This document shows positions 1 to 64,000 of a stretch of DNA of 64,000 nucleotides, one piece after another. A model generated the notes under the pieces. That model was not told where the DNA came from, made no database searches, and saw only the letters and a program-made list of their open reading frames with translations. The stretch spans positions 158,106 through 222,105 of the forward strand of contig NZ_JAVFJK010000007.1 in NCBI RefSeq assembly GCF_030908215.1, read 5' to 3'. The number at the start of each line of letters is the position of its first letter. Position 1 is the stretch's first letter. The translations under genes were made by a program, and so were the position numbers. Source of the stretch: Sinomonas sp. ASV486. Its GTDB lineage: Bacteria > Actinomycetota > Actinomycetes > Actinomycetales > Micrococcaceae.

Positions 1-88
1 GGCGGGGGGGGGGGGGGGGGGGGGGGCCGGGGGGGGGGTGGGGGGTGTGCTGGGGGGGGGGGGGGGCGCCCCCCCCCCCCCGCCACTC
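1..88. other. Poly-G/poly-C low-complexity tract at window edge
   Basis: Almost pure runs of G followed by a run of C, with no coding or structural information. A similar tract occurs at 26,501-26,622. Such homopolymers are more typical of base-calling or assembly error than of real high-GC DNA, so no feature is inferred from it. Confidence 0.6.
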
Positions 89-110
89 ATCCCCCCAATG
101 AAGAACGACC

Positions 111-175
111 CCTGTCCCCCAGACAGGATGTGTTCACACATTCATGATTGTGGCATGAACTAATGAAAATGTGAA
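111..175 (-). terminator. Possible hairpins downstream of the membrane-protein gene
   Basis: Two inverted repeats follow the stop codon of the minus-strand gene ending at 177. One is an imperfect 13-nt arm pair at 133-145 and 163-175 (10 of 13 pairs); the other is a short CCTGTC/GACAGG stem at 111-127. The segment is AT-richer than its surroundings. A terminator role is inferred from position. Confidence 0.35.
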
Positions 176-176
176 C

Positions 177-914
177 TCAGTTCTTCACCTCAGTGGACTT
201 ATTACGTGGAAGGCCCTTTGCCAGGGTACGCCGTCGTGCCGCGACGCCCGCGATCCAGATAATTGCGAGGCCCGCGAGGAGGAGCAGGACGGCGGAGTAG
301 TTCATCGTCTGCATGACGGCAACCCACGAGGCGGGCATGAGTACGAACGTGTTGGTGGACGCGAGCAGGAGGTATCCAGCCGCGAGGAGCCCCGCGGAGC
401 AGCGCAGCACGGCACGTCCGGAACTCCGTGCGTGCCGCACAAGGCTCGGCACGAGGACGAGGCCCGTGAAGGACGGATAGATGCGGCCAAGGCCAGCGTA
501 GAGGTCGAACCACTCGCGGTTGTCGCCAGCGGCGAGCCCTACTGTCGACGGAAGGCGTCCCAGAAGCAGGAAGGACACGACCGTGCCGACTCCGGCTGCC
601 GCGAGGGCTGCCAGGCCCCACGGGCCGAGCAGGATGCGCTGGGCGCCCAGGGCGTTGAAGGCACGCGAGATCCTCACGGCCATGAGGAGGCAGATCCCGT
701 ACAGCAGGAACCGCAGGATGAGGTTGGCGAGATTGATACCGCCCAGAGCCGCATCTATGGCGAGGTACGGACCTTCGATGCTCAACAGGACCGCCATGGC
801 GACGAGCGCGAAGAGCCAGAGCATGAGCCGGTTCTCACGACGCAGCGCGGCAGGGATGCGGACCACGGCGAGCGCAAGTGCGAGCCCGAAAGTGATCCAG
901 GCGAGACCGGTCAC
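177..914 (-). CDS. Polytopic membrane protein of unknown function
   Basis: 245-residue protein with about seven hydrophobic segments separated by short Arg-rich loops, starting directly with a membrane helix (MTGLAWITFGLALALAV) and ending in a basic cytoplasmic tail. I see no catalytic motif. Its ATG overlaps the stop codon of the upstream HTH gene by 4 bp (ATGA), so the two are translationally coupled. Many actinobacteria carry such an HTH protein plus seven-helix membrane protein pair (some resemble the MAB_1171c type), with function unknown. The coupling suggests that the membrane protein and the regulator act together. Confidence 0.75.
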   Translation of the reverse strand: MTGLAWITFGLALALAVVRIPAALRRENRLMLWLFALVAMAVLLSIEGPYLAIDAALGGINLANLILRFLLYGICLLMAVRISRAFNALGAQRILLGPWGLAALAAAGVGTVVSFLLLGRLPSTVGLAAGDNREWFDLYAGLGRIYPSFTGLVLVPSLVRHARSSGRAVLRCSAGLLAAGYLLLASTNTFVLMPASWVAVMQTMNYSAVLLLLAGLAIIWIAGVAARRRTLAKGLPRNKSTEVKN

Positions 915-1663
915 CCCAGATGCTCCCAGACGCGCAGCGCCGCACGCTCATCGATGGTCTGACGGCGCAGGCCCCTGCCGAGTTCGCCGAGCCGTTCCGA
1001 CGCCATGAAGGCGAGCTCGGCCGTGGGCAGCCGCTTGACTGCCAGCTCGCACGAAGCGTGCGGCCACCCTGCCTCCGTGGCGGTGACGAGTCCCGTCACG
1101 ACGAGCCCGTTGCACAGGCCGACCCCCGCCTCGCGCGCGGTGCTGACGGCAAGCTCGGGGCTGAGCCGATTGGCCCGCAGCTGTGCTGAGAGGTTCTGGG
1201 GCGCGATTCCGGCGGCCTCGCTCACACGCTGGCGGAGGTCGCCGTCGTCGATCGCGTCGACCCAGTGCCGGACGTCCGCCTCGCAGGTCGTGCACTCGAG
1301 TCCGGCGTGGGTCACCGGCGCCGCCGAAGGAACAAGAGGCAGCACGGGGCTCCCGCCGCCGCGCACGAGGAGTTCCTCGAGGAGGCGCGGCGTCGCGACC
1401 TGACTCAGGAGCTCCCCGTCGGTCGGCGCCGCCGTGCCGCGCGCGAGGTCGGTGTACGGAGTGAAATGGGCCAATCCGAGGACCGGGTTCTCGCCGTAGG
1501 CGCGCGCTATGGCCACGACCGTGGTCTCGGTGACCTTGCCTCGGACCATCTGCTGCGCGAGCGTGCTGCGCTTGACTCCGGATTGCCTGCAGACGTCTGC
1601 CGCGGACCTCCCGGGCGCCAGTTCCTGCAGCCAATCACGGAACACGAGTGCCGAAACCGGCAT
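911..1663 (-). CDS. XRE-like helix-turn-helix protein
   Basis: About 250 residues. The N-terminal part (roughly residues 5-50) reads as a helix-turn-helix: FRDWLQELAPG, then a recognition-helix-like SGVKRSTLAQQMVRGKV. The rest is hydrophilic with no domain I recognise. The start chosen is the ATG at 1663, which has a purine-rich AAGGGGGG ribosome site just upstream; an extra nine codons are open further 5'. It is the first gene of a two-gene minus-strand operon with the membrane protein. It points away from the ABC exporter at 1821, and the intervening 157 bp hold a strong hairpin. A role as DNA-binding regulator is inferred from the fold. Confidence 0.7.
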   Translation of the reverse strand: MPVSALVFRDWLQELAPGRSAADVCRQSGVKRSTLAQQMVRGKVTETTVVAIARAYGENPVLGLAHFTPYTDLARGTAAPTDGELLSQVATPRLLEELLVRGGGSPVLPLVPSAAPVTHAGLECTTCEADVRHWVDAIDDGDLRQRVSEAAGIAPQNLSAQLRANRLSPELAVSTAREAGVGLCNGLVVTGLVTATEAGWPHASCELAVKRLPTAELAFMASERLGELGRGLRRQTIDERAALRVWEHLG

Positions 1664-1757
1664 GGACCCCCCCTTGCATCTGCATTCCACAAGATACTTC
1701 AGTCCTGCGTTCCTTCCTGATTTTACGTTGTCACGTTGCTGCCCTATGCTGGATGAA

Positions 1758-1798
1758 GCCCGCCGGCTCGCGCACCCCCCAATCGCGAGTCGGCGGGC
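1758..1798 (+). terminator. Strong hairpin in the leader of the ABC transporter gene
   Basis: A 15-bp inverted repeat (arms 1758-1772 and 1784-1798, one G-T pair, 11-nt C-rich loop) followed by CTTTCACGTTTC. It ends only about 12 nt before the ribosome site of the exporter gene. It could be a terminator of an unseen small transcript or an attenuator in the exporter leader. No T-run is present, so the role is uncertain. Confidence 0.5.
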
Positions 1799-1820
1799 CT
1801 TTCACGTTTCAGGAGAATTC

Positions 1821-3710
1821 ATGAGCATGCAGACTGCGGCGTGGAGCTCGCTGCATCAGATCTCGCGCACCACGGACGGAAGGAACCCGTTCAGCCGTGC
1901 GACGATCCGGCGCGTCCTCACCTTCGCCAAGCCCCACCGCACCCGGCTGATCGCCTTCGTGGCGGCCTCGATCGTCGCGGCCGTCCTCGCCGTTGCCACA
2001 CCCGTCCTCGCCGGCCAGGTCGTGGACGCGATCGTGGCCAAGGGCGCGGTGTCGACCGTTCTGTGGCTCGCCGTGCTGATCGCGATCGTCGCAGTCGCTG
2101 ACGCGGGCTTCGGAATGCTCACGCGGTGGCTCTCCTCGACGATCGGCGAGGACGTCATCCTCGACCTGCGGCGCGCGGTGTTCGACCACGTGCAGACGAT
2201 GCCGATCGCGTTCTTCACCCGTACCCGCACCGGCGCACTCGTGAGCCGCCTCAACAACGACGTGATCGGCGCACAGGCCGCGTTTGCCGGCACGCTCTCC
2301 GGAGTGGTGAGCAACGCCGTCGCCCTCGTGCTGACGGTCGCGGTCATGGCCCAGAAGTCGTGGCTCGTGACCGTCCTCGCGCTCGTCCTCCTGCCGGTGT
2401 TCCTCATCCCCGCGCGCCGGATCGGCTCGCGCGTCGCGAACCTGCGCCGCGAGGCCGCCGCGCACAACTCGGCGATGAGCACCCAGATGACGGAGCGCTT
2501 CTCGGCGCCCGGTGCAACGCTCATCAAGCTCTTCGGCCGGCCCGAGGAGGAGTCGCGCGAGTTCGCGCTCCGCGCCCGCCGGGTGCGGGACATCGGAATC
2601 CGCTCCTCGATGCTCTCGTTCACGTTCATCACGGCCCTCACGCTCGTCTCGGCTCTTGCGCTCGCGCTCGTCTACGGGGTCGGTGGCTGGCTCGCGATCG
2701 ACGGGCACCTTGCGGCGGGCGACGTCGTCGTGCTCGCCCTGCTCCTGACCCGTCTCTACGCGCCGATCACCAACCTCTCCAATGCCCGCGTCGAGATCAT
2801 GAGCGCGCTGGTCAGCTTCGAGCGCGTCTTCGAGGTGCTCGACCTCGTTCCGATCATCCGCGAGAAGGACGAAGCGCGGCCGCTTGCCAGCGGGCCCGTC
2901 TCGGTTGAGTTCGACGACGTTCGCTTCGCCTACCCGAGTGCGGACAAGGTCTCGCTCGCGTCCCTCGAGGAGGTCGCGGTGCTCGACACGCGCGGCGGGG
3001 AGGAGGTGCTGCATGGCGTCTCGTTCCGCGTCGAGCCGGGTCAGACCGTGGCGCTCGTCGGGTCCTCCGGTGCGGGCAAGTCGACCATCGCCCAGCTGCT
3101 CTCGCGTCTGTACGACGTCGACTCCGGCGCCGTGCGGATCGGTGGCACCGACGTTCGGGACACGACGTTCGCCTCGATGCGCGGGACTGTGGGGATGGTG
3201 ACCCAGGACGGCCACCTCTTCCACGAGACCATCGCCGCGAACCTGCGCCTCGCCCGGCCCGAGGCCTCCGACGAGGCTCTGTGGGACGCGCTGCAGCGTG
3301 CCCGGCTCGAGGACATGGTGGGCTCGCTGCCCGATGGGCTGGACACCGTGGTGGGGGAGCGCGGATACCGGCTCTCGGGCGGCGAGCGGCAGCGCCTGAC
3401 CATTGCGCGGCTCCTGCTCGCCGCGCCCCACGTGGTCATCCTCGACGAGGCCACGGCCGCACTGGACTCGACGAACGAGGCAGCCGTCCAGGCCGCCCTG
3501 AGCGAGGCACTCGAGGGGCGCACGGCTGTCGTGATCGCACACCGCCTGTCAACGATCCGCGCGGCCGATCAGATCCTCGTGGTCGAGGGCGGCCAGATCG
3601 TGGAGCGCGGCACCCATACTGAGCTCCTCGCCGCTGACGGCCGCTATGCGGAGCTGTACCTGACCCAGTTCTCGGAGGCCTCCGCCACTGCCGACGACTA
3701 CGCCCAGTAG
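1821..3710 (+). CDS. ABC transporter, fused permease/ATPase (MsbA/MDR type)
   Basis: 629 residues with a half-transporter layout: an N-terminal six-helix exporter domain (about residues 30-330) and a C-terminal nucleotide-binding domain. Visible ATPase motifs are Walker A GSSGAGKST near 414, signature LSGGERQR near 518, Walker B VVILDEATAALD near 537 and the H-loop IAHRLSTI near 572. The start is the ATG at 1821, 5 nt after AGGAG; upstream in-frame codons are not needed. Such proteins work as dimers exporting lipids, drugs or peptides. The substrate cannot be read here. It stands alone, divergent from the HTH/membrane pair. The NBD carries an unusual acidic insertion (about residues 375-395) before the ABC core. 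Confidence 0.93.
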   Translation: MSMQTAAWSSLHQISRTTDGRNPFSRATIRRVLTFAKPHRTRLIAFVAASIVAAVLAVATPVLAGQVVDAIVAKGAVSTVLWLAVLIAIVAVADAGFGMLTRWLSSTIGEDVILDLRRAVFDHVQTMPIAFFTRTRTGALVSRLNNDVIGAQAAFAGTLSGVVSNAVALVLTVAVMAQKSWLVTVLALVLLPVFLIPARRIGSRVANLRREAAAHNSAMSTQMTERFSAPGATLIKLFGRPEEESREFALRARRVRDIGIRSSMLSFTFITALTLVSALALALVYGVGGWLAIDGHLAAGDVVVLALLLTRLYAPITNLSNARVEIMSALVSFERVFEVLDLVPIIREKDEARPLASGPVSVEFDDVRFAYPSADKVSLASLEEVAVLDTRGGEEVLHGVSFRVEPGQTVALVGSSGAGKSTIAQLLSRLYDVDSGAVRIGGTDVRDTTFASMRGTVGMVTQDGHLFHETIAANLRLARPEASDEALWDALQRARLEDMVGSLPDGLDTVVGERGYRLSGGERQRLTIARLLLAAPHVVILDEATAALDSTNEAAVQAALSEALEGRTAVVIAHRLSTIRAADQILVVEGGQIVERGTHTELLAADGRYAELYLTQFSEASATADDYAQ

Positions 3711-3723
3711 AGGCCGTCTGCCC

Positions 3724-3782
3724 CCGGCGCGGGGTTAGGTCTCTGCTGTGCGGAGTCACGTCCCTGCGATGCGGGGTCAGCG
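3724..3782. repeat. Degenerate 21-bp repeats, three units
   Basis: GTTA/GTCA cores at 3734, 3755 and 3776 are exactly 21 bp apart, each in a context like CGGAGTCAC or CGGGGTCAG. This is a worn member of the GGGGTGAC repeat family of this window. It lies between the exporter stop codon and the NUDIX promoter. Confidence 0.55.
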
Positions 3783-3784
3783 GA

Positions 3785-3790
3785 TAGTCT
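3785..3790 (+). promoter_or_regulatory. -10 element of a leaderless NUDIX gene
   Basis: TAGTCT lies exactly 6 nt before the GTG start at 3797 and there is no ribosome site. This spacing recurs at eight genes in the window and fits transcripts that begin at the start codon. Confidence 0.6.
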
Positions 3791-3796
3791 CGGACT

Positions 3797-4231
3797 GTGC
3801 CTGACCGGATCATCGTTTCTGCCGTATGCGTCTACGCACCTGACGGGCGCCTCCTGACCGTCCGGAAGCGCGGGACTGACCGATTCATGCACCCGGGTGG
3901 CAAGCCTGAGCCTGGCGAGTCCGCGGCCGAGGCCGCGAGCCGGGAGTTGTCCGAAGAGGTCGGGATCGCGATTGCGGCCGAGGACCTTGTGCCGTTTGGC
4001 GTCTGGATTGCCAAGGCCGCGAACGAGGCCGGCACCGAGATCGAGGGCACAGTGTTCCTTGCCCCCGGAGAATATGATCCGCGCGAAGTCCGTCCGGCGG
4101 CCGAGATCGCTGAACTGCGCTGGATCGACCCGTCGGCGGAACCCGATGCCGACCTCGCGCCGCTCCTCACGGACCACGTTCTCCCCGAGCTCACTCGGCA
4201 GCCAACGAGCTCTGCGCGACGACACGAGTGA
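3797..4231 (+). CDS. NUDIX hydrolase
   Basis: 144 residues with a complete Nudix box GX5EX7REUXEEXGU: Gly35, Glu41, then RELSEEVGI at 49-57. The box builds the loop-helix-loop that binds divalent metal and cleaves nucleoside diphosphates linked to another group. The exact substrate (oxidised dNTP, NADH, sugar nucleotide) cannot be told. The GTG start is supported by a TAGTCT -10 box 6 nt upstream, implying a leaderless mRNA. The TGA stop lies inside the first unit of a GTGACCC repeat array. No operon partner is visible. Confidence 0.9.
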   Translation: MPDRIIVSAVCVYAPDGRLLTVRKRGTDRFMHPGGKPEPGESAAEAASRELSEEVGIAIAAEDLVPFGVWIAKAANEAGTEIEGTVFLAPGEYDPREVRPAAEIAELRWIDPSAEPDADLAPLLTDHVLPELTRQPTSSARRHE

Positions 4232-4298
4232 CCCCGCGTTGTTGGGAGGTGACCCGCATCCGGGGGAGGTGACCCCGGGTCGTTGGGAGTGCTCGGGG
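4224..4298. repeat. 21-bp GTGACCC repeats at the NUDIX 3' end
   Basis: GTGACC cores at 4228, 4249 and 4269 (spacing 21, then 20). The first core includes the NUDIX stop codon. The third unit shares TGACCCCGGGTCGT with the hairpin at 6850. Indels break any reading frame, so the repeat is not coding. Confidence 0.65.
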
Positions 4299-4398
4299 AA
4301 CATTCAGCTCGGGCCTCGCAGCTGGGAGCCGCGTGGGAAGTCGGTGAACTTGGGTTGAACACTCGAGGGAACTGGCCATAGTCCTCCCTACTCGCGGG

Positions 4399-4404
4399 TA
4401 GCTT
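4399..4404 (+). promoter_or_regulatory. -10 element before the Tat phosphoesterase
   Basis: TAGCTT, 8 nt before the GTG at 4413. It supports GTG 4413 over TTG 4407 as start of a leaderless or nearly leaderless gene. Confidence 0.45.
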
Positions 4405-4412
4405 GGTTGACC

Positions 4413-5690
4413 GTGACCTTCTCCCGCCGCAGTTTCCTCTCAGCCGCCTCCCTCGCGGCAGTCGGCGCGGCAGCCCTTCCCGGCGCCGCGCCGTCGCCCG
4501 TCCGCAGCGTCGCCCAAGCGGCCTTGCCCAGCCCCGAAGCCTCGGGAATCGACCACATCATCGTGGTGATGATGGAGAACCGTTCCTTTGACCACTTCCT
4601 CGGCTGGCTGCCAGGCGCCAACGGGAAGCAAGCCGGTCTGAGCTATATCGACCGATACGGGGTCCCCCACGGGACGCACCACCTCACCGACTACCAGGGC
4701 TGCAGCCATCCCGACCCCGACCACTCGTACGAGGGTGGACGCATCCAGTTCAACAACGGCAAGTGCGACGGCTGGCTCCGCTCCGGAGACAACGACGACT
4801 TCGCCGTCGGCTACTACACGTCGGCCGACCTCGCGTTCTGGGCGCAGGCCGCGCCGGGCTGGACGGTGTGCGACAACTACTACGCGGCCGTCATGGCGGA
4901 GACCTACCCGAATCGCTTCTACCAGCACGCCGCGCAGACGGACCGGATCCACAACTCAAGCGTCAACGCAACCATGCCGACCATCTGGGACAGCCTCGCC
5001 AAGGCGGGGGTCAGCGGGAAGTACTACTACTCCGACGTCCCGTTCCTCGCTCTGTGGGGCACCAAATACCTCCCCATCTCGGCTCCGTACGCGACATTCC
5101 TGAGCGACTGCGCGGCCGGGACCCTCCCCGCCGTGAGCTTTGTGGACCCGCGCTTCCTGGAGGAGGGCACCGGCACGTCCGGCGACGACCATCCGCACGC
5201 CGACGTCCGATCGGGCGAGCTGTTCCTCAACGAGGTCTACAGTGCGGTCACGAAGTCGCCGCAGTGGTCCCGCACCCTTCTCGTCGTGAACTTCGACGAG
5301 TGGGGAGGCTTCTACGACCACGTCGCGCCGACCACAGCCCCCGACGTGAGCCCGACGACGGCCCTGCGCGGCTTCCGCGTCCCGGCGCTCGCGGTCTCCC
5401 CCTATGCGCGCCGTGGGGCAATCGCCTCCGGAACCTACGACCACACGTCCGTGCTCAAGGCCATCGAGTGGCGCTGGAATCTCCCGGCACTCACCCCGCG
5501 CGACGCCAACGCCGCGAACATCGCCGAGGTCCTCGACTTGCGGAGCGCTCCGAACCTCAGCGCGCCCACCTACCTCGTTCCGCCGTTCGTGGCCGGCACA
5601 CCGTGCACGCCGCTGCCCGGCGGCGACCCAGAAGACGAGTGGCACCCCCTCAAGGCCCGCGCCATCGCGGAAGGATGGAAGCTCGCATGA
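4413..5690 (+). CDS. Secreted phosphoesterase (phospholipase C/acid phosphatase family), Tat substrate
   Basis: 425 residues. The N-terminus carries a twin-arginine signal (SRRSFLSAA followed by an Ala-rich helix), so export of the folded protein is expected. The mature part begins with the family signature GIDHIIVVMMENRSFDHFLG, whose ENRSFD supplies metal and nucleophile residues in the alkaline-phosphatase superfamily. Later blocks AETYPNRFY, DDHPHAD and NFDEWGGFYDHV also fit PF04185-type phosphoesterases. The substrate could be phospholipid or another phosphoester. Start: GTG 4413 from the promoter spacing (TTG 4407 possible). The stop overlaps the next gene by 4 bp, and both encode the same superfamily. 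Confidence 0.85.
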   Translation: MTFSRRSFLSAASLAAVGAAALPGAAPSPVRSVAQAALPSPEASGIDHIIVVMMENRSFDHFLGWLPGANGKQAGLSYIDRYGVPHGTHHLTDYQGCSHPDPDHSYEGGRIQFNNGKCDGWLRSGDNDDFAVGYYTSADLAFWAQAAPGWTVCDNYYAAVMAETYPNRFYQHAAQTDRIHNSSVNATMPTIWDSLAKAGVSGKYYYSDVPFLALWGTKYLPISAPYATFLSDCAAGTLPAVSFVDPRFLEEGTGTSGDDHPHADVRSGELFLNEVYSAVTKSPQWSRTLLVVNFDEWGGFYDHVAPTTAPDVSPTTALRGFRVPALAVSPYARRGAIASGTYDHTSVLKAIEWRWNLPALTPRDANAANIAEVLDLRSAPNLSAPTYLVPPFVAGTPCTPLPGGDPEDEWHPLKARAIAEGWKLA

Positions 5691-6853
5691 CCCGCTCTCG
5701 ACTTGCCACGGGCGTACTTGCCTCTGCCGCACGACGCCGGCGACTCGCCGTCGTCCTCGCTGCCCTCGCTGTGCTTGCGCTCGCCGCAGTCGCACTCGTG
5801 CGCGGCGGGGCGGGCCAGCCCGCTGCCGCGGACGACGCGAACCCGCGCTACCTCCCGCCCAGTGCACACGTCTTCGTCATCAACCTCGAGAACAAGGGCT
5901 ACGACGAGACGTGGGGCCCGGCGTCGAAGGCGCCGTACCTCTCGCAGACGCTGCGCGGCCAGGGTGTGCTGCTCAACACCTACTACGGGATCGGGCACAA
6001 CTCCCTTGACAACTACATCGCCGAGGTCTCGGGCCAGGGGCCGAACGGCCAGACCCAGGCCGACTGCCAGACCTACAGCCCGTTCATCCAGACAGGAACG
6101 GCCGCGCAGGGGCAGGCCGTGGGCAGCGGCTGCGTGTACCCCTCCGGCGTGCCGACCCTGGCGGGCCAGCTCACCCAGGCCGGGAAGACGTGGAAGGGCT
6201 ACATGGAGGACATGGGCACGCCCTGCCGCCATCCGCAGCTCGGGGCCGTCGATGACACCCAGAGGGCCCGCGTGGGCGACCAGTACGCCGCTCGACACAA
6301 TCCCTTCGTGTACTTCGCGGGGATCACGGGCTCTCCGGACTGCGCCGCGAACGACGTCGACCTGTCCGCACTGAGCGGCGACGTCTCCTCTCCGTCGACC
6401 ACCCCCACGGTCTCGTTCATCACGCCGAACCTGTGCCACGACGGCCACGACTCCCCCTGCGTCGACGGCGAGCCAGGTGGCCTCGTGTCCGCGGATGCGT
6501 GGCTCAAGCAGTGGGTCCCAGTGATCACGGGCTCGCCAGCATTCAAGCAGGACGGCGTCCTCGTCATCACGTTCGACGAGTCGGACGGTCCCCAGCAGGA
6601 CGCTAGCGCGTGCTGCGGTGAAGGGCCGGGACCGAACGCCCCGCTGCCCGGCATCACGGGAATGGGCGGCGGCCGCGTCGGCGCGCTTGTGCTCTCCCCT
6701 TTCACCGCGGGCGGCACGTGGTCCACGACCTCGTACAACCACTACAGCCTGCTCGCCAGCATCGAGGACCTCTACGGCCTGCCGTTCCTCGGCTACGCGG
6801 GCGCTCCGGGGCTCAACCGGTTCGGGCTGGATGTGTACAACAAGGGCGTCTGA
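5687..6853 (+). CDS. Second exported phosphoesterase of the same superfamily
   Basis: 388 residues, starting at the ATGA overlap with the preceding gene. An Arg-rich n-region is followed by one hydrophobic segment (about residues 20-40), giving a signal peptide or membrane anchor. The catalytic domain starts with HVFVINLENKGYDETWG, the counterpart of the ENRSFD block, and has VLVITFDESDG and paired cysteines (ACC) later. It resembles the short acid-phosphatase-like branch of PF04185. Coupled translation with its neighbour suggests two extracytoplasmic enzymes working together, perhaps for phosphate scavenging (inference). The stop codon is inside the terminator at 6850. Confidence 0.82.
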   Translation: MTRSRLATGVLASAARRRRLAVVLAALAVLALAAVALVRGGAGQPAAADDANPRYLPPSAHVFVINLENKGYDETWGPASKAPYLSQTLRGQGVLLNTYYGIGHNSLDNYIAEVSGQGPNGQTQADCQTYSPFIQTGTAAQGQAVGSGCVYPSGVPTLAGQLTQAGKTWKGYMEDMGTPCRHPQLGAVDDTQRARVGDQYAARHNPFVYFAGITGSPDCAANDVDLSALSGDVSSPSTTPTVSFITPNLCHDGHDSPCVDGEPGGLVSADAWLKQWVPVITGSPAFKQDGVLVITFDESDGPQQDASACCGEGPGPNAPLPGITGMGGGRVGALVLSPFTAGGTWSTTSYNHYSLLASIEDLYGLPFLGYAGAPGLNRFGLDVYNKGV

Positions 6854-6872
6854 CCCCGGGTCGTGGGGTCAG
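6850..6872. terminator. Bidirectional terminator containing both stop codons
   Basis: A perfect 8-bp stem CTGACCCC/GGGGTCAG with a 7-nt loop. The TGA of the + strand gene and the TGA of the - strand gene both lie within the stem. Its left half shares TGACCCCGGGTCGT with the repeat at 4269, so it looks like a single unit of the repeat family turned into a hairpin. Confidence 0.65.
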
Positions 6873-7309
6873 GGCTGGGCCCGGCGCAGGACGCTCGCGA
6901 GGAGCAGGTCCTTCGCCGGGCCCTTCACGTCCCACGTGTAGTGCAGCTCGTTGGGTCCGACGGCGTCGTAGTGGACGCGGTAGTCGTCCGGCGAGCACCA
7001 GTGGGCGCCGTCCGCGGCTGCGCCGGTCAGGTCGACGGTGTGGAAGGGGCGGCCGTCGGGGAAGTGCACGTCCATGGCGCCCGGCGAGGCGGCGGGCCGC
7101 CACACGTATTCGCGCTCGGCGTGGCCCTCGTGCGAGCCCCAGCGCACGGTGCCGTCCTCGCGCTGGAGGAGGGCGCCGTCGTGCGCGGGGTCCGGGAGAG
7201 GCGAGAAGGTGACGGTGCCGCTGAAGCTGCCGCGCGTGCCTGTGGCGCGGTCCAGCATGACCCGCTCGACGGTCCAGGAGCCAGCGAGGTACGCGCGCAG
7301 ATCAGGCAC
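6869..7309 (-). CDS. DUF6314-like protein
   Basis: About 146 residues, a small soluble beta-rich protein (LAGSWTVERVMLDRATGTRGSFSG near the start, later DYRVHYDAVGPNELHYTWDVKGP) resembling DUF6314 proteins of unknown function, possibly a lipocalin-like barrel. The start is ambiguous: GTG 7309 gives MPDLRAYLAG, TTG 7321 adds four codons, and neither has a ribosome site. The gene sits directly behind tRNA-Arg on the same strand (one nucleotide away if TTG is used), so its mRNA may arise by processing of a shared transcript. It converges with the phosphoesterase operon. Confidence 0.65.
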   Translation of the reverse strand: MPDLRAYLAGSWTVERVMLDRATGTRGSFSGTVTFSPLPDPAHDGALLQREDGTVRWGSHEGHAEREYVWRPAASPGAMDVHFPDGRPFHTVDLTGAAADGAHWCSPDDYRVHYDAVGPNELHYTWDVKGPAKDLLLASVLRRAQP

Positions 7310-7322
7310 GGAATACGACAAG

Positions 7323-7396
7323 TGCCCCCGACCGGAATCGAACCGATGACCTGCCCTTTAGGAGAGGGCCGCTCTATCCTACTGAGCTACGGGGGC
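7323..7396 (-). tRNA. tRNA-Arg(CCU)
   Basis: A 74-nt cloverleaf on the minus strand: acceptor GCCCCCG/CGGGGGC, D stem GCTC/GAGC, anticodon stem GCCCT/AGGGC with loop CTCCTAA (anticodon CCU, reading AGG), T stem ATCGG/CCGGT with loop TTCGATT. The discriminator is A and CCA is not encoded. No integrase or attachment-site duplication is seen next to it. Confidence 0.95.
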
Positions 7397-7526
7397 CGGC
7401 CCGGTGGCCGGGCACGGCATCAAGCATACCGGGTGGCGCGGTGTCTCCTGACACGTCTGGGCCACCTGGAACAACGCGCCCGCGCGCGTCGGTGCGCGGC
7501 TCGGCTGGGTGGGACGGCTGGGTAGC

Positions 7527-7532
7527 TAGGCT
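7527..7532 (+). promoter_or_regulatory. -10 element of leaderless DUF998 gene
   Basis: TAGGCT, 6 nt before the GTG start at 7539; no ribosome site is present. Confidence 0.6.
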
Positions 7533-7538
7533 GGGCGG

Positions 7539-8432
7539 GTGGCACACCCCGACGACGCCGAGCGCACCGAGAACGCTGCGGGCCCTGTCATGACCGACCG
7601 CATCCGGCACTACCTCGGGGCATGGTCGGCCGTGAGCGTGGTCCAGTTCTTCGTCGCCGAGGCCGCCGTGATCGCGGCCTGGCGTGGTCCCGCGCCGTAC
7701 ACCCGCCGCTTGAACCTCATCAGCGACCTGGGCCAGATGCACTGTGGACTGCATGGGACCCGTGAGGTCTGCTCGCCACTGCACACACTCATGAATGTCT
7801 CGTTCGTGCTCCAAGGGGTCGGAATGGTGATCGCAGCACTGCTCATCACCTCGGCGGTGCTGCGCGTCGCGGCGTACGGGCCCGCAGTCCGCGCGGAGGC
7901 GAGGCTTTCCGAGGCTCTCGCACGGGCCGGCACGCGACGCACGACGGCGCTGCCCGGCTTCCGCGCGCGGGCGGCGGTGGCGCTCGGGGTGGCTCCCGGG
8001 GGCGGGCCCGTTTCCAGGCATCGAGCCATCGTCGTGCCCCGCGCAGCGACCCTCGCCGTCCGGATCCTGCTCGGCGTGGCAGGGGTAGGCGTGGCCGTGG
8101 TGGGGTTTGTTCCGCAGGACTCCCAGGAAGCCGTGCACCTCGCGGGGGCGGGGGCGTACTTCCTCGGGGGCTCGCTTGCGCTCGTGGTCCTCGGCGTCCT
8201 GTGGATCAGGCGTACGGCTGCCGCATGGCCCGTGCTGCTGTGCGGGGCCTCGGCATTCGCCGCCACGGTGATCGGCGGCGCGGTGGCCCTTCACGTGCCC
8301 GAGCCCGGAACGCTCGAGCGGTTCATGGGCTATCCGATCACCGCAGGCATCGCCGTGGCGGGCGCCGTCATCGCCTACAGGCTTGGCGTCCCCGCACGGC
8401 AGGCAAGGGCTCTGCGCCGCGCGGGCCGCTGA
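7539..8432 (+). CDS. DUF998 family membrane protein
   Basis: 297 residues with about six to seven transmembrane helices. The conserved block NLISDLGQMHCG followed by HTLMNVSFVLQGVGMVI matches the DUF998 family (polytopic proteins of unknown function). A long cytoplasmic loop rich in Arg/Ala lies at about residues 110-160. The GTG start is fixed by a TAGGCT -10 box 6 nt upstream. It is a single gene between tRNA-Arg and a convergent membrane-protein gene. No transported substrate can be assigned. Confidence 0.8.
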   Translation: MAHPDDAERTENAAGPVMTDRIRHYLGAWSAVSVVQFFVAEAAVIAAWRGPAPYTRRLNLISDLGQMHCGLHGTREVCSPLHTLMNVSFVLQGVGMVIAALLITSAVLRVAAYGPAVRAEARLSEALARAGTRRTTALPGFRARAAVALGVAPGGGPVSRHRAIVVPRAATLAVRILLGVAGVGVAVVGFVPQDSQEAVHLAGAGAYFLGGSLALVVLGVLWIRRTAAAWPVLLCGASAFAATVIGGAVALHVPEPGTLERFMGYPITAGIAVAGAVIAYRLGVPARQARALRRAGR

Positions 8433-8449
8433 CCCCAGCGGAAGGCGCG

Positions 8450-9103
8450 TCAGTCCGCGGAGGCGGGTACCGGCGTCGTGCGCTCCCGACGGGCGAGGAG
8501 CGCGGCGGCCCCCGCCCCGACCAGGATGAGGAACAGGAGCACCCACCCAGCCACGACGAGGGCCGAGGCGAGCACCGCCGAGCCGGCGTCGGCCCCGGGG
8601 GACACGGCGGAGTCGACGGCGACGTTGCCCCACAGGCGTACGACGGTGAACACGGCGACGAGCGCGAACGCACCCCAGCGGAGGGCCTTGGACTTGAGCC
8701 AGGTTCCGAAGACGAGCAGGAACGTGAAGCCCGCAAGGAGCGGGAAGATGGTCCCGGCTGTCTTGTGGACGTAGCTGAGCTGCCCGCGCGCGGCGTCGTC
8801 GAGGGCGGTCTGCAGCTGGTGCGCGTAGTCGGGCGAGAATCCGCCGATGAGCGAGTCCGGCATGGGGAGACCGCCCGAGAGCTGGGTCATCTGCTGGAGC
8901 GTGAGCAGGTGGTAGTACCAGAACATGAAGAGGCTCGCCCCGAGCCCGGCGATGATGATGAGCCGCGCGTTACCCTGAGCACGTTCGGGGCTACGGGTTG
9001 TTGTCGGGTTCGTCGGGTTGACGGGCTGGCCGGAGCGGGTGGTGGGCGCAACAGCCGCGCGGTCGCCATGCTTGCGCGCCCGCTGGGCGGGGGTCTTCGA
9101 CAT
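8450..9103 (-). CDS. Small membrane protein, unknown function
   Basis: 217 residues. The first ~50 are basic and Thr/Pro-rich (cytoplasmic), then about four transmembrane helices follow (LIIIAGLGASLFMFWYY, IFPLLAGFTFLLVFGT, WGAFALVAVFTVVRLW, and a C-terminal helix) with a soluble stretch between helices 1 and 2 (PDYAHQLQTALDDAA). No family recognised. The ATG at 9103 is preceded 6 nt upstream by GATAAT, so it is probably leaderless. The longer reading frame upstream only translates a 12-bp repeat and is not used. Confidence 0.72.
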   Translation of the reverse strand: MSKTPAQRARKHGDRAAVAPTTRSGQPVNPTNPTTTRSPERAQGNARLIIIAGLGASLFMFWYYHLLTLQQMTQLSGGLPMPDSLIGGFSPDYAHQLQTALDDAARGQLSYVHKTAGTIFPLLAGFTFLLVFGTWLKSKALRWGAFALVAVFTVVRLWGNVAVDSAVSPGADAGSAVLASALVVAGWVLLFLILVGAGAAALLARRERTTPVPASAD

Positions 9104-9109
9104 GCCCCC

Positions 9110-9115
9110 ATTATC
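9110..9115 (-). promoter_or_regulatory. -10 element of leaderless membrane-protein gene
   Basis: GATAAT on the minus strand, 6 nt before the ATG at 9103. It confirms the shorter start. Confidence 0.6.
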
Positions 9116-9169
9116 CGTCCTCACGTATTGGTCTCCGTGTTCCTCCTTGATGGCCTCCTCAGTGGCGAC

Positions 9170-9221
9170 CTCGGTGGTGCCCTCACTGGTGCCCTCGGTG
9201 GTGCCCTCGGTGGTGCCCTCG
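9170..9221. repeat. 12-bp tandem repeat (GGTGGTGCCCTC)
   Basis: About four copies of a 12-bp unit, one with a changed base, in the short space between two divergent leaderless genes (9103 minus, 9243 plus). It ends 10 bp before the -10 box of the plus-strand gene. Copy number could vary by slippage and so alter promoter spacing. Confidence 0.75.
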
Positions 9222-9230
9222 TCCCGCGGG

Positions 9231-9236
9231 TAGGCT
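9231..9236 (+). promoter_or_regulatory. -10 element of leaderless inositol-phosphatase-family gene
   Basis: TAGGCT, exactly 6 nt before the GTG at 9243. Confidence 0.6.
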
Positions 9237-9242
9237 GGACGC

Positions 9243-10082
9243 GTGGCTGAGACCAGTAATTCCCTCCGCGCCCTTCCCGACCTCGACCCCGCACTCTCTG
9301 ACGCCGATCTGGCTGCGGCGCTCGTGCGCGCGGCCGGGAACCTCGCGCTGGCCATGCGCAGCGAGGGGCTCGACGCCGAGCGCAAGACGTCCGTCTCCGA
9401 CATTGTGACCGCCGCGGACAAGGCCGCCGAGGCCTACGTCCTCGCCCAGCTGAGCCGCTGTAGGCCCGATGACGGAGTGTTCGGCGAGGAGGGCACCGAC
9501 GTGCCATCCGCGTCGGGCAGGACCTGGGTCATCGATCCCGTGGACGGCACGTACAACTTCTTCGCTGGTTCGACCTACTGGTGCTCGGCCCTCGCGCTGC
9601 GCGGCCCAGCCGCCAGCTCGGACGCCGATCCCGAGTCGCTCCTCGGCGCGATCTACCAGCCGCAGGAGGACAAGCTCTGGCTCGGCGGCCCGGGGACCCC
9701 TTCGATGCTCAATGGCAGCCCGCTCGAAGGCCCAGCCGACGCGCCTCTCGGCATGCTCGGCACCGCGACGTCCATCCAGCCGCGTTGGCTGGAACAGCCG
9801 TACTCGGCGATGCCGTGGCATGCGGCTGCTGTCCAGGCCGCGTCGATCCGTATCCTCGGCTCAGGCTCGTGCGATCTCGCCCGCGTGGCCGAGGGCGAGA
9901 TCGGCGCATGGTTCCAGCACTCGTGCCCTCAGTGGGACTGGCTCCCCGGCAAGGCGATCGTCACCGCGGCCGGCGGAACCACCGCCACCGTCGAGGTCAA
10001 CGGCCTCACCTGGTTCGCAGCAGGAGGCACGACGGCGGTCGGCGAGATCGTCGACGCCCTCGCCTCTGCGCGGCTCGTCTGA
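9243..10082 (+). CDS. Inositol monophosphatase family enzyme
   Basis: 279 residues. Metal-binding motifs of the FIG/IMPase superfamily are clear: GEEG near 81, WVIDPVDGTYNF near 96-107 (two aspartates that bind Mg) and the C-terminal block QWDWLPGKAIVTAAGG near 225. It hydrolyses a phosphate monoester with Mg; candidates are inositol-1-phosphate and histidinol phosphate (HisN-like), and the sequence alone does not decide. GTG start chosen from the TAGGCT -10 box; leaderless. The gene is followed by a hairpin at 10,096. Confidence 0.87.
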   Translation: MAETSNSLRALPDLDPALSDADLAAALVRAAGNLALAMRSEGLDAERKTSVSDIVTAADKAAEAYVLAQLSRCRPDDGVFGEEGTDVPSASGRTWVIDPVDGTYNFFAGSTYWCSALALRGPAASSDADPESLLGAIYQPQEDKLWLGGPGTPSMLNGSPLEGPADAPLGMLGTATSIQPRWLEQPYSAMPWHAAAVQAASIRILGSGSCDLARVAEGEIGAWFQHSCPQWDWLPGKAIVTAAGGTTATVEVNGLTWFAAGGTTAVGEIVDALASARLV

Positions 10083-10095
10083 CGTCTTCACGCCT

Positions 10096-10126
10096 GCCCG
10101 TCCGGCCAGAAGCCAACCGGACGGGC
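10096..10126 (+). terminator. Hairpin after the inositol-phosphatase gene
   Basis: A perfect 10-bp stem GCCCGTCCGG/CCGGACGGGC with an 11-nt loop, 14 nt after the stop codon. No T-run follows, which is common for actinobacterial terminators. Confidence 0.6.
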
Positions 10127-10248
10127 GGACGCGCGCGGGACGGAGGGCCAGCGGCCAACCGGCTGGCGGGACAACCGCGCCTTGACCTTCCGGGGGCGCG
10201 GTGCTGTGCTGGAGGAGCCCTGCAGGAGCACCGCCAAGGAGGGGAACG

Positions 10249-10452
10249 ATGGCCAGCATCGACGGTCAGGATCCAGCCCACGTTCGCGCCGAGGAGGAGG
10301 ACCCCGCGCTCGACTACTCCGTGGAGCCCGATGAGGTGACGCCCGACGAAACGGCGTGGGATGAGGAGAACGGGCTGATCGACGAGGAGGAGGTCCTCAT
10401 CGAGGCCGACCCCGTGGACGTCGCGGAGCAGCGCCGCAGCGTCGAGGACTAA
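10249..10452 (+). CDS. Small acidic protein, unknown function
   Basis: 67 residues, about one third Asp/Glu, no hydrophobic stretch (DYSVEPDEVTPDETAWDEENGL in two parts). The start is the ATG at 10,249, with AAGGAGG ending 6 nt upstream; an upstream in-frame ATG lacks a ribosome site. No domain recognised. It precedes a DUF892-like gene and another small hydrophilic gene, and the trio may be stress-related (inference only). Confidence 0.65.
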   Translation: MASIDGQDPAHVRAEEEDPALDYSVEPDEVTPDETAWDEENGLIDEEEVLIEADPVDVAEQRRSVED

Positions 10453-10459
10453 AGCGACC

Positions 10460-10550
10460 ACCCGGGCGACGGCCGGGATCCCCGACGGTCTGGACTCCCG
10501 ACGGCCGTAACCCCGGATTGCCGACGGCCGCGGCCTCCGACTCCCGAGCA
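10460..10550. repeat. Short GACGG-containing degenerate repeats
   Basis: GACGG recurs at 10,468, 10,484, 10,500 and 10,523 within CCCGACGG-like contexts, between the small acidic gene and the ferritin-fold gene. This is weak, GC-rich and irregular after the third copy. The rest of 10,453-10,688 shows no other clear feature apart from the AGGGAGG ribosome site at its end. Confidence 0.35.
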
Positions 10551-10688
10551 AACGCGCCCGCGACGAGGCCGTTCATTGCCCCAATGTCCTCGCGGCGGGA
10601 AAATGTAGTCAGGACTGGGGGCGGACGTCTTCGGAGGATCCGCCAGACCTCGCGGCCGCCGCTGGCCCGCCGGTAGGGAGGTTCTGCC

Positions 10689-11198
10689 ATGTTCGAGTAC
10701 TTCTCCGAGGCGCATGAACTGTTCGTGTACCGCCTCGGAATTGCCCGCGGGACGAGCCGCCGCGCGATTGTGACACTGGGGACCCTTGAACAGGAGTCTC
10801 AGCGGCGTGAGGTGAGCGCGCTCATGCTCGACCTCAGCGAGGAGGCGCGCCTGCATGCAGCAGTCCTCGAGGACTGCTTCGCCGAGCTCAAGCGCAACGT
10901 GGGCGTCCCGCCGGGGCACACTGCGGAGGGGCTCGACAGGGAGGCGCACGCCGTGCTCCGCAAGACCGCCGACGGCATCAAGGACCTCGCCGTCCTACCG
11001 CTGGCCCTCGAGGTCCTCTATGAGGCCATCGCGATGTATGAGCCGCTCACTGTCTACGCACGCGAGTGGATCAGCGTGCACCTCGCCGAACAGCTCGAGA
11101 AGTGCCTCGTGGAGCAGCTTGCCTCACGCAACCGGATTCTGGAGCTCATGCGTGAGGTCTTCGCGAGCGCTGAGACGGTCGAAGCCAGACCTCAGTGA
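10689..11198 (+). CDS. DUF892-like ferritin-fold protein
   Basis: 169 residues, predicted all-helical. The pattern of an N-terminal FSEAHELFVYRLG helix, a central EEARLHAAVLEDCFAEL helix, and YEAIAMYEPLTVYAREW followed by LEKCLVEQLASRNRILELM resembles the YciE/YciF (DUF892) family of ferritin-like helix bundles. Those proteins are usually stress-induced; function is not established. ATG 10,689 has AGGGAGG 8 nt upstream. Family placement is from pattern recognition and not certain. Confidence 0.6.
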   Translation: MFEYFSEAHELFVYRLGIARGTSRRAIVTLGTLEQESQRREVSALMLDLSEEARLHAAVLEDCFAELKRNVGVPPGHTAEGLDREAHAVLRKTADGIKDLAVLPLALEVLYEAIAMYEPLTVYAREWISVHLAEQLEKCLVEQLASRNRILELMREVFASAETVEARPQ

Positions 11199-11264
11199 GA
11201 CCAGACCCCAGTGAGAAGCGCTAGACCGTGGTGAGAAGGCCGAACCCAGTACGAAGGTAGGTGC

Positions 11265-11516
11265 ATGATGAGCCATCACGAGCAGGATCAGCACGAGCCG
11301 GGCCGGCATGAGACGAAGTCGGAATCGTTCATGCGGACCATGGGCCGCCTGCGCGGGCTGTACGGCCCGGCCGACCACCGGACCGCCCAAGAGCCCGAAC
11401 GGCACGGTCACAACCCCGAGGATGTCAAGGAGGAGCACGAGCTCGCCGGAATCGACATCGAGACGGACAGCGAAGGCCACCACTACGGCGTCCGTAGGGC
11501 CGAATCCGCCGACTAA
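11265..11516 (+). CDS. Small hydrophilic protein, unknown function
   Basis: 83 residues, His/Glu-rich (MSHHEQDQHEPGRHETKSES), no membrane segment, with a conserved-looking LRGLYGPADHRTAQEP core. AGGTAGG precedes the ATG; MSHH at 11,268 is an equally possible start. It lies 66 bp after the DUF892-like gene on the same strand and may be co-transcribed. No function can be given. Confidence 0.55.
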   Translation: MMSHHEQDQHEPGRHETKSESFMRTMGRLRGLYGPADHRTAQEPERHGHNPEDVKEEHELAGIDIETDSEGHHYGVRRAESAD

Positions 11517-11553
11517 GCGTGCCGTGACCACAGTCAACGTGCCGTGACTACCC

Positions 11554-13452
11554 TCAGAACGGCGGCGGCGGTCCTGGCTCGGCCCGCGGGTCCTGCCCAA
11601 GATGGGCCCGAGCGTCCTGCCCGAGATCGTCCCGCGGGTCCTGCCCGAGATCGTCCCGCGGGTCCTGCCCAAGATCGACGAGGCCACGGAGCGCCGTCGA
11701 CGGTGTTTCGCGCTCCAGATCAGTGGCGCGCTGCGCACCCGGTGCTTCAGGTTCGGCAGACGTGAAGGATGAGGATCCCGCCGACGGGTATTGCGCGCGC
11801 GGTGGAGAGTCGTCGATGTAGCCAAGGAGCCTGTCGCGATCCGACGGGGTGGTGGTCTGGGCGTAGGAGAGCATGGTTGTCCAGACGACCGTTCCCGTCG
11901 GCTCGGCGTACTGGCCTTCGGGGGCTCTGGCTGCTGCTGTCTGGCGTGCCTGGACCAGGGCGAGCGACTTGAGGGCGTGGTGCTTTCGGCACAGGTGAGC
12001 CAGGTTGTCGGCGTCGGTTCCCCCTCCGTCCTGCCACTCGTGAGTGTGGTCCAGCTCCGAGGATTCGGCGGGCTGGTTGCAGCCTGGGAATGCGCAGGTG
12101 CCGTCGCGGTAGCGCAGGAACCGGCGCATGGCTTCCGGAGGCCTGTACGCCGTCCGGCCGAGTCGAAGCGGCGTCCCGTCGGTGTCCGTGTACAGCCGAT
12201 GCCAATTCGGCGCGGCGGCCGCGAGTTGGCGGGCCGTGTCCGCGTCGATGATTCCATAGCCGTCGAGATAGCCGTTGCCGGTGGCGGACCCGAGGAGCAC
12301 CGCCGCGGGCAAGTGCACAACGATCTCCGCCTTCAGGGAGCCAGCGAATTCCTCCGGAACGGCGAAATTCCCCATCTGGGCTATGTCCCCAGCGTGCGAA
12401 GCAGTCGAGACGTCGGCCGTGCCGCCGACGATGTCGTCACCGCCGGCGGACGCGGCGATGGCGCCCTGCGCGACGATGACGTCCGCATGGGTCGGCTCCT
12501 CGAGGCCTGTATCCATGCGGGGGTGAGCCGCCGCGCGCGGGTCCTCCTGAGTGCGCGACCCCGCTGCAGTGGCGTCGGGTGCCTGGAGCACCCCGTTGAG
12601 GCCGAGGTGCGTCAGGGCATCGGCCCGCAGCTGAGACAGGGTGCGGTGCTCATCGGGTGTGCGGTGTTGGGCACGGGCGAGCGAATCGACGCGACGGTAC
12701 AGGGCCATCCCGGTCTCGGCAGGCATGAGTGCGGTCAGCGTGACCATTCCGTCTTCCTCGGGACGTTGCCACACCCCGCGTTCCTGCGCCGCAGCTCTGC
12801 GGCGGGTCTGGATCGACTCTGGGTGCATCTTCTCGCGGAGGTCCCGGGCGGCCCGCCGGAACTCTGCCGGCGTCCGGAGGCGTCCCGTGCGGGTTCGGCA
12901 TGCCTTGAGCACGGCGATGCCGTACGCCTCCCTGACCTCCTCCGGAAGCGAGGCCGCCTGATCGACGATGGCACGCGCATGCGCTTCTGTGATGTCACCG
13001 GACTCGATGGCTTCCATCACCGCAACGTGGGTGGTGCTGAGTTCGTGTGCCAGATTCATGAGGCGCGCGGCCGTGGCTTCGGAGGTTTCCTGAAGAGTGG
13101 CGATCTCGGTTACCGCGAGAGCATGGGCCACCTCTCCGGAGAGGCGCTCAGGCTGCCCGTCCCGGGAATCCAAGGGCGCCTCTGCGATCCCCTCGCGCAC
13201 CCGCTCGATGGCACCCGCCTGGATCGCCGAGACCCAGGCGATCACGCGTGGCGCCTCTGCAACGAGCGCTGCGGCCTCCTCGAGCGATAGGAGCGATGGT
13301 TCCTTGGCCCAGAGCCTTCCTCTGAGCGCGCCGCCGGACCGTGGCGCGAAGATGTTCAGGTCGGCGATGGACGGGTCGAGCGCGGAGGAGAGGGCATCGG
13401 ACGGCTGCGATGGTGCTTCCACGAGATCCACCCCCAAGACAGTGTCCGGCAC
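11554..13452 (-). CDS. DUF222/HNH endonuclease-domain protein (13E12-like)
   Basis: 632 residues. The long helical N-terminal half fits DUF222. The C-terminal third has an HNH module with paired CxxC zinc ligands: CAFPGCNQPA, then SSELDHTHEW and NLAHLCRKHHALKS. Such proteins are abundant in actinobacteria and related to the mycobacterial 13E12 repeat family; nuclease activity is presumed. The GTG start at 13,452 has TATTCG 20-25 nt upstream as a possible -10 with TTTGCA 17 bp before it. A LexA-type box lies upstream, and 13E12 genes are known to carry SOS boxes. The C-terminus ends in four 8-residue DLGQDPRD-like repeats that look like a recent expansion. Confidence 0.85.
   Translation of the reverse strand: MPDTVLGVDLVEAPSQPSDALSSALDPSIADLNIFAPRSGGALRGRLWAKEPSLLSLEEAAALVAEAPRVIAWVSAIQAGAIERVREGIAEAPLDSRDGQPERLSGEVAHALAVTEIATLQETSEATAARLMNLAHELSTTHVAVMEAIESGDITEAHARAIVDQAASLPEEVREAYGIAVLKACRTRTGRLRTPAEFRRAARDLREKMHPESIQTRRRAAAQERGVWQRPEEDGMVTLTALMPAETGMALYRRVDSLARAQHRTPDEHRTLSQLRADALTHLGLNGVLQAPDATAAGSRTQEDPRAAAHPRMDTGLEEPTHADVIVAQGAIAASAGGDDIVGGTADVSTASHAGDIAQMGNFAVPEEFAGSLKAEIVVHLPAAVLLGSATGNGYLDGYGIIDADTARQLAAAAPNWHRLYTDTDGTPLRLGRTAYRPPEAMRRFLRYRDGTCAFPGCNQPAESSELDHTHEWQDGGGTDADNLAHLCRKHHALKSLALVQARQTAAARAPEGQYAEPTGTVVWTTMLSYAQTTTPSDRDRLLGYIDDSPPRAQYPSAGSSSFTSAEPEAPGAQRATDLERETPSTALRGLVDLGQDPRDDLGQDPRDDLGQDARAHLGQDPRAEPGPPPPF
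11581..11676. repeat. 24-bp tandem repeat inside the HNH gene 3' end
   Basis: Four 24-bp units encoding DLGQDPRD variants near the C-terminus; the two central units are almost identical. The period keeps the frame, so copy-number change would only lengthen or shorten the tail. Confidence 0.8.
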
Positions 13453-13482
13453 GAAGTCGAGAACCGAGACTCGAATATTTTC

Positions 13483-13510
13483 GTTCGAACAAGATGCAAA
13501 TTGTTCGAAC
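13483..13510. promoter_or_regulatory. Paired GTTCGAAC palindromes
   Basis: GTTCGAAC occurs at 13,483-13,490 and again at 13,503-13,510, 20 bp apart, and the pair with flanking AA/TT forms a 10-bp inverted repeat. It overlaps the -35 area of the HNH gene and adjoins the LexA-type box. It may be a second binding site for the same repressor. Confidence 0.5.
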
Positions 13511-13520
13511 TAGTGTTCCC
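13505..13520. promoter_or_regulatory. LexA-type SOS box
   Basis: TCGAAC-TAGT-GTTCCC matches the actinobacterial LexA consensus TCGAAC-N4-GTTCGA at 10 of 12 half-site bases, with both GAAC and GTTC intact. It lies between the divergent HNH gene (start 13,452) and pcrA (13,642), closer to the HNH promoter. Confidence 0.65.
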
Positions 13521-13641
13521 ATCCTAGTTCATGGTCGCGGGTGATGGAAGGTCCCGAGTCGGACAGCGCACGGCCCAGTGCGCGCGATGGGTGCGTCGGC
13601 AGAGTGCTGGCGGCCCGGCCTAAAATGAAAGGATCATGGAT

Positions 13642-16179
13642 ATGCTTTTCGATCCCTACGCCCACCTGCCCAAGTCCGGCCTGCCCGGCGGGGCGGAGGA
13701 ACCGGATCGTGACGAGCTTCCACCCCCGCCCGAGGAGGAGTACGCCCCGGAAGACCTTCCCGCGAGTTGGCTCCCTGGATCGGATCCAGCCGACGATGCG
13801 CGGCGCGAGGCCGAGGCCCAGGCTGCGCACCTCCTCGAGGGCCTCAACCCGGAGCAGCTCGAAGCGGTGACCCACGGGGGCGCTCCCTTGCTCATCGTGG
13901 CGGGAGCCGGCTCCGGCAAGACGCGGGTTCTCTCGCACCGCATCGCCTACCTCATCGCAACCCACCGTGCCCACCACGGCGAAATCCTCGCGATCACGTT
14001 CACGAACAAAGCCGCGGCCGAGATGCGCGAGCGAATCGAGGCTCTCGTCGGGGAGCGCGCCAAGCGCATGTGGATCTCGACCTTCCACTCTTCGTGCGTG
14101 CGGATCCTGCGCCGCGAGGCCTCCTCCGTTGGGCTGAACTCGAACTTCTCGATCTATGACTCAGCGGACTCGCTGCGCCTCATCACGCTCGTCCACAAGG
14201 GCCTCGAACTGGACCCGAAGAAAGTGCCACCCAAGGCCGTCCAGCACAAGATCTCCTCGCTCAAGAACGAGCTCATCGACGCCGACGACTTCGCTGCGCG
14301 CGCGAACCTGAAGGATCCATTCGAGGCCGGTGTATCCGAGGTCTACAAGGGCTACACGCAGCGACTGCGCCAGGCGAACGCCATGGACTTCGACGATCTC
14401 ATCGCCGAGACCGTGTACATGTTCCGGGCCTTTCCTGCACTCGCCGAGACATACCGCCGCCGCTTCCGGCACGTGCTCGTGGACGAGTACCAGGATACGA
14501 ACCACGCGCAGTACTCACTGGTCCGCGAGATTGTCGGAGAGGGCCCTGAATCGTCGGAGCTGACGGTTGTCGGCGACTCGGACCAGTCGATCTACGCGTT
14601 CCGCGGCGCGGACATCCGTAACATCGTGGAGTTCGAGAAGGACTACCCCAACGCGCGGACCATCAAGCTTGAGCAGAACTACCGCTCTACCCAGACGATC
14701 CTTTCCGCCGCCAACGCCGTCATCTCACGCAACCCGAACCGGCCCGAGAAGCGCCTCTGGACTGCGGAGGGCGACGGCGAGAAAATCATCGGCTACGCGG
14801 CCGAGAACGAGCACGAGGAAGCCCGATTCATTGCGGGCGAGATCGACCGCCTGACGGACTCGGGGGAGTTCCGCCCGGGCGACGTCGCGGTCTTCTACCG
14901 CACCAACGCCCAGTCCCGCAGCCTCGAGGAGATCCTCATGCGCGTGGGTCTGCCGTACAAGGTGGTTGGTGGGACGCGCTTCTACGAACGCAAGGAGATC
15001 AAGGACGCCCTCGCGTATCTCAGGGTTCTCGTGAATCCGGACGACGACGTCAATCTCCGCCGCGTCCTCAACGAGCCCAAGCGTGGAATCGGCGAGCGGG
15101 CCGAGGGCACGATTGCGGCCCTGGCCGAGCGGGACAGGACCTCGTTCATGGCCGCCATGCGCCGCGCCGACGAGGCTCCCGGCATTGCCACGCGCTCACT
15201 CAACTCCGTCAAGGGCTTCGTCAAGCTGCTCGACGACCTCGCTGGGGTGGCCGAGGGCTCGGGCGCCGCCGAATCTCTCGAGGCAGTACTCGAACAGACC
15301 GGGTACCTCGCGGGCCTGAGGAGCTCTACTGACCCCCAGGACGAGTCGCGCGTCGAAAACCTGGCCGAGCTGGTCGCCGTCGTGCGCGAATACGAGAGGG
15401 AGAATCCCGAGGGGACCCTCCAGGCGTTCCTGGAGCAGGTCTCACTGGTCGCGGACGCGGACCAGATTCCGGACGCACCTGAGGGTGCGTCTCAGGCAGA
15501 GGTGGACGCGGCCGTTGCGGAGGCGAAGCAGCAGGGCGTCGTGACGCTCATGACGTTGCACACCGCCAAGGGCCTCGAGTTTCCCGTCGTGTTCCTCACC
15601 GGCATGGAGCACGGCGTGTTCCCGCACCGGCGGTCGGCGACGGACCCGGAGGAACTCGCGGAAGAGCGGCGGCTCGCCTACGTCGGGCTCACGCGGGCCC
15701 GCAAGCGCCTCTACCTCACCCGCTCCGAAGTGCGCAGCCTCTGGGGGCAGAGCGAGTACTACCCCGCCAGCCAGTTCATCGGCGAGGTCCCGGCCGAGCT
15801 CATCGACTGGAAACGCGAGGGTACCAAGCGGCCACCCGCCGTCGGGACTGCCGGAGACGGCACAAACAGCCGCTACGACCGCGCCGGGTCGCGGTACGGA
15901 GGATCCTCGTGGGGGGCTGGGACGAGCCGGAACACGAGCTTCTCCTCGATCTCTCCCGCGTCCTCCGCCCCCTCCGCGGCCGAGAAGAAGGGCCGCGTGC
16001 AGCCGCAGAAGGAGGTCATCTCCGTGGTGGTGGGGGACAAGGTCAACCACACGGCGTTCGGCAACGGGACCGTGATCGGGGTCGAGGGCGCCGGGGACAA
16101 GACGGTTGCAAAGGTGAGCTTCGACATCGGTGAGAAGCGGCTCCTCCTGCGGTACGCCCCGCTCACCAAGGTCAGCTGA
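13642..16179 (+). CDS. pcrA: ATP-dependent DNA helicase PcrA/UvrD
   Basis: 845 residues, UvrD/Rep superfamily 1 helicase. Visible motifs: Walker A VAGAGSGKT near residue 90; motif Ia ITFTNKAAAEM; motif II VDEYQDTN; motif III GDSDQSIYAFRGAD; motif IV EQNYRST; motif V TLHTAKGLEF; motif VI AYVGLTRARK. The C-terminus is a Ser/Arg-rich linker plus a small beta domain (VGDKVNHTAFGNGTVIGVEG), as in PcrA, where it contacts RNA polymerase. It unwinds DNA 3' to 5' in repair and conflict resolution. The start is taken as ATG 13,642, 8 nt after GAAAGGA; ATG 13,636 is only 2 nt away from it. TAAAAT at 13,621 is a good -10. It may be SOS-controlled. Confidence 0.95.
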   Translation: MLFDPYAHLPKSGLPGGAEEPDRDELPPPPEEEYAPEDLPASWLPGSDPADDARREAEAQAAHLLEGLNPEQLEAVTHGGAPLLIVAGAGSGKTRVLSHRIAYLIATHRAHHGEILAITFTNKAAAEMRERIEALVGERAKRMWISTFHSSCVRILRREASSVGLNSNFSIYDSADSLRLITLVHKGLELDPKKVPPKAVQHKISSLKNELIDADDFAARANLKDPFEAGVSEVYKGYTQRLRQANAMDFDDLIAETVYMFRAFPALAETYRRRFRHVLVDEYQDTNHAQYSLVREIVGEGPESSELTVVGDSDQSIYAFRGADIRNIVEFEKDYPNARTIKLEQNYRSTQTILSAANAVISRNPNRPEKRLWTAEGDGEKIIGYAAENEHEEARFIAGEIDRLTDSGEFRPGDVAVFYRTNAQSRSLEEILMRVGLPYKVVGGTRFYERKEIKDALAYLRVLVNPDDDVNLRRVLNEPKRGIGERAEGTIAALAERDRTSFMAAMRRADEAPGIATRSLNSVKGFVKLLDDLAGVAEGSGAAESLEAVLEQTGYLAGLRSSTDPQDESRVENLAELVAVVREYERENPEGTLQAFLEQVSLVADADQIPDAPEGASQAEVDAAVAEAKQQGVVTLMTLHTAKGLEFPVVFLTGMEHGVFPHRRSATDPEELAEERRLAYVGLTRARKRLYLTRSEVRSLWGQSEYYPASQFIGEVPAELIDWKREGTKRPPAVGTAGDGTNSRYDRAGSRYGGSSWGAGTSRNTSFSSISPASSAPSAAEKKGRVQPQKEVISVVVGDKVNHTAFGNGTVIGVEGAGDKTVAKVSFDIGEKRLLLRYAPLTKVS

Positions 16180-16216
16180 ACTCGCGACCCGGCCGTGCGC
16201 CGTCGTGCGCCGAATT

Positions 16217-16229
16217 CTACATGTTGTAG
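16217..16229. promoter_or_regulatory. CTACA-TGT-TGTAG palindrome upstream of sucC
   Basis: A 13-bp perfect dyad located between pcrA and its terminator, 158 bp before sucC. It could be a regulator site. No known family is assigned. Confidence 0.35.
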
Positions 16230-16255
16230 AGCTGTGCCGTTTGTCACGAAAGGGG

Positions 16256-16283
16256 CCTCGGCGCGCCTCGGGACGCGCCGAGG
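16256..16283 (+). terminator. Terminator of pcrA
   Basis: A perfect 10-bp stem CCTCGGCGCG/CGCGCCGAGG with an 8-nt loop, between pcrA and sucC. Confidence 0.7.
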
Positions 16284-16386
16284 GATTAGAGTTCCCTTGG
16301 AGCATCAGGCCCGCCGAGGGGAGCTCCCCGCGGCACACTCGTGCGTGCTCCGAGTCAGAACTACTTCGACGTAGAGGACCTGAACC

Positions 16387-17565
16387 GTGGACCTGTTTGA
16401 ATATCAGGCGCGCGATCTGTTTGAGGCGCACGGTGTTCCCGTGCTTGCCGGCATCGTTGCGCACACCCCCGAGGAAGCCAAGGCTGCGGCCGAGAAGATC
16501 GGCGGGGTCACCGTCGTCAAGGCTCAGGTGAAGGTCGGAGGCCGCGGTAAGGCTGGCGGCGTCAAGGTCGCGAAGACCGCAGACGAGGCCTTCCAGTACG
16601 CGAGCGACATCCTCGGCATGGACATCAAGGGCCACACCGTCAAGAAGGTCATGATCGCCGCCGGTGCGGACATTGCCGAGGAGTTCTACTTCTCGGTCCT
16701 GCTGGACCGCGCCAACCGCAACTACCTGGCCATGTGCTCGGTTGAGGGCGGCATGGAGATCGAGCAGCTGGCCGTCGAGCGCCCGGACGCGCTCGCCAAG
16801 GTCGCCGTCGACCCGGCCGTGGGCATCGACGCGGCCAAGGCCGCTGAGATCGTCGAGACGGCGGGCTTCGCCCCCGAGCTGCGCGAGAAGGTCGCGGCCG
16901 TCATCGTCAAGCTGTGGGACGTCTTCAAGGGCGAGGACGCCACGCTCGTCGAGGTCAACCCGCTCGTGCGCACCGGTGCCGGGGACATCATCGCCCTCGA
17001 CGGCAAGGTCTCCCTCGACGAGAACGCCGGCTTCCGCCACGCGGAGCACGAGGAGCTCGCGGACAAGGATTCCGAGGACCCGCTCGAGGCCAAGGCCAAG
17101 GCGCTGGACCTGAACTACGTCAAGCTCGACGGCGAGGTCGGCATCATCGGCAACGGCGCCGGACTCGTGATGTCCACGCTCGACGTCGTGGCCTACGCGG
17201 GCGAGAAGCACGGCAACGTCAAGCCAGCCAACTTCCTGGACATCGGCGGCGGCGCCTCGGCCGAGGTCATGGCGAACGGCCTCTCGATCATCCTCGGCGA
17301 CGAGCAGGTCAAGAGCGTGTTCGTGAACGTCTTCGGCGGCATCACCGCGTGCGACGCGGTCGCCAACGGCATCGTCGGCGCCCTGCACAAGCTCGGCGAC
17401 GCGGCTGACAAGCCCCTCATCGTGCGTCTCGACGGCAACAACGTCGACGAGGGTCGCCGCATCCTGCACGAGGCCAACCACCCGCTGGTGACCCTCGCCG
17501 AGAACATGGACCAGGGCGCCGACAAGGCCGCCGAGCTCGCGAACTCCGCAAGCAGCGGGAAGTAA
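16387..17565 (+). CDS. sucC: Succinyl-CoA ligase (ADP-forming), beta subunit
   Basis: 392 residues, typical SucC length. It has an N-terminal ATP-grasp domain ([37 protein letters not shown] nucleotide-binding loop) and a C-terminal CoA-ligase flavodoxin-like domain with [10 protein letters not shown] and [10 protein letters not shown]. It works with SucD in the TCA cycle, making ATP or GTP from succinyl-CoA. The GTG start has AGAGGA 9 nt upstream. sucD follows after 13 bp, so the two form one operon. Confidence 0.97.
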
Positions 17566-17578
17566 GGGACGAGAGAAA

Positions 17579-18514
17579 ATGTCGATCTTCCTCAACAAGG
17601 ACAACAAGGTCATCGTCCAGGGCATCACCGGCGGTGAGGGCTCCAAGCACACCGCCCGCATGCTCGCGGCCGGCACCAACATCGTCGGTGGCGTCAACGC
17701 GCGCAAGGCCGGCACCACGGTGAGCCACCAGGACCAGCACGGCAACACGCTCGAGCTGCCCGTGTTCGGCTCCGTCAAGGAGGCCATGGCCGAGACCGGC
17801 GCCGACACCTCGATCGTGTTCGTCCCGCCGGCCTTCACGAAGGACGCCGTGGTCGAGGCCATCGAGGCCGAGATCGGCCTCGTCGTGGTCATCACCGAGG
17901 GTGTCCCGGTTCAGGACTCGGCCGAGTTCTGGGCTCTCGCCCAGGCGACCAAGGACGCCGACGGCAACCAGACCACGCGCATCATCGGCCCGAACTGCCC
18001 CGGCATCATCACCCCGGGCGAGGCCCTCGTGGGCATCACTCCGGCGAACATCACCGGCAAGGGCGGCGTCGGCCTCGTGTCCAAGTCGGGCACCCTGACC
18101 TACCAGATGATGTACGAGCTCCGTGACCTCGGCTTCTCCACCGCCATCGGCATCGGCGGAGACCCGGTCATCGGCACCACGCACATCGATGCGCTCGCGG
18201 CGTTCGAGGCGGACCCGGACACGAAGGCGATCGTCATGATCGGCGAGATCGGCGGCGACGCCGAGGAGCGCGCGGCCGAGTTCATCAAGAACAACGTCAC
18301 CAAGCCGGTTGTCGGCTACGTGGCGGGCTTCACCGCCCCGGAGGGCAAGACCATGGGCCACGCTGGCGCCATCGTCTCCGGCTCCTCCGGCACCGCCCAG
18401 GCGAAGAAGGAGGCCCTCGAGGCCGCAGGTGTCAAGGTCGGCAAGACGCCGTCCGAGACCGCCCACCTCCTCCGCTCGGTCTACCCCGTGCACACCCCGG
18501 ATTCGAACCTCTGA
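17579..18514 (+). CDS. sucD: Succinyl-CoA ligase, alpha subunit
   Basis: 311 residues. The N-terminal CoA-binding Rossmann domain begins [19 protein letters not shown]. The active-site phosphohistidine is in [14 protein letters not shown] near residue 261, and [12 protein letters not shown] is also conserved. It forms the catalytic dimer with SucC. ATG 17,579 follows GACGAGAG. A hairpin at 18,553 closes the operon before a convergent gene. Confidence 0.97.
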
Positions 18515-18552
18515 TCCACCCGGCGGTTTCGCTCAGGCGAGACCACTGACCC

Positions 18553-18602
18553 ACGACGGCGGTCGGTCACCTTCCCCACGGATGGCGGCTGGCCGCCGTC
18601 GT
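18553..18602 (+). terminator. Terminator of sucCD
   Basis: Arms ACGACGGCGG (18,553-18,562) and CCGCCGTCGT (18,593-18,602) form a 10-bp stem with a long, internally structured loop, 38 bp after sucD. Confidence 0.5.
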
Positions 18603-18640
18603 CGTGTGCTCGGGCCGAGAACACCCTCAGGACGTGACCG

Positions 18641-19765
18641 TCAGGTGGTGACCCCCAGACGCGAGCGGGCGGCGATCATGTCCGCGACGAGCTTCGCGTC
18701 CCGGCCCACTCCACCCACGAGGTGCGAGCTGAACGTCCGCTGGAACACGAGGCCCACGAAGAACAGACCCGGAACGCCGTCGGCCGCGCCGTCCGTCTCG
18801 GCGGGGAAGCCGTCCGGGCCGATCGTGGCCGCGGGCACGAACGAGTAGTCGCCCCGGTACCCCGTGCACCACAGGACGTTGGCGACGTCGAGGATTGTGC
18901 CGTCGTCGAGCTGCGGCCTGCCGTCGACGGCTCCGACGGTCCGGGCCTGAGTGCGCCGTACCCCTGCCGCGTCGAGGTCGGTGCGCTTCGTGCGCACAAG
19001 GGGCGCGCTGCCGGCACGTATCTTCGGGCGGGCCATGCGCCCGATCGGGTTCTTGAGTGTCAGGACATACCGCGCGACGAACGCGAAGAGGGGGCCACGG
19101 ACGCGTTCGTTGAAGGGGATCTCACCCGGATGCCGGCCGGACAGCCAGGTCTCGTGGCCGGACTGTACAGACTCCAGCGCAAGATCTGCGCCCGAGGTGC
19201 CGGCTCCGACCACCAGCACCGGTCCCGGTAGGAGCTGACCCGGATTCCGGTACTTGGTCGAGTGGATCTGGCGGATGCCCGGGTCGAGCTGCGATGCGAC
19301 GTCCGGGACCTTGGGCGTCGAGTCGGAACCGATAGCGATGACGACGTTCTCGGCGGTGTAGTCGCCGGCGTCTGTAGCGACGTGGAATCCGCCGCTGCCC
19401 AGCGGACTCACGGAGATGACGCGGACGCCGGTGCGGATCCGGTCAGCGATGGGCGCGGCGTAAGACTCGAGGAAGTCGCCGAGCTCCCGGGCAGTCGGGA
19501 ACGCGAAACGGGGTCCCGGGAACGGGGCGCCAGGGAGTCCGTTGGCGAGTGCCGGGGTGAAGAGGCGCAGCGAGTCGTAACGTTCGCGCCACTGCTCGCC
19601 GATCCGCTCGGACGCCTCGATGACGAGGAACTCGCGGCCGGTCTCGGCGAGCGAATGCGCCGTCGCCAGTCCGGCCTGGCCGCCGCCGACGATGATCGTC
19701 TCGATGCGCCGCTGGCCGCCGTCGTCCTGGAGTGGGATGGGTGTCTGGGGCTGGGTGTTGGTCAT
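18641..19765 (-). CDS. FAD/NADPH-dependent flavoprotein monooxygenase-like (CzcO/YUCCA type)
   Basis: 374 residues. Two dinucleotide-binding motifs are visible: FAD site IIVGGGQAGLATAHSLAE near residues 23-40 and NADPH site LVVGAGTSGADLALES near 185-200. WRERYDSLRLFTPA and VLWCTGYRGDYSF are typical of flavin monooxygenase relatives. The substrate is unknown; candidates are amines, sulfides or ketones. The ATG at 19,765 lies 6 nt after a TACCGT -10 box on the minus strand, so it is leaderless. No partner gene. Confidence 0.82.
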   Translation of the reverse strand: MTNTQPQTPIPLQDDGGQRRIETIIVGGGQAGLATAHSLAETGREFLVIEASERIGEQWRERYDSLRLFTPALANGLPGAPFPGPRFAFPTARELGDFLESYAAPIADRIRTGVRVISVSPLGSGGFHVATDAGDYTAENVVIAIGSDSTPKVPDVASQLDPGIRQIHSTKYRNPGQLLPGPVLVVGAGTSGADLALESVQSGHETWLSGRHPGEIPFNERVRGPLFAFVARYVLTLKNPIGRMARPKIRAGSAPLVRTKRTDLDAAGVRRTQARTVGAVDGRPQLDDGTILDVANVLWCTGYRGDYSFVPAATIGPDGFPAETDGAADGVPGLFFVGLVFQRTFSSHLVGGVGRDAKLVADMIAARSRLGVTT

Positions 19766-19771
19766 GCCTCG

Positions 19772-19777
19772 ACGGTA
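19772..19777 (-). promoter_or_regulatory. -10 element of leaderless monooxygenase-like gene
   Basis: TACCGT on the minus strand, 6 nt before the ATG at 19,765. Confidence 0.55.
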
Positions 19778-19915
19778 CGGCGGGGGTGGGAGCCGGCGCT
19801 TCGGGTGGATTGCCCATTAGGGCCCTCGCGGAGTGGGCAGTTCTGTGCAGGTTCCCGGGCGGCGGAAGGTCGGCACCCGAGGTGGGGACGGAGGCGACTC
19901 CGAGGCGGGGAAGGG

Positions 19916-21604
19916 TCAGACGAGGCCGTGGTCGTAGGCGTAGGCGGTGGCTGCCGCGCGGGAGGCGATGCCGAGCTTCGCGTAGATGTTCGCCAGATGC
20001 CGCGCCACGGTCTTCTCGCTCAGGACGAGCTCCTTCGCGATGGCCCGGTTCGTGAGGCCCGCGGTCACGAGGCGCACGACCTCCACTTCCCGCTCGGTGA
20101 GCGGAGTCGCGGACGACGTCGCGTGCTCCGCTCGCGCTGTGCCCTTCGGCAGGGCCTCGAGGTCCGGCGCGGCACCGAGCCGCGCGAAGGTGGCCCGGGC
20201 CGCCTCGACCTCGAGGGCGGCGGCCTCGTCGTCCCCGAGCGCCGCGTAGCAGCGGCCGAGCGTCGCCCGGGCGCGCGCCTCGAGATACGGCATGCCGAGG
20301 TCGTGCCACGCGAGCGACGCGTCGCGGAGGCTCCTCACCGCGACCGCCGCCTCGCCCGCCGCGCAGCAGGCCGTGCCCTCGGCGGTGAGCGCGCGAGCCC
20401 GCGGCATGCCGGAGAGAGCGGCCCCGCTCTGCCGGGCCTGGTCTGCGAGCTCGGCCAGCTCCGCGGCGCCCGCATGCGCGGCCTCGGAGGCGCCCGCGGC
20501 GGCCATGACTTCGACGTAGGCCGGCAGGAACTCCTCGCGCTCGGCGCGCCGGGTGAGCTCGGAATAGAGCCGCCGGGCCGAGACAGCCGCCGCGTCCGTG
20601 CGCCCCTCCGCGAGGCGCAGCAGCATGAGGCCCGGCTCGGGGCGGCGTCCGGCAGCGTTGGCAAGACGGTAGGCGCCCTCGGCCTCAGTGAAGCGCCCGG
20701 AAAGCCGGTGGAGCTCGCCCAGCTGGTAGCTGGCCAGACCGGCATCCGCGGGGCGGACCCGCTGAGACGCACTGATGGCCTCCTCGAGCGCGCCCTGCCA
20801 GTCGCCGTCGAGCATCTTGACCACCGAGCGGTGCACGAGGCACTGGCCGCGGAACGGCACGAGATCCTGGTGGCGCTCGCACCAGTCGGTGGCGGCGGAC
20901 GTCCAGTCCCGGGCGCGGGCGACGTCGTCCGCTAGCAGGGACGCCGAGATCACCGAGCAGTACGCGACACCGTTCACGATGGGCGTCTGCACCTCGCCGG
21001 ATGTCACGGTGGCCATCGCCTCGTCGAGCTCGGCGAGCCCTTCCGAGGTGCTGCCGAGCCGAAGGAGCGCCCAGCCGGCGCCGAGCCGCGAGAAGACTTC
21101 GGCGTCGGTGTCCCGCACGCGGCGCGCGATCGCGGTGGCCTCCCGGGAGAGCCCGAGGGCGCGGCGTGTCTCGGCCGGGTCGGGAGAGGCGAGGGAGCGG
21201 TGGCCGAGACCGGACAGGAGCAGGGCGCGCTCCGCGCTCAGTCCGTGCTCGTCGACGATCCCCGCGAGGCGCAGGCCCCAGGCCTCGGCCCGGGCGAGGT
21301 CACCGCGCGTGTCGTGCGCGAAGGAGAGCCAGAAGGCGGCGCGGGCGGCAGCGGCGCCGTCGTGCGCGTCCAGGAACTCCCGGAAGGCGCGTCCGAGGAG
21401 GTCGATGCTGCGCTCCTCGCGGCCGAGCAGGTACGCGCTGAAAGCCGTGAGCATGAGGTCCCGGCCGGGCAGCGGCGCGGAAGAGTCTGCGCGCTCGAAG
21501 GCCTCGAGTGCGCTTGTCCAGGAGCCCGACTCGTAGAGCCGGCGCCCTTCGTCAAGGGGCGGCGCGGGATGGGGGAGTCGGGCTGCGGAGCGGGGGACCG
21601 CCAC
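19916..21604 (-). CDS. TPR-like/LuxR-type transcriptional regulator
   Basis: 562 residues. The C-terminal 65 are a clear LuxR/NarL helix-turn-helix (LTEREVEVVRLVTAGLTNRA, then LSEKTVARHLANIYAKLGI). The remaining ~490 are Ala/Leu/Arg-rich helical repeats resembling tetratricopeptides, with no ATPase or receiver domain. So it is a LuxR protein with a helical sensing or scaffold region. The start is the GTG at 21,604, because TATCCT lies 6 nt upstream with TTCAGA 17 bp before it; longer frames are rejected. It is divergent from the alcohol dehydrogenase gene at 21,683 and may regulate it. Confidence 0.8.
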   Translation of the reverse strand: MAVPRSAARLPHPAPPLDEGRRLYESGSWTSALEAFERADSSAPLPGRDLMLTAFSAYLLGREERSIDLLGRAFREFLDAHDGAAAARAAFWLSFAHDTRGDLARAEAWGLRLAGIVDEHGLSAERALLLSGLGHRSLASPDPAETRRALGLSREATAIARRVRDTDAEVFSRLGAGWALLRLGSTSEGLAELDEAMATVTSGEVQTPIVNGVAYCSVISASLLADDVARARDWTSAATDWCERHQDLVPFRGQCLVHRSVVKMLDGDWQGALEEAISASQRVRPADAGLASYQLGELHRLSGRFTEAEGAYRLANAAGRRPEPGLMLLRLAEGRTDAAAVSARRLYSELTRRAEREEFLPAYVEVMAAAGASEAAHAGAAELAELADQARQSGAALSGMPRARALTAEGTACCAAGEAAVAVRSLRDASLAWHDLGMPYLEARARATLGRCYAALGDDEAAALEVEAARATFARLGAAPDLEALPKGTARAEHATSSATPLTEREVEVVRLVTAGLTNRAIAKELVLSEKTVARHLANIYAKLGIASRAAATAYAYDHGLV

Positions 21605-21610
21605 GCTTCG

Positions 21611-21639
21611 AGGATAGACCAGAGTAGGTTTGTTCTGAA
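21611..21639 (-). promoter_or_regulatory. Promoter of the TPR-like/LuxR regulator
   Basis: Minus strand: -35 TTCAGA (21,634-21,639), 17-bp spacer, -10 TATCCT (21,611-21,616), then 6 nt to GTG 21,604. Leaderless. Confidence 0.55.
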
Positions 21640-21682
21640 CCATCGGGCCCCCGAACCGCCCTTCCCCTGACGAGGAGCATCC

Positions 21683-22753
21683 ATGCGCGCCACCATGATC
21701 TACGGAACCCGTGATATCCGCGTCGAGGACCGCCCCGACCCCGACGTGCTGCTTCCCGGAGACGCCGTGGTGCGCGTGACTGCCGCGTGTGTGTGCGGGT
21801 CTGACCTCTGGCCCTACCGGGGCGTCCGGGAGATCACCGAGGCCAAGCCGATCGGACACGAGTTCGTGGGCGTCGTCGAGGCAGTGGGCGCGGACGTCAC
21901 GGTGGTCAAGGTCGGGGACTTCGTCGTGGCGCCGTGGGCCATCTCGTGCGGGGAGTGCCCGCCGTGCCGCAACGGGGTGCAGGTCGCCTGCGAGCACCGT
22001 GCGGCCTGGGGCGCGACCGACGAGCATGGACTCCCGGTCGACGGCGGCCAGAGCGAGCGCGTGCGGGTCCCCATGGCCAACGGCACGCTCGTGCCGGTCC
22101 CCGGAGTCACCGAGCCTGACGAGGCCCTCACGAAGAGCCTCCTGACCCTCTCCGACGTTATGGGCACGGGCCATCACGCGGCGCTCGCCGCGGGCGTGGG
22201 TCCGGGCCGGAGCGTCGTAGTGGTGGGCGACGGCGCCGTGGGCCTCTGCGGGGTCCTCGCGGCGAAGCGTCTGGGGGCCGAGCGGATCATCGCGATGTCC
22301 CGGCACGAGGACCGGGCCGCGATCGCACGGCAGTTCGGGGCGACGGACGTTGTCGCGGTGCGCGGCAAGGAGGCCGCCGAGACGGTCCGCGGGCTGCTCG
22401 GTGGTGTCCTCGCCGATTCGGTCCTCGAATGCGTCGGGACCCACGAGTCGATGGATCAGGCGCTGCGCTGCACGCGGCCCGGCGGAAGCCTCGGATTCGT
22501 CGGGGTGCCCGCGGGAGGTTCCGACCTTCCGATCGGAACCCTGTTCTCGAAGAACATCTCCGTGGGCGGTGGCGCGGCCTCGACGCGCCACTACCTTCCC
22601 GAGCTGCTTGCCGATGTCCTCTCGGGCGCCATCAATCCCGGGCTCGTCTTCGACTCGGTCATGCCGCTCGAGGATGCGGCCGAAGCCTACAAGGCCATGG
22701 ACGAGCGCCGCGCGACCAAGGTCATGCTCGTCCCCGCTGCGGCAGCGCGATGA
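21683..22753 (+). CDS. Zinc-dependent alcohol dehydrogenase family protein
   Basis: 356 residues, medium-chain dehydrogenase. The catalytic zinc site is seen in CVCGSDLWPY and GHEFVGVVE, the structural-zinc cysteines in SCGECPPCRNGVQVAC, and the NAD(P) site in VVVVGDGAVGLCGV. It is closest in style to threonine dehydrogenase or formaldehyde-dehydrogenase-like members; the substrate is not clear. GAGGAGC precedes ATG 21,683. The stop overlaps the following deaminase gene by 4 bp (ATGA), so the two are coupled. Confidence 0.87.
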   Translation: MRATMIYGTRDIRVEDRPDPDVLLPGDAVVRVTAACVCGSDLWPYRGVREITEAKPIGHEFVGVVEAVGADVTVVKVGDFVVAPWAISCGECPPCRNGVQVACEHRAAWGATDEHGLPVDGGQSERVRVPMANGTLVPVPGVTEPDEALTKSLLTLSDVMGTGHHAALAAGVGPGRSVVVVGDGAVGLCGVLAAKRLGAERIIAMSRHEDRAAIARQFGATDVVAVRGKEAAETVRGLLGGVLADSVLECVGTHESMDQALRCTRPGGSLGFVGVPAGGSDLPIGTLFSKNISVGGGAASTRHYLPELLADVLSGAINPGLVFDSVMPLEDAAEAYKAMDERRATKVMLVPAAAAR

Positions 22754-23184
22754 GTGACGCCGGGTTCGAGGCGGCGCTCGCGGCAGCCCGAGATGGTCTA
22801 GCGGAGGGCGGCATCCCGATCGGCGCAGCGATCCTGCGCGGAGGCGAGGTGATCGCCGTGGGGCACAATGAGCGCGTCCAGAGCGGGGATCCGATCGCCC
22901 ACGGGGAGATGGCCGCGCTCCGCGCGGCGGGGCGTCAACGCACGTACCGTGACACGGTCCTCTACACGACGCTCGCCCCGTGCGCGATGTGCTCGGGAAC
23001 GATCATCCAGTTCAAGATTCCGCGCGTTGTGGTGGGGGAGGCCCGCACGTTTCCCGGCGAGATCGAGCTGTTGCGCTCGCGGGGCGTGGAGGTCGAGGTT
23101 CTCGACGATCAGCGTTGCGTCGAGATGATGCGCGACTTCCAGCGTGAACGGCCTGCGCTGTGGGCGGAGGACATCGGAGAGTGA
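22750..23184 (+). CDS. Nucleoside/cytosine deaminase-like zinc deaminase
   Basis: 144 residues of the cytidine deaminase superfamily. Zinc ligands and catalytic Glu are His51-Gly-Glu53 and Cys78/Cys81 (PCAMC). The HGE form and length resemble yeast-type cytosine deaminases and guanine or tRNA-adenosine deaminase relatives. Substrate is unproven. Coupled to the alcohol dehydrogenase by ATGA overlap. The stop codon (GAGTGACCC) starts the repeat array at 23,182. Closeness to the creatinine genes makes a guanidine-ring or cytosine-like substrate imaginable, but that is speculation. Confidence 0.82.
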   Translation: MSDAGFEAALAAARDGLAEGGIPIGAAILRGGEVIAVGHNERVQSGDPIAHGEMAALRAAGRQRTYRDTVLYTTLAPCAMCSGTIIQFKIPRVVVGEARTFPGEIELLRSRGVEVEVLDDQRCVEMMRDFQRERPALWAEDIGE

Positions 23185-23250
23185 CCCTCGGGTTGCAGGG
23201 AGGTGACTCCGCATCGTGGGGAGGTGACTCCGCATTGTGGGGAGGTCAGG
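23182..23250. repeat. 21-bp GGTGACTCC repeats, four units
   Basis: GTGAC/GTCA cores at 23,181, 23,203, 23,224 and 23,245 (spacing 22, 21, 21). The first contains the deaminase stop codon and the last abuts the convergent iclR stop codon. Same family as the arrays at 42.4 and 56 kb. Confidence 0.75.
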
Positions 23251-24064
23251 AAGCGCCCTTCGCGGGGTTCCCGCCGAGGCGTCGCGTGATATCGGCCGCC
23301 GCCCGCGCGCACGCTTCCCCGAGCGCTGCGAGCTGCTCGGGCGAGACCCGGAACCGCGGCGCGGACACGAGCACGGCGGCGACCACTTCGCCACGGTGGT
23401 CGTGCACGGGGGAGGAGACTCCGACCTCCTCGATCGATGTCTCGCCGTAGTTGACGGCATAGCCTCGCGCCGTCGCGTCGGCGAGCCGGTCCGCAAAGGC
23501 GGCCAGGCCGGCGTCGTCCGCGTCCCGATAGGCGACGATGCCGCCCGTGAGGAGCGCGTGGACCCGTTCGGGCGGCAGCGCCGCGAGGAAGACCTGGACC
23601 GAGGCGGAGAGCGCGGTCGCGTAGCGGGTGCCGAGCGTCGTGGTGTGCTTGACCTGATGCCTGCTCGGGACCTGCTCGACCGAGACGGCCTCCTGTCCGT
23701 TCCACAGCAGGAGTGCGCTCGTCTCCCCGGTCGTCTCGGTGAGGTCCCGCAGCACGGGGTAGGCCGCCCGCCGCACGTCCAGATCGGCCAGGAGCGGGCC
23801 CGCGACGCCGATGATCCCGAGGCCGAGCCGGTACCGGCGCGACGTGGTGTCCCGCTCGACGAGGTCCTCCGACTCGAGGGTCGAGAGGATGCGGGACGCC
23901 GAGCTCTTGTGCAGGCCCACGCGGGCCGCGATCTCCGTGACACCGAGGAGCGGCTCGTCGACGCTGAAGCAGCGCAGCACCGCGATCGCATTCGAGATGG
24001 GGGAGGTGCCGCGCGCCTCGGCGTCGCCGGTGGCTACGCGCGGGGCCGGGTCGTTCTCAGTCAT
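23246..24064 (-). CDS. IclR family transcriptional regulator (paralogue 1)
   Basis: 272 residues. The N-terminal winged HTH (AIAVLRCFSVDEPLLGVTEIAARVGLHKSSASRILSTLE, in parts) is followed by an IclR effector domain with HHxx-type features (VKHTTTLGTRY, YGETSIEEVGVSSPV). It is highly similar along its length to the IclR at 25,679, so the pair is a duplication on either side of the MHS transporter. ATG 24,064 follows AAGGTGAG by 5 nt. It is a good candidate to bind the GTTGC-N7-GCAAC operators. Confidence 0.92.
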   Translation of the reverse strand: MTENDPAPRVATGDAEARGTSPISNAIAVLRCFSVDEPLLGVTEIAARVGLHKSSASRILSTLESEDLVERDTTSRRYRLGLGIIGVAGPLLADLDVRRAAYPVLRDLTETTGETSALLLWNGQEAVSVEQVPSRHQVKHTTTLGTRYATALSASVQVFLAALPPERVHALLTGGIVAYRDADDAGLAAFADRLADATARGYAVNYGETSIEEVGVSSPVHDHRGEVVAAVLVSAPRFRVSPEQLAALGEACARAAADITRRLGGNPAKGAS

Positions 24065-24113
24065 GGATCTCACCTTAGGCGGTGCGACGGTGTGGGGTGC
24101 GGCGGTCGACGGC

Positions 24114-24156
24114 GGCGCCGCATCCCCGCTGACAGTGGCAGCAGGGATGCGGCGCC
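24114..24156 (-). terminator. Terminator of the MHS transporter gene
   Basis: A perfect 13-bp stem GGCGCCGCATCCC/GGGATGCGGCGCC with a 17-nt loop, 27 bp beyond the transporter stop codon and before iclR paralogue 1. Confidence 0.75.
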
Positions 24157-24182
24157 ACCGTGCGCGCCACGCGGTGCAGCGG

Positions 24183-25550
24183 TCAGTGCGTGAGTGGCCT
24201 GCGCGAGGTCTCCTTGGCGCACAACACCGCGACGAGGGAGATGGCCGCGGCCGCCACGAGGTACCAAGCGGGGGCGAGGTTCGTGTGCAGGAGCCCGATG
24301 AGGAGGGTGGCCATGAACGGCGCTGTCCCGCCGAACACCGCGTTGGCGAGGTTGAAGCTCACCGCGAAGCCCGAGTAGCGGATGCGGGTCGGGAAGAGTT
24401 CCGCAAGGAAGCTCGGCAGGGTGCCGTCATTGAGCGTGAGCATCGCGCCCAGCCCGATCTCGACGAGCAGGATCACGGCGAAGTTGCCCGTGTTCAGCAG
24501 CGCGAAGGCCGGGACGGTGAGCACGATGAACAGCACGGACGCGGTGAGCAGCACGGCCTTGCGTCCGTACCGGTCCGAGGCGAGGCCCGTCAGGAAGATG
24601 AACCCGATGTACGTCAGGAGTGCCACCGTCGTGGCGAAGAAGGACTCGGTCTCGCCGAAACCGAGCTCGGTCGAGAGGTACGTGGGCATGTAGGAGAGGA
24701 TCACGTAGAAGCCCACCGCGTTCAGGAGCACAGCGCCGACGGCGAGCACGAGCGAGCGCCAGTGGTGGGCGAACATGTCCTTGACGGGGGCGTGGATCAC
24801 CTCGTCCTCCTTCGCGAGCTCACGGAAGACGGGCGTGTCCTCGAGCTTGGTGCGGATGTACCGGCCGATGAGGCCCATGGGGGCCGCGAGGAGGAACGGC
24901 AGGCGCCAGCCCCACGCGGCCATCTGGTCCGCGCTGAGGGTGAGGGAGAGGACAGCGGCCAGGAGCGAGCCGAGGAGGAGTCCGGCGGCCGTCGACGCCG
25001 GGACGACGGCCGCGTAGAGGCCGCGGCGGTTCGCCGGGGCATACTCGACCAGGAACGCCGAGGCGCCCGCGTACTCGCCGGCGGCGGAGAAGCCCTGGAT
25101 CACGCGGATCACGAGCAGAATGATCGGGGCGCCCATGCCGATGAGGCTGTAGGACGGGATGAGCGCGATGCAGAACGTCGCGCCGCTCATGATGAGGATG
25201 GAGAGGGAGAGGGCCGTGCGGCGGCCGAGCCGGTCACCGATGTGGCCCCACACGAAGCCGCCCAGCGGGCGGACGAAGAATGAGATCGCGAACACGGCAA
25301 ACGTGGCCAGGAGCGCCGTCTGATGGTCCGACTCGGGGAAGAAGGCCGTCGCGATGGTCGAGGCGAGATAGCCATACACCGCGTAGTCGAACCACTCGAC
25401 GAAGTTGCCGATGAAGCTGCCCCAGATGACCCGGCGGCGTGCCTGCTTGCCGATGCCCTGGCCATCGTTGGGACGGGGGTGACCGCTCAGGGAGGCGTCG
25501 CCGTCGACGCCCTCTCCTGTGGCCAGCTGGGGGAGGTGCTCGGTGCTCAT
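24183..25550 (-). CDS. MFS transporter, metabolite:H+ symporter (MHS) family
   Basis: 455 residues, twelve predicted helices. MHS hallmarks: GNFVEWFDYAVYGYLAS in helix 1, GHIGDRLGRRTALSLSI after helix 2 and VIQGFSAAGEYAGASAFLVE. Relatives carry betaine, proline, ketoglutarate or shikimate. The context (between two IclR paralogues, beside creatinine genes) suggests creatine, sarcosine or a related solute (inference). ATG 25,550 follows AGGTGG. The promoter TTGTTC-17-TATTCT has a GTTGCA-N5-TGCAAC operator just downstream of the start site, an arrangement expected for repression. Confidence 0.88.
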   Translation of the reverse strand: MSTEHLPQLATGEGVDGDASLSGHPRPNDGQGIGKQARRRVIWGSFIGNFVEWFDYAVYGYLASTIATAFFPESDHQTALLATFAVFAISFFVRPLGGFVWGHIGDRLGRRTALSLSILIMSGATFCIALIPSYSLIGMGAPIILLVIRVIQGFSAAGEYAGASAFLVEYAPANRRGLYAAVVPASTAAGLLLGSLLAAVLSLTLSADQMAAWGWRLPFLLAAPMGLIGRYIRTKLEDTPVFRELAKEDEVIHAPVKDMFAHHWRSLVLAVGAVLLNAVGFYVILSYMPTYLSTELGFGETESFFATTVALLTYIGFIFLTGLASDRYGRKAVLLTASVLFIVLTVPAFALLNTGNFAVILLVEIGLGAMLTLNDGTLPSFLAELFPTRIRYSGFAVSFNLANAVFGGTAPFMATLLIGLLHTNLAPAWYLVAAAAISLVAVLCAKETSRRPLTH

Positions 25551-25576
25551 GGGATAGAAACCACCTGAACTCAAGG

Positions 25577-25593
25577 GTTGCAATTAGTGCAAC
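25577..25593. promoter_or_regulatory. GTTGC operator of the MHS transporter
   Basis: GTTGCA-ATTAG-TGCAAC, a perfect 6+6 palindrome with 5-nt centre, 11 bp downstream of the -10 box. A half site GGTGCAACC lies between. It matches the sites at 28,107, 28,180, 36,870 and 44,835. Confidence 0.8.
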
Positions 25594-25604
25594 TCGGTTG
25601 CACC

Positions 25605-25633
25605 AGAATACGTGTGGTTCGCGTCACGAACAA
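25605..25633 (-). promoter_or_regulatory. Promoter of the MHS transporter
   Basis: Minus strand TTGTTC (25,628-25,633), 17-bp spacer, TATTCT (25,605-25,610). Confidence 0.6.
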
Positions 25634-25678
25634 GGGCTACCCGGGAGTTGCCCTTCCAGATCGTCCCTGAGCCCCTGC

Positions 25679-26464
25679 TCAGCCTGCCACGCGCTGTGCG
25701 GGGGCACCGCCGAGCCTGCGCGTGATGTCGGCAGCCGAATCGGCGCAGGCCTCGCCGAGGGCAGCGAGTTGCTCAGGGGACACGCGGAACCGCGGGGCCG
25801 AGACGAGGACTGCGGCGGTCACGTCGCCGCGGTGGTCGAAGACGGGCGAGGAGACGCCGACCTCCTCGATCGAGGTCTCCCCGTAGTTGACGGCATAGCC
25901 CCTCGCGGTCGCCTCGGCGAGGCGGTCCGCGAAGGCGGCCAGGCCGGCGTCGTCCGTCTGGGTGTACGCGATCGTGCCGCCCGTCAGCAGGGTCTTCCGA
26001 TGGGCGGCCGGCAGCGTTGCGAGGAAGACCTGGACGGAGGCCGAGAGCGCCGTCCGGTAGCGGGTGCCGAGGGAGGTGGTGTGCTTGACCAGATGGGGAC
26101 TCGGCACCTGCTCCACGGACACCGCATGGTGGCCGTTCCACAGCAGCAGCGCGCTTGTCTCCCCGGTCCGCTCGGCGAGGTCGCGCAGGACGGGCCGCGC
26201 GACGCGCCGCTCCTCGAGGTCGGCCAGAAGCGGCCCTGCGATGCCGATGACCCCGAGCCCGAGCCGGTACCGGCGCGTCATCGGGTCCCGTTCGACCACG
26301 TCCTCGGCCTCGAGCGTTGCAAGGATCCGCGAGACGGAACTCTTGTGCAGGCCCACGCGGGCCGCGACCTCCGTGACGCCCAGCATCGGCTCATCGACGC
26401 TGAAGCAGCGCAGCACCGCGATCGCATTCGAGATCGGGGATGCGCCGCGAAGGTCCTCGGGCAT
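25679..26464 (-). CDS. IclR family transcriptional regulator (paralogue 2)
   Basis: 261 residues with the same architecture as paralogue 1 and long identical stretches (SPISNAIAVLRCFSVDEP; YGETSIEEVGVSSPV; VLVSAPRFRVSPEQLAALGE). The winged HTH is at about residues 10-70, the effector domain behind it. AAAGGAA precedes ATG 26,464. It lies between the MHS transporter and creatinase, all on the minus strand. Its upstream DNA is the G/C homopolymer tract, so any promoter there cannot be read. Likely regulator of creatinine/creatine use. Confidence 0.92.
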   Translation of the reverse strand: MPEDLRGASPISNAIAVLRCFSVDEPMLGVTEVAARVGLHKSSVSRILATLEAEDVVERDPMTRRYRLGLGVIGIAGPLLADLEERRVARPVLRDLAERTGETSALLLWNGHHAVSVEQVPSPHLVKHTTSLGTRYRTALSASVQVFLATLPAAHRKTLLTGGTIAYTQTDDAGLAAFADRLAEATARGYAVNYGETSIEEVGVSSPVFDHRGDVTAAVLVSAPRFRVSPEQLAALGEACADSAADITRRLGGAPAQRVAG

Positions 26465-26500
26465 CGTCGCGTTCCTTTCCGTGGTCTGGGGGCAGACGAC

Positions 26501-26622
26501 GGCGGCGCCGCCCCCCGCGTGGGCGGGGGGGGGCGCCGGCGGGGGGGCGCGGGCCGGGCGGGGCTGGGGGGGGGCCGCCCGCGGGGGCGCCCCCCCCGGG
26601 GGGGGGGGGGGGCGCCGCCGCC
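26501..26622. other. G/C homopolymer tract (probable sequence artefact)
   Basis: Long runs of G and C, including about 15 consecutive G, between iclR paralogue 2 and creatinase. The real sequence here may differ. Promoter and operator of the iclR gene may be lost in it. Confidence 0.6.
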
Positions 26623-26718
26623 GTGCTTGCGCTCGCAGTCAGGGTCTGCAGTCCATCCGCGTGCGCGCTTCCGGGGCCGTCCGCGTGACGGCGCGGTCCC
26701 GGGGTCTGGACGCCGGGA

Positions 26719-27978
26719 TCAGGCCTCGACGATGTTGTGCTCCGGGCCGAACCCGAACTTGGTGATGTTCTCGACCGAGTCCTCGCCGATCACGAGGATG
26801 TCGTGCTCGCGGTAGCCACCGGCGCCCGGGAGGCCGTCCGCGACCGTGATCATCGGCTCCATCGAGACGACCATGCCCGGCTCGAGCACCGTGTCGATGT
26901 CCTCGCGGAGCTCAAGGCCCGCCTCGCGGCCGTAGTAGTGGGAGAGGACGCCGAACGAGTGGCCGTAGCCGAACGTGCGGTTGGCCAGGAGGCCGTAGCC
27001 GATGTAGATCTCGTTGAGCTCCGCGGCGATGTCCTTGCAGACCGCGCCCGGCTTGATGAGCTCGAGGCCGCGGCGGTGCACCTCGACGTTGATGTTCCAC
27101 AGGCGCAGGCTCTCCTCGTCCGGCTGGCCGAGGAAGAGGGTGCGCTCGAGGGCCGTGTAGTAGCCGGAGGTCATCGGGAAGCAGTTCAGGGAGAGGATGT
27201 CGCCCTTCTCCAGCTTGCGGGTCGTGGCCCAGTTGTGGGCGCCGTCCGTGTTGATGCCGGACTGGAACCAGACCCAGGTGTCGCGGACTTCGCGGTGCGG
27301 GAAGGTCTTGGCGATCTCGTGGACCATGGCCTCGGTGCCGATGAGGGCGACCTCGTACTCGGTGATGCCCTCGCGGATCGCATTGCGGATGGCCTCGCCG
27401 CCGAGGTCGCCGATGCGGGCGCCGTGCTTGATGACCTCGATCTCTTCGGCCGACTTGAACATGCGCTGGCGCATGGCGTCCTGGGAGACGTCGAGGAGCT
27501 CGGCGCCCGGGAAGGCGGCGGCGATCTTCTCGCGGACCAGGGTCGGGAGGGCGTCGTCCTCGACGCCGAGGCGGGTGGCCTTGACGCCGCGCTGGCGCAG
27601 GGCCTCCTGCAGGCCGAAGAAGAAGTTGTCGCGGCGCCAGTCGGTGTAGACGATGTTCTCGCCGTACGAGGTGCGCCACGGCATGCCGGCGTCGATGTTC
27701 GCGGTGATGGTGACCGAGTCGTCGGCGGTGACGACCAGGGCGTAGTTGCGGCCGAACGTCGTGTAGAGGAAGTCCGAGTAGTACTTGATGCCGTGGTAGG
27801 AGGTCAGGATGACCGCGTCCAGGCCCTTGGCGGCCATGATCTGGCGGAGGCCGGAGAGGCGACGCTCAAACTCCGCATCGGAGAACGTGAGCTGGCCCTT
27901 GCTGCCGTTGTGGAGCACCTTGAGGCGCTCGAGCTCGGCGACGTCGGTAACGGACGTGGGGTTCAGGTCGACGGACAT
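26719..27978 (-). CDS. Creatinase (creatine amidinohydrolase)
   Basis: 419 residues, M24 (pita-bread) fold: an N-terminal creatinase domain and a C-terminal catalytic domain from about residue 170. It hydrolyses creatine to sarcosine and urea without metal. Recognition rests on VWFQSGINTDGAHNW, FGYGHSFGVLSHYYGREAG and the overall match to known creatinases (about 400-411 residues). The neighbour creatininase supports it over an ordinary Xaa-Pro peptidase. ATG 27,978 follows AAGGAG. The promoter TTGACA-17-TAGTTT is flanked by two GTTGC operators. Product sarcosine feeds the sox operon at 58-63 kb. Confidence 0.93.
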   Translation of the reverse strand: MSVDLNPTSVTDVAELERLKVLHNGSKGQLTFSDAEFERRLSGLRQIMAAKGLDAVILTSYHGIKYYSDFLYTTFGRNYALVVTADDSVTITANIDAGMPWRTSYGENIVYTDWRRDNFFFGLQEALRQRGVKATRLGVEDDALPTLVREKIAAAFPGAELLDVSQDAMRQRMFKSAEEIEVIKHGARIGDLGGEAIRNAIREGITEYEVALIGTEAMVHEIAKTFPHREVRDTWVWFQSGINTDGAHNWATTRKLEKGDILSLNCFPMTSGYYTALERTLFLGQPDEESLRLWNINVEVHRRGLELIKPGAVCKDIAAELNEIYIGYGLLANRTFGYGHSFGVLSHYYGREAGLELREDIDTVLEPGMVVSMEPMITVADGLPGAGGYREHDILVIGEDSVENITKFGFGPEHNIVEA

Positions 27979-28106
27979 GGTGGGACTCCTTGTCTGGGGG
28001 TTCTGCGTGGGTTGGTGTCCTGGGCCTGGTCCGTGCTGCTCTGCGCGGACTGCTGTGTGGGGCTGTCCGCGGACTGCGCTGTCAGGCTGTGACCGGTGAA
28101 ATCTTG

Positions 28107-28123
28107 GTTGCGATAAACGCAAC
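28107..28123. promoter_or_regulatory. GTTGC operator O1 of creatinase
   Basis: GTTGCG-ATAAA-CGCAAC, perfect palindrome (extended by G/C on both ends), 11 bp downstream of the creatinase -10 box, with an ATGCAAC half site between. The same geometry is seen at the MHS transporter. Confidence 0.82.
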
Positions 28124-28134
28124 CTTGTTGCATC

Positions 28135-28163
28135 AAACTATCTGTGAATGGAATCACTGTCAA
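28135..28163 (-). promoter_or_regulatory. Promoter of creatinase
   Basis: Minus strand TTGACA (28,158-28,163), 17-bp spacer, TAGTTT (28,135-28,140): a strong sigma-70-type promoter within the 221-bp gap before the gene. The rest of the leader has GCGGACTGC-type short repeats. Confidence 0.7.
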
Positions 28164-28179
28164 GCGATTGCCCAACTGC

Positions 28180-28196
28180 GTTGCATTCGTTGCAAC
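28180..28196. promoter_or_regulatory. GTTGC operator O2 upstream of the creatinase promoter
   Basis: GTTGCA-TTCGT-TGCAAC, perfect palindrome, 73 bp from O1, ending 4 bp from the creatininase stop codon. Two sites flanking one promoter would allow looping or separate activation and repression. Confidence 0.8.
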
Positions 28197-28199
28197 TAC

Positions 28200-28973
28200 T
28201 CAGTTTCGGGGTGCGCGGATCTCCGCACCGATCTCGTCGGCGAGGGCCTTCGAGGTGCGTTCGAGGAGCAGCTCTCCCGCCGCTTCCGAGGCCGCCGCCG
28301 CCGATGAGAGGCAGCCCGAGGCCGGTGTCAGTTCGGGACGCACGGGCAGCACGTCGTAGCGCGGCAGCAGCGCCGGCGGGAGGTCCATGACCTTGTCGAG
28401 GCGCACGAGCTCGGGGTGCAGGTGGAGCATGAGCGAGGTCTCGAGCACTCCGCCGTGCTCGACGTCCCAGCCGGGGAAGGCGCCCCGGTAGATCTCGTCG
28501 ATGGTCTCCTGGCCCACGAAGTCCCAGTAGGAGACGAGGACGGCCGAGACGTCCTGGCCCCGCGCGGCGAGCTCACTCGTGGCCTGCTCGGCGCCCTCGT
28601 AGAGGAACTGGTAGTTCTCGTAGTGGCCGTTGAGGAAGATGATCCGGCTGGCCCCGTGGCGCGCGAACTCGAGGACGAGCGTGCGGGCGATCGCGATGAG
28701 CGTCGTCGCGTCCAGGCTCGTGGTGCCGCCGAGGTGATTGCCGCCGCCCGAGCGCTGCTGCGACTTGTACCCGTAGACGATCGGGGCCGCGACGAGTCCG
28801 TTGAGCGAGCGTGCGAGCTGCTCGCTCATCGCCTTCGAGAGCAGGACGTCCGTGTTGAGCGGGAGGTGCGGGCCGTGCTGCTCTACCGAGCCGACGGGGA
28901 TGATGATCGGGGCCCCGCCGGCGACGGCCTCGCGGTAGGTGAAGGCGTCGATCTCTTCCATGAAGACAGACAT
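28200..28973 (-). CDS. crnA: Creatininase (creatinine amidohydrolase)
   Basis: 257 residues. The creatininase family metal site GSVEQHGPHLPLNTD (Glu31, His33, Asp42) is present. NGHYEN (in place of NGHGGN of the wider family) and SYWDFV with a conserved Trp mark true creatininases. It interconverts creatinine and creatine with Zn/Mn. TAGGAG lies 7 nt before ATG 28,973. Gene order on the minus strand is permease, creatininase, creatinase. Confidence 0.93.
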   Translation of the reverse strand: MSVFMEEIDAFTYREAVAGGAPIIIPVGSVEQHGPHLPLNTDVLLSKAMSEQLARSLNGLVAAPIVYGYKSQQRSGGGNHLGGTTSLDATTLIAIARTLVLEFARHGASRIIFLNGHYENYQFLYEGAEQATSELAARGQDVSAVLVSYWDFVGQETIDEIYRGAFPGWDVEHGGVLETSLMLHLHPELVRLDKVMDLPPALLPRYDVLPVRPELTPASGCLSSAAAASEAAGELLLERTSKALADEIGAEIRAPRN

Positions 28974-29014
28974 GGGGATTCTCCTAGGTGTCGGAACACA
29001 GGGGTCAGAACGCA

Positions 29015-29045
29015 GAGGGCCGGCCCAAAGGGTGGGCCGGCCCTC
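29015..29045 (-). terminator. Terminator or attenuator between permease and creatininase
   Basis: A 12-bp perfect stem GAGGGCCGGCCC/GGGCCGGCCCTC with a 7-nt loop, 20 bp after the permease stop. It would reduce read-through into crnA. Confidence 0.72.
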
Positions 29046-29064
29046 AGCGTGTGTTCGTGGCAGG

Positions 29065-30663
29065 TCAGACGGCTGGAGCTGGGTTCCGCTCCGGGGTCTC
29101 GGCGTCGCCCGCGGCTTCAGCTGCCGGTGCGGGGACCCGTTCCGCGTCCGGGCGGTGCTGGGTCGCATCGCCGTGCGTGTCGAGGAAGTGCTCGTCGCTC
29201 ACGTCCGCCCTGATCCCCAGGGGGATGCCGTGGTGGATGCGGTTCTTGAACCGGGGATAGCCGATGGCGAAGTACAGGATGCCCGAGGTCAGGGTTCCGG
29301 CGAGCCAGGAGAGGTCGACGCCGCCCATCGCGGTGGCCATCGGGCCCTGGAGGACCGGGTCCGATCCGTACATGAACACCCAGGTCATGAACAGGCCGAC
29401 GATGAACGAGATGAGTGCTGCAGGGTTGACGGCCTTGAGGTGAGTGTCCTTCGGGCTGAGGAACAGGTAGCCGAAGTTCTTGTGCTTGCGCTCGAAGACG
29501 AAGTAGTGGACCACCATGATGCCGCCCCACGTCGCGACCCAGGCGACGATTGCGCCGAGCCAGTTGTCAAGGAGCGTCGCGAAGTCCTCGGCGAAGAGGA
29601 AGAAGATGACCGCCACCATCGAGAGGCAGCCGACGAGGATCGAGAGCGCCTTGCGGCCGATCCGGATGTCGAGGGCCTGAGCGGCAACGCCGAACGTGTA
29701 CAGGTTGATGATGTTGGTGGCGATCGGGCCGTGGATCACGAGCAGGATCACCGGGATGGCCATGACGCCGAAGCTCTTGACGATCAGCTCGCCGGGATCC
29801 GCCGTGCCGTTCATCGTTGCGAGGCTCGCGCCCAGGAGACCGAGCCACACGACGGGAAGGAACTGGCCCAGGACCGAGGTGAAGTACAGCTTCCTCTTCG
29901 GGATGCTCTGGGAGACAAAGCGGGAGTAGTCGGGGGCGTAGGTGAACCAGCCGATGCCCCAGCCGATGCCGATGGCGGTCATGATCCCGGACATCGCGGC
30001 GATGCGCTCAGGGCCTTCGAGAATGGCGCCAGCAGCACCCTGGTAGTTCCAGTCGATGGGGAGCTGGGTCCAGGCGATGATGGACATGCCCACGAGGACG
30101 AGAAGGGTGGGCGGCATGGTGATGCGCTCGAACTTGGCGATCGCTCCATAGCCGCGGTAGCAGATCGCGACCTGCACCCCCATGATGATCGCAGCGATGA
30201 CGATCTTCCAGGCGAGGTTCTGCTGGGTCGGATCGACCCAGCCGATCATGCCGAAGAGTGCCATGACCAGATCCAGGATGACCCATGTGTTCACGGCGGA
30301 CCAGCCGACCGCCACGAGCGCCTGGATGGCCGCGGGGAGATAAGCGCCGCGGCGGCCGAACGCGCCGCGGGCGAGGAGCATGCCGGTTGCGCCGGTCTTC
30401 TGCCCGAGGAGGACGAAGAAGCCGAAGCCGACCATGCCGATGAGGTTGCCGACGACGAGGACCGTCATGGTGTCAGCGAGCCCGAGGCCCATGTTGATGC
30501 CCAAGGCGCCGAGGATCCAGTTGATGGGGGCAACATTGGCCCCAGCCCAGATCCAGAACTGCCCGGAAACCTTGGTGGTGCGAGCTGACTCTGGAACGGG
30601 CTGCAGGACGTCTTCGACGACGTGCGTGGCGTTCTCAGTCTTGCTCTGAGTACGAAGGCTCAT
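29065..30663 (-). CDS. NCS1 family permease (cytosine/purine/allantoin type)
   Basis: 532 residues, about twelve helices. The NCS1 signature appears at the start (SGQFWIWAGANVAPINWILGALG in parts), with GFGFFVLLGQKTGATGMLLARGAFG and YAPDYSRFVSQSIPKRKLYF. Relatives import cytosine, uracil, hydantoins or allantoin with Na+ or H+. Its position ahead of creatininase and creatinase makes creatinine the likely substrate (inference; creatinine resembles hydantoin and cytosine). The C-terminus is Pro/Ala-rich. Divergent from pucR. Confidence 0.9.
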   Translation of the reverse strand: MSLRTQSKTENATHVVEDVLQPVPESARTTKVSGQFWIWAGANVAPINWILGALGINMGLGLADTMTVLVVGNLIGMVGFGFFVLLGQKTGATGMLLARGAFGRRGAYLPAAIQALVAVGWSAVNTWVILDLVMALFGMIGWVDPTQQNLAWKIVIAAIIMGVQVAICYRGYGAIAKFERITMPPTLLVLVGMSIIAWTQLPIDWNYQGAAGAILEGPERIAAMSGIMTAIGIGWGIGWFTYAPDYSRFVSQSIPKRKLYFTSVLGQFLPVVWLGLLGASLATMNGTADPGELIVKSFGVMAIPVILLVIHGPIATNIINLYTFGVAAQALDIRIGRKALSILVGCLSMVAVIFFLFAEDFATLLDNWLGAIVAWVATWGGIMVVHYFVFERKHKNFGYLFLSPKDTHLKAVNPAALISFIVGLFMTWVFMYGSDPVLQGPMATAMGGVDLSWLAGTLTSGILYFAIGYPRFKNRIHHGIPLGIRADVSDEHFLDTHGDATQHRPDAERVPAPAAEAAGDAETPERNPAPAV

Positions 30664-30740
30664 GTGAGACTGCTTTCTTGAAGGGGACCGCTGGGGGGAG
30701 CGAGCCGGCTTGGTTTCAAGCGTAGGTGTGGGGTGAGTCA

Positions 30741-30803
30741 CCTCATAGACTCTTTCTGTCGCCTACCCATGAGTCATCGGGCGACTATCTGTCTCCTATG
30801 AGG
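30741..30803. promoter_or_regulatory. Large dyad between NCS1 permease and pucR
   Basis: CCTCATAG (30,741-30,748) pairs with CTATGAGG (30,796-30,803), and GTCGCC (30,758) with GGCGAC (30,780), around a central ATGAGTCAT (30,769-30,777). A second GGTGAGTCACC lies at 30,732. A symmetric regulator site serving both divergent genes, plausibly for PucR itself. Confidence 0.55.
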
Positions 30804-30814
30804 TGCGGTTGCCA

Positions 30815-32320
30815 ATGTCTCTTCCCCTGAGCGAAATCCTTGCTGGCGGTGTGCTCTCCTTGGGTGCGCCCGTCGTGGTCGGCGGAGCGTCCGCCGTTGG
30901 CCGGGCACGTGTCCGATGGGTCCATTCGAGCGAGGTGCTCGAGATCGCTCCGCTGCTCTCCGGCGGGGAGCTGCTGCTCACCGGAGGCGCGGCGCTGCTC
31001 GCGCTCAAGCCCGCAGCACAGGTGGAATATGTGTGGAGCCTCGCGTCCCGGCGGGTCGCCGCGCTTGCCGTCGAGACCGCCGGCACCGGGCGCCATCTGC
31101 CCGCCGAGCTGGTTGCCGCCGCCGACGAGGCGGGGCTCCCCCTCGTCGAGCTGCGCCAGGTGGTGCCGTTCGTCGAGGTCGCCGAGGCCGTGAACCGGCG
31201 GATCGTCTCGGGCCAGGTGAATGCGCTTCAGATTGCCGACCGGCTGTCGCAGGACCTCACCGAGCGGATTGCGAGCTCTGGCGCCCAGCTCAGCCCGCTC
31301 GTCGCGCTCATCGCCGAGACCCTCGGGGTGTTCGTCCGCGTGGTTGACACGCGGGGCTCGCTGCTCGCCGTCGCCGGTCCCGAGCCGATGGAGGGTGCCC
31401 ACGGCCCGGAGACCGAACTCGCGGTAGGAGGGATCGGCGTCGCCCGCCTTGAACTCATCGGCGGCCCGGCAGCGGACGTCGAGCTGCTCGAGACGGTGAT
31501 CGCCCGGGTGCGGAGCATCGTGGCGCTTGCCCTCGCCCAGCAGCACCGGCCGAGCCTGGCGCGGCTCGCCGAAGACGAGCTGTTGAGGCTTATCGGAGCC
31601 GGTGGGGGAGGCGACCGCCTCGTCGAGCTGTGCCAGGCGGCAGGGATCGGGCCCGAGCAGCCTGTCGTCATGGCCGTGGTGCGGCGGCCCGCCGAGGGAT
31701 CGGCGGACATCGAGCAGCGTGCCCGTCAGGCCCTGCCTTCGGCTCGGCTGATCGTGGACGGTGCGTGGGTGGACATGCTCATCCCGCTCCCCGCACCCAG
31801 CCATCATGCGGAGCGCGAGCTCCTCCTGGGGGAGCTGAGGCAGGCTGTGTCCCGCGCTGGACTCACGGGTGCCCTCGGGCCGACGGCGGCAACCATCCGC
31901 CAGGCGGCCTTCTCGCTCGCGGAGGCGCGGGTGACGTGGCGGCTGGGCCGCTCGTCTAAATGGACGGACGCGATCCATGACGCCTCTGACTTCCTCGTCG
32001 AGCGCACGGCCGAGCGTTCGCTCCCACGCGGCGTCGTGGACGCCATCGTGGAGGAGGCGCTCGGTGAACTCATCCGGCTTGACCAGCGCAACGGCGGCGA
32101 ACTGGTCCGCACCCTCGATGTGTGGATCGCGTCCGGCTGCAATGCGACCGAGTCTGCCGAGATCCTCTTCCTCGAACGGCAGTCGCTGCACAAGCGGCTG
32201 CGCCGCATCTTCGGCGCGATCGGCGGCGATCCGCGCGGACGGGGCAAACTCGGGGGTCTGGCCTTTGCGGCCAAGCTCGTGCGCGGCAACGCACAACTGC
32301 GGGAGGATCTCCGTCCGTGA
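30815..32320 (+). CDS. pucR: PucR family transcriptional regulator
   Basis: 501 residues. An N-terminal PucR-type sensing domain (about residues 1-120), a middle region with a GAF-like segment, and a C-terminal PucR HTH_30 domain (TLDVWIASGCNATESAEILF, then RQSLHKRLRRIFGAIGGD). Such proteins usually activate purine, allantoin or amine catabolism on binding an effector. It is divergent from the NCS1 permease with a shared dyad between them, so it likely controls the permease. GAGGTG lies 9 nt before ATG 30,815; an in-frame GTG at 30,803 is less well placed. Confidence 0.88.
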   Translation: MSLPLSEILAGGVLSLGAPVVVGGASAVGRARVRWVHSSEVLEIAPLLSGGELLLTGGAALLALKPAAQVEYVWSLASRRVAALAVETAGTGRHLPAELVAAADEAGLPLVELRQVVPFVEVAEAVNRRIVSGQVNALQIADRLSQDLTERIASSGAQLSPLVALIAETLGVFVRVVDTRGSLLAVAGPEPMEGAHGPETELAVGGIGVARLELIGGPAADVELLETVIARVRSIVALALAQQHRPSLARLAEDELLRLIGAGGGGDRLVELCQAAGIGPEQPVVMAVVRRPAEGSADIEQRARQALPSARLIVDGAWVDMLIPLPAPSHHAERELLLGELRQAVSRAGLTGALGPTAATIRQAAFSLAEARVTWRLGRSSKWTDAIHDASDFLVERTAERSLPRGVVDAIVEEALGELIRLDQRNGGELVRTLDVWIASGCNATESAEILFLERQSLHKRLRRIFGAIGGDPRGRGKLGGLAFAAKLVRGNAQLREDLRP

Positions 32321-32386
32321 GGCCACCGTCCGCGACGGCGGCCCGCGTTCCCGGGCGTCCTGGTACGTGGCGCGGGAGGCACACGT

Positions 32387-32397
32387 CTGATATATCT
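32387..32397. promoter_or_regulatory. TGATATATCA-type operator of gntR1
   Basis: CTGATATATCT, 41 bp before the gntR1 ATG, matching the sites at 36,763, 44,683 and 57,042. TATATC within it can serve as -10. Suggests autoregulation. Confidence 0.65.
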
Positions 32398-32437
32398 ATG
32401 GGAGCCACTCCGGGTGGCTGGACCGGACGGAGGCTTC

Positions 32438-33100
32438 ATGTCGGGCGGAAGAACTGCCAATGCGGCGGGCCGCACGCTCGCGGAGCACGCGTACCTCGAG
32501 CTGCGTGAGCGCATCATCGACATGCGACTGCGCCCGGGATCGGCTCTCGATGAGGAAGAGCTCATGAGGGAGCTCGGCGTGGGCCGGACCCCGATGCGTG
32601 AGGCCGTCAAGCGGCTCGAATCGGACCGCATGCTCACCGTCTACCCGAGACGCGGGACGATCGTCTCCGACGTCAACATCAAGGATCTTCGCGCGATCTC
32701 CGACGCCCGCCGTGTGCTCGAGGCCTTCGCCGCCAGGCGGGCTGCCGAGCAGGTCACCGATGAGGACCGGGTGCTCCTGCGTGCGTGCCTGGACGATCTC
32801 GCCCGGGACGGCGCCACCTCCAACCTGGACGCCATGGACGTCGACGAGCGCATCCACCGCACGGTCTACACGATCATGCGCAACACGTACGTCGAGGCGA
32901 CCCTCCTGCAGTACTTCAACCTGTCGCAGCGCATGTGGAACTTCGTGCTGGCGGGGCTGGCTCCGATCACGGCCAATGTCCACGAGCACACGGACCTCCT
33001 GACGGCGATCATGGACGGCGATCCCGATCGGGCGGCCGCCCTTGCGGAGCAGCATGTGACGCACTTCGAGGACCTCGTCCGGAACGCGCTGATCCGCTGA
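32438..33100 (+). CDS. GntR family regulator with FCD domain (GntR1)
   Basis: 220 residues. The N-terminal GntR winged HTH (AEHAYLELRERIIDMRLRPGS, ELGVGRTPMREAVKRLE) is followed by an all-helical FCD effector domain with metal/ligand residues (DERIHRTVYTIM, HEHTDLLTAI). ACGGAGG precedes ATG 32,438. A TGATATATC site lies in its promoter. It is similar in layout to the GntR at 56,253; one or both should bind the four TGATATATCA sites. Next to dmg/purU, which fits a C1-metabolism regulator. Confidence 0.9.
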   Translation: MSGGRTANAAGRTLAEHAYLELRERIIDMRLRPGSALDEEELMRELGVGRTPMREAVKRLESDRMLTVYPRRGTIVSDVNIKDLRAISDARRVLEAFAARRAAEQVTDEDRVLLRACLDDLARDGATSNLDAMDVDERIHRTVYTIMRNTYVEATLLQYFNLSQRMWNFVLAGLAPITANVHEHTDLLTAIMDGDPDRAAALAEQHVTHFEDLVRNALIR

Positions 33101-33174
33101 GCGGCTGATCCCGCTGATCCGCTGATCGGGACCGGCCTGACGTCCTGGGACCCTGACGCAGGCGGACGACGGCG

Positions 33175-33214
33175 GGCCCCGACTCACCGGGATGGTGCCG
33201 GTGAGTCGGGGGCC
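33175..33214. terminator. Bidirectional terminator between gntR1 and dimethylglycine oxidase
   Basis: 16-nt arm GGCCCCGACTCACCGG pairs with a 17-nt arm carrying one bulged G; 7-nt loop. The two genes converge here. Just 5' of it (33,093-33,128) CTGATC/CTGAGC repeats at about 9-10 bp intervals. Confidence 0.75.
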
Positions 33215-33234
33215 GCCTCGCGCGGTGAGGTGCC

Positions 33235-36692
<3,458 letters not shown>

Positions 36693-36762
36693 GGGAGATC
36701 CTTCGGGGTCTTCGATCCGTGGCCTCCGGGAGGCCGGTCCTATCCTATTGCTTTCGCATACA

Positions 36763-36774
36763 ACTGATATATGA
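36763..36774. promoter_or_regulatory. TGATATATCA-type operator of purU-dmg
   Basis: ACTGATATATGA overlaps the -35 position of a putative minus-strand promoter whose -10 is TAGGAT (36,742-36,747). Confidence 0.65.
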
Positions 36775-36823
36775 CGACGGTAGTGGCCTGGATCACGATC
36801 GGTCAAGGGTTCTTTCGAGGGTC

Positions 36824-36886
36824 TTGACGGCTGCTGTGAGATGAGTCACTGTTGTGAATGTCGAAATGAGTTGCGCTAATCGCAAT
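36824..36886 (+). promoter_or_regulatory. Conserved promoter module with GTTGC operator, betaine oxygenase operon
   Basis: TTGACG at 36,824, TGAGTCACTGTTGTG at 36,842, and operator GTTGCG-CTAAT-CGCAAT at 36,870-36,886. The order, much of the sequence and the 28-bp distance from TGASTCA to GTTGC are the same as at 44,788-44,851. CACTGT may be the -10 element (17-bp spacer). Confidence 0.7.
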
Positions 36887-36923
36887 TCTCGAAGAATGTA
36901 CCCGCCGTCACATCAGGAGCGCA

Positions 36924-38123
36924 ATGAAGACGCTGGCCATCGTTGGCTCATCCCTCGCTGGGCTTGCCGCCGCCCGTGCCGCCCGCGCGCAGGGATTCGA
37001 CGGCCGACTCGTTCTCGTGGGTGACGAGCCCCACCGCCCCTACGATCGGCCGCCCCTGAGCAAGGACTTCCTGAGCGGGAAGATCGGCGCCGAGGCACTG
37101 CGCCTCGAGGACGAGGGCGAGGACCTCGCTGCCGAATGGATGCTCGGCGTGCGGGCCGCTGCCCTCGACGCCGGGGGACGCGCCGTCGTCCTCGACGGCG
37201 GACGGCGGCTGGAGGCAGACGGCGTCGTCCTCGCCACCGGATCGACAGCGCGCACGCTTCCGCAGTTCGCCGGCTGCGAGAACGTCCACACCCTGCGGAC
37301 GCTCGACGACGCGCGGCTGCTCCGCGAGGAGCTCCGCCCGGGCGCGCGGCTGCTCGTGGTCGGCGCGGGACTCATCGGCGCGGAGGTGGCTTCCACGGCG
37401 CGAGCCGCCGGAGCGGACGTCGTCATCCTCGCGGGAGCGGGCATCCCGCTGGTCCGAAGCGTCGGTGCGCAGATGGGCGGTGTCCTCGCCGGCCTCCACG
37501 CGGCGCACGGCGTCGAGCTCGTCCAGGGTGCGGCCATCGCGGGTGTCCGGACCGACGGCACACGACTCGTCGCCGTCGAGCTGACGGACGGGCGGGTGAT
37601 CGAGCCCGACGCCGTGCTGGTCGCCGTCGGCGGGGAGGCGGCGACGGGCTGGCTTGCGGGCTCCGGCGTGCAGGTGGCCGACGGCGTCGTCTGCGATGAC
37701 CACGGCCGCACGAGCCTGCCGGGCGTCGTCGCCGTAGGCGACTGCGCGGCGTGGCACGACCCCCATCTGGGCCGGCCGCATCGGCTCGGCCACTGGAACG
37801 CCGCCGTCGCCCAGCCAGCCCGCGCAGTCAGGGCCCTTCTGGGGGCCACGGATCCTGAGCCGGCCAAGGCGCTCCCGTACTTCTGGTCAGACCAGTACGG
37901 CATCCGCATCCAGTTCAGCGGACATGCCGAGTTGGCCGACCGGATCGAGATTGAGGCCGGAACCGCGCAGGACCATAGCTTCCTCGCCGCCTACTACCGG
38001 GGGGATGCCCCCGTCGGCCTCCTCAGCAGCGGTCAGCCGAGGCTCTTCGCCAAACGGCGCCGCGACGTCGAACGCTCACAGCACCTCCGCGCCGCAGAGA
38101 CGCTCGCTGCGCTCGCTGGCTAG
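36924..38123 (+). CDS. Ferredoxin reductase-like FAD/NAD(P) flavoprotein
   Basis: 399 residues. FAD site LAIVGSSLAGLAAARAARAQG at the start, NAD site LLVVGAGLIGAEVASTARAAG near 143, the ACGD-like GVVAVGDCAAWHDPH, and a C-terminal reductase domain (YFWSDQYGIRIQFSGHA). This is the class that reduces ferredoxins for Rieske oxygenases. AGGAGC precedes ATG 36,924. First gene of an operon with a Rieske oxygenase, a Rieske ferredoxin and a transporter, completing a three-component system. NADH is the likely donor. Confidence 0.9.
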   Translation: MKTLAIVGSSLAGLAAARAARAQGFDGRLVLVGDEPHRPYDRPPLSKDFLSGKIGAEALRLEDEGEDLAAEWMLGVRAAALDAGGRAVVLDGGRRLEADGVVLATGSTARTLPQFAGCENVHTLRTLDDARLLREELRPGARLLVVGAGLIGAEVASTARAAGADVVILAGAGIPLVRSVGAQMGGVLAGLHAAHGVELVQGAAIAGVRTDGTRLVAVELTDGRVIEPDAVLVAVGGEAATGWLAGSGVQVADGVVCDDHGRTSLPGVVAVGDCAAWHDPHLGRPHRLGHWNAAVAQPARAVRALLGATDPEPAKALPYFWSDQYGIRIQFSGHAELADRIEIEAGTAQDHSFLAAYYRGDAPVGLLSSGQPRLFAKRRRDVERSQHLRAAETLAALAG

Positions 38124-38180
38124 CCCCAAGACTTCCCCACCCTTTCCGACATTCAACCAACCACCCACACAGGAGTAGAC

Positions 38181-39350
38181 ATGACGACTGCACCCGAGAA
38201 GATCGAGGCACCCAAGGGCGGAGTGAAGATCTCCGAGAGCCTCATCGCCACCCTCCCCGGGTCCGCTTACGTCGACGAGGCCGTCTTCCGGGCCGAGCAG
38301 GAGCGGATCTTCGAGCAGATGTGGTTCTGCGCGGTGCGCTCGGCCGACCTCGAAGGGCCCGGCACGTTCAAGACGGTCCAGATCGGGCGCGAGAGCGTGA
38401 TCGTGAGCCGCAACCGCAAGGGCGAGATCCGGGCGTTCTTCAACATCTGCCGCCACCGCGGAGTGAAGCTCTGCATGGAGGACTCGGGCAAGGCCGAGCG
38501 CTCGTTCCAGTGCGCCTACCACGCCTGGACCTACGACCTCGACGGCAAGCTCATCGCGGCGCCGAACCTCACGAAGATGCCGGACATCGACCGTCAGGAG
38601 TACGGTCTGGTCAAGGTCCACATCCGCGAGTACCTCGGGTACGTGTGGCTGTGCCTGGCCGAGGAGCCTCCCTCGTTCGAGGACGAGGTCATGGGCGCGA
38701 TCGAGACGCGCCTCGGCGACGTGCACCGGATCGACGGCTACGACGTGGCGAACCTGAGTCTGGGCCGCCGCATCACGTATGACGTGAAGGCCAACTGGAA
38801 GCTCATCATCGAGAACTTCATGGAGTGCTACCACTGCGCCACCATCCACCCCGAGCTGACCGAGGTGCTCCCGGAATTCGCCGACGGCCTGGCAGCGCAG
38901 TACTTCGTGGGCCACGGCGCCGAGTTCGGCGACGAGGTCAAGGGCTTCACCATCGACGGCTCCGAGGGCCTGGACGTGATCCCCGGTGTCGCCGAGGACC
39001 AGGACCGCCGCTACTACGCGATCACCATCAAGCCGACCGTGTTCATCAACCTCGTCCCGGATCACGTCATCATCCACCGCATGTTCCCCATGGCCGCGGA
39101 CCGCACCATTGTGGAGTGCGACTGGCTCTACCTCCCCCACGTGGTCGAGAGCGGCAAGGACCTCGACGCCTCGGTGGAGCTGTTCAACCGCGTGAACCTG
39201 CAGGACTTCGACGCGTGCGAGCGCACCCAGCCCGGCATGGCCTCGCGCATCTACGCCAACGGCGGCGTGCTCGTCCCGAGCGAGCACCACATCGGCGAGT
39301 TCCACGATTGGGTGGCGTCCATGGTCGGTGACGTCATCCCGACCAACTGA
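38181..39350 (+). CDS. Rieske oxygenase large subunit, probable glycine betaine monooxygenase
   Basis: 389 residues. The N-terminal Rieske 2Fe-2S domain has Cys90-x-His92 and Cys111-x2-His114 (CRHRG, CAYHAW). The catalytic domain carries the mononuclear iron motif ENFMECYHCATIHPEL. GbcA-type enzymes demethylate glycine betaine to dimethylglycine and formaldehyde. The assignment here comes from family resemblance and context (BetA/BetB, dimethylglycine oxidase, sarcosine oxidase nearby); other quaternary amines such as carnitine or stachydrine are possible. It lies 57 bp after the reductase gene. Confidence 0.85.
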   Translation: MTTAPEKIEAPKGGVKISESLIATLPGSAYVDEAVFRAEQERIFEQMWFCAVRSADLEGPGTFKTVQIGRESVIVSRNRKGEIRAFFNICRHRGVKLCMEDSGKAERSFQCAYHAWTYDLDGKLIAAPNLTKMPDIDRQEYGLVKVHIREYLGYVWLCLAEEPPSFEDEVMGAIETRLGDVHRIDGYDVANLSLGRRITYDVKANWKLIIENFMECYHCATIHPELTEVLPEFADGLAAQYFVGHGAEFGDEVKGFTIDGSEGLDVIPGVAEDQDRRYYAITIKPTVFINLVPDHVIIHRMFPMAADRTIVECDWLYLPHVVESGKDLDASVELFNRVNLQDFDACERTQPGMASRIYANGGVLVPSEHHIGEFHDWVASMVGDVIPTN

Positions 39351-39397
39351 CGCCGCCACGAGAACTACCGAGACCGACCGAGTGAAGGAGTTGCGCC

Positions 39398-39760
39398 ATG
39401 AGTGATGGAATGACGCGCATCTGCCCCCTGTCCCAGCTCGTCCGCGGGGACGCGATGCGCCTGGAGACGCGGCCCCCGATCGCCCTCTTCCACACGGAGG
39501 AGGGGGAACTGTTCGCGATCGACGACACCTGCACGCATCAGGACGCATCGCTGGCCGACGGGTACGTGGAGGGCTGTGAGGTCGAATGCCCCCTGCACGC
39601 CTCCAAGTTCAACCTGCGCACGGGGACCGTGGATGCCCCGCCGGCGAAGCTGCCGGTCCGCGTCCACGCGGTCGAGGTGCGCGATGGGGACATCTACCTG
39701 AAGGAGTCCGACGAGATTCCGAACCTTCCGCCGGGGATCACAGTTGACGGCCACGTCTGA
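39398..39760 (+). CDS. Rieske-type ferredoxin
   Basis: 120 residues; a single Rieske domain with cluster ligands Cys45/His47 and Cys64/His67 (CTHQD, CPLHAS). It is soluble, with no membrane anchor. It carries electrons from the reductase (36,924) to the oxygenase (38,181). Short gaps place it in the same operon; the MHS transporter follows after 12 bp. Confidence 0.92.
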   Translation: MSDGMTRICPLSQLVRGDAMRLETRPPIALFHTEEGELFAIDDTCTHQDASLADGYVEGCEVECPLHASKFNLRTGTVDAPPAKLPVRVHAVEVRDGDIYLKESDEIPNLPPGITVDGHV

Positions 39761-39772
39761 GGAGTGATGACA

Positions 39773-41458
39773 ATGAGAGGCAGTCAGACAGAACAGGACA
39801 TCTCCGTGACGAATGTGCCGGGGGCAGGAGCGTGGCAAGGCCGGATCACGTTCCGGAAGCGCCGGCTCCGGTTCGGCGACGTCAACGTCGTCGACCGCGC
39901 CATGCTGCGGCGGGCGGTCGGCGGAGCCGTCGTGGGCAACACCATGGAGTGGTACGACGTCGGTGTGTTCGGCTACCTCATCACCACGATGGGACCGGTC
40001 TTCCTGCCCGAGGCAGACAAAACGGTCCAGACCCTCTTCCTGCTCGGGACGTTCGCCGCGACGTTCGTGGCGCGCCCCTTCGGCGGCGTCTTCTTCGGGT
40101 GGCTGGGCGACAGGATCGGCAGGCAGAGGGTCCTCGCGGCGACGCTCATCATGATGTCCGCGGCGACCTTCGCCCTGGGCCTCCTGCCGGGGTATGCCCA
40201 GATCGGCGTGGGGGCTGCCGTCCTCCTCGTGGTGGTCAAGCTCCTCCAGGGGTTCTCGACCGGCGGCGAATACGCGGGCGCCACGACCTTCGTGAGCGAG
40301 TACGCGGCCGACCGCAGGAGGGGCTACTTCGCGAGCTTCCTGGACATGGGCTCCTACCTCGGCTTCGCCGCCGGTGCGGCCCTCGTCTCGGTCCTCCAGC
40401 TCGTGCTCGGCCAGGCGGCGATGGGAGAGTTCGGCTGGCGGATCCCCTTCCTCGTGGCGGGACCGCTCGGGGCGATCGCCATCTACTTCCGGCTCAGGAT
40501 TGAGGAGAGTCCCACCTTCCAGGCCGCCCTGGACACGCAGGAGCGTGCGGTCAACGAGCGTGCCGCGGCAGACGCTACGGCCCGGAGGGGCCCGTTCGCG
40601 GTGGTCCGCGCCTACTGGCGTCCGATCCTCGTGTCCATGGTCGTCGTCGCCGCAGCCAACACCGTGGGCTATGCCCTGACCTCCTACATGCCCACGTACC
40701 TGACGGAGTCGAAGGGCTACGACGAGGTCCACGGGACCCTCCTGACCATCCCGGTGCTGCTCGTCATGAGCCTGTGCATCCCCCTGGCCGGGCGGCTGTC
40801 GGACAAGATCGGCCGTAGGCCCGTCCTGTGGATCGGCGCCCTCAGCACGGTTATCCTCGCGATCCCCGCGTTCCTCCTCGTGGGCCTCGGCACGGTGCCG
40901 GCGACGCTCGCTGGCCTGGCCTTGGTCGCGTTCCCGGTGACGTTCTACGTGCCGATTCTCGCGTCCACTCTGCCCGCCCAGTTCCCGACCTCCTGCCGGT
41001 ACTTCAGCATGGGGATCGCCTACAACTTCTCCGTGGCGATCTTCGGGGGGACAACGCCCGTCATCGTCGACGGACTCATCCAGGGCACAGGCAACGACAT
41101 GATGCCCGCGTACTACCTCATGGGCACGTCCATCGTGGGTGCGCTCGCGGTCTTCTTCCTGCGGGAGCCCGCGGGGCGGCCGCTGCCGGGTTCGATGCCG
41201 AGCGTTGACACGCCCGCGGAGGCGCGCGCCGTCGTCGAACATCAGGAGGAGGATCCGCGGATCGATCTGGAGCAGATGCCGCTCAGCCGGGTGCCTGTCG
41301 CGGTGGCGCACGACGGCGCGGCGGTGCAACTCCCGCTCGACGACCCGTACGCCCTCGCGGCGGCCGAGGGCGAGGGGATTGACCTGGAGGCCACGGCCCT
41401 CGAGGCCCGGTCCTGCGGTGAGCAGCCGGTCGCAACGGGGCTGCGCCCAGTGGCCTGA
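39773..41458 (+). CDS. MFS transporter, MHS/ProP-like, with long C-terminal tail
   Basis: 561 residues. MHS hallmarks are GNTMEWYDVGVFGYLIT, GWLGDRIGRQRVLAATL and LLQGFSTGGEYAGATTFVSE, as in ProP-type betaine/proline symporters. After helix 12 there is a ~105-residue hydrophilic acidic tail (EEDPRIDLEQM; LDDPYALAAAEGEG). Long C-terminal tails in ProP sense osmolarity, though no coiled-coil heptads are obvious here. Likely betaine importer (inference from operon). ATG 39,773 is 8 nt after GAGGAG and preferred over GTG 39,764 and ATG 39,767. Confidence 0.88.
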   Translation: MRGSQTEQDISVTNVPGAGAWQGRITFRKRRLRFGDVNVVDRAMLRRAVGGAVVGNTMEWYDVGVFGYLITTMGPVFLPEADKTVQTLFLLGTFAATFVARPFGGVFFGWLGDRIGRQRVLAATLIMMSAATFALGLLPGYAQIGVGAAVLLVVVKLLQGFSTGGEYAGATTFVSEYAADRRRGYFASFLDMGSYLGFAAGAALVSVLQLVLGQAAMGEFGWRIPFLVAGPLGAIAIYFRLRIEESPTFQAALDTQERAVNERAAADATARRGPFAVVRAYWRPILVSMVVVAAANTVGYALTSYMPTYLTESKGYDEVHGTLLTIPVLLVMSLCIPLAGRLSDKIGRRPVLWIGALSTVILAIPAFLLVGLGTVPATLAGLALVAFPVTFYVPILASTLPAQFPTSCRYFSMGIAYNFSVAIFGGTTPVIVDGLIQGTGNDMMPAYYLMGTSIVGALAVFFLREPAGRPLPGSMPSVDTPAEARAVVEHQEEDPRIDLEQMPLSRVPVAVAHDGAAVQLPLDDPYALAAAEGEGIDLEATALEARSCGEQPVATGLRPVA

Positions 41459-41484
41459 GACCCGGCCGCTCGGTCCGTCCACTT

Positions 41485-41522
41485 GGTCCGGCCGCTCAGG
41501 AGCGATCCTGGGCGGCCGGACC
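41485..41522. terminator. Bidirectional terminator, 17-bp stem
   Basis: GGTCCGGCCGCTCAGGA pairs with its complement at 41,506-41,522 (one G-T), loop GCGA. It covers the stop codon of the convergent iclR gene. Confidence 0.82.
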
Positions 41523-42308
41523 TCCCATGAGCTCGGTGATCTCCGCGCCAGCGGCGACGATTGCCTTGATCAACCCGGGGTCCTTCTCGGGATCGAAGCG
41601 GAACGCCGGGCCCGAGATGCTCACCGAGCCGATCACGTCCCCGGTATGGCCGAACACGGGCGCGGCGATTGCGTTGAGGCCGTCTTCGAGTTCCCCGCGG
41701 GTCGCGGCGTAGCCCAACCGCACAATCTCCGGGAGTTCGGCCTCGAGCCGGTCCCTCGTGAGCGTGTGCGAGGTGAGCGGCTCGGGCGGCGCCTCGCGCA
41801 GCGCCTGGTCCCGTTGGGCTGGCGGCATGTAGGCGAGGAAGACCTTCCCGCTCGAGGTCGCGTGCAGAGGCGTGAGGTTCCCAATCCAGTCGAAGCTCGC
41901 GACGTTCGCCGCGCCCATCGCCTGGTCGACGTTCACGGCGAAGGACGACCGGAGCACCGCGAGATTGACGGTCTCGCCGAACTGCTGCGCGAGGTCTTCG
42001 AGGACCGGCCGCGCGGTGTGGACGAGGCTGAGGCGCCGCGGGATCGAGCTCGCGATGCGCAGCAGCCCGACTCCGAGCTGGTATCTGCCCCGCCGCGAGC
42101 TCTGCTGCACGAAGCCGTGGGTCTCGAGGGCGGCGAGAATGCGTGACGCCGTCGACTTGTGCACGCCCATGCGCTCGGCCATGTCGCCGACGGCCGCGCT
42201 GCCCTCTTCTGCGAGGACCTCGAGCGCCTGCACAACGCGCTCGACCGAATGAACACCGTTGGCTGAACGTCCCCCGTCGGGATCCTCCGGATCCGATGAC
42301 TTGCTCAT
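41496..42308 (-). CDS. IclR family transcriptional regulator (third)
   Basis: 270 residues. Winged HTH at about residues 20-85 (VERVVQALEVLAEEG; GVHKSTASRILAALETHG) and IclR effector domain (LHATSSGKVFLAYMP, TRGELEDGLNAIAAPVFGH). It is more distant from the two paralogues at 23-26 kb. The ATG at 42,308 lies 6 nt after CACAAT, so it is leaderless; the long upstream frame only translates the 21-bp repeats. It lies convergent with the betaine oxygenase operon and may regulate it. Confidence 0.92.
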   Translation of the reverse strand: MSKSSDPEDPDGGRSANGVHSVERVVQALEVLAEEGSAAVGDMAERMGVHKSTASRILAALETHGFVQQSSRRGRYQLGVGLLRIASSIPRRLSLVHTARPVLEDLAQQFGETVNLAVLRSSFAVNVDQAMGAANVASFDWIGNLTPLHATSSGKVFLAYMPPAQRDQALREAPPEPLTSHTLTRDRLEAELPEIVRLGYAATRGELEDGLNAIAAPVFGHTGDVIGSVSISGPAFRFDPEKDPGLIKAIVAAGAEITELMGGPAAQDRS

Positions 42309-42314
42309 GGGCCG

Positions 42315-42320
42315 ATTGTG
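42315..42320 (-). promoter_or_regulatory. -10 element of leaderless iclR
   Basis: CACAAT on the minus strand, 6 nt before the ATG at 42,308. Confidence 0.45.
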
Positions 42321-42390
42321 CCAGAGAACACCGGCACCCTCGGGAGGCAAGGAAGGAACGATGCCCCGCTCGCCAGGCAAGCTGCGTGCC

Positions 42391-42570
42391 GAAGTCACCC
42401 CAGGTGGACGCCAAGTCACCCCGTGCGGGCGCGAAGTCACCCCCGGGGAACGCGAAGTCACCCCCAGCAGGCGCGAGGTCACCCCCGGTAGGCGCGAGGT
42501 CACCCCCGGTAGGCGCGAGGTCACCCCGTGGGAACGCGAGGTCACCCCGTGTGGGCTTGAGATCACCCCT
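42391..42570. repeat. Array of nine 21-bp repeats (CGAAGTCACCCC orientation)
   Basis: GTCACC cores at 42,394, 42,415, 42,436, 42,457, 42,478, 42,499, 42,520, 42,541 and 42,562, every step exactly 21 bp. The typical unit is GCGAGGTCACCCC plus eight variable bases. It lies in the 476-bp gap between iclR (42,308) and the MBL gene (42,785); the stretch 42,571-42,615 behind it holds nothing I can name. Not coding: no start with ribosome site, and only the phase of 7 codons keeps frames open. Confidence 0.9.
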
Positions 42571-42615
42571 CCGGGAGTTTGAAGATCAGGTAACAGCGTG
42601 CTGCTGTGTCAACGC

Positions 42616-42663
42616 ACGACGACGGCCGGTGCCTTCCGCAGGGAAAGCACCGGCCGTCGTCGT
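42616..42663. terminator. Perfect 17-bp hairpin between opposed repeat arrays
   Basis: ACGACGACGGCCGGTGC (42,616-42,632) and its exact complement (42,647-42,663), loop 14 nt. It can terminate the mscR-MBL operon. It is also the centre between two repeat arrays of opposite orientation. Confidence 0.82.
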
Positions 42664-42703
42664 CACCCACGAGGTTCTATCTGGATCGCATGTCTCGTCC
42701 GTA

Positions 42704-42781
42704 CGGGGTGACCTCAGGGTCGTGCGGGGTGACTTCGCGCCCACACGGGGTGACTTCGCGCCCACACGGGGTGACTTCGGC
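42704..42781. repeat. Array of four 21-bp repeats (GGGGTGACTTCG orientation)
   Basis: GTGAC cores at 42,708, 42,729, 42,750 and 42,771, exactly 21 bp apart, inverted relative to the nine-unit array. The last unit ends 4 bp before the MBL gene stop codon. Confidence 0.88.
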
Positions 42782-42784
42782 CTG

Positions 42785-43426
42785 TCAGCGGCCGCGCGCG
42801 ATCCATTCCTGCAGGTGCGGTGCCTCGGCGCCGACGGTCGTCGAGTCTCCGTGGCCCGTGTTGACCTCAGTGTCCCCGGGGAGCGTGAGCAGCCGGGTCC
42901 GGATGGACTCGATGATCGTGGGGAAATCCGAGTAGGACCGTCCGGTCGCCCCGGGACCACCCTGGAACAGGGTGTCCCCGGTGAACACGGTCCCCAGGCT
43001 CTCGGCCCGGAAGCACACGGACCCGGGGGAGTGGCCCGGCGTGTGTATGGCCACCAGCTCCGAGCCCGCGACCGAGAAGACCTCCCCGTCCGCGATCTCC
43101 GCGTCCGGCGAGGTGCCCGGATACACCGCATCCCACAGCATGAGGTCGGCCGGGTGGAGGAGCACCGCTGCGCCCACCTTGTCCGCGAACTCTCGGGCGT
43201 GGCGGATGTGGTCGTCATGGCCGTGGGTGAGGAGCACCGCGGTCACGGTGCGGCCGCCGACTGCGTCGGCGACAGCGCCGGCGTCGTGCGCGGGGTCGAT
43301 CACGATCGCCTCCGCGTCGTCGCCCACGATCCAGACGTTGTTGTCCACGTCCCACGTGCCCCCGTCGAGGGAGAACGTGCCGGACGTGACGACGCGCTCG
43401 ATCCTGGTCCTGCCTTCCGCGCCCAT
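42785..43426 (-). CDS. MBL-fold hydrolase, candidate S-formylmycothiol hydrolase
   Basis: 213 residues, metallo-beta-lactamase fold of the glyoxalase II type: THGHDDH (His68, His70, Asp72, His73), HTPGHSPGSVCF, FTGDTLFQGG and a C-terminal NTGHGDST. The ATG overlaps the mscR stop codon (TGATG), so the two are coupled. MscR makes S-formylmycothiol, and a thioester hydrolase would release formate and mycothiol. That role is inferred from the pairing. Confidence 0.85.
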   Translation of the reverse strand: MGAEGRTRIERVVTSGTFSLDGGTWDVDNNVWIVGDDAEAIVIDPAHDAGAVADAVGGRTVTAVLLTHGHDDHIRHAREFADKVGAAVLLHPADLMLWDAVYPGTSPDAEIADGEVFSVAGSELVAIHTPGHSPGSVCFRAESLGTVFTGDTLFQGGPGATGRSYSDFPTIIESIRTRLLTLPGDTEVNTGHGDSTTVGAEAPHLQEWIARGR

Positions 43427-44535
43427 CAGATCTCCACCACGGAGCGCAGGACGGTGCCAGAGTGCATCTTCTCGAAGGCCGCCTCGACGTCGCCGAGGCC
43501 GATGCGCTCGGTCACGAACGCGTCCAGCGGGAGGCGTCCGAGCTTGAACTGCTCGACGAGCATGGGGAAGTCGCGGCTCGGGAGGCAGTCGCCGTACCAC
43601 GAGGACTTGAGCGAGCCGCCGCGGCCGAACACATCCAGGAGCGGCAGCTCGAGCGTCATCTCGGGCGTCGGAACGCCCACGAGGACCACACGGCCGGCCA
43701 GGTCGCGCGCGTAGAAGGCCTGCTTGTACGTCTCGGGGCGGCCGACGGCGTCGATCACCACGTCCGCCCCGAAGCCGCCCGTGAGGTCGCGGATCGCCTC
43801 GACAGGGTCCGTCTCACGCGAGACGACGCCGTGAGTCGCGCCGAGGCTCTTGGCGAGCTCCACCTTGGCGGGGTCGAGGTCCACGGCGATGATCGTCGTC
43901 GCCCCCGCGAGCTTCGCGCCCGCGATCGCCGCGATGCCCACGCCGCCGCAGCCGATCACGGCCACGGACTCCCCGCGCTTGACCTCGCCGGTGTTGATGG
44001 CGGCGCCGATGCCGGCCATGATCCCGCAGCCAAGCAGGCCGACGGCGGCGGGGTCAACGTCGTCGTCGATCTTGGTGCACTGTCCGGCCGCGACGAGGGT
44101 CTTCTCGGCGAACGAGCCGATGCCGAGCGCCGCGGTCAGCGGGGTGCCGTCGGCGAGGGTCATCTTCTGGGTCGCGTTGTGCGTGGCGAAGCAGTACTGC
44201 GGCTGGCCCTTTGCGCAGGCCCGGCATTGCCCGCACACCGCGCGCCAGTTCAGAATCACACGGTCTCCGGGCTTGAGGTCCGTCACGTCCGGGCCGACCG
44301 AGCTGACCACCGCGGTGGACTCGTGGCCGAGGAGGTAGGGGTAGTCGTTGCCGATCCCGCCGAGCTTGTAGTGCAGGTCCGTGTGGCAGACGCCGCACGT
44401 GAGGACGTCAACCAGCGCCTCGCCTGGGCCGGGGTCCGGGACCAGGATCGTCTCGACGGTCGCCGGCGCGTTCTTCTCGCGCACGACGACGGCCCTCACC
44501 TCGTGCATGTTCGTTCCGCGGGGTGCGTTGGTCAT
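43426..44535 (-). CDS. mscR: S-(hydroxymethyl)mycothiol dehydrogenase
   Basis: 369 residues, zinc medium-chain dehydrogenase of the class III/MscR type. Catalytic zinc: Cys47 (TCGVCHTD), GHEST. Structural zinc: [18 protein letters not shown] site [15 protein letters not shown]. It oxidises the formaldehyde-mycothiol adduct to S-formylmycothiol in actinobacteria. AGGAGG is 7 nt before ATG 44,535. A TGATATATCA operator lies about 150 bp upstream between a possible -35 and TATACC. First gene of the mscR-MBL operon. Confidence 0.93.
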
Positions 44536-44682
44536 GGAAGTCCTCCTGTGGTGTTCAAACGTGGGCCGTGCCCATCATGACCAGCGCCGCTCTCGCGTGT
44601 CCACGTGGCCCGCGGCATGAGACGCCGGCACCCCGACATGGTCGTATGGCCGGCCCTAGGACCGGTCAGCGCTGGTATAGAT

Positions 44683-44693
44683 CTGATATATCA
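44683..44693. promoter_or_regulatory. TGATATATCA operator of mscR
   Basis: CTGATATATCA with a perfect 10-bp palindrome TGATATATCA, upstream of the mscR -10 box. Best copy of this motif in the window. Confidence 0.72.
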
Positions 44694-44787
44694 CCACAGC
44701 CTACGGGTGGAAGTGCGGGCGGTCAATGGGCATCGCCTGCATCACGTTTCGATCTCGTGAAATTCTTCCGGGCGCCCAGAAAGGTGC

Positions 44788-44851
44788 TTGACAGCCGTCT
44801 GTGACGTGACTCACTGTTGTGCATGCCGAATCACGTTGCAGCTTGTGCAAT
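44788..44851 (+). promoter_or_regulatory. Conserved promoter module with GTTGC operator, betA operon
   Basis: TTGACA at 44,788, TGACTCACTGTTGTG at 44,807, operator GTTGCA-GCTTG-TGCAAT at 44,835-44,851. A near copy of the module at 36,824, including the 28-bp spacing. Confidence 0.72.
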
Positions 44852-44917
44852 TCACCGCGGTGTCTCGGACTCTGGGGGAAGGTCCGAGGCTCACTCTCTA
44901 AGGAGCAGCACGCATTC

Positions 44918-46594
44918 ATGACAGCCAAGCACTTCGACTACATCATCGTCGGCGGCGGCAGCGCCGGCTCTGTCCTGGCCGACCGGTTGAGCGCGGGAGG
45001 GGACCGCACGGTGCTCGTCCTCGAGGCCGGCCGAAGCGACTACCCGTGGGACCTGTTCATCCAGATGCCCGCCGCACTCACGTTCCCGAGCGGGAACCCG
45101 CTCTATGACTGGCGCTATGAGTCTGATCCCGAGCCGTTCATGCGGGGTCGGCGGGTGGCGCATGCGCGCGGCAAGGTCCTGGGAGGCTCGAGCTCGATCA
45201 ACGGCATGATCTTCCAGCGGGGCAACCCTCTGGACTACGAGCGATGGGGCGCAGACTCCGGCATGGAGTCATGGGACTTCGCCCACTGCCTGCCCTACTT
45301 CAAGCGCATGGAGAACTGCCTCGCGGCCGCTCCCGAGGATCCATACCGAGGCCACGACGGTCCCCTCATCCTCGAGCGCGGCCCCGCCACGAACCCGCTG
45401 TTCCAGGCCTTCTTCGATGCGGCCGTGGAGGCTGGCTACCCGCGTACCGACGACGTCAACGGCTTCAGGCAGGAGGGATTCGGCCCGTTCGACCGCAACG
45501 TGCACAAGGGCGAGCGCTACTCGGCGTCGCGCGGCTATCTCCGCCCGGCCCGCACGCGGCCCAACGTGACGGTCCAGACCCTCTCGTTCGTCACCGGGAT
45601 CGAGTTCCGGGGAACGCGCGCGAGCGGCGTCACCTACCGCCGGGGCGGGCAGAACCACACGGCGAGCGGTGGCGAGGTCATCCTGTGCGGGGGCGCCTTC
45701 AACACGCCACAGCTGCTCCAACTCGCGGGCATCGGCGAACCGGAGCACCTCCGCTCCGTCGGTGTCACGCCCCGGGTCGGGCTTCCGGGCGTCGGGGAGA
45801 ACCTCCAGGACCACCTCGAGGTCTACATCCAGCACGCATGCCTCGCTCCCGTGTCGCAACAGCCATCCCTCGACCTGTGGCGCATGCCCTTCATCGGCCT
45901 CGAGTGGCTCCTCGGCCGGAAGGGCCCCGCAGCCACGAACCACTTCGAGGGAGGCGGGTTCGCGCGGTCGAACAGCGACGTGGCCTACCCGAACCTCATG
46001 TACCACTTCCTTCCCGTGGCGGTGCGGTACGACGGCAAGAAGGCCGACGTCGAGCACGGCTACCAGGTCCATGTCGGCCCCATGTACTCCGACGCCCGGG
46101 GGCGGCTGAGAATACGCTCGGCCGATGCCTCGGGGCGCCCATCGATCCTCTTCAACTACCTCTCGACCGAGCAGGACCGGCGCGAGTGGATCGAGGCGAT
46201 CCGCGTCTCCCGCGAGATCCTCCGGCAGCCGGCCATGGCGCCGTTCAACGGCGGCGAGATCTCGCCCGGGCTTGCCGTCAGCACGGACGAGGAGATCCTC
46301 GACTGGGTCGCCCGGGACGCGGAGACCGCACTCCATCCGTCCTGCACGGCGAAGATGGGCCCGGACTCGGACCCCATGGCCGTCGTCGACCCGCTCACCA
46401 TGAAGGTCCACGGCACGGAGGGGTTGCGCGTCGTGGACGCGTCGGCCATGCCCTACGTGACGAACGGCAACATCTTCGCACCGGTCATGATGCTCGCCGA
46501 GAAGGCCGCAGACCTCATCCTCGGCCGGGCACTCCCGCCCGAATCCGAACCCTACTACCGACACGCCGTGAGCCAAACCGAGGAGGCAGCATGA
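44918..46594 (+). CDS. betA: Choline dehydrogenase (GMC oxidoreductase)
   Basis: 558 residues, the size of BetA. FAD site [18 protein letters not shown] at the start, GMC signature 1 ([19 protein letters not shown]) and signature 2 ([16 protein letters not shown]), active-site HPSCTAKMG near residue 475 and the C-terminal [22 protein letters not shown]. It oxidises choline to betaine aldehyde. AAGGAGC precedes ATG 44,918. First gene of betA-proVWX-betB, with every junction overlapping or tight. Confidence 0.93.
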
Positions 46595-47700
46595 GCGCCA
46601 GTGTCCTAGAACCCAGTACCGCCCGTCACGCGGCCGCCAGCGGCCCTTCCGAACCAGCCCTCAAGGTCGAGGGCCTCTGGAAGATCTTCGGGGCGAAGGC
46701 GGACAAGATCATCGGCACGCCCGACGAGCACCTCACGCGCAAGGAGCTCCAGTCCAAGACCGGGTGCCTCGCGGCCGTCAAGGACGTCTCCTTCGAGGTC
46801 GCCCCCGGCGAGGTCTTCGTCGTCATGGGCCTCTCTGGATCGGGCAAGTCGACGCTCGTGCGCCTGCTGACACGGCTCATCGAGCCGACGGCGGGTCGCG
46901 TCACGATCGACGGCGAGGACGTCACCTGCGCGAGCAAGGCGAAGCTGCGCGAGATGCGCCGCAGCCACATGGCCATGGTCTTCCAGCAGTTCGGCCTCCT
47001 CCCACACCGCAAGGTCATCGACAACATCGCCTACGGCCTCGAGGTTCGGGGCGAAGGCAAGGCCAAACGCCTCGCCCGCGCCCAGGAGATGGTCGATCTC
47101 GTCGGCCTGTCCGGCTATGAGAACTCGTTCCCCGACCAGCTCTCCGGCGGCATGCAGCAGCGGGTCGGCCTGGCCCGGGCCCTCGCGGTCGACCCCCAGG
47201 TCCTGCTGTTCGACGAGCCCTTCTCCGCGCTCGACCCTCTTATCCGGCGGGACATGCAGAACGAGGTGTGCCGCCTTCACGAGGAGGTCGGGAAGACGAT
47301 GGTCTTCATCACCCACGACCTCCAGGAAGCGCTCAAGCTGGGCGACCGCATCCTCATCATGCGTGACGGCGAGGTCGTCCAGATCGGCACCCCAGCCGAG
47401 GTTGTGGCGAACCCGGCCGACGACTATGTGCGCGATTTCGTCTCTGACGTCCCGCGCTCGCACGTGCTCACGCTCCGCTACGTGGTCCGGGCGCCCCGCG
47501 CGGGGGAGTCCCTCGACGGGCCGGCCATGCGCGCGGACTGCGTGGTGCGCGACGCAGCGCGCCAGGTCCTGGAGTCGTCGCTCCCGGTCCGCGTCTACGA
47601 GGGCGAGCGATTCCTCGGCGTGGTCGACGACGAGGACATCCTCCGCGTCGTCGTCGCCGAAGAGGCGTCCCCCGCAGTGGGCAACGGTGGTGCGGCATGA
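46591..47700 (+). CDS. proV: Glycine betaine/choline ABC transporter ATPase
   Basis: 369 residues: ABC ATPase with Walker [11 protein letters not shown]-loop [13 protein letters not shown], signature LSGGMQQR, Walker [14 protein letters not shown] and H-loop FITHD. The N-terminal [18 protein letters not shown] extension and a C-terminal CBS-like region (about 290-355, [20 protein letters not shown]) are ProV/OpuAA features linked to ionic-strength sensing. Overlaps betA by ATGA. Confidence 0.93.
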
Positions 47701-49775
47701 GCACGATGGCCACCGACTGCGACCGGGTGGACACCGCCGCGATCCCTCCCGGGGGCGCGAGGGAACGGGCGTCGGAACCCGCGACCCGCCCGCCGACAGG
47801 CGGCCCGCGCGCCTTCACCCGCCGACACTGGCGCTCGCTCGTGGGCGCCGCCGTCGTCGCGGCGTGGCTCGTGCTGTGGGCGCTCCTGAGGGGAACGCAG
47901 ACCCTCGAACTCGGAGGGGCCGAGAAGACCGACGTCCACGTCTGGTTCAACGGCCTGCGGGACGGCTTCGACGCGGCCCGGGCGAACTCGGCGTTCTTCG
48001 AGTACGTCGTCCAGCCGATCACGAATGGCCTCAACGGGACCGTCGCGTTCCTCCAGCATCTGGCCAGCCAGCCCTCGGTGGGGCGTCCGGTTCCGGAGGT
48101 CGGCTGGCTGGGCGTCGTCGTGCTCCTCGCCTGGCTCACCTTCACCTTCGCCGGTGTGCGGCTGATGCTCCTGGTCGCCGCGTGCGTGCTCCTGTTCGGC
48201 TTCTTCGGCTACTGGCAGCAGAGCATCGACACGCTCATCGTGACGTTCGTGGCCGTCCTCGTCTGCGTGCTCCTGGGGCTCCCGCTGGGCATTCTTACCG
48301 CGCGGAACGCCAGGGTCGCGGCCGTGGTCACCCCGGTGCTGGACCTCATGCAGACCCTCCCGTCGTTCGCGTACCTCGCGCCCCTGGCCCTCGTTTTCGG
48401 CATCGGCCCGGCCGCGGCCATCGTCACGACGGTCATCTACTCGCTCCCGCCGCTCGTGCGCATCACCGAGCACGGCATCCGCAACGTCTCGCCCGTCACG
48501 CTCGAAGCCGTGGCCTCGATGGGCGGCACCGCCTGGCAGACACTGGCCAAGGTGGAGCTGCCCATGGCCCGGCGCACGATCGTCGTGGGCGTCAACCAGT
48601 GCACCATGGCCGCGCTCTCCATGGCGACCATCGCCACGCTCATCAACGGGCCCGGCCTCGGCGGCCCTGTGCTCCAGGCGCTCCAGTCCCTCGACGTCGG
48701 CTCGGCCTTCGTCTCGGGCCTCGCGATCGTGCTCATGGCCATCATGCTGGACCGCACGACGACGGCCGCCTCCGAACGCTCGGGGATCGAGGCCCGCGTC
48801 CAGCGCGGCACGGGCCCGGCGGGCCTGCGCGGCGCACGGGGGCGACGGGCCGCCGTCGTCATCGGTGCGGTGCTCACCGCGGTCGCCGTCTACCTCTCCC
48901 GCACCTACCTCGCGCTGGCGAAGTTCCCGCCGTCCCCCGACCTCGGCACGCCGCTCGCCAAGGCGGTTTCGGCCGCCACGGCATGGGCTGTGGGGACGCT
49001 CTCCGGCTTCACGGGCTGGCTCAAGGACGCTGTGACCGCCGTGCTCGTCAACCCGCTCGAGTCGCTCCTGGCGCAGTCGCCCTGGTGGGTCATGGCGCTC
49101 GTGCTCCTGGGCGTCGCGCTCGCGCTCGGCCGCTGGCGCACCGCTCTGGTCACGCTCGCGTGCGAGGCCGTGATCCTGGGCACGGGCCTCTGGAACGAGA
49201 GCATGAAGACGCTCGCCACGACCCTCGTCGCCACCCTCCTCGTTGTCGTCGCGGCGGTGGCCGTCGGAGTCTTGATGGGCAGGAGCAGGCTCGTCGACTC
49301 GATCGTCCGACCGGTGCTGGACGCGTTCCAGACCATCCCGCCGTTCGTGTACCTCGTCCCGGCGCTTGCCCTCTTCGGCCCCACCAGGTTCACCGCGATC
49401 GCCGCCGCCCTCGCCTACGGCGTGCCGATCGCCACCAAGCTCGTTGCCGACGGCATCCGGGGCGTCTCCCCGGTCGCCGTCGAGGCCTCCGAATCGATGG
49501 GGACCACGACGTGGCAGATGGTGTCCAAGGTCCAGTTGCCCATGGCGCGCGCCGCCGTCGTCCTCGCCGCCAATCAGGGCCTCCTGTACGTGCTCGCGAT
49601 GGTCGTCGTCGGCGGCCTCGTCGGAGGCGGGGGACTCGGATATCTCGTGGTCTCCGGCTTCTCGCAGGGCCAGCTCTTCGGCAAGGGCCTCGCCGCCGGC
49701 ATCGCCATCACCGCCCTCGGAATCATGCTCGACCGCATCGCCCAGCACGCCGCTGCCCGCTTCGGCAGCGCCTGA
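47697..49775 (+). CDS. proW: Glycine betaine/choline ABC permease with two fused ProW domains
   Basis: 692 residues, about twice a normal ProW. Two BPD_transp_1 domains lie in tandem, each with the EAA-type cytoplasmic loop: [21 protein letters not shown] near residue 260 and [21 protein letters not shown] near 595 (each given in part). The N-terminal ~55 residues are hydrophilic. One chain can supply both permease halves. Overlaps proV by ATGA. Substrate is choline or betaine given betA/betB. Confidence 0.9.
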
Positions 49776-49789
49776 TCAAGGAAGATCCC

Positions 49790-50752
49790 ATGAATAGAAC
49801 AGCGAAGACAAAGGCGCTCGGCGCCCTGGCCCTCACCGCCGTCCTCGGCCTGACCGCGTGCGGCGGGGACATCTCCTCCGCGTCCCCCGCCTCCGGGAGC
49901 GCAGCGAACTGCGGCACGTTCAACCTCGCCGTCAACCCCTGGGTCGGCTACGAGGCGGACGCCTATGTGGTCGGAACCCTGGCCAAGGAGAAGCTCGGCT
50001 GCACCGTCAACTACAAGACCCTCAAGGAAGAGGTCGCGTGGCAGGGCTTCGGCAGCGGCGAGGTGGACGCCGTCATCGAGAACTGGGGTCACCCTGACCT
50101 CACCGAGAAGTACATCACCCAGCAGAAGACCGCCGTGGACGCCGGCCTCACCGGGAACACCGGAGTGATCGGCTGGTTCGTGCCGCCATGGATGGCCAAG
50201 CAGTACCCCGACATCACGGACTCGAAGAACCTGAACAAGTACGCGGACCTCTTCAAGACCTCCGAGTCCGGCGGGCAGGGCCAGCTCCTCGACGGCGACC
50301 CCTCCTTCGTCACGAACGACGAGGCCCTCGTGAAGAACCTCGGCCTGAACTTCAAGGTCGTGTACGCCGGCAGCGAGCCCGCCCTCATCCAGGCCTTCCG
50401 CCAGGCCGAGCAGAACCACACGCCGCTCATCGGCTACTTCTACGACCCCCAGTGGTTCATGGCCGAGGTCCCACTCGTGAAGGTCAACCTCCCCGCCTAC
50501 ACCGACGGATGTGACGCCGACGCAGCCAAGGTCGCCTGCGACTACCCGAAGTACGACCTGAACAAGATCGCCTCCACCAAGTTCGCCAACTCCGGCAGCC
50601 CCGCCTACCAGCTCGTGAAGAAGTTCAGCTGGACCAACCAGGACCAGAACACCGTGGCCGGCTACATCGCCCGCGACGGCATGACCCCTGAGGCCGCCGC
50701 CAAGAAGTGGATCGACGCCAACCCCGACAAGGCCGCCGCATGGCTCAAGTAG
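49790..50752 (+). CDS. proX: Glycine betaine/choline-binding lipoprotein
   Basis: 320 residues. Lipoprotein signal with lipobox LTAC (Cys at about residue 24). OpuAC domain with aromatic-rich ligand-box residues (VNPWVGYEAD, VIENWGHPD, VGWFVPPWM-like GWFVPPWMAKQ, YFYDPQWFMAEV). Several Trp/Tyr would cage the quaternary ammonium. AAGGAAG precedes ATG 49,790. The end overlaps betB by 13 bp. Confidence 0.93.
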   Translation: MNRTAKTKALGALALTAVLGLTACGGDISSASPASGSAANCGTFNLAVNPWVGYEADAYVVGTLAKEKLGCTVNYKTLKEEVAWQGFGSGEVDAVIENWGHPDLTEKYITQQKTAVDAGLTGNTGVIGWFVPPWMAKQYPDITDSKNLNKYADLFKTSESGGQGQLLDGDPSFVTNDEALVKNLGLNFKVVYAGSEPALIQAFRQAEQNHTPLIGYFYDPQWFMAEVPLVKVNLPAYTDGCDADAAKVACDYPKYDLNKIASTKFANSGSPAYQLVKKFSWTNQDQNTVAGYIARDGMTPEAAAKKWIDANPDKAAAWLK

Positions 50753-52263
50753 CCACCCTCGCCCCCGACACCACGACAACCACCATCAGGGGCCTCTATA
50801 TCGGCGGCGCGTGGCACGAGGCGCACGACGGCGGCACAGCCGCCGTGCGGTGCCCGGCGGACGGGCGCGAGGTGGCGGTCGTCGTCTCGGCCACCGCCGC
50901 CGACTCGGAGCGGGCCATCGCCAGCGCCCGGGCCGCGTTTGACGGCGGCCCGTGGCGGCGCATGACCGACATCGAGCGCGGCGACGTGATGCTCCGCGTC
51001 GCGGACCTGCTCGAGCGGGACAAGGCGGCATATGCCCGCGCCGAGGCGCTCGACACGGGCAAGCGACTCGTCGAGGCAGAGTACGACATGGACGACATCG
51101 CAGCGTGCTTCCGCTACTACGGGAAGATCGCCGGGCTCGACGCGGGCCGGGTCGTCGACACGGGGCGCGCTGGCGCCATCAGCCGTGTCGTGTACGAGCC
51201 GGTCGGCGTCTGCGCCCTCATCGCTCCGTGGAACTACCCGCTCCTGCAGGCCGCCTGGAAGGTCGCCCCGGCGCTCGTGGCCGGCAACTCGTTCGTGCTC
51301 AAGCCCAGCGAGCTCACGCCGTCGACCTCGATCCTGCTCATGGAGACCCTCGCCGAGGCCGGCGTCCCTGCGGGCGTGGCCAACCTCGTGACGGGCAGGG
51401 GCTCGGTGGTGGGCGGCCCGCTGAGCTCGGACCCGCGCGTCGATCTCGTCTCCCTCACGGGGAGCCTCGCCACGGGACAGACGATCATGGCCGCCGCGGC
51501 CGAGACCGTCAAGCGCGTAGCCTTCGAGCTCGGCGGGAAGAACCCCAACGTCGTCTTCGCGGACGCGGACTGGGACGCCGCCGTCGACAATGCGCTGACG
51601 GCAGTCTTCCTGCACTCGGGCCAGGTCTGCTCGGCGGGCGCCCGGCTCGTCGTGGAGGCAACGATCGCGGAGCGCTTCGTCGCCGAGGTGGTCGCGAAGG
51701 CCCAGCGGATCCGGCTCGGCGGGCCCTTCGACCCGGAGGCCGAGACGGGTCCGCTCATCTCGGCCGGGCACCGAGAGAAGGTCCACACGTACGTCCAGGC
51801 CGGCATCGCCGAGGGGGCGGAGCTCCTTTGCGGGGGCTACATCCCCGACGAGCCACGCCTCGCGGATGGCTACTTCTACCCGCCCACCGTGCTCGGCGGC
51901 TGCCGCTCGGGCATGAGCGTGGTCAGGGAGGAGTCATTCGGGCCCGTGCTCACCGTCGAGACGTTCCGGGACGAGGCTGAGGCGATCGCGATCGCCAACG
52001 ACACCGAGTACGGACTCGCTGGTGCCGTCTGGACCTCGGACGCGTCGAGGGCCCAGCGCGTGGCCGGAGCACTGCGGCACGGGACGGTGTGGATAAACGA
52101 CTACCACCCGTACGTCCCGCAGGCCGAGTGGGGCGGCTTCGGCAAGTCCGGCGTCGGCCGTGAGCTGGGCCGCGCGGGGCTCGACGAGTACCGCGAGGCG
52201 AAGCACATCTGGCAGAACGTCAGCCCATCGCCGAGCGGGTGGTTCGGCGGCACCCACGCCTGA
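50740..52263 (+). CDS. betB: Betaine aldehyde dehydrogenase
   Basis: 507 residues, ALDH superfamily: APWNYPLLQAAWKVAPALVAGN, KPSELTP, the catalytic Glu in FELGGKNPNVVF and nucleophile Cys in HSGQVCSAG, plus EESFGPVL. It oxidises betaine aldehyde to glycine betaine with NAD(P). The start is taken as ATG 50,740 inside the proX 3' end; an earlier frame start is embedded in proX. Ends in a shared terminator with the convergent regulator. Confidence 0.92.
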   Translation: MAQVATLAPDTTTTTIRGLYIGGAWHEAHDGGTAAVRCPADGREVAVVVSATAADSERAIASARAAFDGGPWRRMTDIERGDVMLRVADLLERDKAAYARAEALDTGKRLVEAEYDMDDIAACFRYYGKIAGLDAGRVVDTGRAGAISRVVYEPVGVCALIAPWNYPLLQAAWKVAPALVAGNSFVLKPSELTPSTSILLMETLAEAGVPAGVANLVTGRGSVVGGPLSSDPRVDLVSLTGSLATGQTIMAAAAETVKRVAFELGGKNPNVVFADADWDAAVDNALTAVFLHSGQVCSAGARLVVEATIAERFVAEVVAKAQRIRLGGPFDPEAETGPLISAGHREKVHTYVQAGIAEGAELLCGGYIPDEPRLADGYFYPPTVLGGCRSGMSVVREESFGPVLTVETFRDEAEAIAIANDTEYGLAGAVWTSDASRAQRVAGALRHGTVWINDYHPYVPQAEWGGFGKSGVGRELGRAGLDEYREAKHIWQNVSPSPSGWFGGTHA

Positions 52264-52287
52264 GGACGATGCTCAGGTGCGGGTGCC
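52249..52287. terminator. Bidirectional terminator covering both stop codons
   Basis: 16-nt arms 52,249-52,264 and 52,272-52,287 pair with one mismatch and one G-T, 7-nt loop. betB's TGA and the regulator's TGA both fall in it. Confidence 0.75.
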
Positions 52288-53550
52288 CGACCGGGCCTCC
52301 GCGGCAACCGCGATCGCCTCAGCGCGCGAGCTGACGCCGAGCTTCCTGAAGAGGTTCCTCAGGTGGAACTTGACGGTGTTCTCGCTGACGTTGAGCTCGG
52401 CGGCGATCGCACGGTTCCGCAGACCGCCCGAGAGCAACCCCAGCACCTGCTCCTCGCGTTCGCCCAGCCCCCATTCCGCGCCCTCGCGGGATGGGGGCAT
52501 CGGCGCGTCGAGGGGCAGTCTCACGAACACATCCGCTCCCCAGCTGGCCATGACCTCGATACGCAGCTCCCCGTCGAGCGCCTGCACGCGCTGCTCGATG
52601 CGACGCATCCCGTCCTCGCCGAGCGAGAGGCGCCCCTCGCCGTCGTCCCGGATGTCGATGAGGAGGTTAGTCCCGTCGCAGCCCCACTGCACCCGGATCC
52701 GGCGAACATCGTCCTGCTCGACCATGGCCAGCACCAGCGAGCGGACGATAGCCCGGGCGGCGTGGGCCACCTCGCCCGGGAGCGCGCGTCCGTCGGCGGG
52801 CGGCTCGACGAACTGGACCGCGATCCCGCTGAACCGCTGGAGGGGGCGCAGATCGCTCTGGAGGCGTTCGAAGGCCTTGGCGACCGGTTCCTCGAGCAGG
52901 GCCGCGGTCCGGTCCGCCGACGACCGGAGCCGGACCAGAGCCCCCGCGGCGAGGTCGGCGGCGGCCTGCCGCGCCGCTGCGTCCGACTGATGCGGCGAGC
53001 GCAGCGCGGCGAGCATCGTCTCGAGTGTGGTCGAGTGCTGGTCCGTCAGCTCGGCCGTGAGGCGCGCCCTCTCGGCGGATGCCGCGCGGGACTCGCGCAG
53101 GTACGACGGCGCCGCTTCCGCCACCTTGTCGCGGATGCGCACCGCGGCGAGGTGCCACAGGCGCACGACGACGTCTATCGCCTCCGCTGCTGATCGCCCG
53201 CCCGCGGGGGACGGCTCGGTGAGCACCAGGAGCGCGTTCGTCGAGGATCGGACGGCCAGGACGGGGCGCACCCGGCCGGCGATCTCCTCCTCGGACCAGC
53301 GCGGCGCGAGATCCGGGAGGGACGAGCGGACGGCGTCGAGCTCGTCGAGGGTGACGCGGCTGATGATGTGCTCCGCTCCGGCCTTCTTCTGCGGCCGGCC
53401 TGTGCAGTCCTCGGTGAAAACAATGAGCGCCGAGCACGCGACATACGGGGCGATGGCCTTTCGCAGCCTCTCCGCGATGGCCAGCAGCGGCGCATCCGCC
53501 AGCTCGGCGGCAGAGTCGAGGAGGGACAGCGCATCAGGGGCGGGGGTCAT
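52273..53550 (-). CDS. LuxR-type regulator fused to a degenerate histidine-kinase-like region
   Basis: 425 residues. N-terminal GAF-like region (about 1-150), then a HisKA_3-like helix where the usual ELHD phospho-acceptor reads ELTD (ARLTAELTDQHSTTLETM), a HATPase-like fold that keeps RDDGEG and GMRRIEQRVQALDGELRI but lacks the N-box Asn, and a C-terminal NarL/LuxR HTH (LGEREEQVLGLLSGGLRNRA; VSENTVKFHLRNLFRKLGV). No receiver domain. So it probably senses through the GAF part without phosphotransfer. The ATG is 6 nt after TAGACT: leaderless. It is divergent from the HPS/PHI genes and convergent with betB. Confidence 0.82.
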   Translation of the reverse strand: MTPAPDALSLLDSAAELADAPLLAIAERLRKAIAPYVACSALIVFTEDCTGRPQKKAGAEHIISRVTLDELDAVRSSLPDLAPRWSEEEIAGRVRPVLAVRSSTNALLVLTEPSPAGGRSAAEAIDVVVRLWHLAAVRIRDKVAEAAPSYLRESRAASAERARLTAELTDQHSTTLETMLAALRSPHQSDAAARQAAADLAAGALVRLRSSADRTAALLEEPVAKAFERLQSDLRPLQRFSGIAVQFVEPPADGRALPGEVAHAARAIVRSLVLAMVEQDDVRRIRVQWGCDGTNLLIDIRDDGEGRLSLGEDGMRRIEQRVQALDGELRIEVMASWGADVFVRLPLDAPMPPSREGAEWGLGEREEQVLGLLSGGLRNRAIAAELNVSENTVKFHLRNLFRKLGVSSRAEAIAVAAEARSGTRT

Positions 53551-53556
53551 CGGCCC

Positions 53557-53562
53557 AGTCTA
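53557..53562 (-). promoter_or_regulatory. -10 element of the leaderless LuxR-type regulator
   Basis: TAGACT on the minus strand, 6 nt before the ATG at 53,550. Confidence 0.58.
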
Positions 53563-53685
53563 GGGATGACCTGCCCGAATGGGTAGGCATTGCCGCCCGA
53601 GCAGGCGGTGGCTCACCCGTTCAGGTGGTCCGATGCTGGATGTAGAGCCCACCGGGGGCTCGCTTAGTACAGCAGAGGAGTGTCC

Positions 53686-54282
53686 ATGAGCGTGGAGACG
53701 ATGACGACGCCGCGTCCGGTCACGGCCGACGGCGTCCATCACAGCCTCGGACTGATCCACGGCGAGGTCTTCGCCACTGCGAGCGCGCTGCACCGGGGGG
53801 AGCTGGCCGAGGTGTCCCGCCTGATCCGCGAGGCGCCCCGGGCCTTCCTCGCGGGCTCGGGCCGCACGGGGCTCGTCCTGCGCATGGCCGCGATGCGCCT
53901 CATGCACCTCGGCCTCGACGTGCACGTCGCCGGGGACACCACGACGCCGGCGATCCGGCCGGGCGATCTGCTCATCGCCGCCTCCGGGTCCGGCACGACC
54001 GCTGGCGTTGTCAAGGCGGCGAGCACCGCTGCGGCCGTCGGGGCGCGCATCGCCGTCTACACGACGGACCGCCACTCTCCCCTCGCGACCCGCGCCGACG
54101 CCGTCGTGATCATCCCGGCGGCGCGGAAGACCGATCACGGCGGTACCGCCTCGCGCCAGTACTCGGGGAGCCTGTTCGAGCAGGTGCTGCTCGTGGCCAC
54201 CGAGGCCGTGTTCCAGAGCCTCTGGGACGCAGACGGGACCCCGGCGGCGGAGCTCTGGCTCCGGCACGCCAACATCGAGTAG
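53686..54282 (+). CDS. hxlB: 6-phospho-3-hexuloisomerase
   Basis: 198 residues, SIS domain: AFLAGSGRTGLVLRMAAMRL, LLIAASGSGTTAGVVKAAS and a C-terminal helix FEQVLLVATEAVFQSLW, matching the length and pattern of PHI. It converts hexulose-6-phosphate to fructose-6-phosphate in the ribulose monophosphate cycle. AGAGGAG is 6 nt before ATG 53,686. The next gene, 52 bp on, is the synthase. Confidence 0.93.
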   Translation: MSVETMTTPRPVTADGVHHSLGLIHGEVFATASALHRGELAEVSRLIREAPRAFLAGSGRTGLVLRMAAMRLMHLGLDVHVAGDTTTPAIRPGDLLIAASGSGTTAGVVKAASTAAAVGARIAVYTTDRHSPLATRADAVVIIPAARKTDHGGTASRQYSGSLFEQVLLVATEAVFQSLWDADGTPAAELWLRHANIE

Positions 54283-54334
54283 CCCAACCTCCCGATCCTC
54301 GCACCACCTCAACCCACAGAAGGAAACACACACT

Positions 54335-54958
54335 ATGAAGCTTCAGGTCGCCATGGACGTCCTCACCGTCGACGAGGCCCTCACCCTGGCCGCGCAGGTC
54401 GCGGAGCACGTCGACATCATCGAGCTCGGCACCCCCCTCGTGAAGAACGCCGGGCTCTCGGCAGTCACCGCTATCAAGGAGGCGCACCCCGGCAAGGTGG
54501 TCTTCGCCGACCTCAAGACGATGGACGCGGGGGAGCTCGAGGCGGAGCTCGCCTTCAAGGCCGGCGCCGATCTGGTGTCCGTCCTGGGCAGCGCTGACGA
54601 TTCGACGATCGCGGGTGCGGTCAAGGCCGCGCGCGCCCACAACAAGGGCGTGGTCGTGGACCTCATCGGCGTCCAGGACAAGGTCACCCGGGCCCAGGAG
54701 GCGCGCCAGCTCGGCGCGAAGTACGTCGAGTTCCACGCGGGCCTCGACGAGCAGGCCAAGCCGGGCTACGACTTGAGCGTTCTCCTGACCGCCGGCGAAC
54801 TGGCCCGCGTGCCGTTCTCCGTGGCCGGCGGCGTCAACGCCTCCACGATCGCGGCCGTGCAGCGCTCGGGCGCCGACGTTGCGGTGGCCGGTGGCTCCAT
54901 CTACGGCGCCGCTGACCCGGCGGCAGCCGCGCGGGAGCTCAGGGCAGCCATTATCTGA
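54335..54958 (+). CDS. hxlA: 3-hexulose-6-phosphate synthase
   Basis: 207 residues, OMP decarboxylase-type barrel: MKLQVAMDVL start, IIELGTPLVKN, the DxKxxD motif in FADLKTMDAGELEAE, EFHAGLDEQ and VAGGVNAST. It condenses formaldehyde with ribulose-5-phosphate. With PHI it fixes or detoxifies the formaldehyde made by betaine, dimethylglycine and sarcosine demethylation. AGAAGGAAA lies upstream. A long hairpin follows. Confidence 0.95.
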   Translation: MKLQVAMDVLTVDEALTLAAQVAEHVDIIELGTPLVKNAGLSAVTAIKEAHPGKVVFADLKTMDAGELEAELAFKAGADLVSVLGSADDSTIAGAVKAARAHNKGVVVDLIGVQDKVTRAQEARQLGAKYVEFHAGLDEQAKPGYDLSVLLTAGELARVPFSVAGGVNASTIAAVQRSGADVAVAGGSIYGAADPAAAARELRAAII

Positions 54959-54981
54959 GACAGGCTGGGCGGAGGCGTCAA

Positions 54982-55036
54982 GACGCCCTGTCGCTGAGAG
55001 GAACGCTTGAAGGCGTCCCCTCCGCGACAGGGCGTC
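54982..55036 (+). terminator. Terminator after hxlA
   Basis: A 13-bp perfect stem GACGCCCTGTCGC/GCGACAGGGCGTC with a 29-nt loop. It overlaps the 5' end of the broken iclR frame, another sign that this frame is not a normally expressed gene. Confidence 0.65.
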
Positions 55037-55810
55037 CGTCGTGCGTTGTACGTGATGGCCGATGCCGTGGCCTTCTCGATTCAGAAGCCCGTGCTCGGCG
55101 TCACCGAGATTGCGCAGAAGATCGGGCTTCACAAGAGCACCGTCTCGCGCATCCTCACAGGCCTCGCGGACGCGGGGTACGTACAGCGTGACGAGGCCAC
55201 CGGACGGTACCGGCTGGGCCTCGGCCTCCTCGCCCTGTCGGGCCCACTCCTGGCTGACTCGACGTGCGGCGTGCCGCCCTGCCGTATCTCGAGGAGCTCA
55301 CGGAGAAGACAGGGGAGACCAGCGCGCTGGCCGTTTGGAACGGGGAGGAGGCGATCGTCGTCGAACAGGTCCCGAGCCCCCACCAGGTCAAGCACACGGC
55401 GTCCATCGGCACGCGGTACACCAAGTTCGCTTCGTCGTCGGTGCGGGTCTTCCTCGCGGGGCTGCCTGCTGAGACTGCCCGCGAGCTGCTCGCGTCGGGC
55501 GCTGTGGTCATGCCGGGGGCGCGCGACGGCGGCCCCTCGGCCGCCGATGCGAAGCTCGCCTCGGTGGAGCTCTCCTCGGTGGCGGCCGAGGGCATTGCGG
55601 TCAACGACGGGGCAACGACCCCCCGAGGAGTTCGGCGTATCGGCCCCGGTGTGGGACTACCGAGGGCGCATGGTGGGCTGTGTGACGGCGTCGGCCCCCG
55701 GATCGCGGGCCCAGGGTGAGGTCGCCAAGCAGCTGGCCGTCGCCGTCGTCGAGAGTGCTGCCCGCGTGTCCGCCCGTCTCGGATACGGAGCCAAGCGCGC
55801 CGAAGCCTGA
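55007..55810 (+). pseudogene. IclR family regulator, broken by two compensating frameshifts
   Basis: HTH part in frame 1 (RRALYVMADAVAF, GVTEIAQKIGLHKSTVSRIL) runs to about 55,260. The effector domain then continues in another frame (YLEELTEKTGETSALAVWNG; VKHTASIGTRYTKFASSS) to about 55,620, after which the first frame resumes (PPEEFGVSAPVWDYRG). Comparison with the intact paralogues puts a 1-base loss near 55,259 and a 1-base gain in the C6 run at 55,619-55,624. Net length change is zero. Either a pseudogene or local sequence error. The start is also unclear (TTG 55,007, within a hairpin). Confidence 0.8.
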
Positions 55811-55837
55811 CGTCCCGGGATCACTCATCTGTGGGCG

Positions 55838-55920
55838 CGGGGTCGGGTCACCAGGCGCGGGGGTCGGGTTGCGCGAGGTCCTGGTGATCTGAGCACTCAG
55901 GGCGAGTGGGCGGCCCTGAG
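55838..55920. repeat. Degenerate 21-bp repeats plus small hairpin
   Basis: GTC/GTG cores at 55,842, 55,863 and 55,884, 21 bp apart, precede an 8-bp stem CTCAGGGC/GCCCTGAG (55,896-55,920). They form the left edge of the 442-bp gap that also holds the 12-unit array. Confidence 0.5.
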
Positions 55921-55950
55921 GGAACGCCCCAACCTCGTTCGGAATCGGGT

Positions 55951-56195
55951 GGGGTGATCTCGGCATCACAGGGGATGACCTCGCGCTCACCCGGGGTGAT
56001 CTGGGGATCAGAGGGGGTGACTTCGCGCTCACCCGGGGTGATCTGGGGATCAGAGGGGGTGACTTCGCGCTCACCCGGGGTGATCTGGGGATCAGAGGGG
56101 GTGACTTCGCGCTCGTACGGGGTGACTTCGCGCTCCAATGGGGTGATCTCGCGCTCCCATGGGGTGATCTCGCGGTCAGGCGGGGTGATCTCGGC
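55951..56195. repeat. Array of twelve 21-bp repeats (GGGGTGATCT/GGGGTGACTTCG)
   Basis: GTGA cores (one ATGA) at 55,954 then every 21 bp to 56,185, with no phase error in twelve units. Units 3-8 alternate between two types, giving a 42-bp higher-order repeat. It lies between the broken iclR and the convergent gntR2, whose stop codon is at 56,253. Confidence 0.92.
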
Positions 56196-56252
56196 GGAAG
56201 TGGTGGCGGGGTGGGGGGTAGCCGGGTGGCTGGGTGGCCGCCTCTGCGTTTC

Positions 56253-56978
56253 CTAGAGGGCCTTGCGGATCGTCGCCTCGAAGCTCGTGACGTGCTCGAG
56301 GGCCATGCGGCCCGCGTCCTCGGCCCGGCCGTCGGCGATGGTCCGCAGCATCTCGGCATGCTCCTGGATGTGCCCCGCGACGGAGGGCACCTTGTCCAGG
56401 ACGAGGCACCAGATGCGCGTGGCGAGGTTGTCGTAGCGGATGAGGGCGTCGGTGAGGTGCGGGTTGCCGGCCGCGGCGTAGATAAGCCGGTGCACCGTGA
56501 TGTCGTATCGCATGAGCTCGCGCTGGTCGATCGGCTCGGCGAGCGCCTCGATAGCGTCAGCCGTCTCGCGCAGCCGTTCCCGCATCGCGGGGGAGGCGTC
56601 CCGCGCCGCGCGGCGCGCTGCGAGCGGTTCGAGCTGCTCGCGGATCTCCGACACGTCGGCGAGCTCGGTGATGTCGACAGCGGTCGCGAACGTCCCGCGC
56701 CGGGGGTAGGAGACCACGAGGTGGTCCACCTCGAGCCGCTTGAGCGCCTCGCGCACAGGGGTGCGCCCTACGCCGAGCTCTGCGGCGAGCGTGGTGTCAT
56801 TGATCGGGGCGCCGGGCTTGATCTCGAGCATGATGAGCCGGTCCCGGAGTGTGAGGTACGCCTGCTCGGCGAGGGAGACGGACGACGCCGCCTGCTCGCC
56901 GTTTGCAGTCGGCTCGGCCAGCGCGTCGCGCGGCTCGCCGGGAGCTGGGGCCTCTGATGCTACGGCGGTGCTTGTCAT
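56253..56978 (-). CDS. GntR family regulator with FCD domain (GntR2)
   Basis: 241 residues. GntR winged HTH (AEQAYLTLRDRLIMLEIKPGA; LGVGRTPVREALKRLE) and helical FCD domain (RYDITVHRLIYAA, HIQEHAEMLRTI) with the His residues typical of metal-binding FCD proteins. A ~35-residue flexible N-terminus precedes the HTH. AAGGAG precedes ATG 56,978. It is divergent from glyA-soxBDAG with an AACTAATATATCAGTT operator between them, which suits a local regulator of sarcosine and C1 use. Confidence 0.92.
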   Translation of the reverse strand: MTSTAVASEAPAPGEPRDALAEPTANGEQAASSVSLAEQAYLTLRDRLIMLEIKPGAPINDTTLAAELGVGRTPVREALKRLEVDHLVVSYPRRGTFATAVDITELADVSEIREQLEPLAARRAARDASPAMRERLRETADAIEALAEPIDQRELMRYDITVHRLIYAAAGNPHLTDALIRYDNLATRIWCLVLDKVPSVAGHIQEHAEMLRTIADGRAEDAGRMALEHVTSFEATIRKAL

Positions 56979-57041
56979 GCCGGGGGCTCCTTCCGGGAGG
57001 GGTTGACCGCGGTGTGATGCTCACCATAGTATCTGGTCTAG

Positions 57042-57057
57042 AACTAATATATCAGTT
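57042..57057. promoter_or_regulatory. TGATATATCA-type operator between gntR2 and glyA
   Basis: AACTAATATATCAGTT, a 16-bp dyad with one mismatch, placed between the minus-strand -10 TACTAT of gntR2 (57,026-57,031 complement) and glyA. It extends the core seen at 32,388, 36,764 and 44,684 to ACTGATATATCAGT. Confidence 0.7.
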
Positions 57058-57116
57058 GATGATTAGTTAGATATCAAGCCAGACAACGCGCTGGATGCCA
57101 GTCCCAAGGAGGCACC

Positions 57117-58433
57117 ATGGAGAACCTTCTCGATCTCCCGCTCGCGAGCGCCGACCCAGAGGTCGCCGCCGCCATCGATGCCGAGCTCGCCCGCCAGCAG
57201 GGCACGCTCGAGATGATCGCGTCGGAGAACTTCGCGCCGGCCGCGGTCATGGAGGCGCAGGGCTCGGTCCTGACCAACAAGTACGCCGAGGGCTACCCTG
57301 GACGCCGCTACTACGGCGGCTGCGAGCACGTCGACGTGATCGAGCAGCTGGCCATCGACCGGGCCAAGTCGCTCTTCGGCGCCGGGTTCGCGAACGTCCA
57401 GCCGCACTCGGGTGCGCAGGCCAATGCCGCCGCGATGCATGCCCTCATCCAGCCCGGCGACACGATCATGGGCCTCGACCTGGCACATGGCGGGCACCTC
57501 ACGCACGGGATGAAGCTCAACTTCTCCGGCAAGCTCTACAAGGTCGTCCCGTACCAGGTCTCTGAGACGGACCACCGGATCGACATGGCGCAGGTAGAGA
57601 AGCTCGCGGACGAGCACCGGCCGCAGCTCATGATCGCCGGCTGGTCCGCGTACTCGCGCCAGCTCGACTTCGCGGAGTTCCGCCGCATCGCCGACAAAGT
57701 CGGCGCCTACCTGCTTGTGGACATGAGCCACTTCGCGGGCCTCGTGGCCGCGGCCCTGCACCCCAACCCGGTCCCGCATGCCCACGTGACCACGACGACC
57801 ACGCACAAGACCCTCGGCGGTCCGCGCGGCGGCATCATCCTCACCAACGACCCCGCGCTGGCGAAGAAAATCAACTCGGCGGTGTTCCCGGGCCAGCAGG
57901 GCGGCCCGCTCGAGCACGTGATCGCCGGCAAGGCCGTCGCGTTCAAGTTCGCCGCGACCGAGGAGTTCAAGGACCGCCAGGCGCGCACGCTCGAGGGCGC
58001 CCGCATCCTGGCCGAGCGGCTCCTGCAGGACGACCTTGCGGCCGCGGGGATCGGCGTCGTCAACGGCGGCACCGATGTGCACCTGGTGCTCGTGGACCTG
58101 CGCCACTCCGAGCTCGACGGCCAGCAGGGCGAGGACCGCCTGCACCGGATCGGCATCACGGTCAACCGCAACGCCGTCCCGTTCGACCCGCGCCCGCCGA
58201 TGGTCTCCTCTGGCCTGCGGATCGGCACGCCGGCCCTGGCCACCCGCGGATTCGGTGCCGCCGAGTTCACCGAGGTCGCGGACATCATCGCCGCAGCCCT
58301 CAAGCCCGAGTTCGACGACGAGCTGGCCGCCTCGCTGCGTTCGCGCGTGGCCGTCCTCGCCGACAAGCACCCCCTCTACCCCAACCTCACCCCGGCCAGC
58401 GCCGGGGCCGATCACGAGAACGGAGCCCAGTGA
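57117..58433 (+). CDS. glyA: Serine hydroxymethyltransferase
   Basis: 438 residues. PLP enzyme with the Schiff-base lysine in [14 protein letters not shown] (about residue 230), the early [26 protein letters not shown] and the C-terminal [16 protein letters not shown]. It joins glycine with 5,10-methylene-THF to serine, exactly the products of sarcosine oxidation. AGGAGG is 7 nt before the ATG. Its stop overlaps the soxB start. This is likely a pathway-specific copy; a housekeeping glyA elsewhere is expected but not visible. Confidence 0.95.
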
Positions 58434-59650
58434 TGGCGGATCTGCTGCCCGAACACCCGGACTTCCTCTGGCACAACCCGGACCCCAAGCCCTCGTATGA
58501 CGCGGTCATCGTGGGCGGCGGCGGCCACGGTCTCGCCACGGCGTACTACCTCGCCAAGAACCACGGGATGACCAACATCGCGGTCCTCGAGCGCGGCTGG
58601 CTCGCCGGCGGCAACATGGCCCGCAACACGACGATCATCCGCTCGAACTACCTGTGGGACGAATCGGCGGCGATCTACGAGCACTCCCTCAAGCTCTGGG
58701 AGCAGCTCCCCGAGGAGCTCGAGTACGACTTCCTGTTCAGCCAGCGCGGCGTCATGAACCTCGCGCACACGCTCCAGGACGTGCGCGAGTCCGTCCGCCG
58801 CGTGGGCGCGAACAAGCTCAACGGCGTGGATGCCGAGTGGCTCGATGCCGACCAGGTCAAGGAACTCTGCCCGATCATCAACGTCAGCGAGGACATCCGC
58901 TACCCGGTCCTCGGTGCCACGTACCAGCCGCGCGCCGGCATCGCGAAGCACGACCACGTCGCGTGGGCCTTCGCCCGCAAGGCGGACGAGCTCGGCGTCG
59001 ACATCATCCAGAACTGCGAGGTCACGGGCTTCGTCAAGGACGGCAACCGTGTGGTCGGCGTCCAGACGAACCGGGGCACGATCGCCACGGGCAAGGTCGC
59101 CCTCTGCGCGGCGGGCCACTCGAGCGTGCTGGCCAAGCTCGCCGGCTTCGACCTCCCCATCCAGTCGCACCCCCTCCAGGCGCTCGTCTCCGAGCTCCAT
59201 CACAAGGTGCACCCCACGGTCGTCATGTCCAACCACGTCCACGTGTACGTCTCCCAGGCGCACAAGGGCGAGCTCGTCATGGGCGCGGGCATCGACTCCT
59301 ACAACGGCTACGGCCAGCGCGGGGCGTTCCACGTCATCGAGGAGCAGATGGCAGCCGCCGTCGAGCTCTTCCCGATCTTCGCCCGGGCGCACCTCCTGCG
59401 CACGTGGGGCGGCATCGTCGACGTGACGCTCGATGCGTCCCCGATCGTCGGCAAGGCCCCGGTCGAGGGCATGTACGTCAACTGCGGCTGGGGCACGGGA
59501 GGCTTCAAGGGCACCCCGGGCGCTGGCTGGAGCATGGCGCACACCATCGCCACGGACGAGGCCCACGCCCTCAACGCACCCTTCGCCCTCGAGCGCTTCG
59601 AGACCGGCGCCCTCATCGACGAGCACGGCGCCGCCGCCGTGGCCCACTGA
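58433..59650 (+). CDS. soxB: Sarcosine oxidase, beta subunit
   Basis: 405 residues. FAD site [33 protein letters not shown] and the [17 protein letters not shown] segment with the His that binds FMN covalently in heterotetrameric sarcosine oxidases; C-terminal [14 protein letters not shown]. With alpha, gamma and delta it oxidises sarcosine to glycine, peroxide and methylene-THF. Its ATG shares bases with the glyA stop (TGATG); a GTG one codon earlier is possible. Confidence 0.95.
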
Positions 59651-59687
59651 GCCGCAGGCTCAGGTAAGCACAGAAAGGAGCCAGAGC

Positions 59688-59990
59688 ATGCTTCTCATCA
59701 CCTGCCCGAACTGCGGCCCGCGCGACGAGACCGAGTTCCACTACGGCGGCCAGGCCCACGTGGCCTACCCCGAGAACCCCGCCGAGCTGACCGACACCGA
59801 ATGGTCGAGGTACCTCTTCTACCGCGAGAACCCCAAGGGCACCTTCGCCGAGCGCTGGGTCCACACCGCGGGCTGCCGCAAGTGGTTCAATGCCCTGCGC
59901 GACACCGTGACCTACGAGTTCAAGTCCGTCTACACCGGCGCAGCCCCCGCAGCAGCGCCAGCCTCAACCCCGACAGGAGGCCAGAAGTGA
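59688..59990 (+). CDS. soxD: Sarcosine oxidase, delta subunit
   Basis: 100 residues with a zinc site CPNCG plus His and Cys further on ([21 protein letters not shown]), the hallmark of SoxD. The Ala/Pro-rich C-terminus is variable. AAAGGAG lies before ATG 59,688; the longer frame 5' is a shadow of soxB. Its stop overlaps soxA (GTGA). Confidence 0.93.
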
Positions 59991-62962
59991 GCCACCCGAC
60001 CCAGTCGTTCCGCCTCCCCGCCGAGAAGGCGGCGGCCGCGCGGATCTCGCGCGACGCCGTCGTGCGCTTCACCGTGGACGGCACCGAGTACGAAGGCCTC
60101 GCGGGCGACACGGTCGCCTCGGCGCTCCTCGCCAACGGCGTGGCCGAGGCCGGGCCGTCCATGTACCTTCGCCGCCCGCGCGGCATCCTCGCCGCAGGCG
60201 TCGAGGAGCCCAACGCCCTCCTCACGGTCAAGGACCGGGGAGCCGGCGGCGTCGACGAGACGATGCTCCCTGCCACGATCGTCGAGCTCACGGACGGGCT
60301 TGAGGCCACGTACCTGTCGGGGCTCGGCACTCTCGATCCGCGTACCGATACCGCCGTCTACGACAAGAAGCACGTCCACGCCGACGTCCTCGTCATCGGC
60401 GCAGGGCCGTCCGGCCTCTCCGCAGCCCGCGAGGCCGCCAGGACCGGCGCTCGCGTCATCCTCATCGACGACCAGCCCGAGCTGGGCGGCTCGCTGCTCT
60501 CTGCTCCGTCGGAAACGGTCGACGGCGTCCCCGCACCCGAGTGGATCGCCGCGGCTGCCGCCGAGCTCGCCGCAGCGGACGAGGTCACGGTCCTGACCCG
60601 CACGAACGCGTTCGGCTCCTACGACTCGAACTACGTCGTCGCGCTCGAGTCCCGGACCGACCACCTCGGCACGGCGAAGGCCCGCGAACTGGACGCCCAG
60701 GGCGTCTCGCGCCAGCGGCTGTGGCACATCCGTGCCGGACAGGTGGTCCTTGCGACCGGCGCCCACGAGCGTCCGATCGTGTTCGCGGACAACGACCGCC
60801 CGGGCATCATGCTCGCCTCCGCGGCCCGCACCTACCTCAACCGGTACGGCGTTCGCCCCGGCTCCGCCGCCGTCGTGTTCACCACGAATGACTCGGCGTA
60901 CGCCACCGCGACGGACCTCGTCGCTGCGGGCGTCCCCGTAGCCGCCGTCGTCGATGCGCGGCCTACGAAGACGGCCGTGGCCCTCGCGGCCGAGTCGGCC
61001 GGTCTCCGCGTCATCTCCGGCTCCGCGGTCGTCTCGACCGAGGCGAGCGCAGCGGAAGGCGACAGCAGCGGCCGGGTGAGCGGCGTCGTCGTGCGCGGAC
61101 TCGATGCGGCTGGCAACCTGAGCGGCGCCTCCGAGCGCCTCGAGGCTGACCTCTTGGCCGTCTCGGGCGGCTGGAGCCCGCTCGTGCACCTGTTCAGCCA
61201 GCGCCAGGGCAAGCTGCGTTGGGACGAGGAGCTGGCCGGGTTCGTGCCCGCCACGACCGTCGAGGCCCAGCAGGTCGTGGGTGCGGCGCGGGGCTCCTAC
61301 GAGCTCGCCGACGCCCTCGCCGAGGGCTCCCACGCGGGCGCCGTCGCGGCGTTCAACGCGGGCTTCGTGACCGAGGCCGGCGAGCACGCCTCAAGCCTCC
61401 CCTCACACCCCGCCACCGCCTCGGCCCCGACCCGCCAGGTCTGGCTCGTCCCGGGGGAGACCGGAGGCCCCGCCGACTGGAACACCCACTTCGTGGACTT
61501 CCAGCGCGACCAGACGGTCCACGACGTGCTCCGTGCGACCGGCTCGGGCATGCGCTCGGTCGAGCACATCAAGCGGTACACCTCGATTTCCACCGCGAAC
61601 GATCAGGGCAAGACGTCCGGAGTGAACGCGATCGGCGTCATCGCTGCCGCGCTGAAGGGCGAGGGGTCTGCTGCCCCCGGCATCGGCGAGATCGGCACGA
61701 CGACGTTCCGCGCACCCTACGCGCCGGTCGCCTTCGCGGCGATGGCCGGGCGCAAGCGCGGCGAGCTGTTCGACCCAGAGCGGATCAGCTCGGTCCACCC
61801 GTGGCACGTCGCCCAGGGCGCGAAGTTCGAGTTCGTGGGCCAGTGGCTGCGTCCGTGGTACTTCCCGCAGGGCGAGGAGACCATGGACGAGGCCGTGCTG
61901 CGCGAGTGCGCCGCCGTGCGCGAGTCCGTGGGCTTCATGGACGCCACGACCCTCGGCAAGATCGAGATCTGGGGCGCGGACGCGGGCGAGTTCCTCAACC
62001 GCATCTACACGAACGCGTTCAAGAAGCTCGCCCCGGGCATGGGCCGCTACGGCGTCATGTGCGGCCCGGACGGCATGATCTTCGACGACGGCGTGACCCT
62101 GCGCCTGGACGCGGACCGCTACTTCATGACCACTACGACCGGCGGGGCCGCGAAGGTCCTCGACTGGCTCGAGGAGTGGCACCAGACGGAGTGGCCCGAG
62201 CTCGACGCGAACTTCACCTCCGTCACCGAGCAGTGGACCACCGTGGCGGTGGTCGGCCCGAAGTCCCGCGAGGTTATCTCGAAGGTCGCCCCGGAGCTGG
62301 ACGTGGACAACGACGCCTTCCCGTTCATGGCGTGGCGCGACACGACCCTCGCCTCCGGCATCCCGGCCCGCGTGTGCCGCATTTCGTTCTCCGGTGAGCT
62401 CGCCTACGAGATCAACGTGGCCACCTGGTACGGGCTGCAGGTCTGGGAGGACGTCGCCGAGGCCGGAGCGGAGTTCAACATCACCCCGTACGGCACCGAG
62501 ACCATGCACGTGCTGCGCGCCGAGAAGGGATACCCGATCGTCGGCCAGGACACTGACGGCACCATCACCCCGCAGGACGCGGGCATGGAGTGGATCGTGT
62601 CCAAGGCGAAGGACTTCGTGGGCAAGCGCTCGTACTCCCGCGAGGACACAGCCCGCACCGACCGCAAGCACCTCATCTCGCTCACGCCCGTGGATCCGTC
62701 CTTCCGCCTCCCGGAGGGCACGCAGGTCATCGAGCAGGGCGTCTCCACGGACTCCTCCAACGGCCCCGTGCCGATGCAGGGATTCGTCACGTCGAGCTAC
62801 CACTCGGCGGCGCTGGGGCGCTCGTTCGCCCTGGCCCTCATCAAGAACGGCCGCAACCGCATCGGCGAGGTCCTCACCGCCGTGGCCGGGGACCGGCTCG
62901 TTGACGTCACGGTCGGGGAGACCGTCCTGTTTGATCCTGAAGGGAAGCGCCGTGATGGCTGA
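59987..62962 (+). CDS. soxA: Sarcosine oxidase, alpha subunit
   Basis: 991 residues. N-terminal 2Fe-2S-like fold without the cysteines ([17 protein letters not shown]), a dinucleotide-binding domain ([21 protein letters not shown] near 135, [12 protein letters not shown]-like GAHERPIVF), then from about 600 the folate-binding aminomethyltransferase domain ([42 protein letters not shown]). It forms the channel that hands formaldehyde to THF. GTG start with CAGGAGG; overlaps soxD by 4 bp and soxG by 8 bp. Confidence 0.95.
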
Positions 62963-63674
62963 GACGACTGTTGTGACACCGCTTGCATCCACCCACGCCC
63001 CCCTCGCGGGCCCCGGGGCGCCCGGCCTGCGCCGCAGCCCCGCGGCGCAGCTCGCCGACGCTTTCGCCGCCGCGACCGCTGCCACCGCCGCTGACGCCGC
63101 GCGTGCCGTGGCGGTGCGCGAGGTGCCCTTCCTTCCCCAGCTCGGCCTGCGGGCCGTGGCCGGCTCGGCAGGTGCCGCTGCACTCGAGTCCGCGCTTGGC
63201 GTGTCCCTGCCCTCCGGGCATGGGAACACCACGTCCGGCGCCGAGTTCACGGTCCTGTGGATCGGGCCGGATGAGTTCCTTGCCGTGGGCACTGCGGGCG
63301 CCGACGCGTCGTCGTCCGACCGCGGCCCGTCCGAGGCCGCACGGTTGAGCGCGGCGCTCGGCGAGGTGGGCGCGCGGACCCCGGGTGCCGTCGTCGACCT
63401 CTCCGCGAACCGGACGACGTTCGAGCTGACCGGCCCAAGCGCCCGGGCAGTGCTCGAGAAGGGCGTTTCGTTCGACCTGCACCCGCGCCACTTCGCCGTG
63501 GGCCAGGCCATCGCGACCGTTCTGGACCACGTCCCCGTGCTCGTGTGGAAGACGGGGGAGGACGCCTACCGGATCCTGCCCCGGGCGTCCTTCGCGGACC
63601 ACGTGGGCCGGTGGCTCATCGACGCGATGCGCGAATTCGCGGTTCGCGAGCTGACGGCGCCGGGCGCGCGGTGA
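62955..63674 (+). CDS. soxG: Sarcosine oxidase, gamma subunit
   Basis: 239 residues, SoxG family: [54 protein letters not shown] (given in parts) and [23 protein letters not shown]. The Ala-rich N-terminus (about 60 residues) is longer than needed. It starts inside the soxA 3' end (8-bp overlap) and is followed after 4 bp by purU copy 2. Confidence 0.93.
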
Positions 63675-63678
63675 CGGC

Positions 63679-64000
63679 ATGACGACTGAATACGTCCTGA
63701 CGCTCGACTGCGCCGAGGGACCCGGGATCGTGTTCGCGGTCTCAGGATTCCTCGCGGAGCACGGGTGCGACATCGTGGACATCAAGCAGTTCGGGGACCG
63801 GCGCGCGGGGCACTTCTACATGCGGGTGCACTTCGAGGCCCCCGCCGGCGACGCCGCGGCGCTCGGCTCGCAGGCCCTCTCGGATGCCGACGACGACATC
63901 GATCGCCTCCGCGCCGACTTCGCCCCGGTCGGAGCGAAGTTCGGCATGGCGTGGCAGCTGCGTCCCGCGGGGGAGAAGACCCGCGTGCTGCTCATGGTCT
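63679..64000 (+). CDS. purU: Formyltetrahydrofolate deformylase (copy 2), cut by window end
   Basis: First 107 residues only: the ACT domain (YVLTLDCAEGPGIVFAVSGF, DIVDIKQFGDRRAGHFYMRVHF) and the start of the formyltransferase domain (KTRVLLMV). It is distinct in sequence from copy 1 at 35,796. It lies 4 bp after soxG, completing glyA-soxBDAG-purU, a common arrangement where PurU drains formyl-THF made by sarcosine oxidation. Confidence 0.93.
   Translation, partial: MTTEYVLTLDCAEGPGIVFAVSGFLAEHGCDIVDIKQFGDRRAGHFYMRVHFEAPAGDAAALGSQALSDADDDIDRLRADFAPVGAKFGMAWQLRPAGEKTRVLLMV

Follow-up and report, generated by a model that had tools for sequence, protein, structure and literature searches.

Arrays of direct repeats with a 21-bp step, first seen in a 64,000-nucleotide stretch of the Sinomonas sp. 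ASV486 genome (the window; part of contig 17 of a 4.28-Mb genome), are real and genome-wide. They probably act as DNA binding platforms for a putative sequence-specific, polar and oligomerising Sinomonas protein that co-evolves with its sites in this genus of soil bacteria. Array anatomy, orientation, species dialects, the register of short pairs, core conservation and the inheritance of sites were observed; from these, we infer the binding protein, its oligomerisation and its task.

Arrays in the window and related repeats

The core of family A, CGAGGTCACCCC/GGGGTGACCTCG, recurs at a 21-bp step; its form GTCACCCC/GGGGTGAC sits within the 12-bp CGARRTCACCCC, and the unit GCCGAGGTCACCCCGTGTGGC holds no palindrome beyond GGTSACC. 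Family B (about GGAGGTGACCCCGCATCGTTG) is related to family A, differs from it by one base at the core centre and forms 20-22-bp repeats. The features of the window are:

42381..42569, plus strand (sense core): family A array of nine units (9 nt + CGARRTCACCCC), upstream of an IclR-type gene
42618..42661, unstranded: perfect 15-bp inverted repeat between the two arrays (arms 42618-42632 and 42647-42661), read from the sequence
42705..42788, minus strand (sense core): family A array of four units, its first core a few bases past the stop codon of an MBL-fold gene
55951..56202, minus strand (sense core): family A array of twelve units, 50 bp past the stop of a GntR/FCD regulator gene
3729..3779, minus strand: family B repeat, core GACGTGACTCC, about 2.4 copies (TRF and scan)
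4228..4289, plus strand: family B repeat, core GAGGTGACCCC, beginning on a TGA stop codon (TRF and scan)
23182..23250, plus strand: family B repeat, core GAGGTGACTCC, filling the gap between two convergent stop codons (TRF and scan)

The nine plus four units in strict 21-bp step that the earlier note had described at 42 kb are borne out by the core scan, with nine units at 42,391-42,569, four at 42,705-42,778 and all steps at 21 bp; TRF recovers the same arrays. The core that it had named, GTGACCCC, is one base off: of its 5 exact matches in the window, where 4.0 would be expected, not one falls within 42,391-42,781, and it belongs to family B at 3,729, 4,228 and 23,182; two families had been merged. 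The note's statement that the same core and phase occur elsewhere needs to be split. It is correct for 55,954-56,185, which lies in the twelve-unit family A array, where every step is 21 bp and part of the array forms a 42-bp higher-order repeat. At 3734, 4228 and 23,181, related 20-22-bp repeats are present but the core is that of family B, and at 55,842 no array is detected by either TRF or the core scan.

The 42-kb arrays are flanked by an IclR-type regulator on the left and a metallo-beta-lactamase-fold (MBL) protein on the right, and the inverted repeat between them is, judging from its sequence, a probable bidirectional terminator. Comparisons were made with a complete genome of the same species as the own genome (G058 and G000, respectively), with Sinomonas sp. 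R1AF57 (G003, NZ_CP022463.1) and with a genome taken as S. atrocyanea DS1018 (G008). In the place of the nine-unit array, G058 has seven units and R1AF57 four; the counterpart of the twelve-unit array in G058 has nine. In two cases, G004 and a second gene copy in G013, an IclR-like start comes close after the MBL gene, with no array. Elsewhere in the window, long G-/C-rich low-complexity runs at 1-66 and 26,500-26,620 (TRF period 1 and 38-41) look like assembly or sequencing artefacts.

The family B core GGAGGTGA is identical to a strong Shine-Dalgarno word. Family B (GGAGGTGACCCCGCAACGCTG, 21 bp) is abundant in G011, with 154 GGTGACC pairs (e.g. L250:4801-4916 and 5350-5424; L194). A 22-bp family, TCGGGCGAGARGTGMCCACTCG, runs in G009 from stop codons into a hairpin of similar sequence (L228:17690-17762, L234:16825-16926); in a 200-kb sample, it lies behind stop codons, and it is possibly a sister system with an 11-bp half-step. 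G013 also has a 22-bp family, and in both genomes these related repeats adjoin inverted copies. Six similar GGTGACCACSARAARTMAGAGGTGACC-like repeats at 20-bp distance were found in G068, another genus of the family, among the matches listed (e.g. C1:179403-179429), and are a further dispersed repeat in a relative of Sinomonas.

Occurrence within and beyond the genus

A strict two-unit pattern matches the own genome 70 times, as against 0 for the reversed control, so that the pattern is above chance; R1AF57 has 122 matches, DS1018 53 and G058 84. The pattern is present in 7 of 14 Sinomonas genomes, with 2-4 matches in the four besides the own, R1AF57 and DS1018 genomes, and gives 0 matches in 44 genomes of other genera. 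A generic two-unit pattern, run on 248 genomes of the order, gives 31 matches in the own genome, and none of the other 247 exceeds 8. Among the matches listed for it, the only multi-unit array outside Sinomonas is a 21-bp array in another family of the order that alternates GCCGAGGTGGGGGTCGAGTTC and GCCGAGGTGGAGACAGCTTCC (G222:C32:29300-29413). Exact cores number 132 in the own genome and 1 in the reversed control. Such arrays are nearly lacking in G001, G005 and G006, which indicates that the system is dispensable in the genus.

In three species, 130 arrays were examined, 37 from the own genome, 58 from R1AF57 and 35 from DS1018, the latter two sets representing at least 38 and at least 23 loci. 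Two-unit arrays were retained only next to a longer array, and genes were called with a home-made caller based on codon usage. By these calls, 88 arrays are intergenic and 42 lie in genes. The earlier note had called the repeats intergenic and had taken units inside translated conserved ORFs to speak against its reading; all copies in the window are indeed intergenic, but about a third of the arrays in the three species are not.

Phase, orientation and helical register

The step is 21 bp in 257 of 271 cases in intergenic arrays and in 147 of 151 in in-gene arrays. In the former, codons cannot matter, and the step thus supports a reading at the level of DNA; taken alone it is not decisive, since 21 bp are also seven codons and about a third of the arrays lie in genes. 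The information content is about 1.5-2 bits at most core positions, 0.6-0.9 at the fourth, and 0.2-1.1 at most spacer positions; as units were located by their core, with no more than 2 mismatches, these base counts are biased towards a conserved core.

Neighbouring arrays are arranged in outward-facing order in 57 of 62 pairs from seven genomes. The 43 family A pairs lie between convergent (13), tandem (13) or divergent (2) genes, have an arm in a gene (13) or fall elsewhere (2). In the 18 pairs less than 120 bp apart, the facing cores are separated by 22, 23, 33, 33, 34, 35, 43, 44, 44, 44, 55, 65, 67, 78, 85, 86, 87 and 98 bp. At a period of 10.6 bp, these distances yield R = 0.86, which 0 of 200,000 sets of random integers from 20-100 reach; with any period of 6-20 bp admitted, 0 of 20,000 random sets match. 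At period 21, R is 0.25, and the residues modulo 3 are distributed 4/6/8. The 120-bp cut-off was chosen after a first look at the 43 pairs; cut-offs of 60, 80, 100 and 150 bp give R of 0.80-0.92 at periods of 10.4-10.8. The 18 pairs include one orthologous link, between a pair at 44 bp and its counterpart at 87 bp in another species, and R is 0.85 (p about 5e-6) when this repeat is left out. Gene calls cover fifteen of the 18, all of them intergenic; the other three are from G010 and G007. By eye, their fillers of 3-79 nt look different except for remnants of unit spacers and terminator-like stems. A comb of ~10.6 bp over largely unrelated filler implies a helical-face constraint on the DNA that is independent of the 21-bp step.

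The register is confined to short distances: none is seen at 120-250 bp (n 14, R 0.32, p 0.25) or at 120-400 bp (n 24, R 0.05), and the facing pair of the window, 154 bp apart, lies outside the phased set. Dialect-C pairs below 400 bp, taken alone, give no register signal (n 10, p 0.51). A relaxed replication added 5 new pairs only, with p 0.044, or 0.11 without a same-species duplicate. The earlier note had argued from the strict spacing for a cooperative protein on one face of the helix. This idea gains from the quantised facing-core distances of short pairs, from 21-bp steps where no codons act, from the use of four frames and both strands in genes, and from a core that changes less than the spacer; the step on which it was based is by itself ambiguous, and no binding protein was found. 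Outward orientation, array starts right after stop codons and species dialects had not been part of that note.

Species dialects

Sister species retain the 21-bp step and the half-core GCCGAGRT, mostly with a different second half. In a search of the eleven other genomes of the genus for CCGAGRTS at 21 bp, G011 has 60 matches, G010 42, G007 40 and G002 27, the remaining genomes 1-8 and the control 0-1. Among the matches listed, CACCCC predominates as the second core half in G000, G058, G003 and G008, CGGG in G002, G007 and G010, and GGGGG in G011. Exceptions are one CACC/CGCC-like array in G007, one family A array in G010 and GAGGTGGGG units in G002. Some own arrays end in GAGGTCGGG-like units, possibly relics of another dialect. 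Known GTNAC binders were rejected as candidates for the reader of the core, dialect C being without GTNAC.

The change of dialect can be followed within a single gene. The repeats in the two linkers of E2 lie on opposite strands and use different frames, and both linkers vary from species to species: EVTPSGA/GVTSAPQ in the own genome, EVGSGDA/ASADRTP in G002, EMGARAA/TPISAAQ in G011, EVGSGGA/APISAAG in G007 and EVGSSAA/APTSAAQ in G010. E2 linker repeats of this kind were not seen in G001, G005, G006 and G009; those of G004, G012 and G013 are short.

Inheritance and strain variation

In a flanking-gene test, an array of the same orientation occupies the corresponding position in R1AF57 for at least 22 of 37 own arrays and in DS1018 for at least 11 of 37; in the reverse test, at least 23 of 58 R1AF57 and at least 12 of 35 DS1018 arrays match own ones. 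Within the species, 19 of 20 G058 stretches match own stretches in alignments of 93-99.5% identity, one of the 19 being without a counterpart among the own arrays identified. Copy number is less stable: it differs in 17 of 23 arrays between G000 and G058, aligned by their left edge. In one array (L275 in G058, L177 in the own genome), where a two-unit 42-bp block has been multiplied, one strain has 14 units as against 6 in the other; this array is a fast clock for strain typing. In the first unit, 8 of 276 core positions have changed between the two genomes as against 17 of 207 spacer positions (Fisher p 0.012), and 24 of 1127 positions in the left flank; the core thus changes at a flank-like rate and the spacer faster.

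Such variation is characteristic of VNTRs or minisatellites, with which the arrays share tandem units and strain-variable copy number. A selfish or neutral minisatellite would expand by slippage wherever it is tolerated, without a dedicated protein, and the sameness of the core would reflect descent and exchange between loci. The copy number differences between two strains of one species fit this explanation, as do the permissive places of the arrays, the higher-order 42- and 63-bp repeats as signs of local expansion, and the near-absence of arrays in some sister species. We nevertheless consider it unlikely, since it predicts neither the 10.6-bp comb of facing arms, nor the outward order of the pairs, nor the contrast of core and spacer over many loci, nor the parallel dialect change on opposite strands of E2. 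The differences from a VNTR accordingly are a conserved core shared over many loci, fixed orientation, dialects and the register between arms.

Position relative to genes

Intergenic arrays begin mostly just past stop codons and in one orientation: of the 63 that follow a gene of the same orientation, 43 have their start, counted with the 9 nt preceding the first core, between -12 and +10 bp relative to the stop codon of that gene. The inner end of an array comes within 10 bp of a facing stop in only 4 arrays.

In genes, the arrays mostly encode linkers or termini, 21 of them in sense and 21 in antisense direction, and four reading frames are used (EVTPxGA, 19 arrays; KSPRV, 2; GDLGxT, 10; GVTSAxx, 11). 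A Pfam scan of ten host proteins found families in nine and none in one. In E2, one array (85-119) follows the lipoyl domain (15-86) and the other (227-275) lies between the E3-binding (191-224) and catalytic (286-513) domains; in LigD, the array (531-558) separates the domains at 376-467 and 569-758. Arrays also lie between or outside the domains of StiP, DnaX, a DUF4194 protein (at both ends), LUD and a chorismate-binding enzyme. That of MoeA is inside the domain envelope, and that of AidB just beyond the best-matched part of a split domain. Protein coding is ruled out as the general cause, because the same nucleotides are read in four frames and because post-stop arrays are distributed 17/16/14 (of 47) over the frames relative to the stop. 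Transposon ends with cargo were likewise discarded: the segments between the arms include a domain native to E2 (E3-binding), a DUF4194 gene and a hairpin, and array sites are common to several species.

The preference for stop codons could also point to 3'-end elements at the RNA level, in which arms transcribed past the stop codon form extended hairpins that terminate transcription or shield the mRNA, roles that have been proposed for the hairpins of REPs. The outward order would indeed place complementary arms on one transcript, and the 22-bp repeats of G009 and G013 adjoin inverted copies. However, the spacers of facing arms resemble each other no more than spacers from different loci do (0.573 vs 0.606, 43 pairs), which speaks against an RNA hairpin between the arms; half of the in-gene arrays are antisense, a helical comb is not expected for RNA, and the window has a separate hairpin between its arrays. 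This explanation is quite improbable. Two other RNA-based candidates were dropped: Rho entry via C-rich RNA, as dialect C is G-rich on the same strand, and copying from an RNA template, as the spacers vary while the core is constant.

Less probable still is a topological role, in which the arrays would bind or position DNA gyrase or another general factor past the ends of genes, at sites where positive supercoiling builds up. Arrays behind stop codons and between convergent genes would be well placed for it, helical phasing fits wrapped DNA, and REP clusters are known to bind gyrase. Against this role, a strict species-specific 12-bp core is not expected of gyrase, and many of the arrays are located within genes or between tandem ones.

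Comparison with known systems

Several classes of repeats share some of these features. REP/BIME elements are dispersed, are mostly situated past the ends of coding regions, whether the genes are convergent or in tandem, often have opposite orientation, occur in part inside genes and form families per species (PMC3733652). The arrays resemble them in all these respects: they too are dispersed, mostly behind genes, often opposed, in part in genes and species-specific. In contrast, REPs are imperfect 20-40-bp palindromes tagged GTAG or CGTC, whereas the Sinomonas core is a non-palindromic 12-bp word in direct arrays with a 21-bp step, the unit consensus lacks either tag, and the facing arms are in helical register. 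A CRISPR, with cas genes, a fixed repeat and unique spacers, does not fit, as the earlier note had stated: the 9-nt spacers recur within and between arrays.

The DNA uptake sequences (DUS) of Neisseriaceae have dialects, occupy permissive places in and outside genes and form inverted pairs at terminators (PMC3630211). All three traits, dialects between species included, are seen here, and one reading frame of the family A unit contains TGA. A self-DNA signal for natural transformation is nonetheless the least probable of all explanations considered, since DUS are single, dispersed words at a density of about one per kilobase and not tandem, whereas the Sinomonas words are sparse and clustered in phased arrays (132 exact cores in 4.28 Mb; among 100 matches listed, about 88 are in arrays and about 12 isolated).

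Iterons and partition-site arrays, as in plasmid origins and parC, are helically phased direct repeats that are cooperatively bound, and parC consists of two arrays around a centre. The Sinomonas direct repeats are also in helical phase, both in their 21-bp steps and in the 10.6-bp comb below 120 bp, but they occupy many chromosomal loci, whereas iterons and parC form one site per replicon.

The array loci are dispersed over the chromosome, and the origin, marked by parS clusters, lies elsewhere. Opposite the origin, G058 has an array-free span at 1.33-2.42 Mb (P 0.0095; one-sided KS 0.071) and G003 one at 1.31-1.95 Mb (P 0.0054 among the matches listed; one-sided KS 0.048); in G002, P is 0.14 with all hits kept and 0.004 with three hits left out by eye. 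As the test was made after the gap had been noticed, G058 and G003 share loci, the G003 positions are partial and conserved genes may be sparser there, we take this void only as a hint that arrays avoid the terminus. A polarity by replication strand, with plus arrays seemingly on one half of R1AF57, was not upheld in a fuller set of matches listed. Noc and SlmA have sequence-specific sites scattered around the chromosome (PMC4331003). The arrays resemble them as scattered sequence-specific sites, and their terminus avoidance is suggestive in two Sinomonas genomes. Noc and SlmA sites avoid the terminus and are short single palindromes, for which we know of no arrays or dialects; the Sinomonas sites form arrays, have dialects and show no connection with division.

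No description of these repeats was found in the portions of the open PMC literature that were searched. By their combination of features, the absence of those defining features of REP, DUS and CRISPR that were examined and the lack of anything alike in that literature, we regard the arrays as a new kind of element, with dispersed repeats as the cautious placing. To our knowledge, strict two-turn phasing, facing arms in register across different filler and dialect switches at many loci are nowhere known together.

A model for the arrays

A helix-face constraint combined with lineage-wide shifts of a word are the traces expected of an oligomerising sequence-specific protein and its sites. The proposed binding platforms could work in the following manner: Each 12-bp core would carry one copy of the protein. 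With the cores two turns apart, all copies would lie on the same face of the helix, and neighbours would touch. Two runs of opposite polarity would be turned towards one another, with an intergenic stretch or a gene segment between them; over short gaps, they would share a helical register, which may allow the bound complexes to meet or bridge. Slippage or unequal crossing-over may add or remove units in place, while the sites are inherited. When the specificity of the protein shifts in a lineage, the cores at its loci would follow, giving rise to species dialects. Within genes, arrays would be tolerated because the seven-codon unit provides a harmless linker. The likeliest task is an architectural one, in which a boundary or organising complex would form at the ends of transcription units; boundary formation, chromosome organisation and nucleoid occlusion may all be considered. 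The search for the protein itself was negative: around some of the largest arrays, the neighbours are unremarkable and vary from locus to locus.

In its most far-reaching form, which is speculative and rather unlikely to hold in full, the arrays would belong to an undescribed chromosome-organising system of Sinomonas, of insulator or nucleoid-occlusion type. A putative self-assembling protein would form paired, facing polar complexes at about two dozen or more loci, at gene borders and in coding linkers, perhaps sparing the terminus, and would read a fast-evolving species code word, comparable to satellite DNA with centromere proteins in eukaryotes.

If the binding-platform reading is right, a bacterial genus would possess a dispersed DNA code whose dialects switch at many loci at once, even in coding frames. 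Protein linkers would then be shaped by a signal at the DNA level and not by the protein, and the genus would offer a natural experiment on the joint change of specificity of a DNA-binding protein and its many sites.
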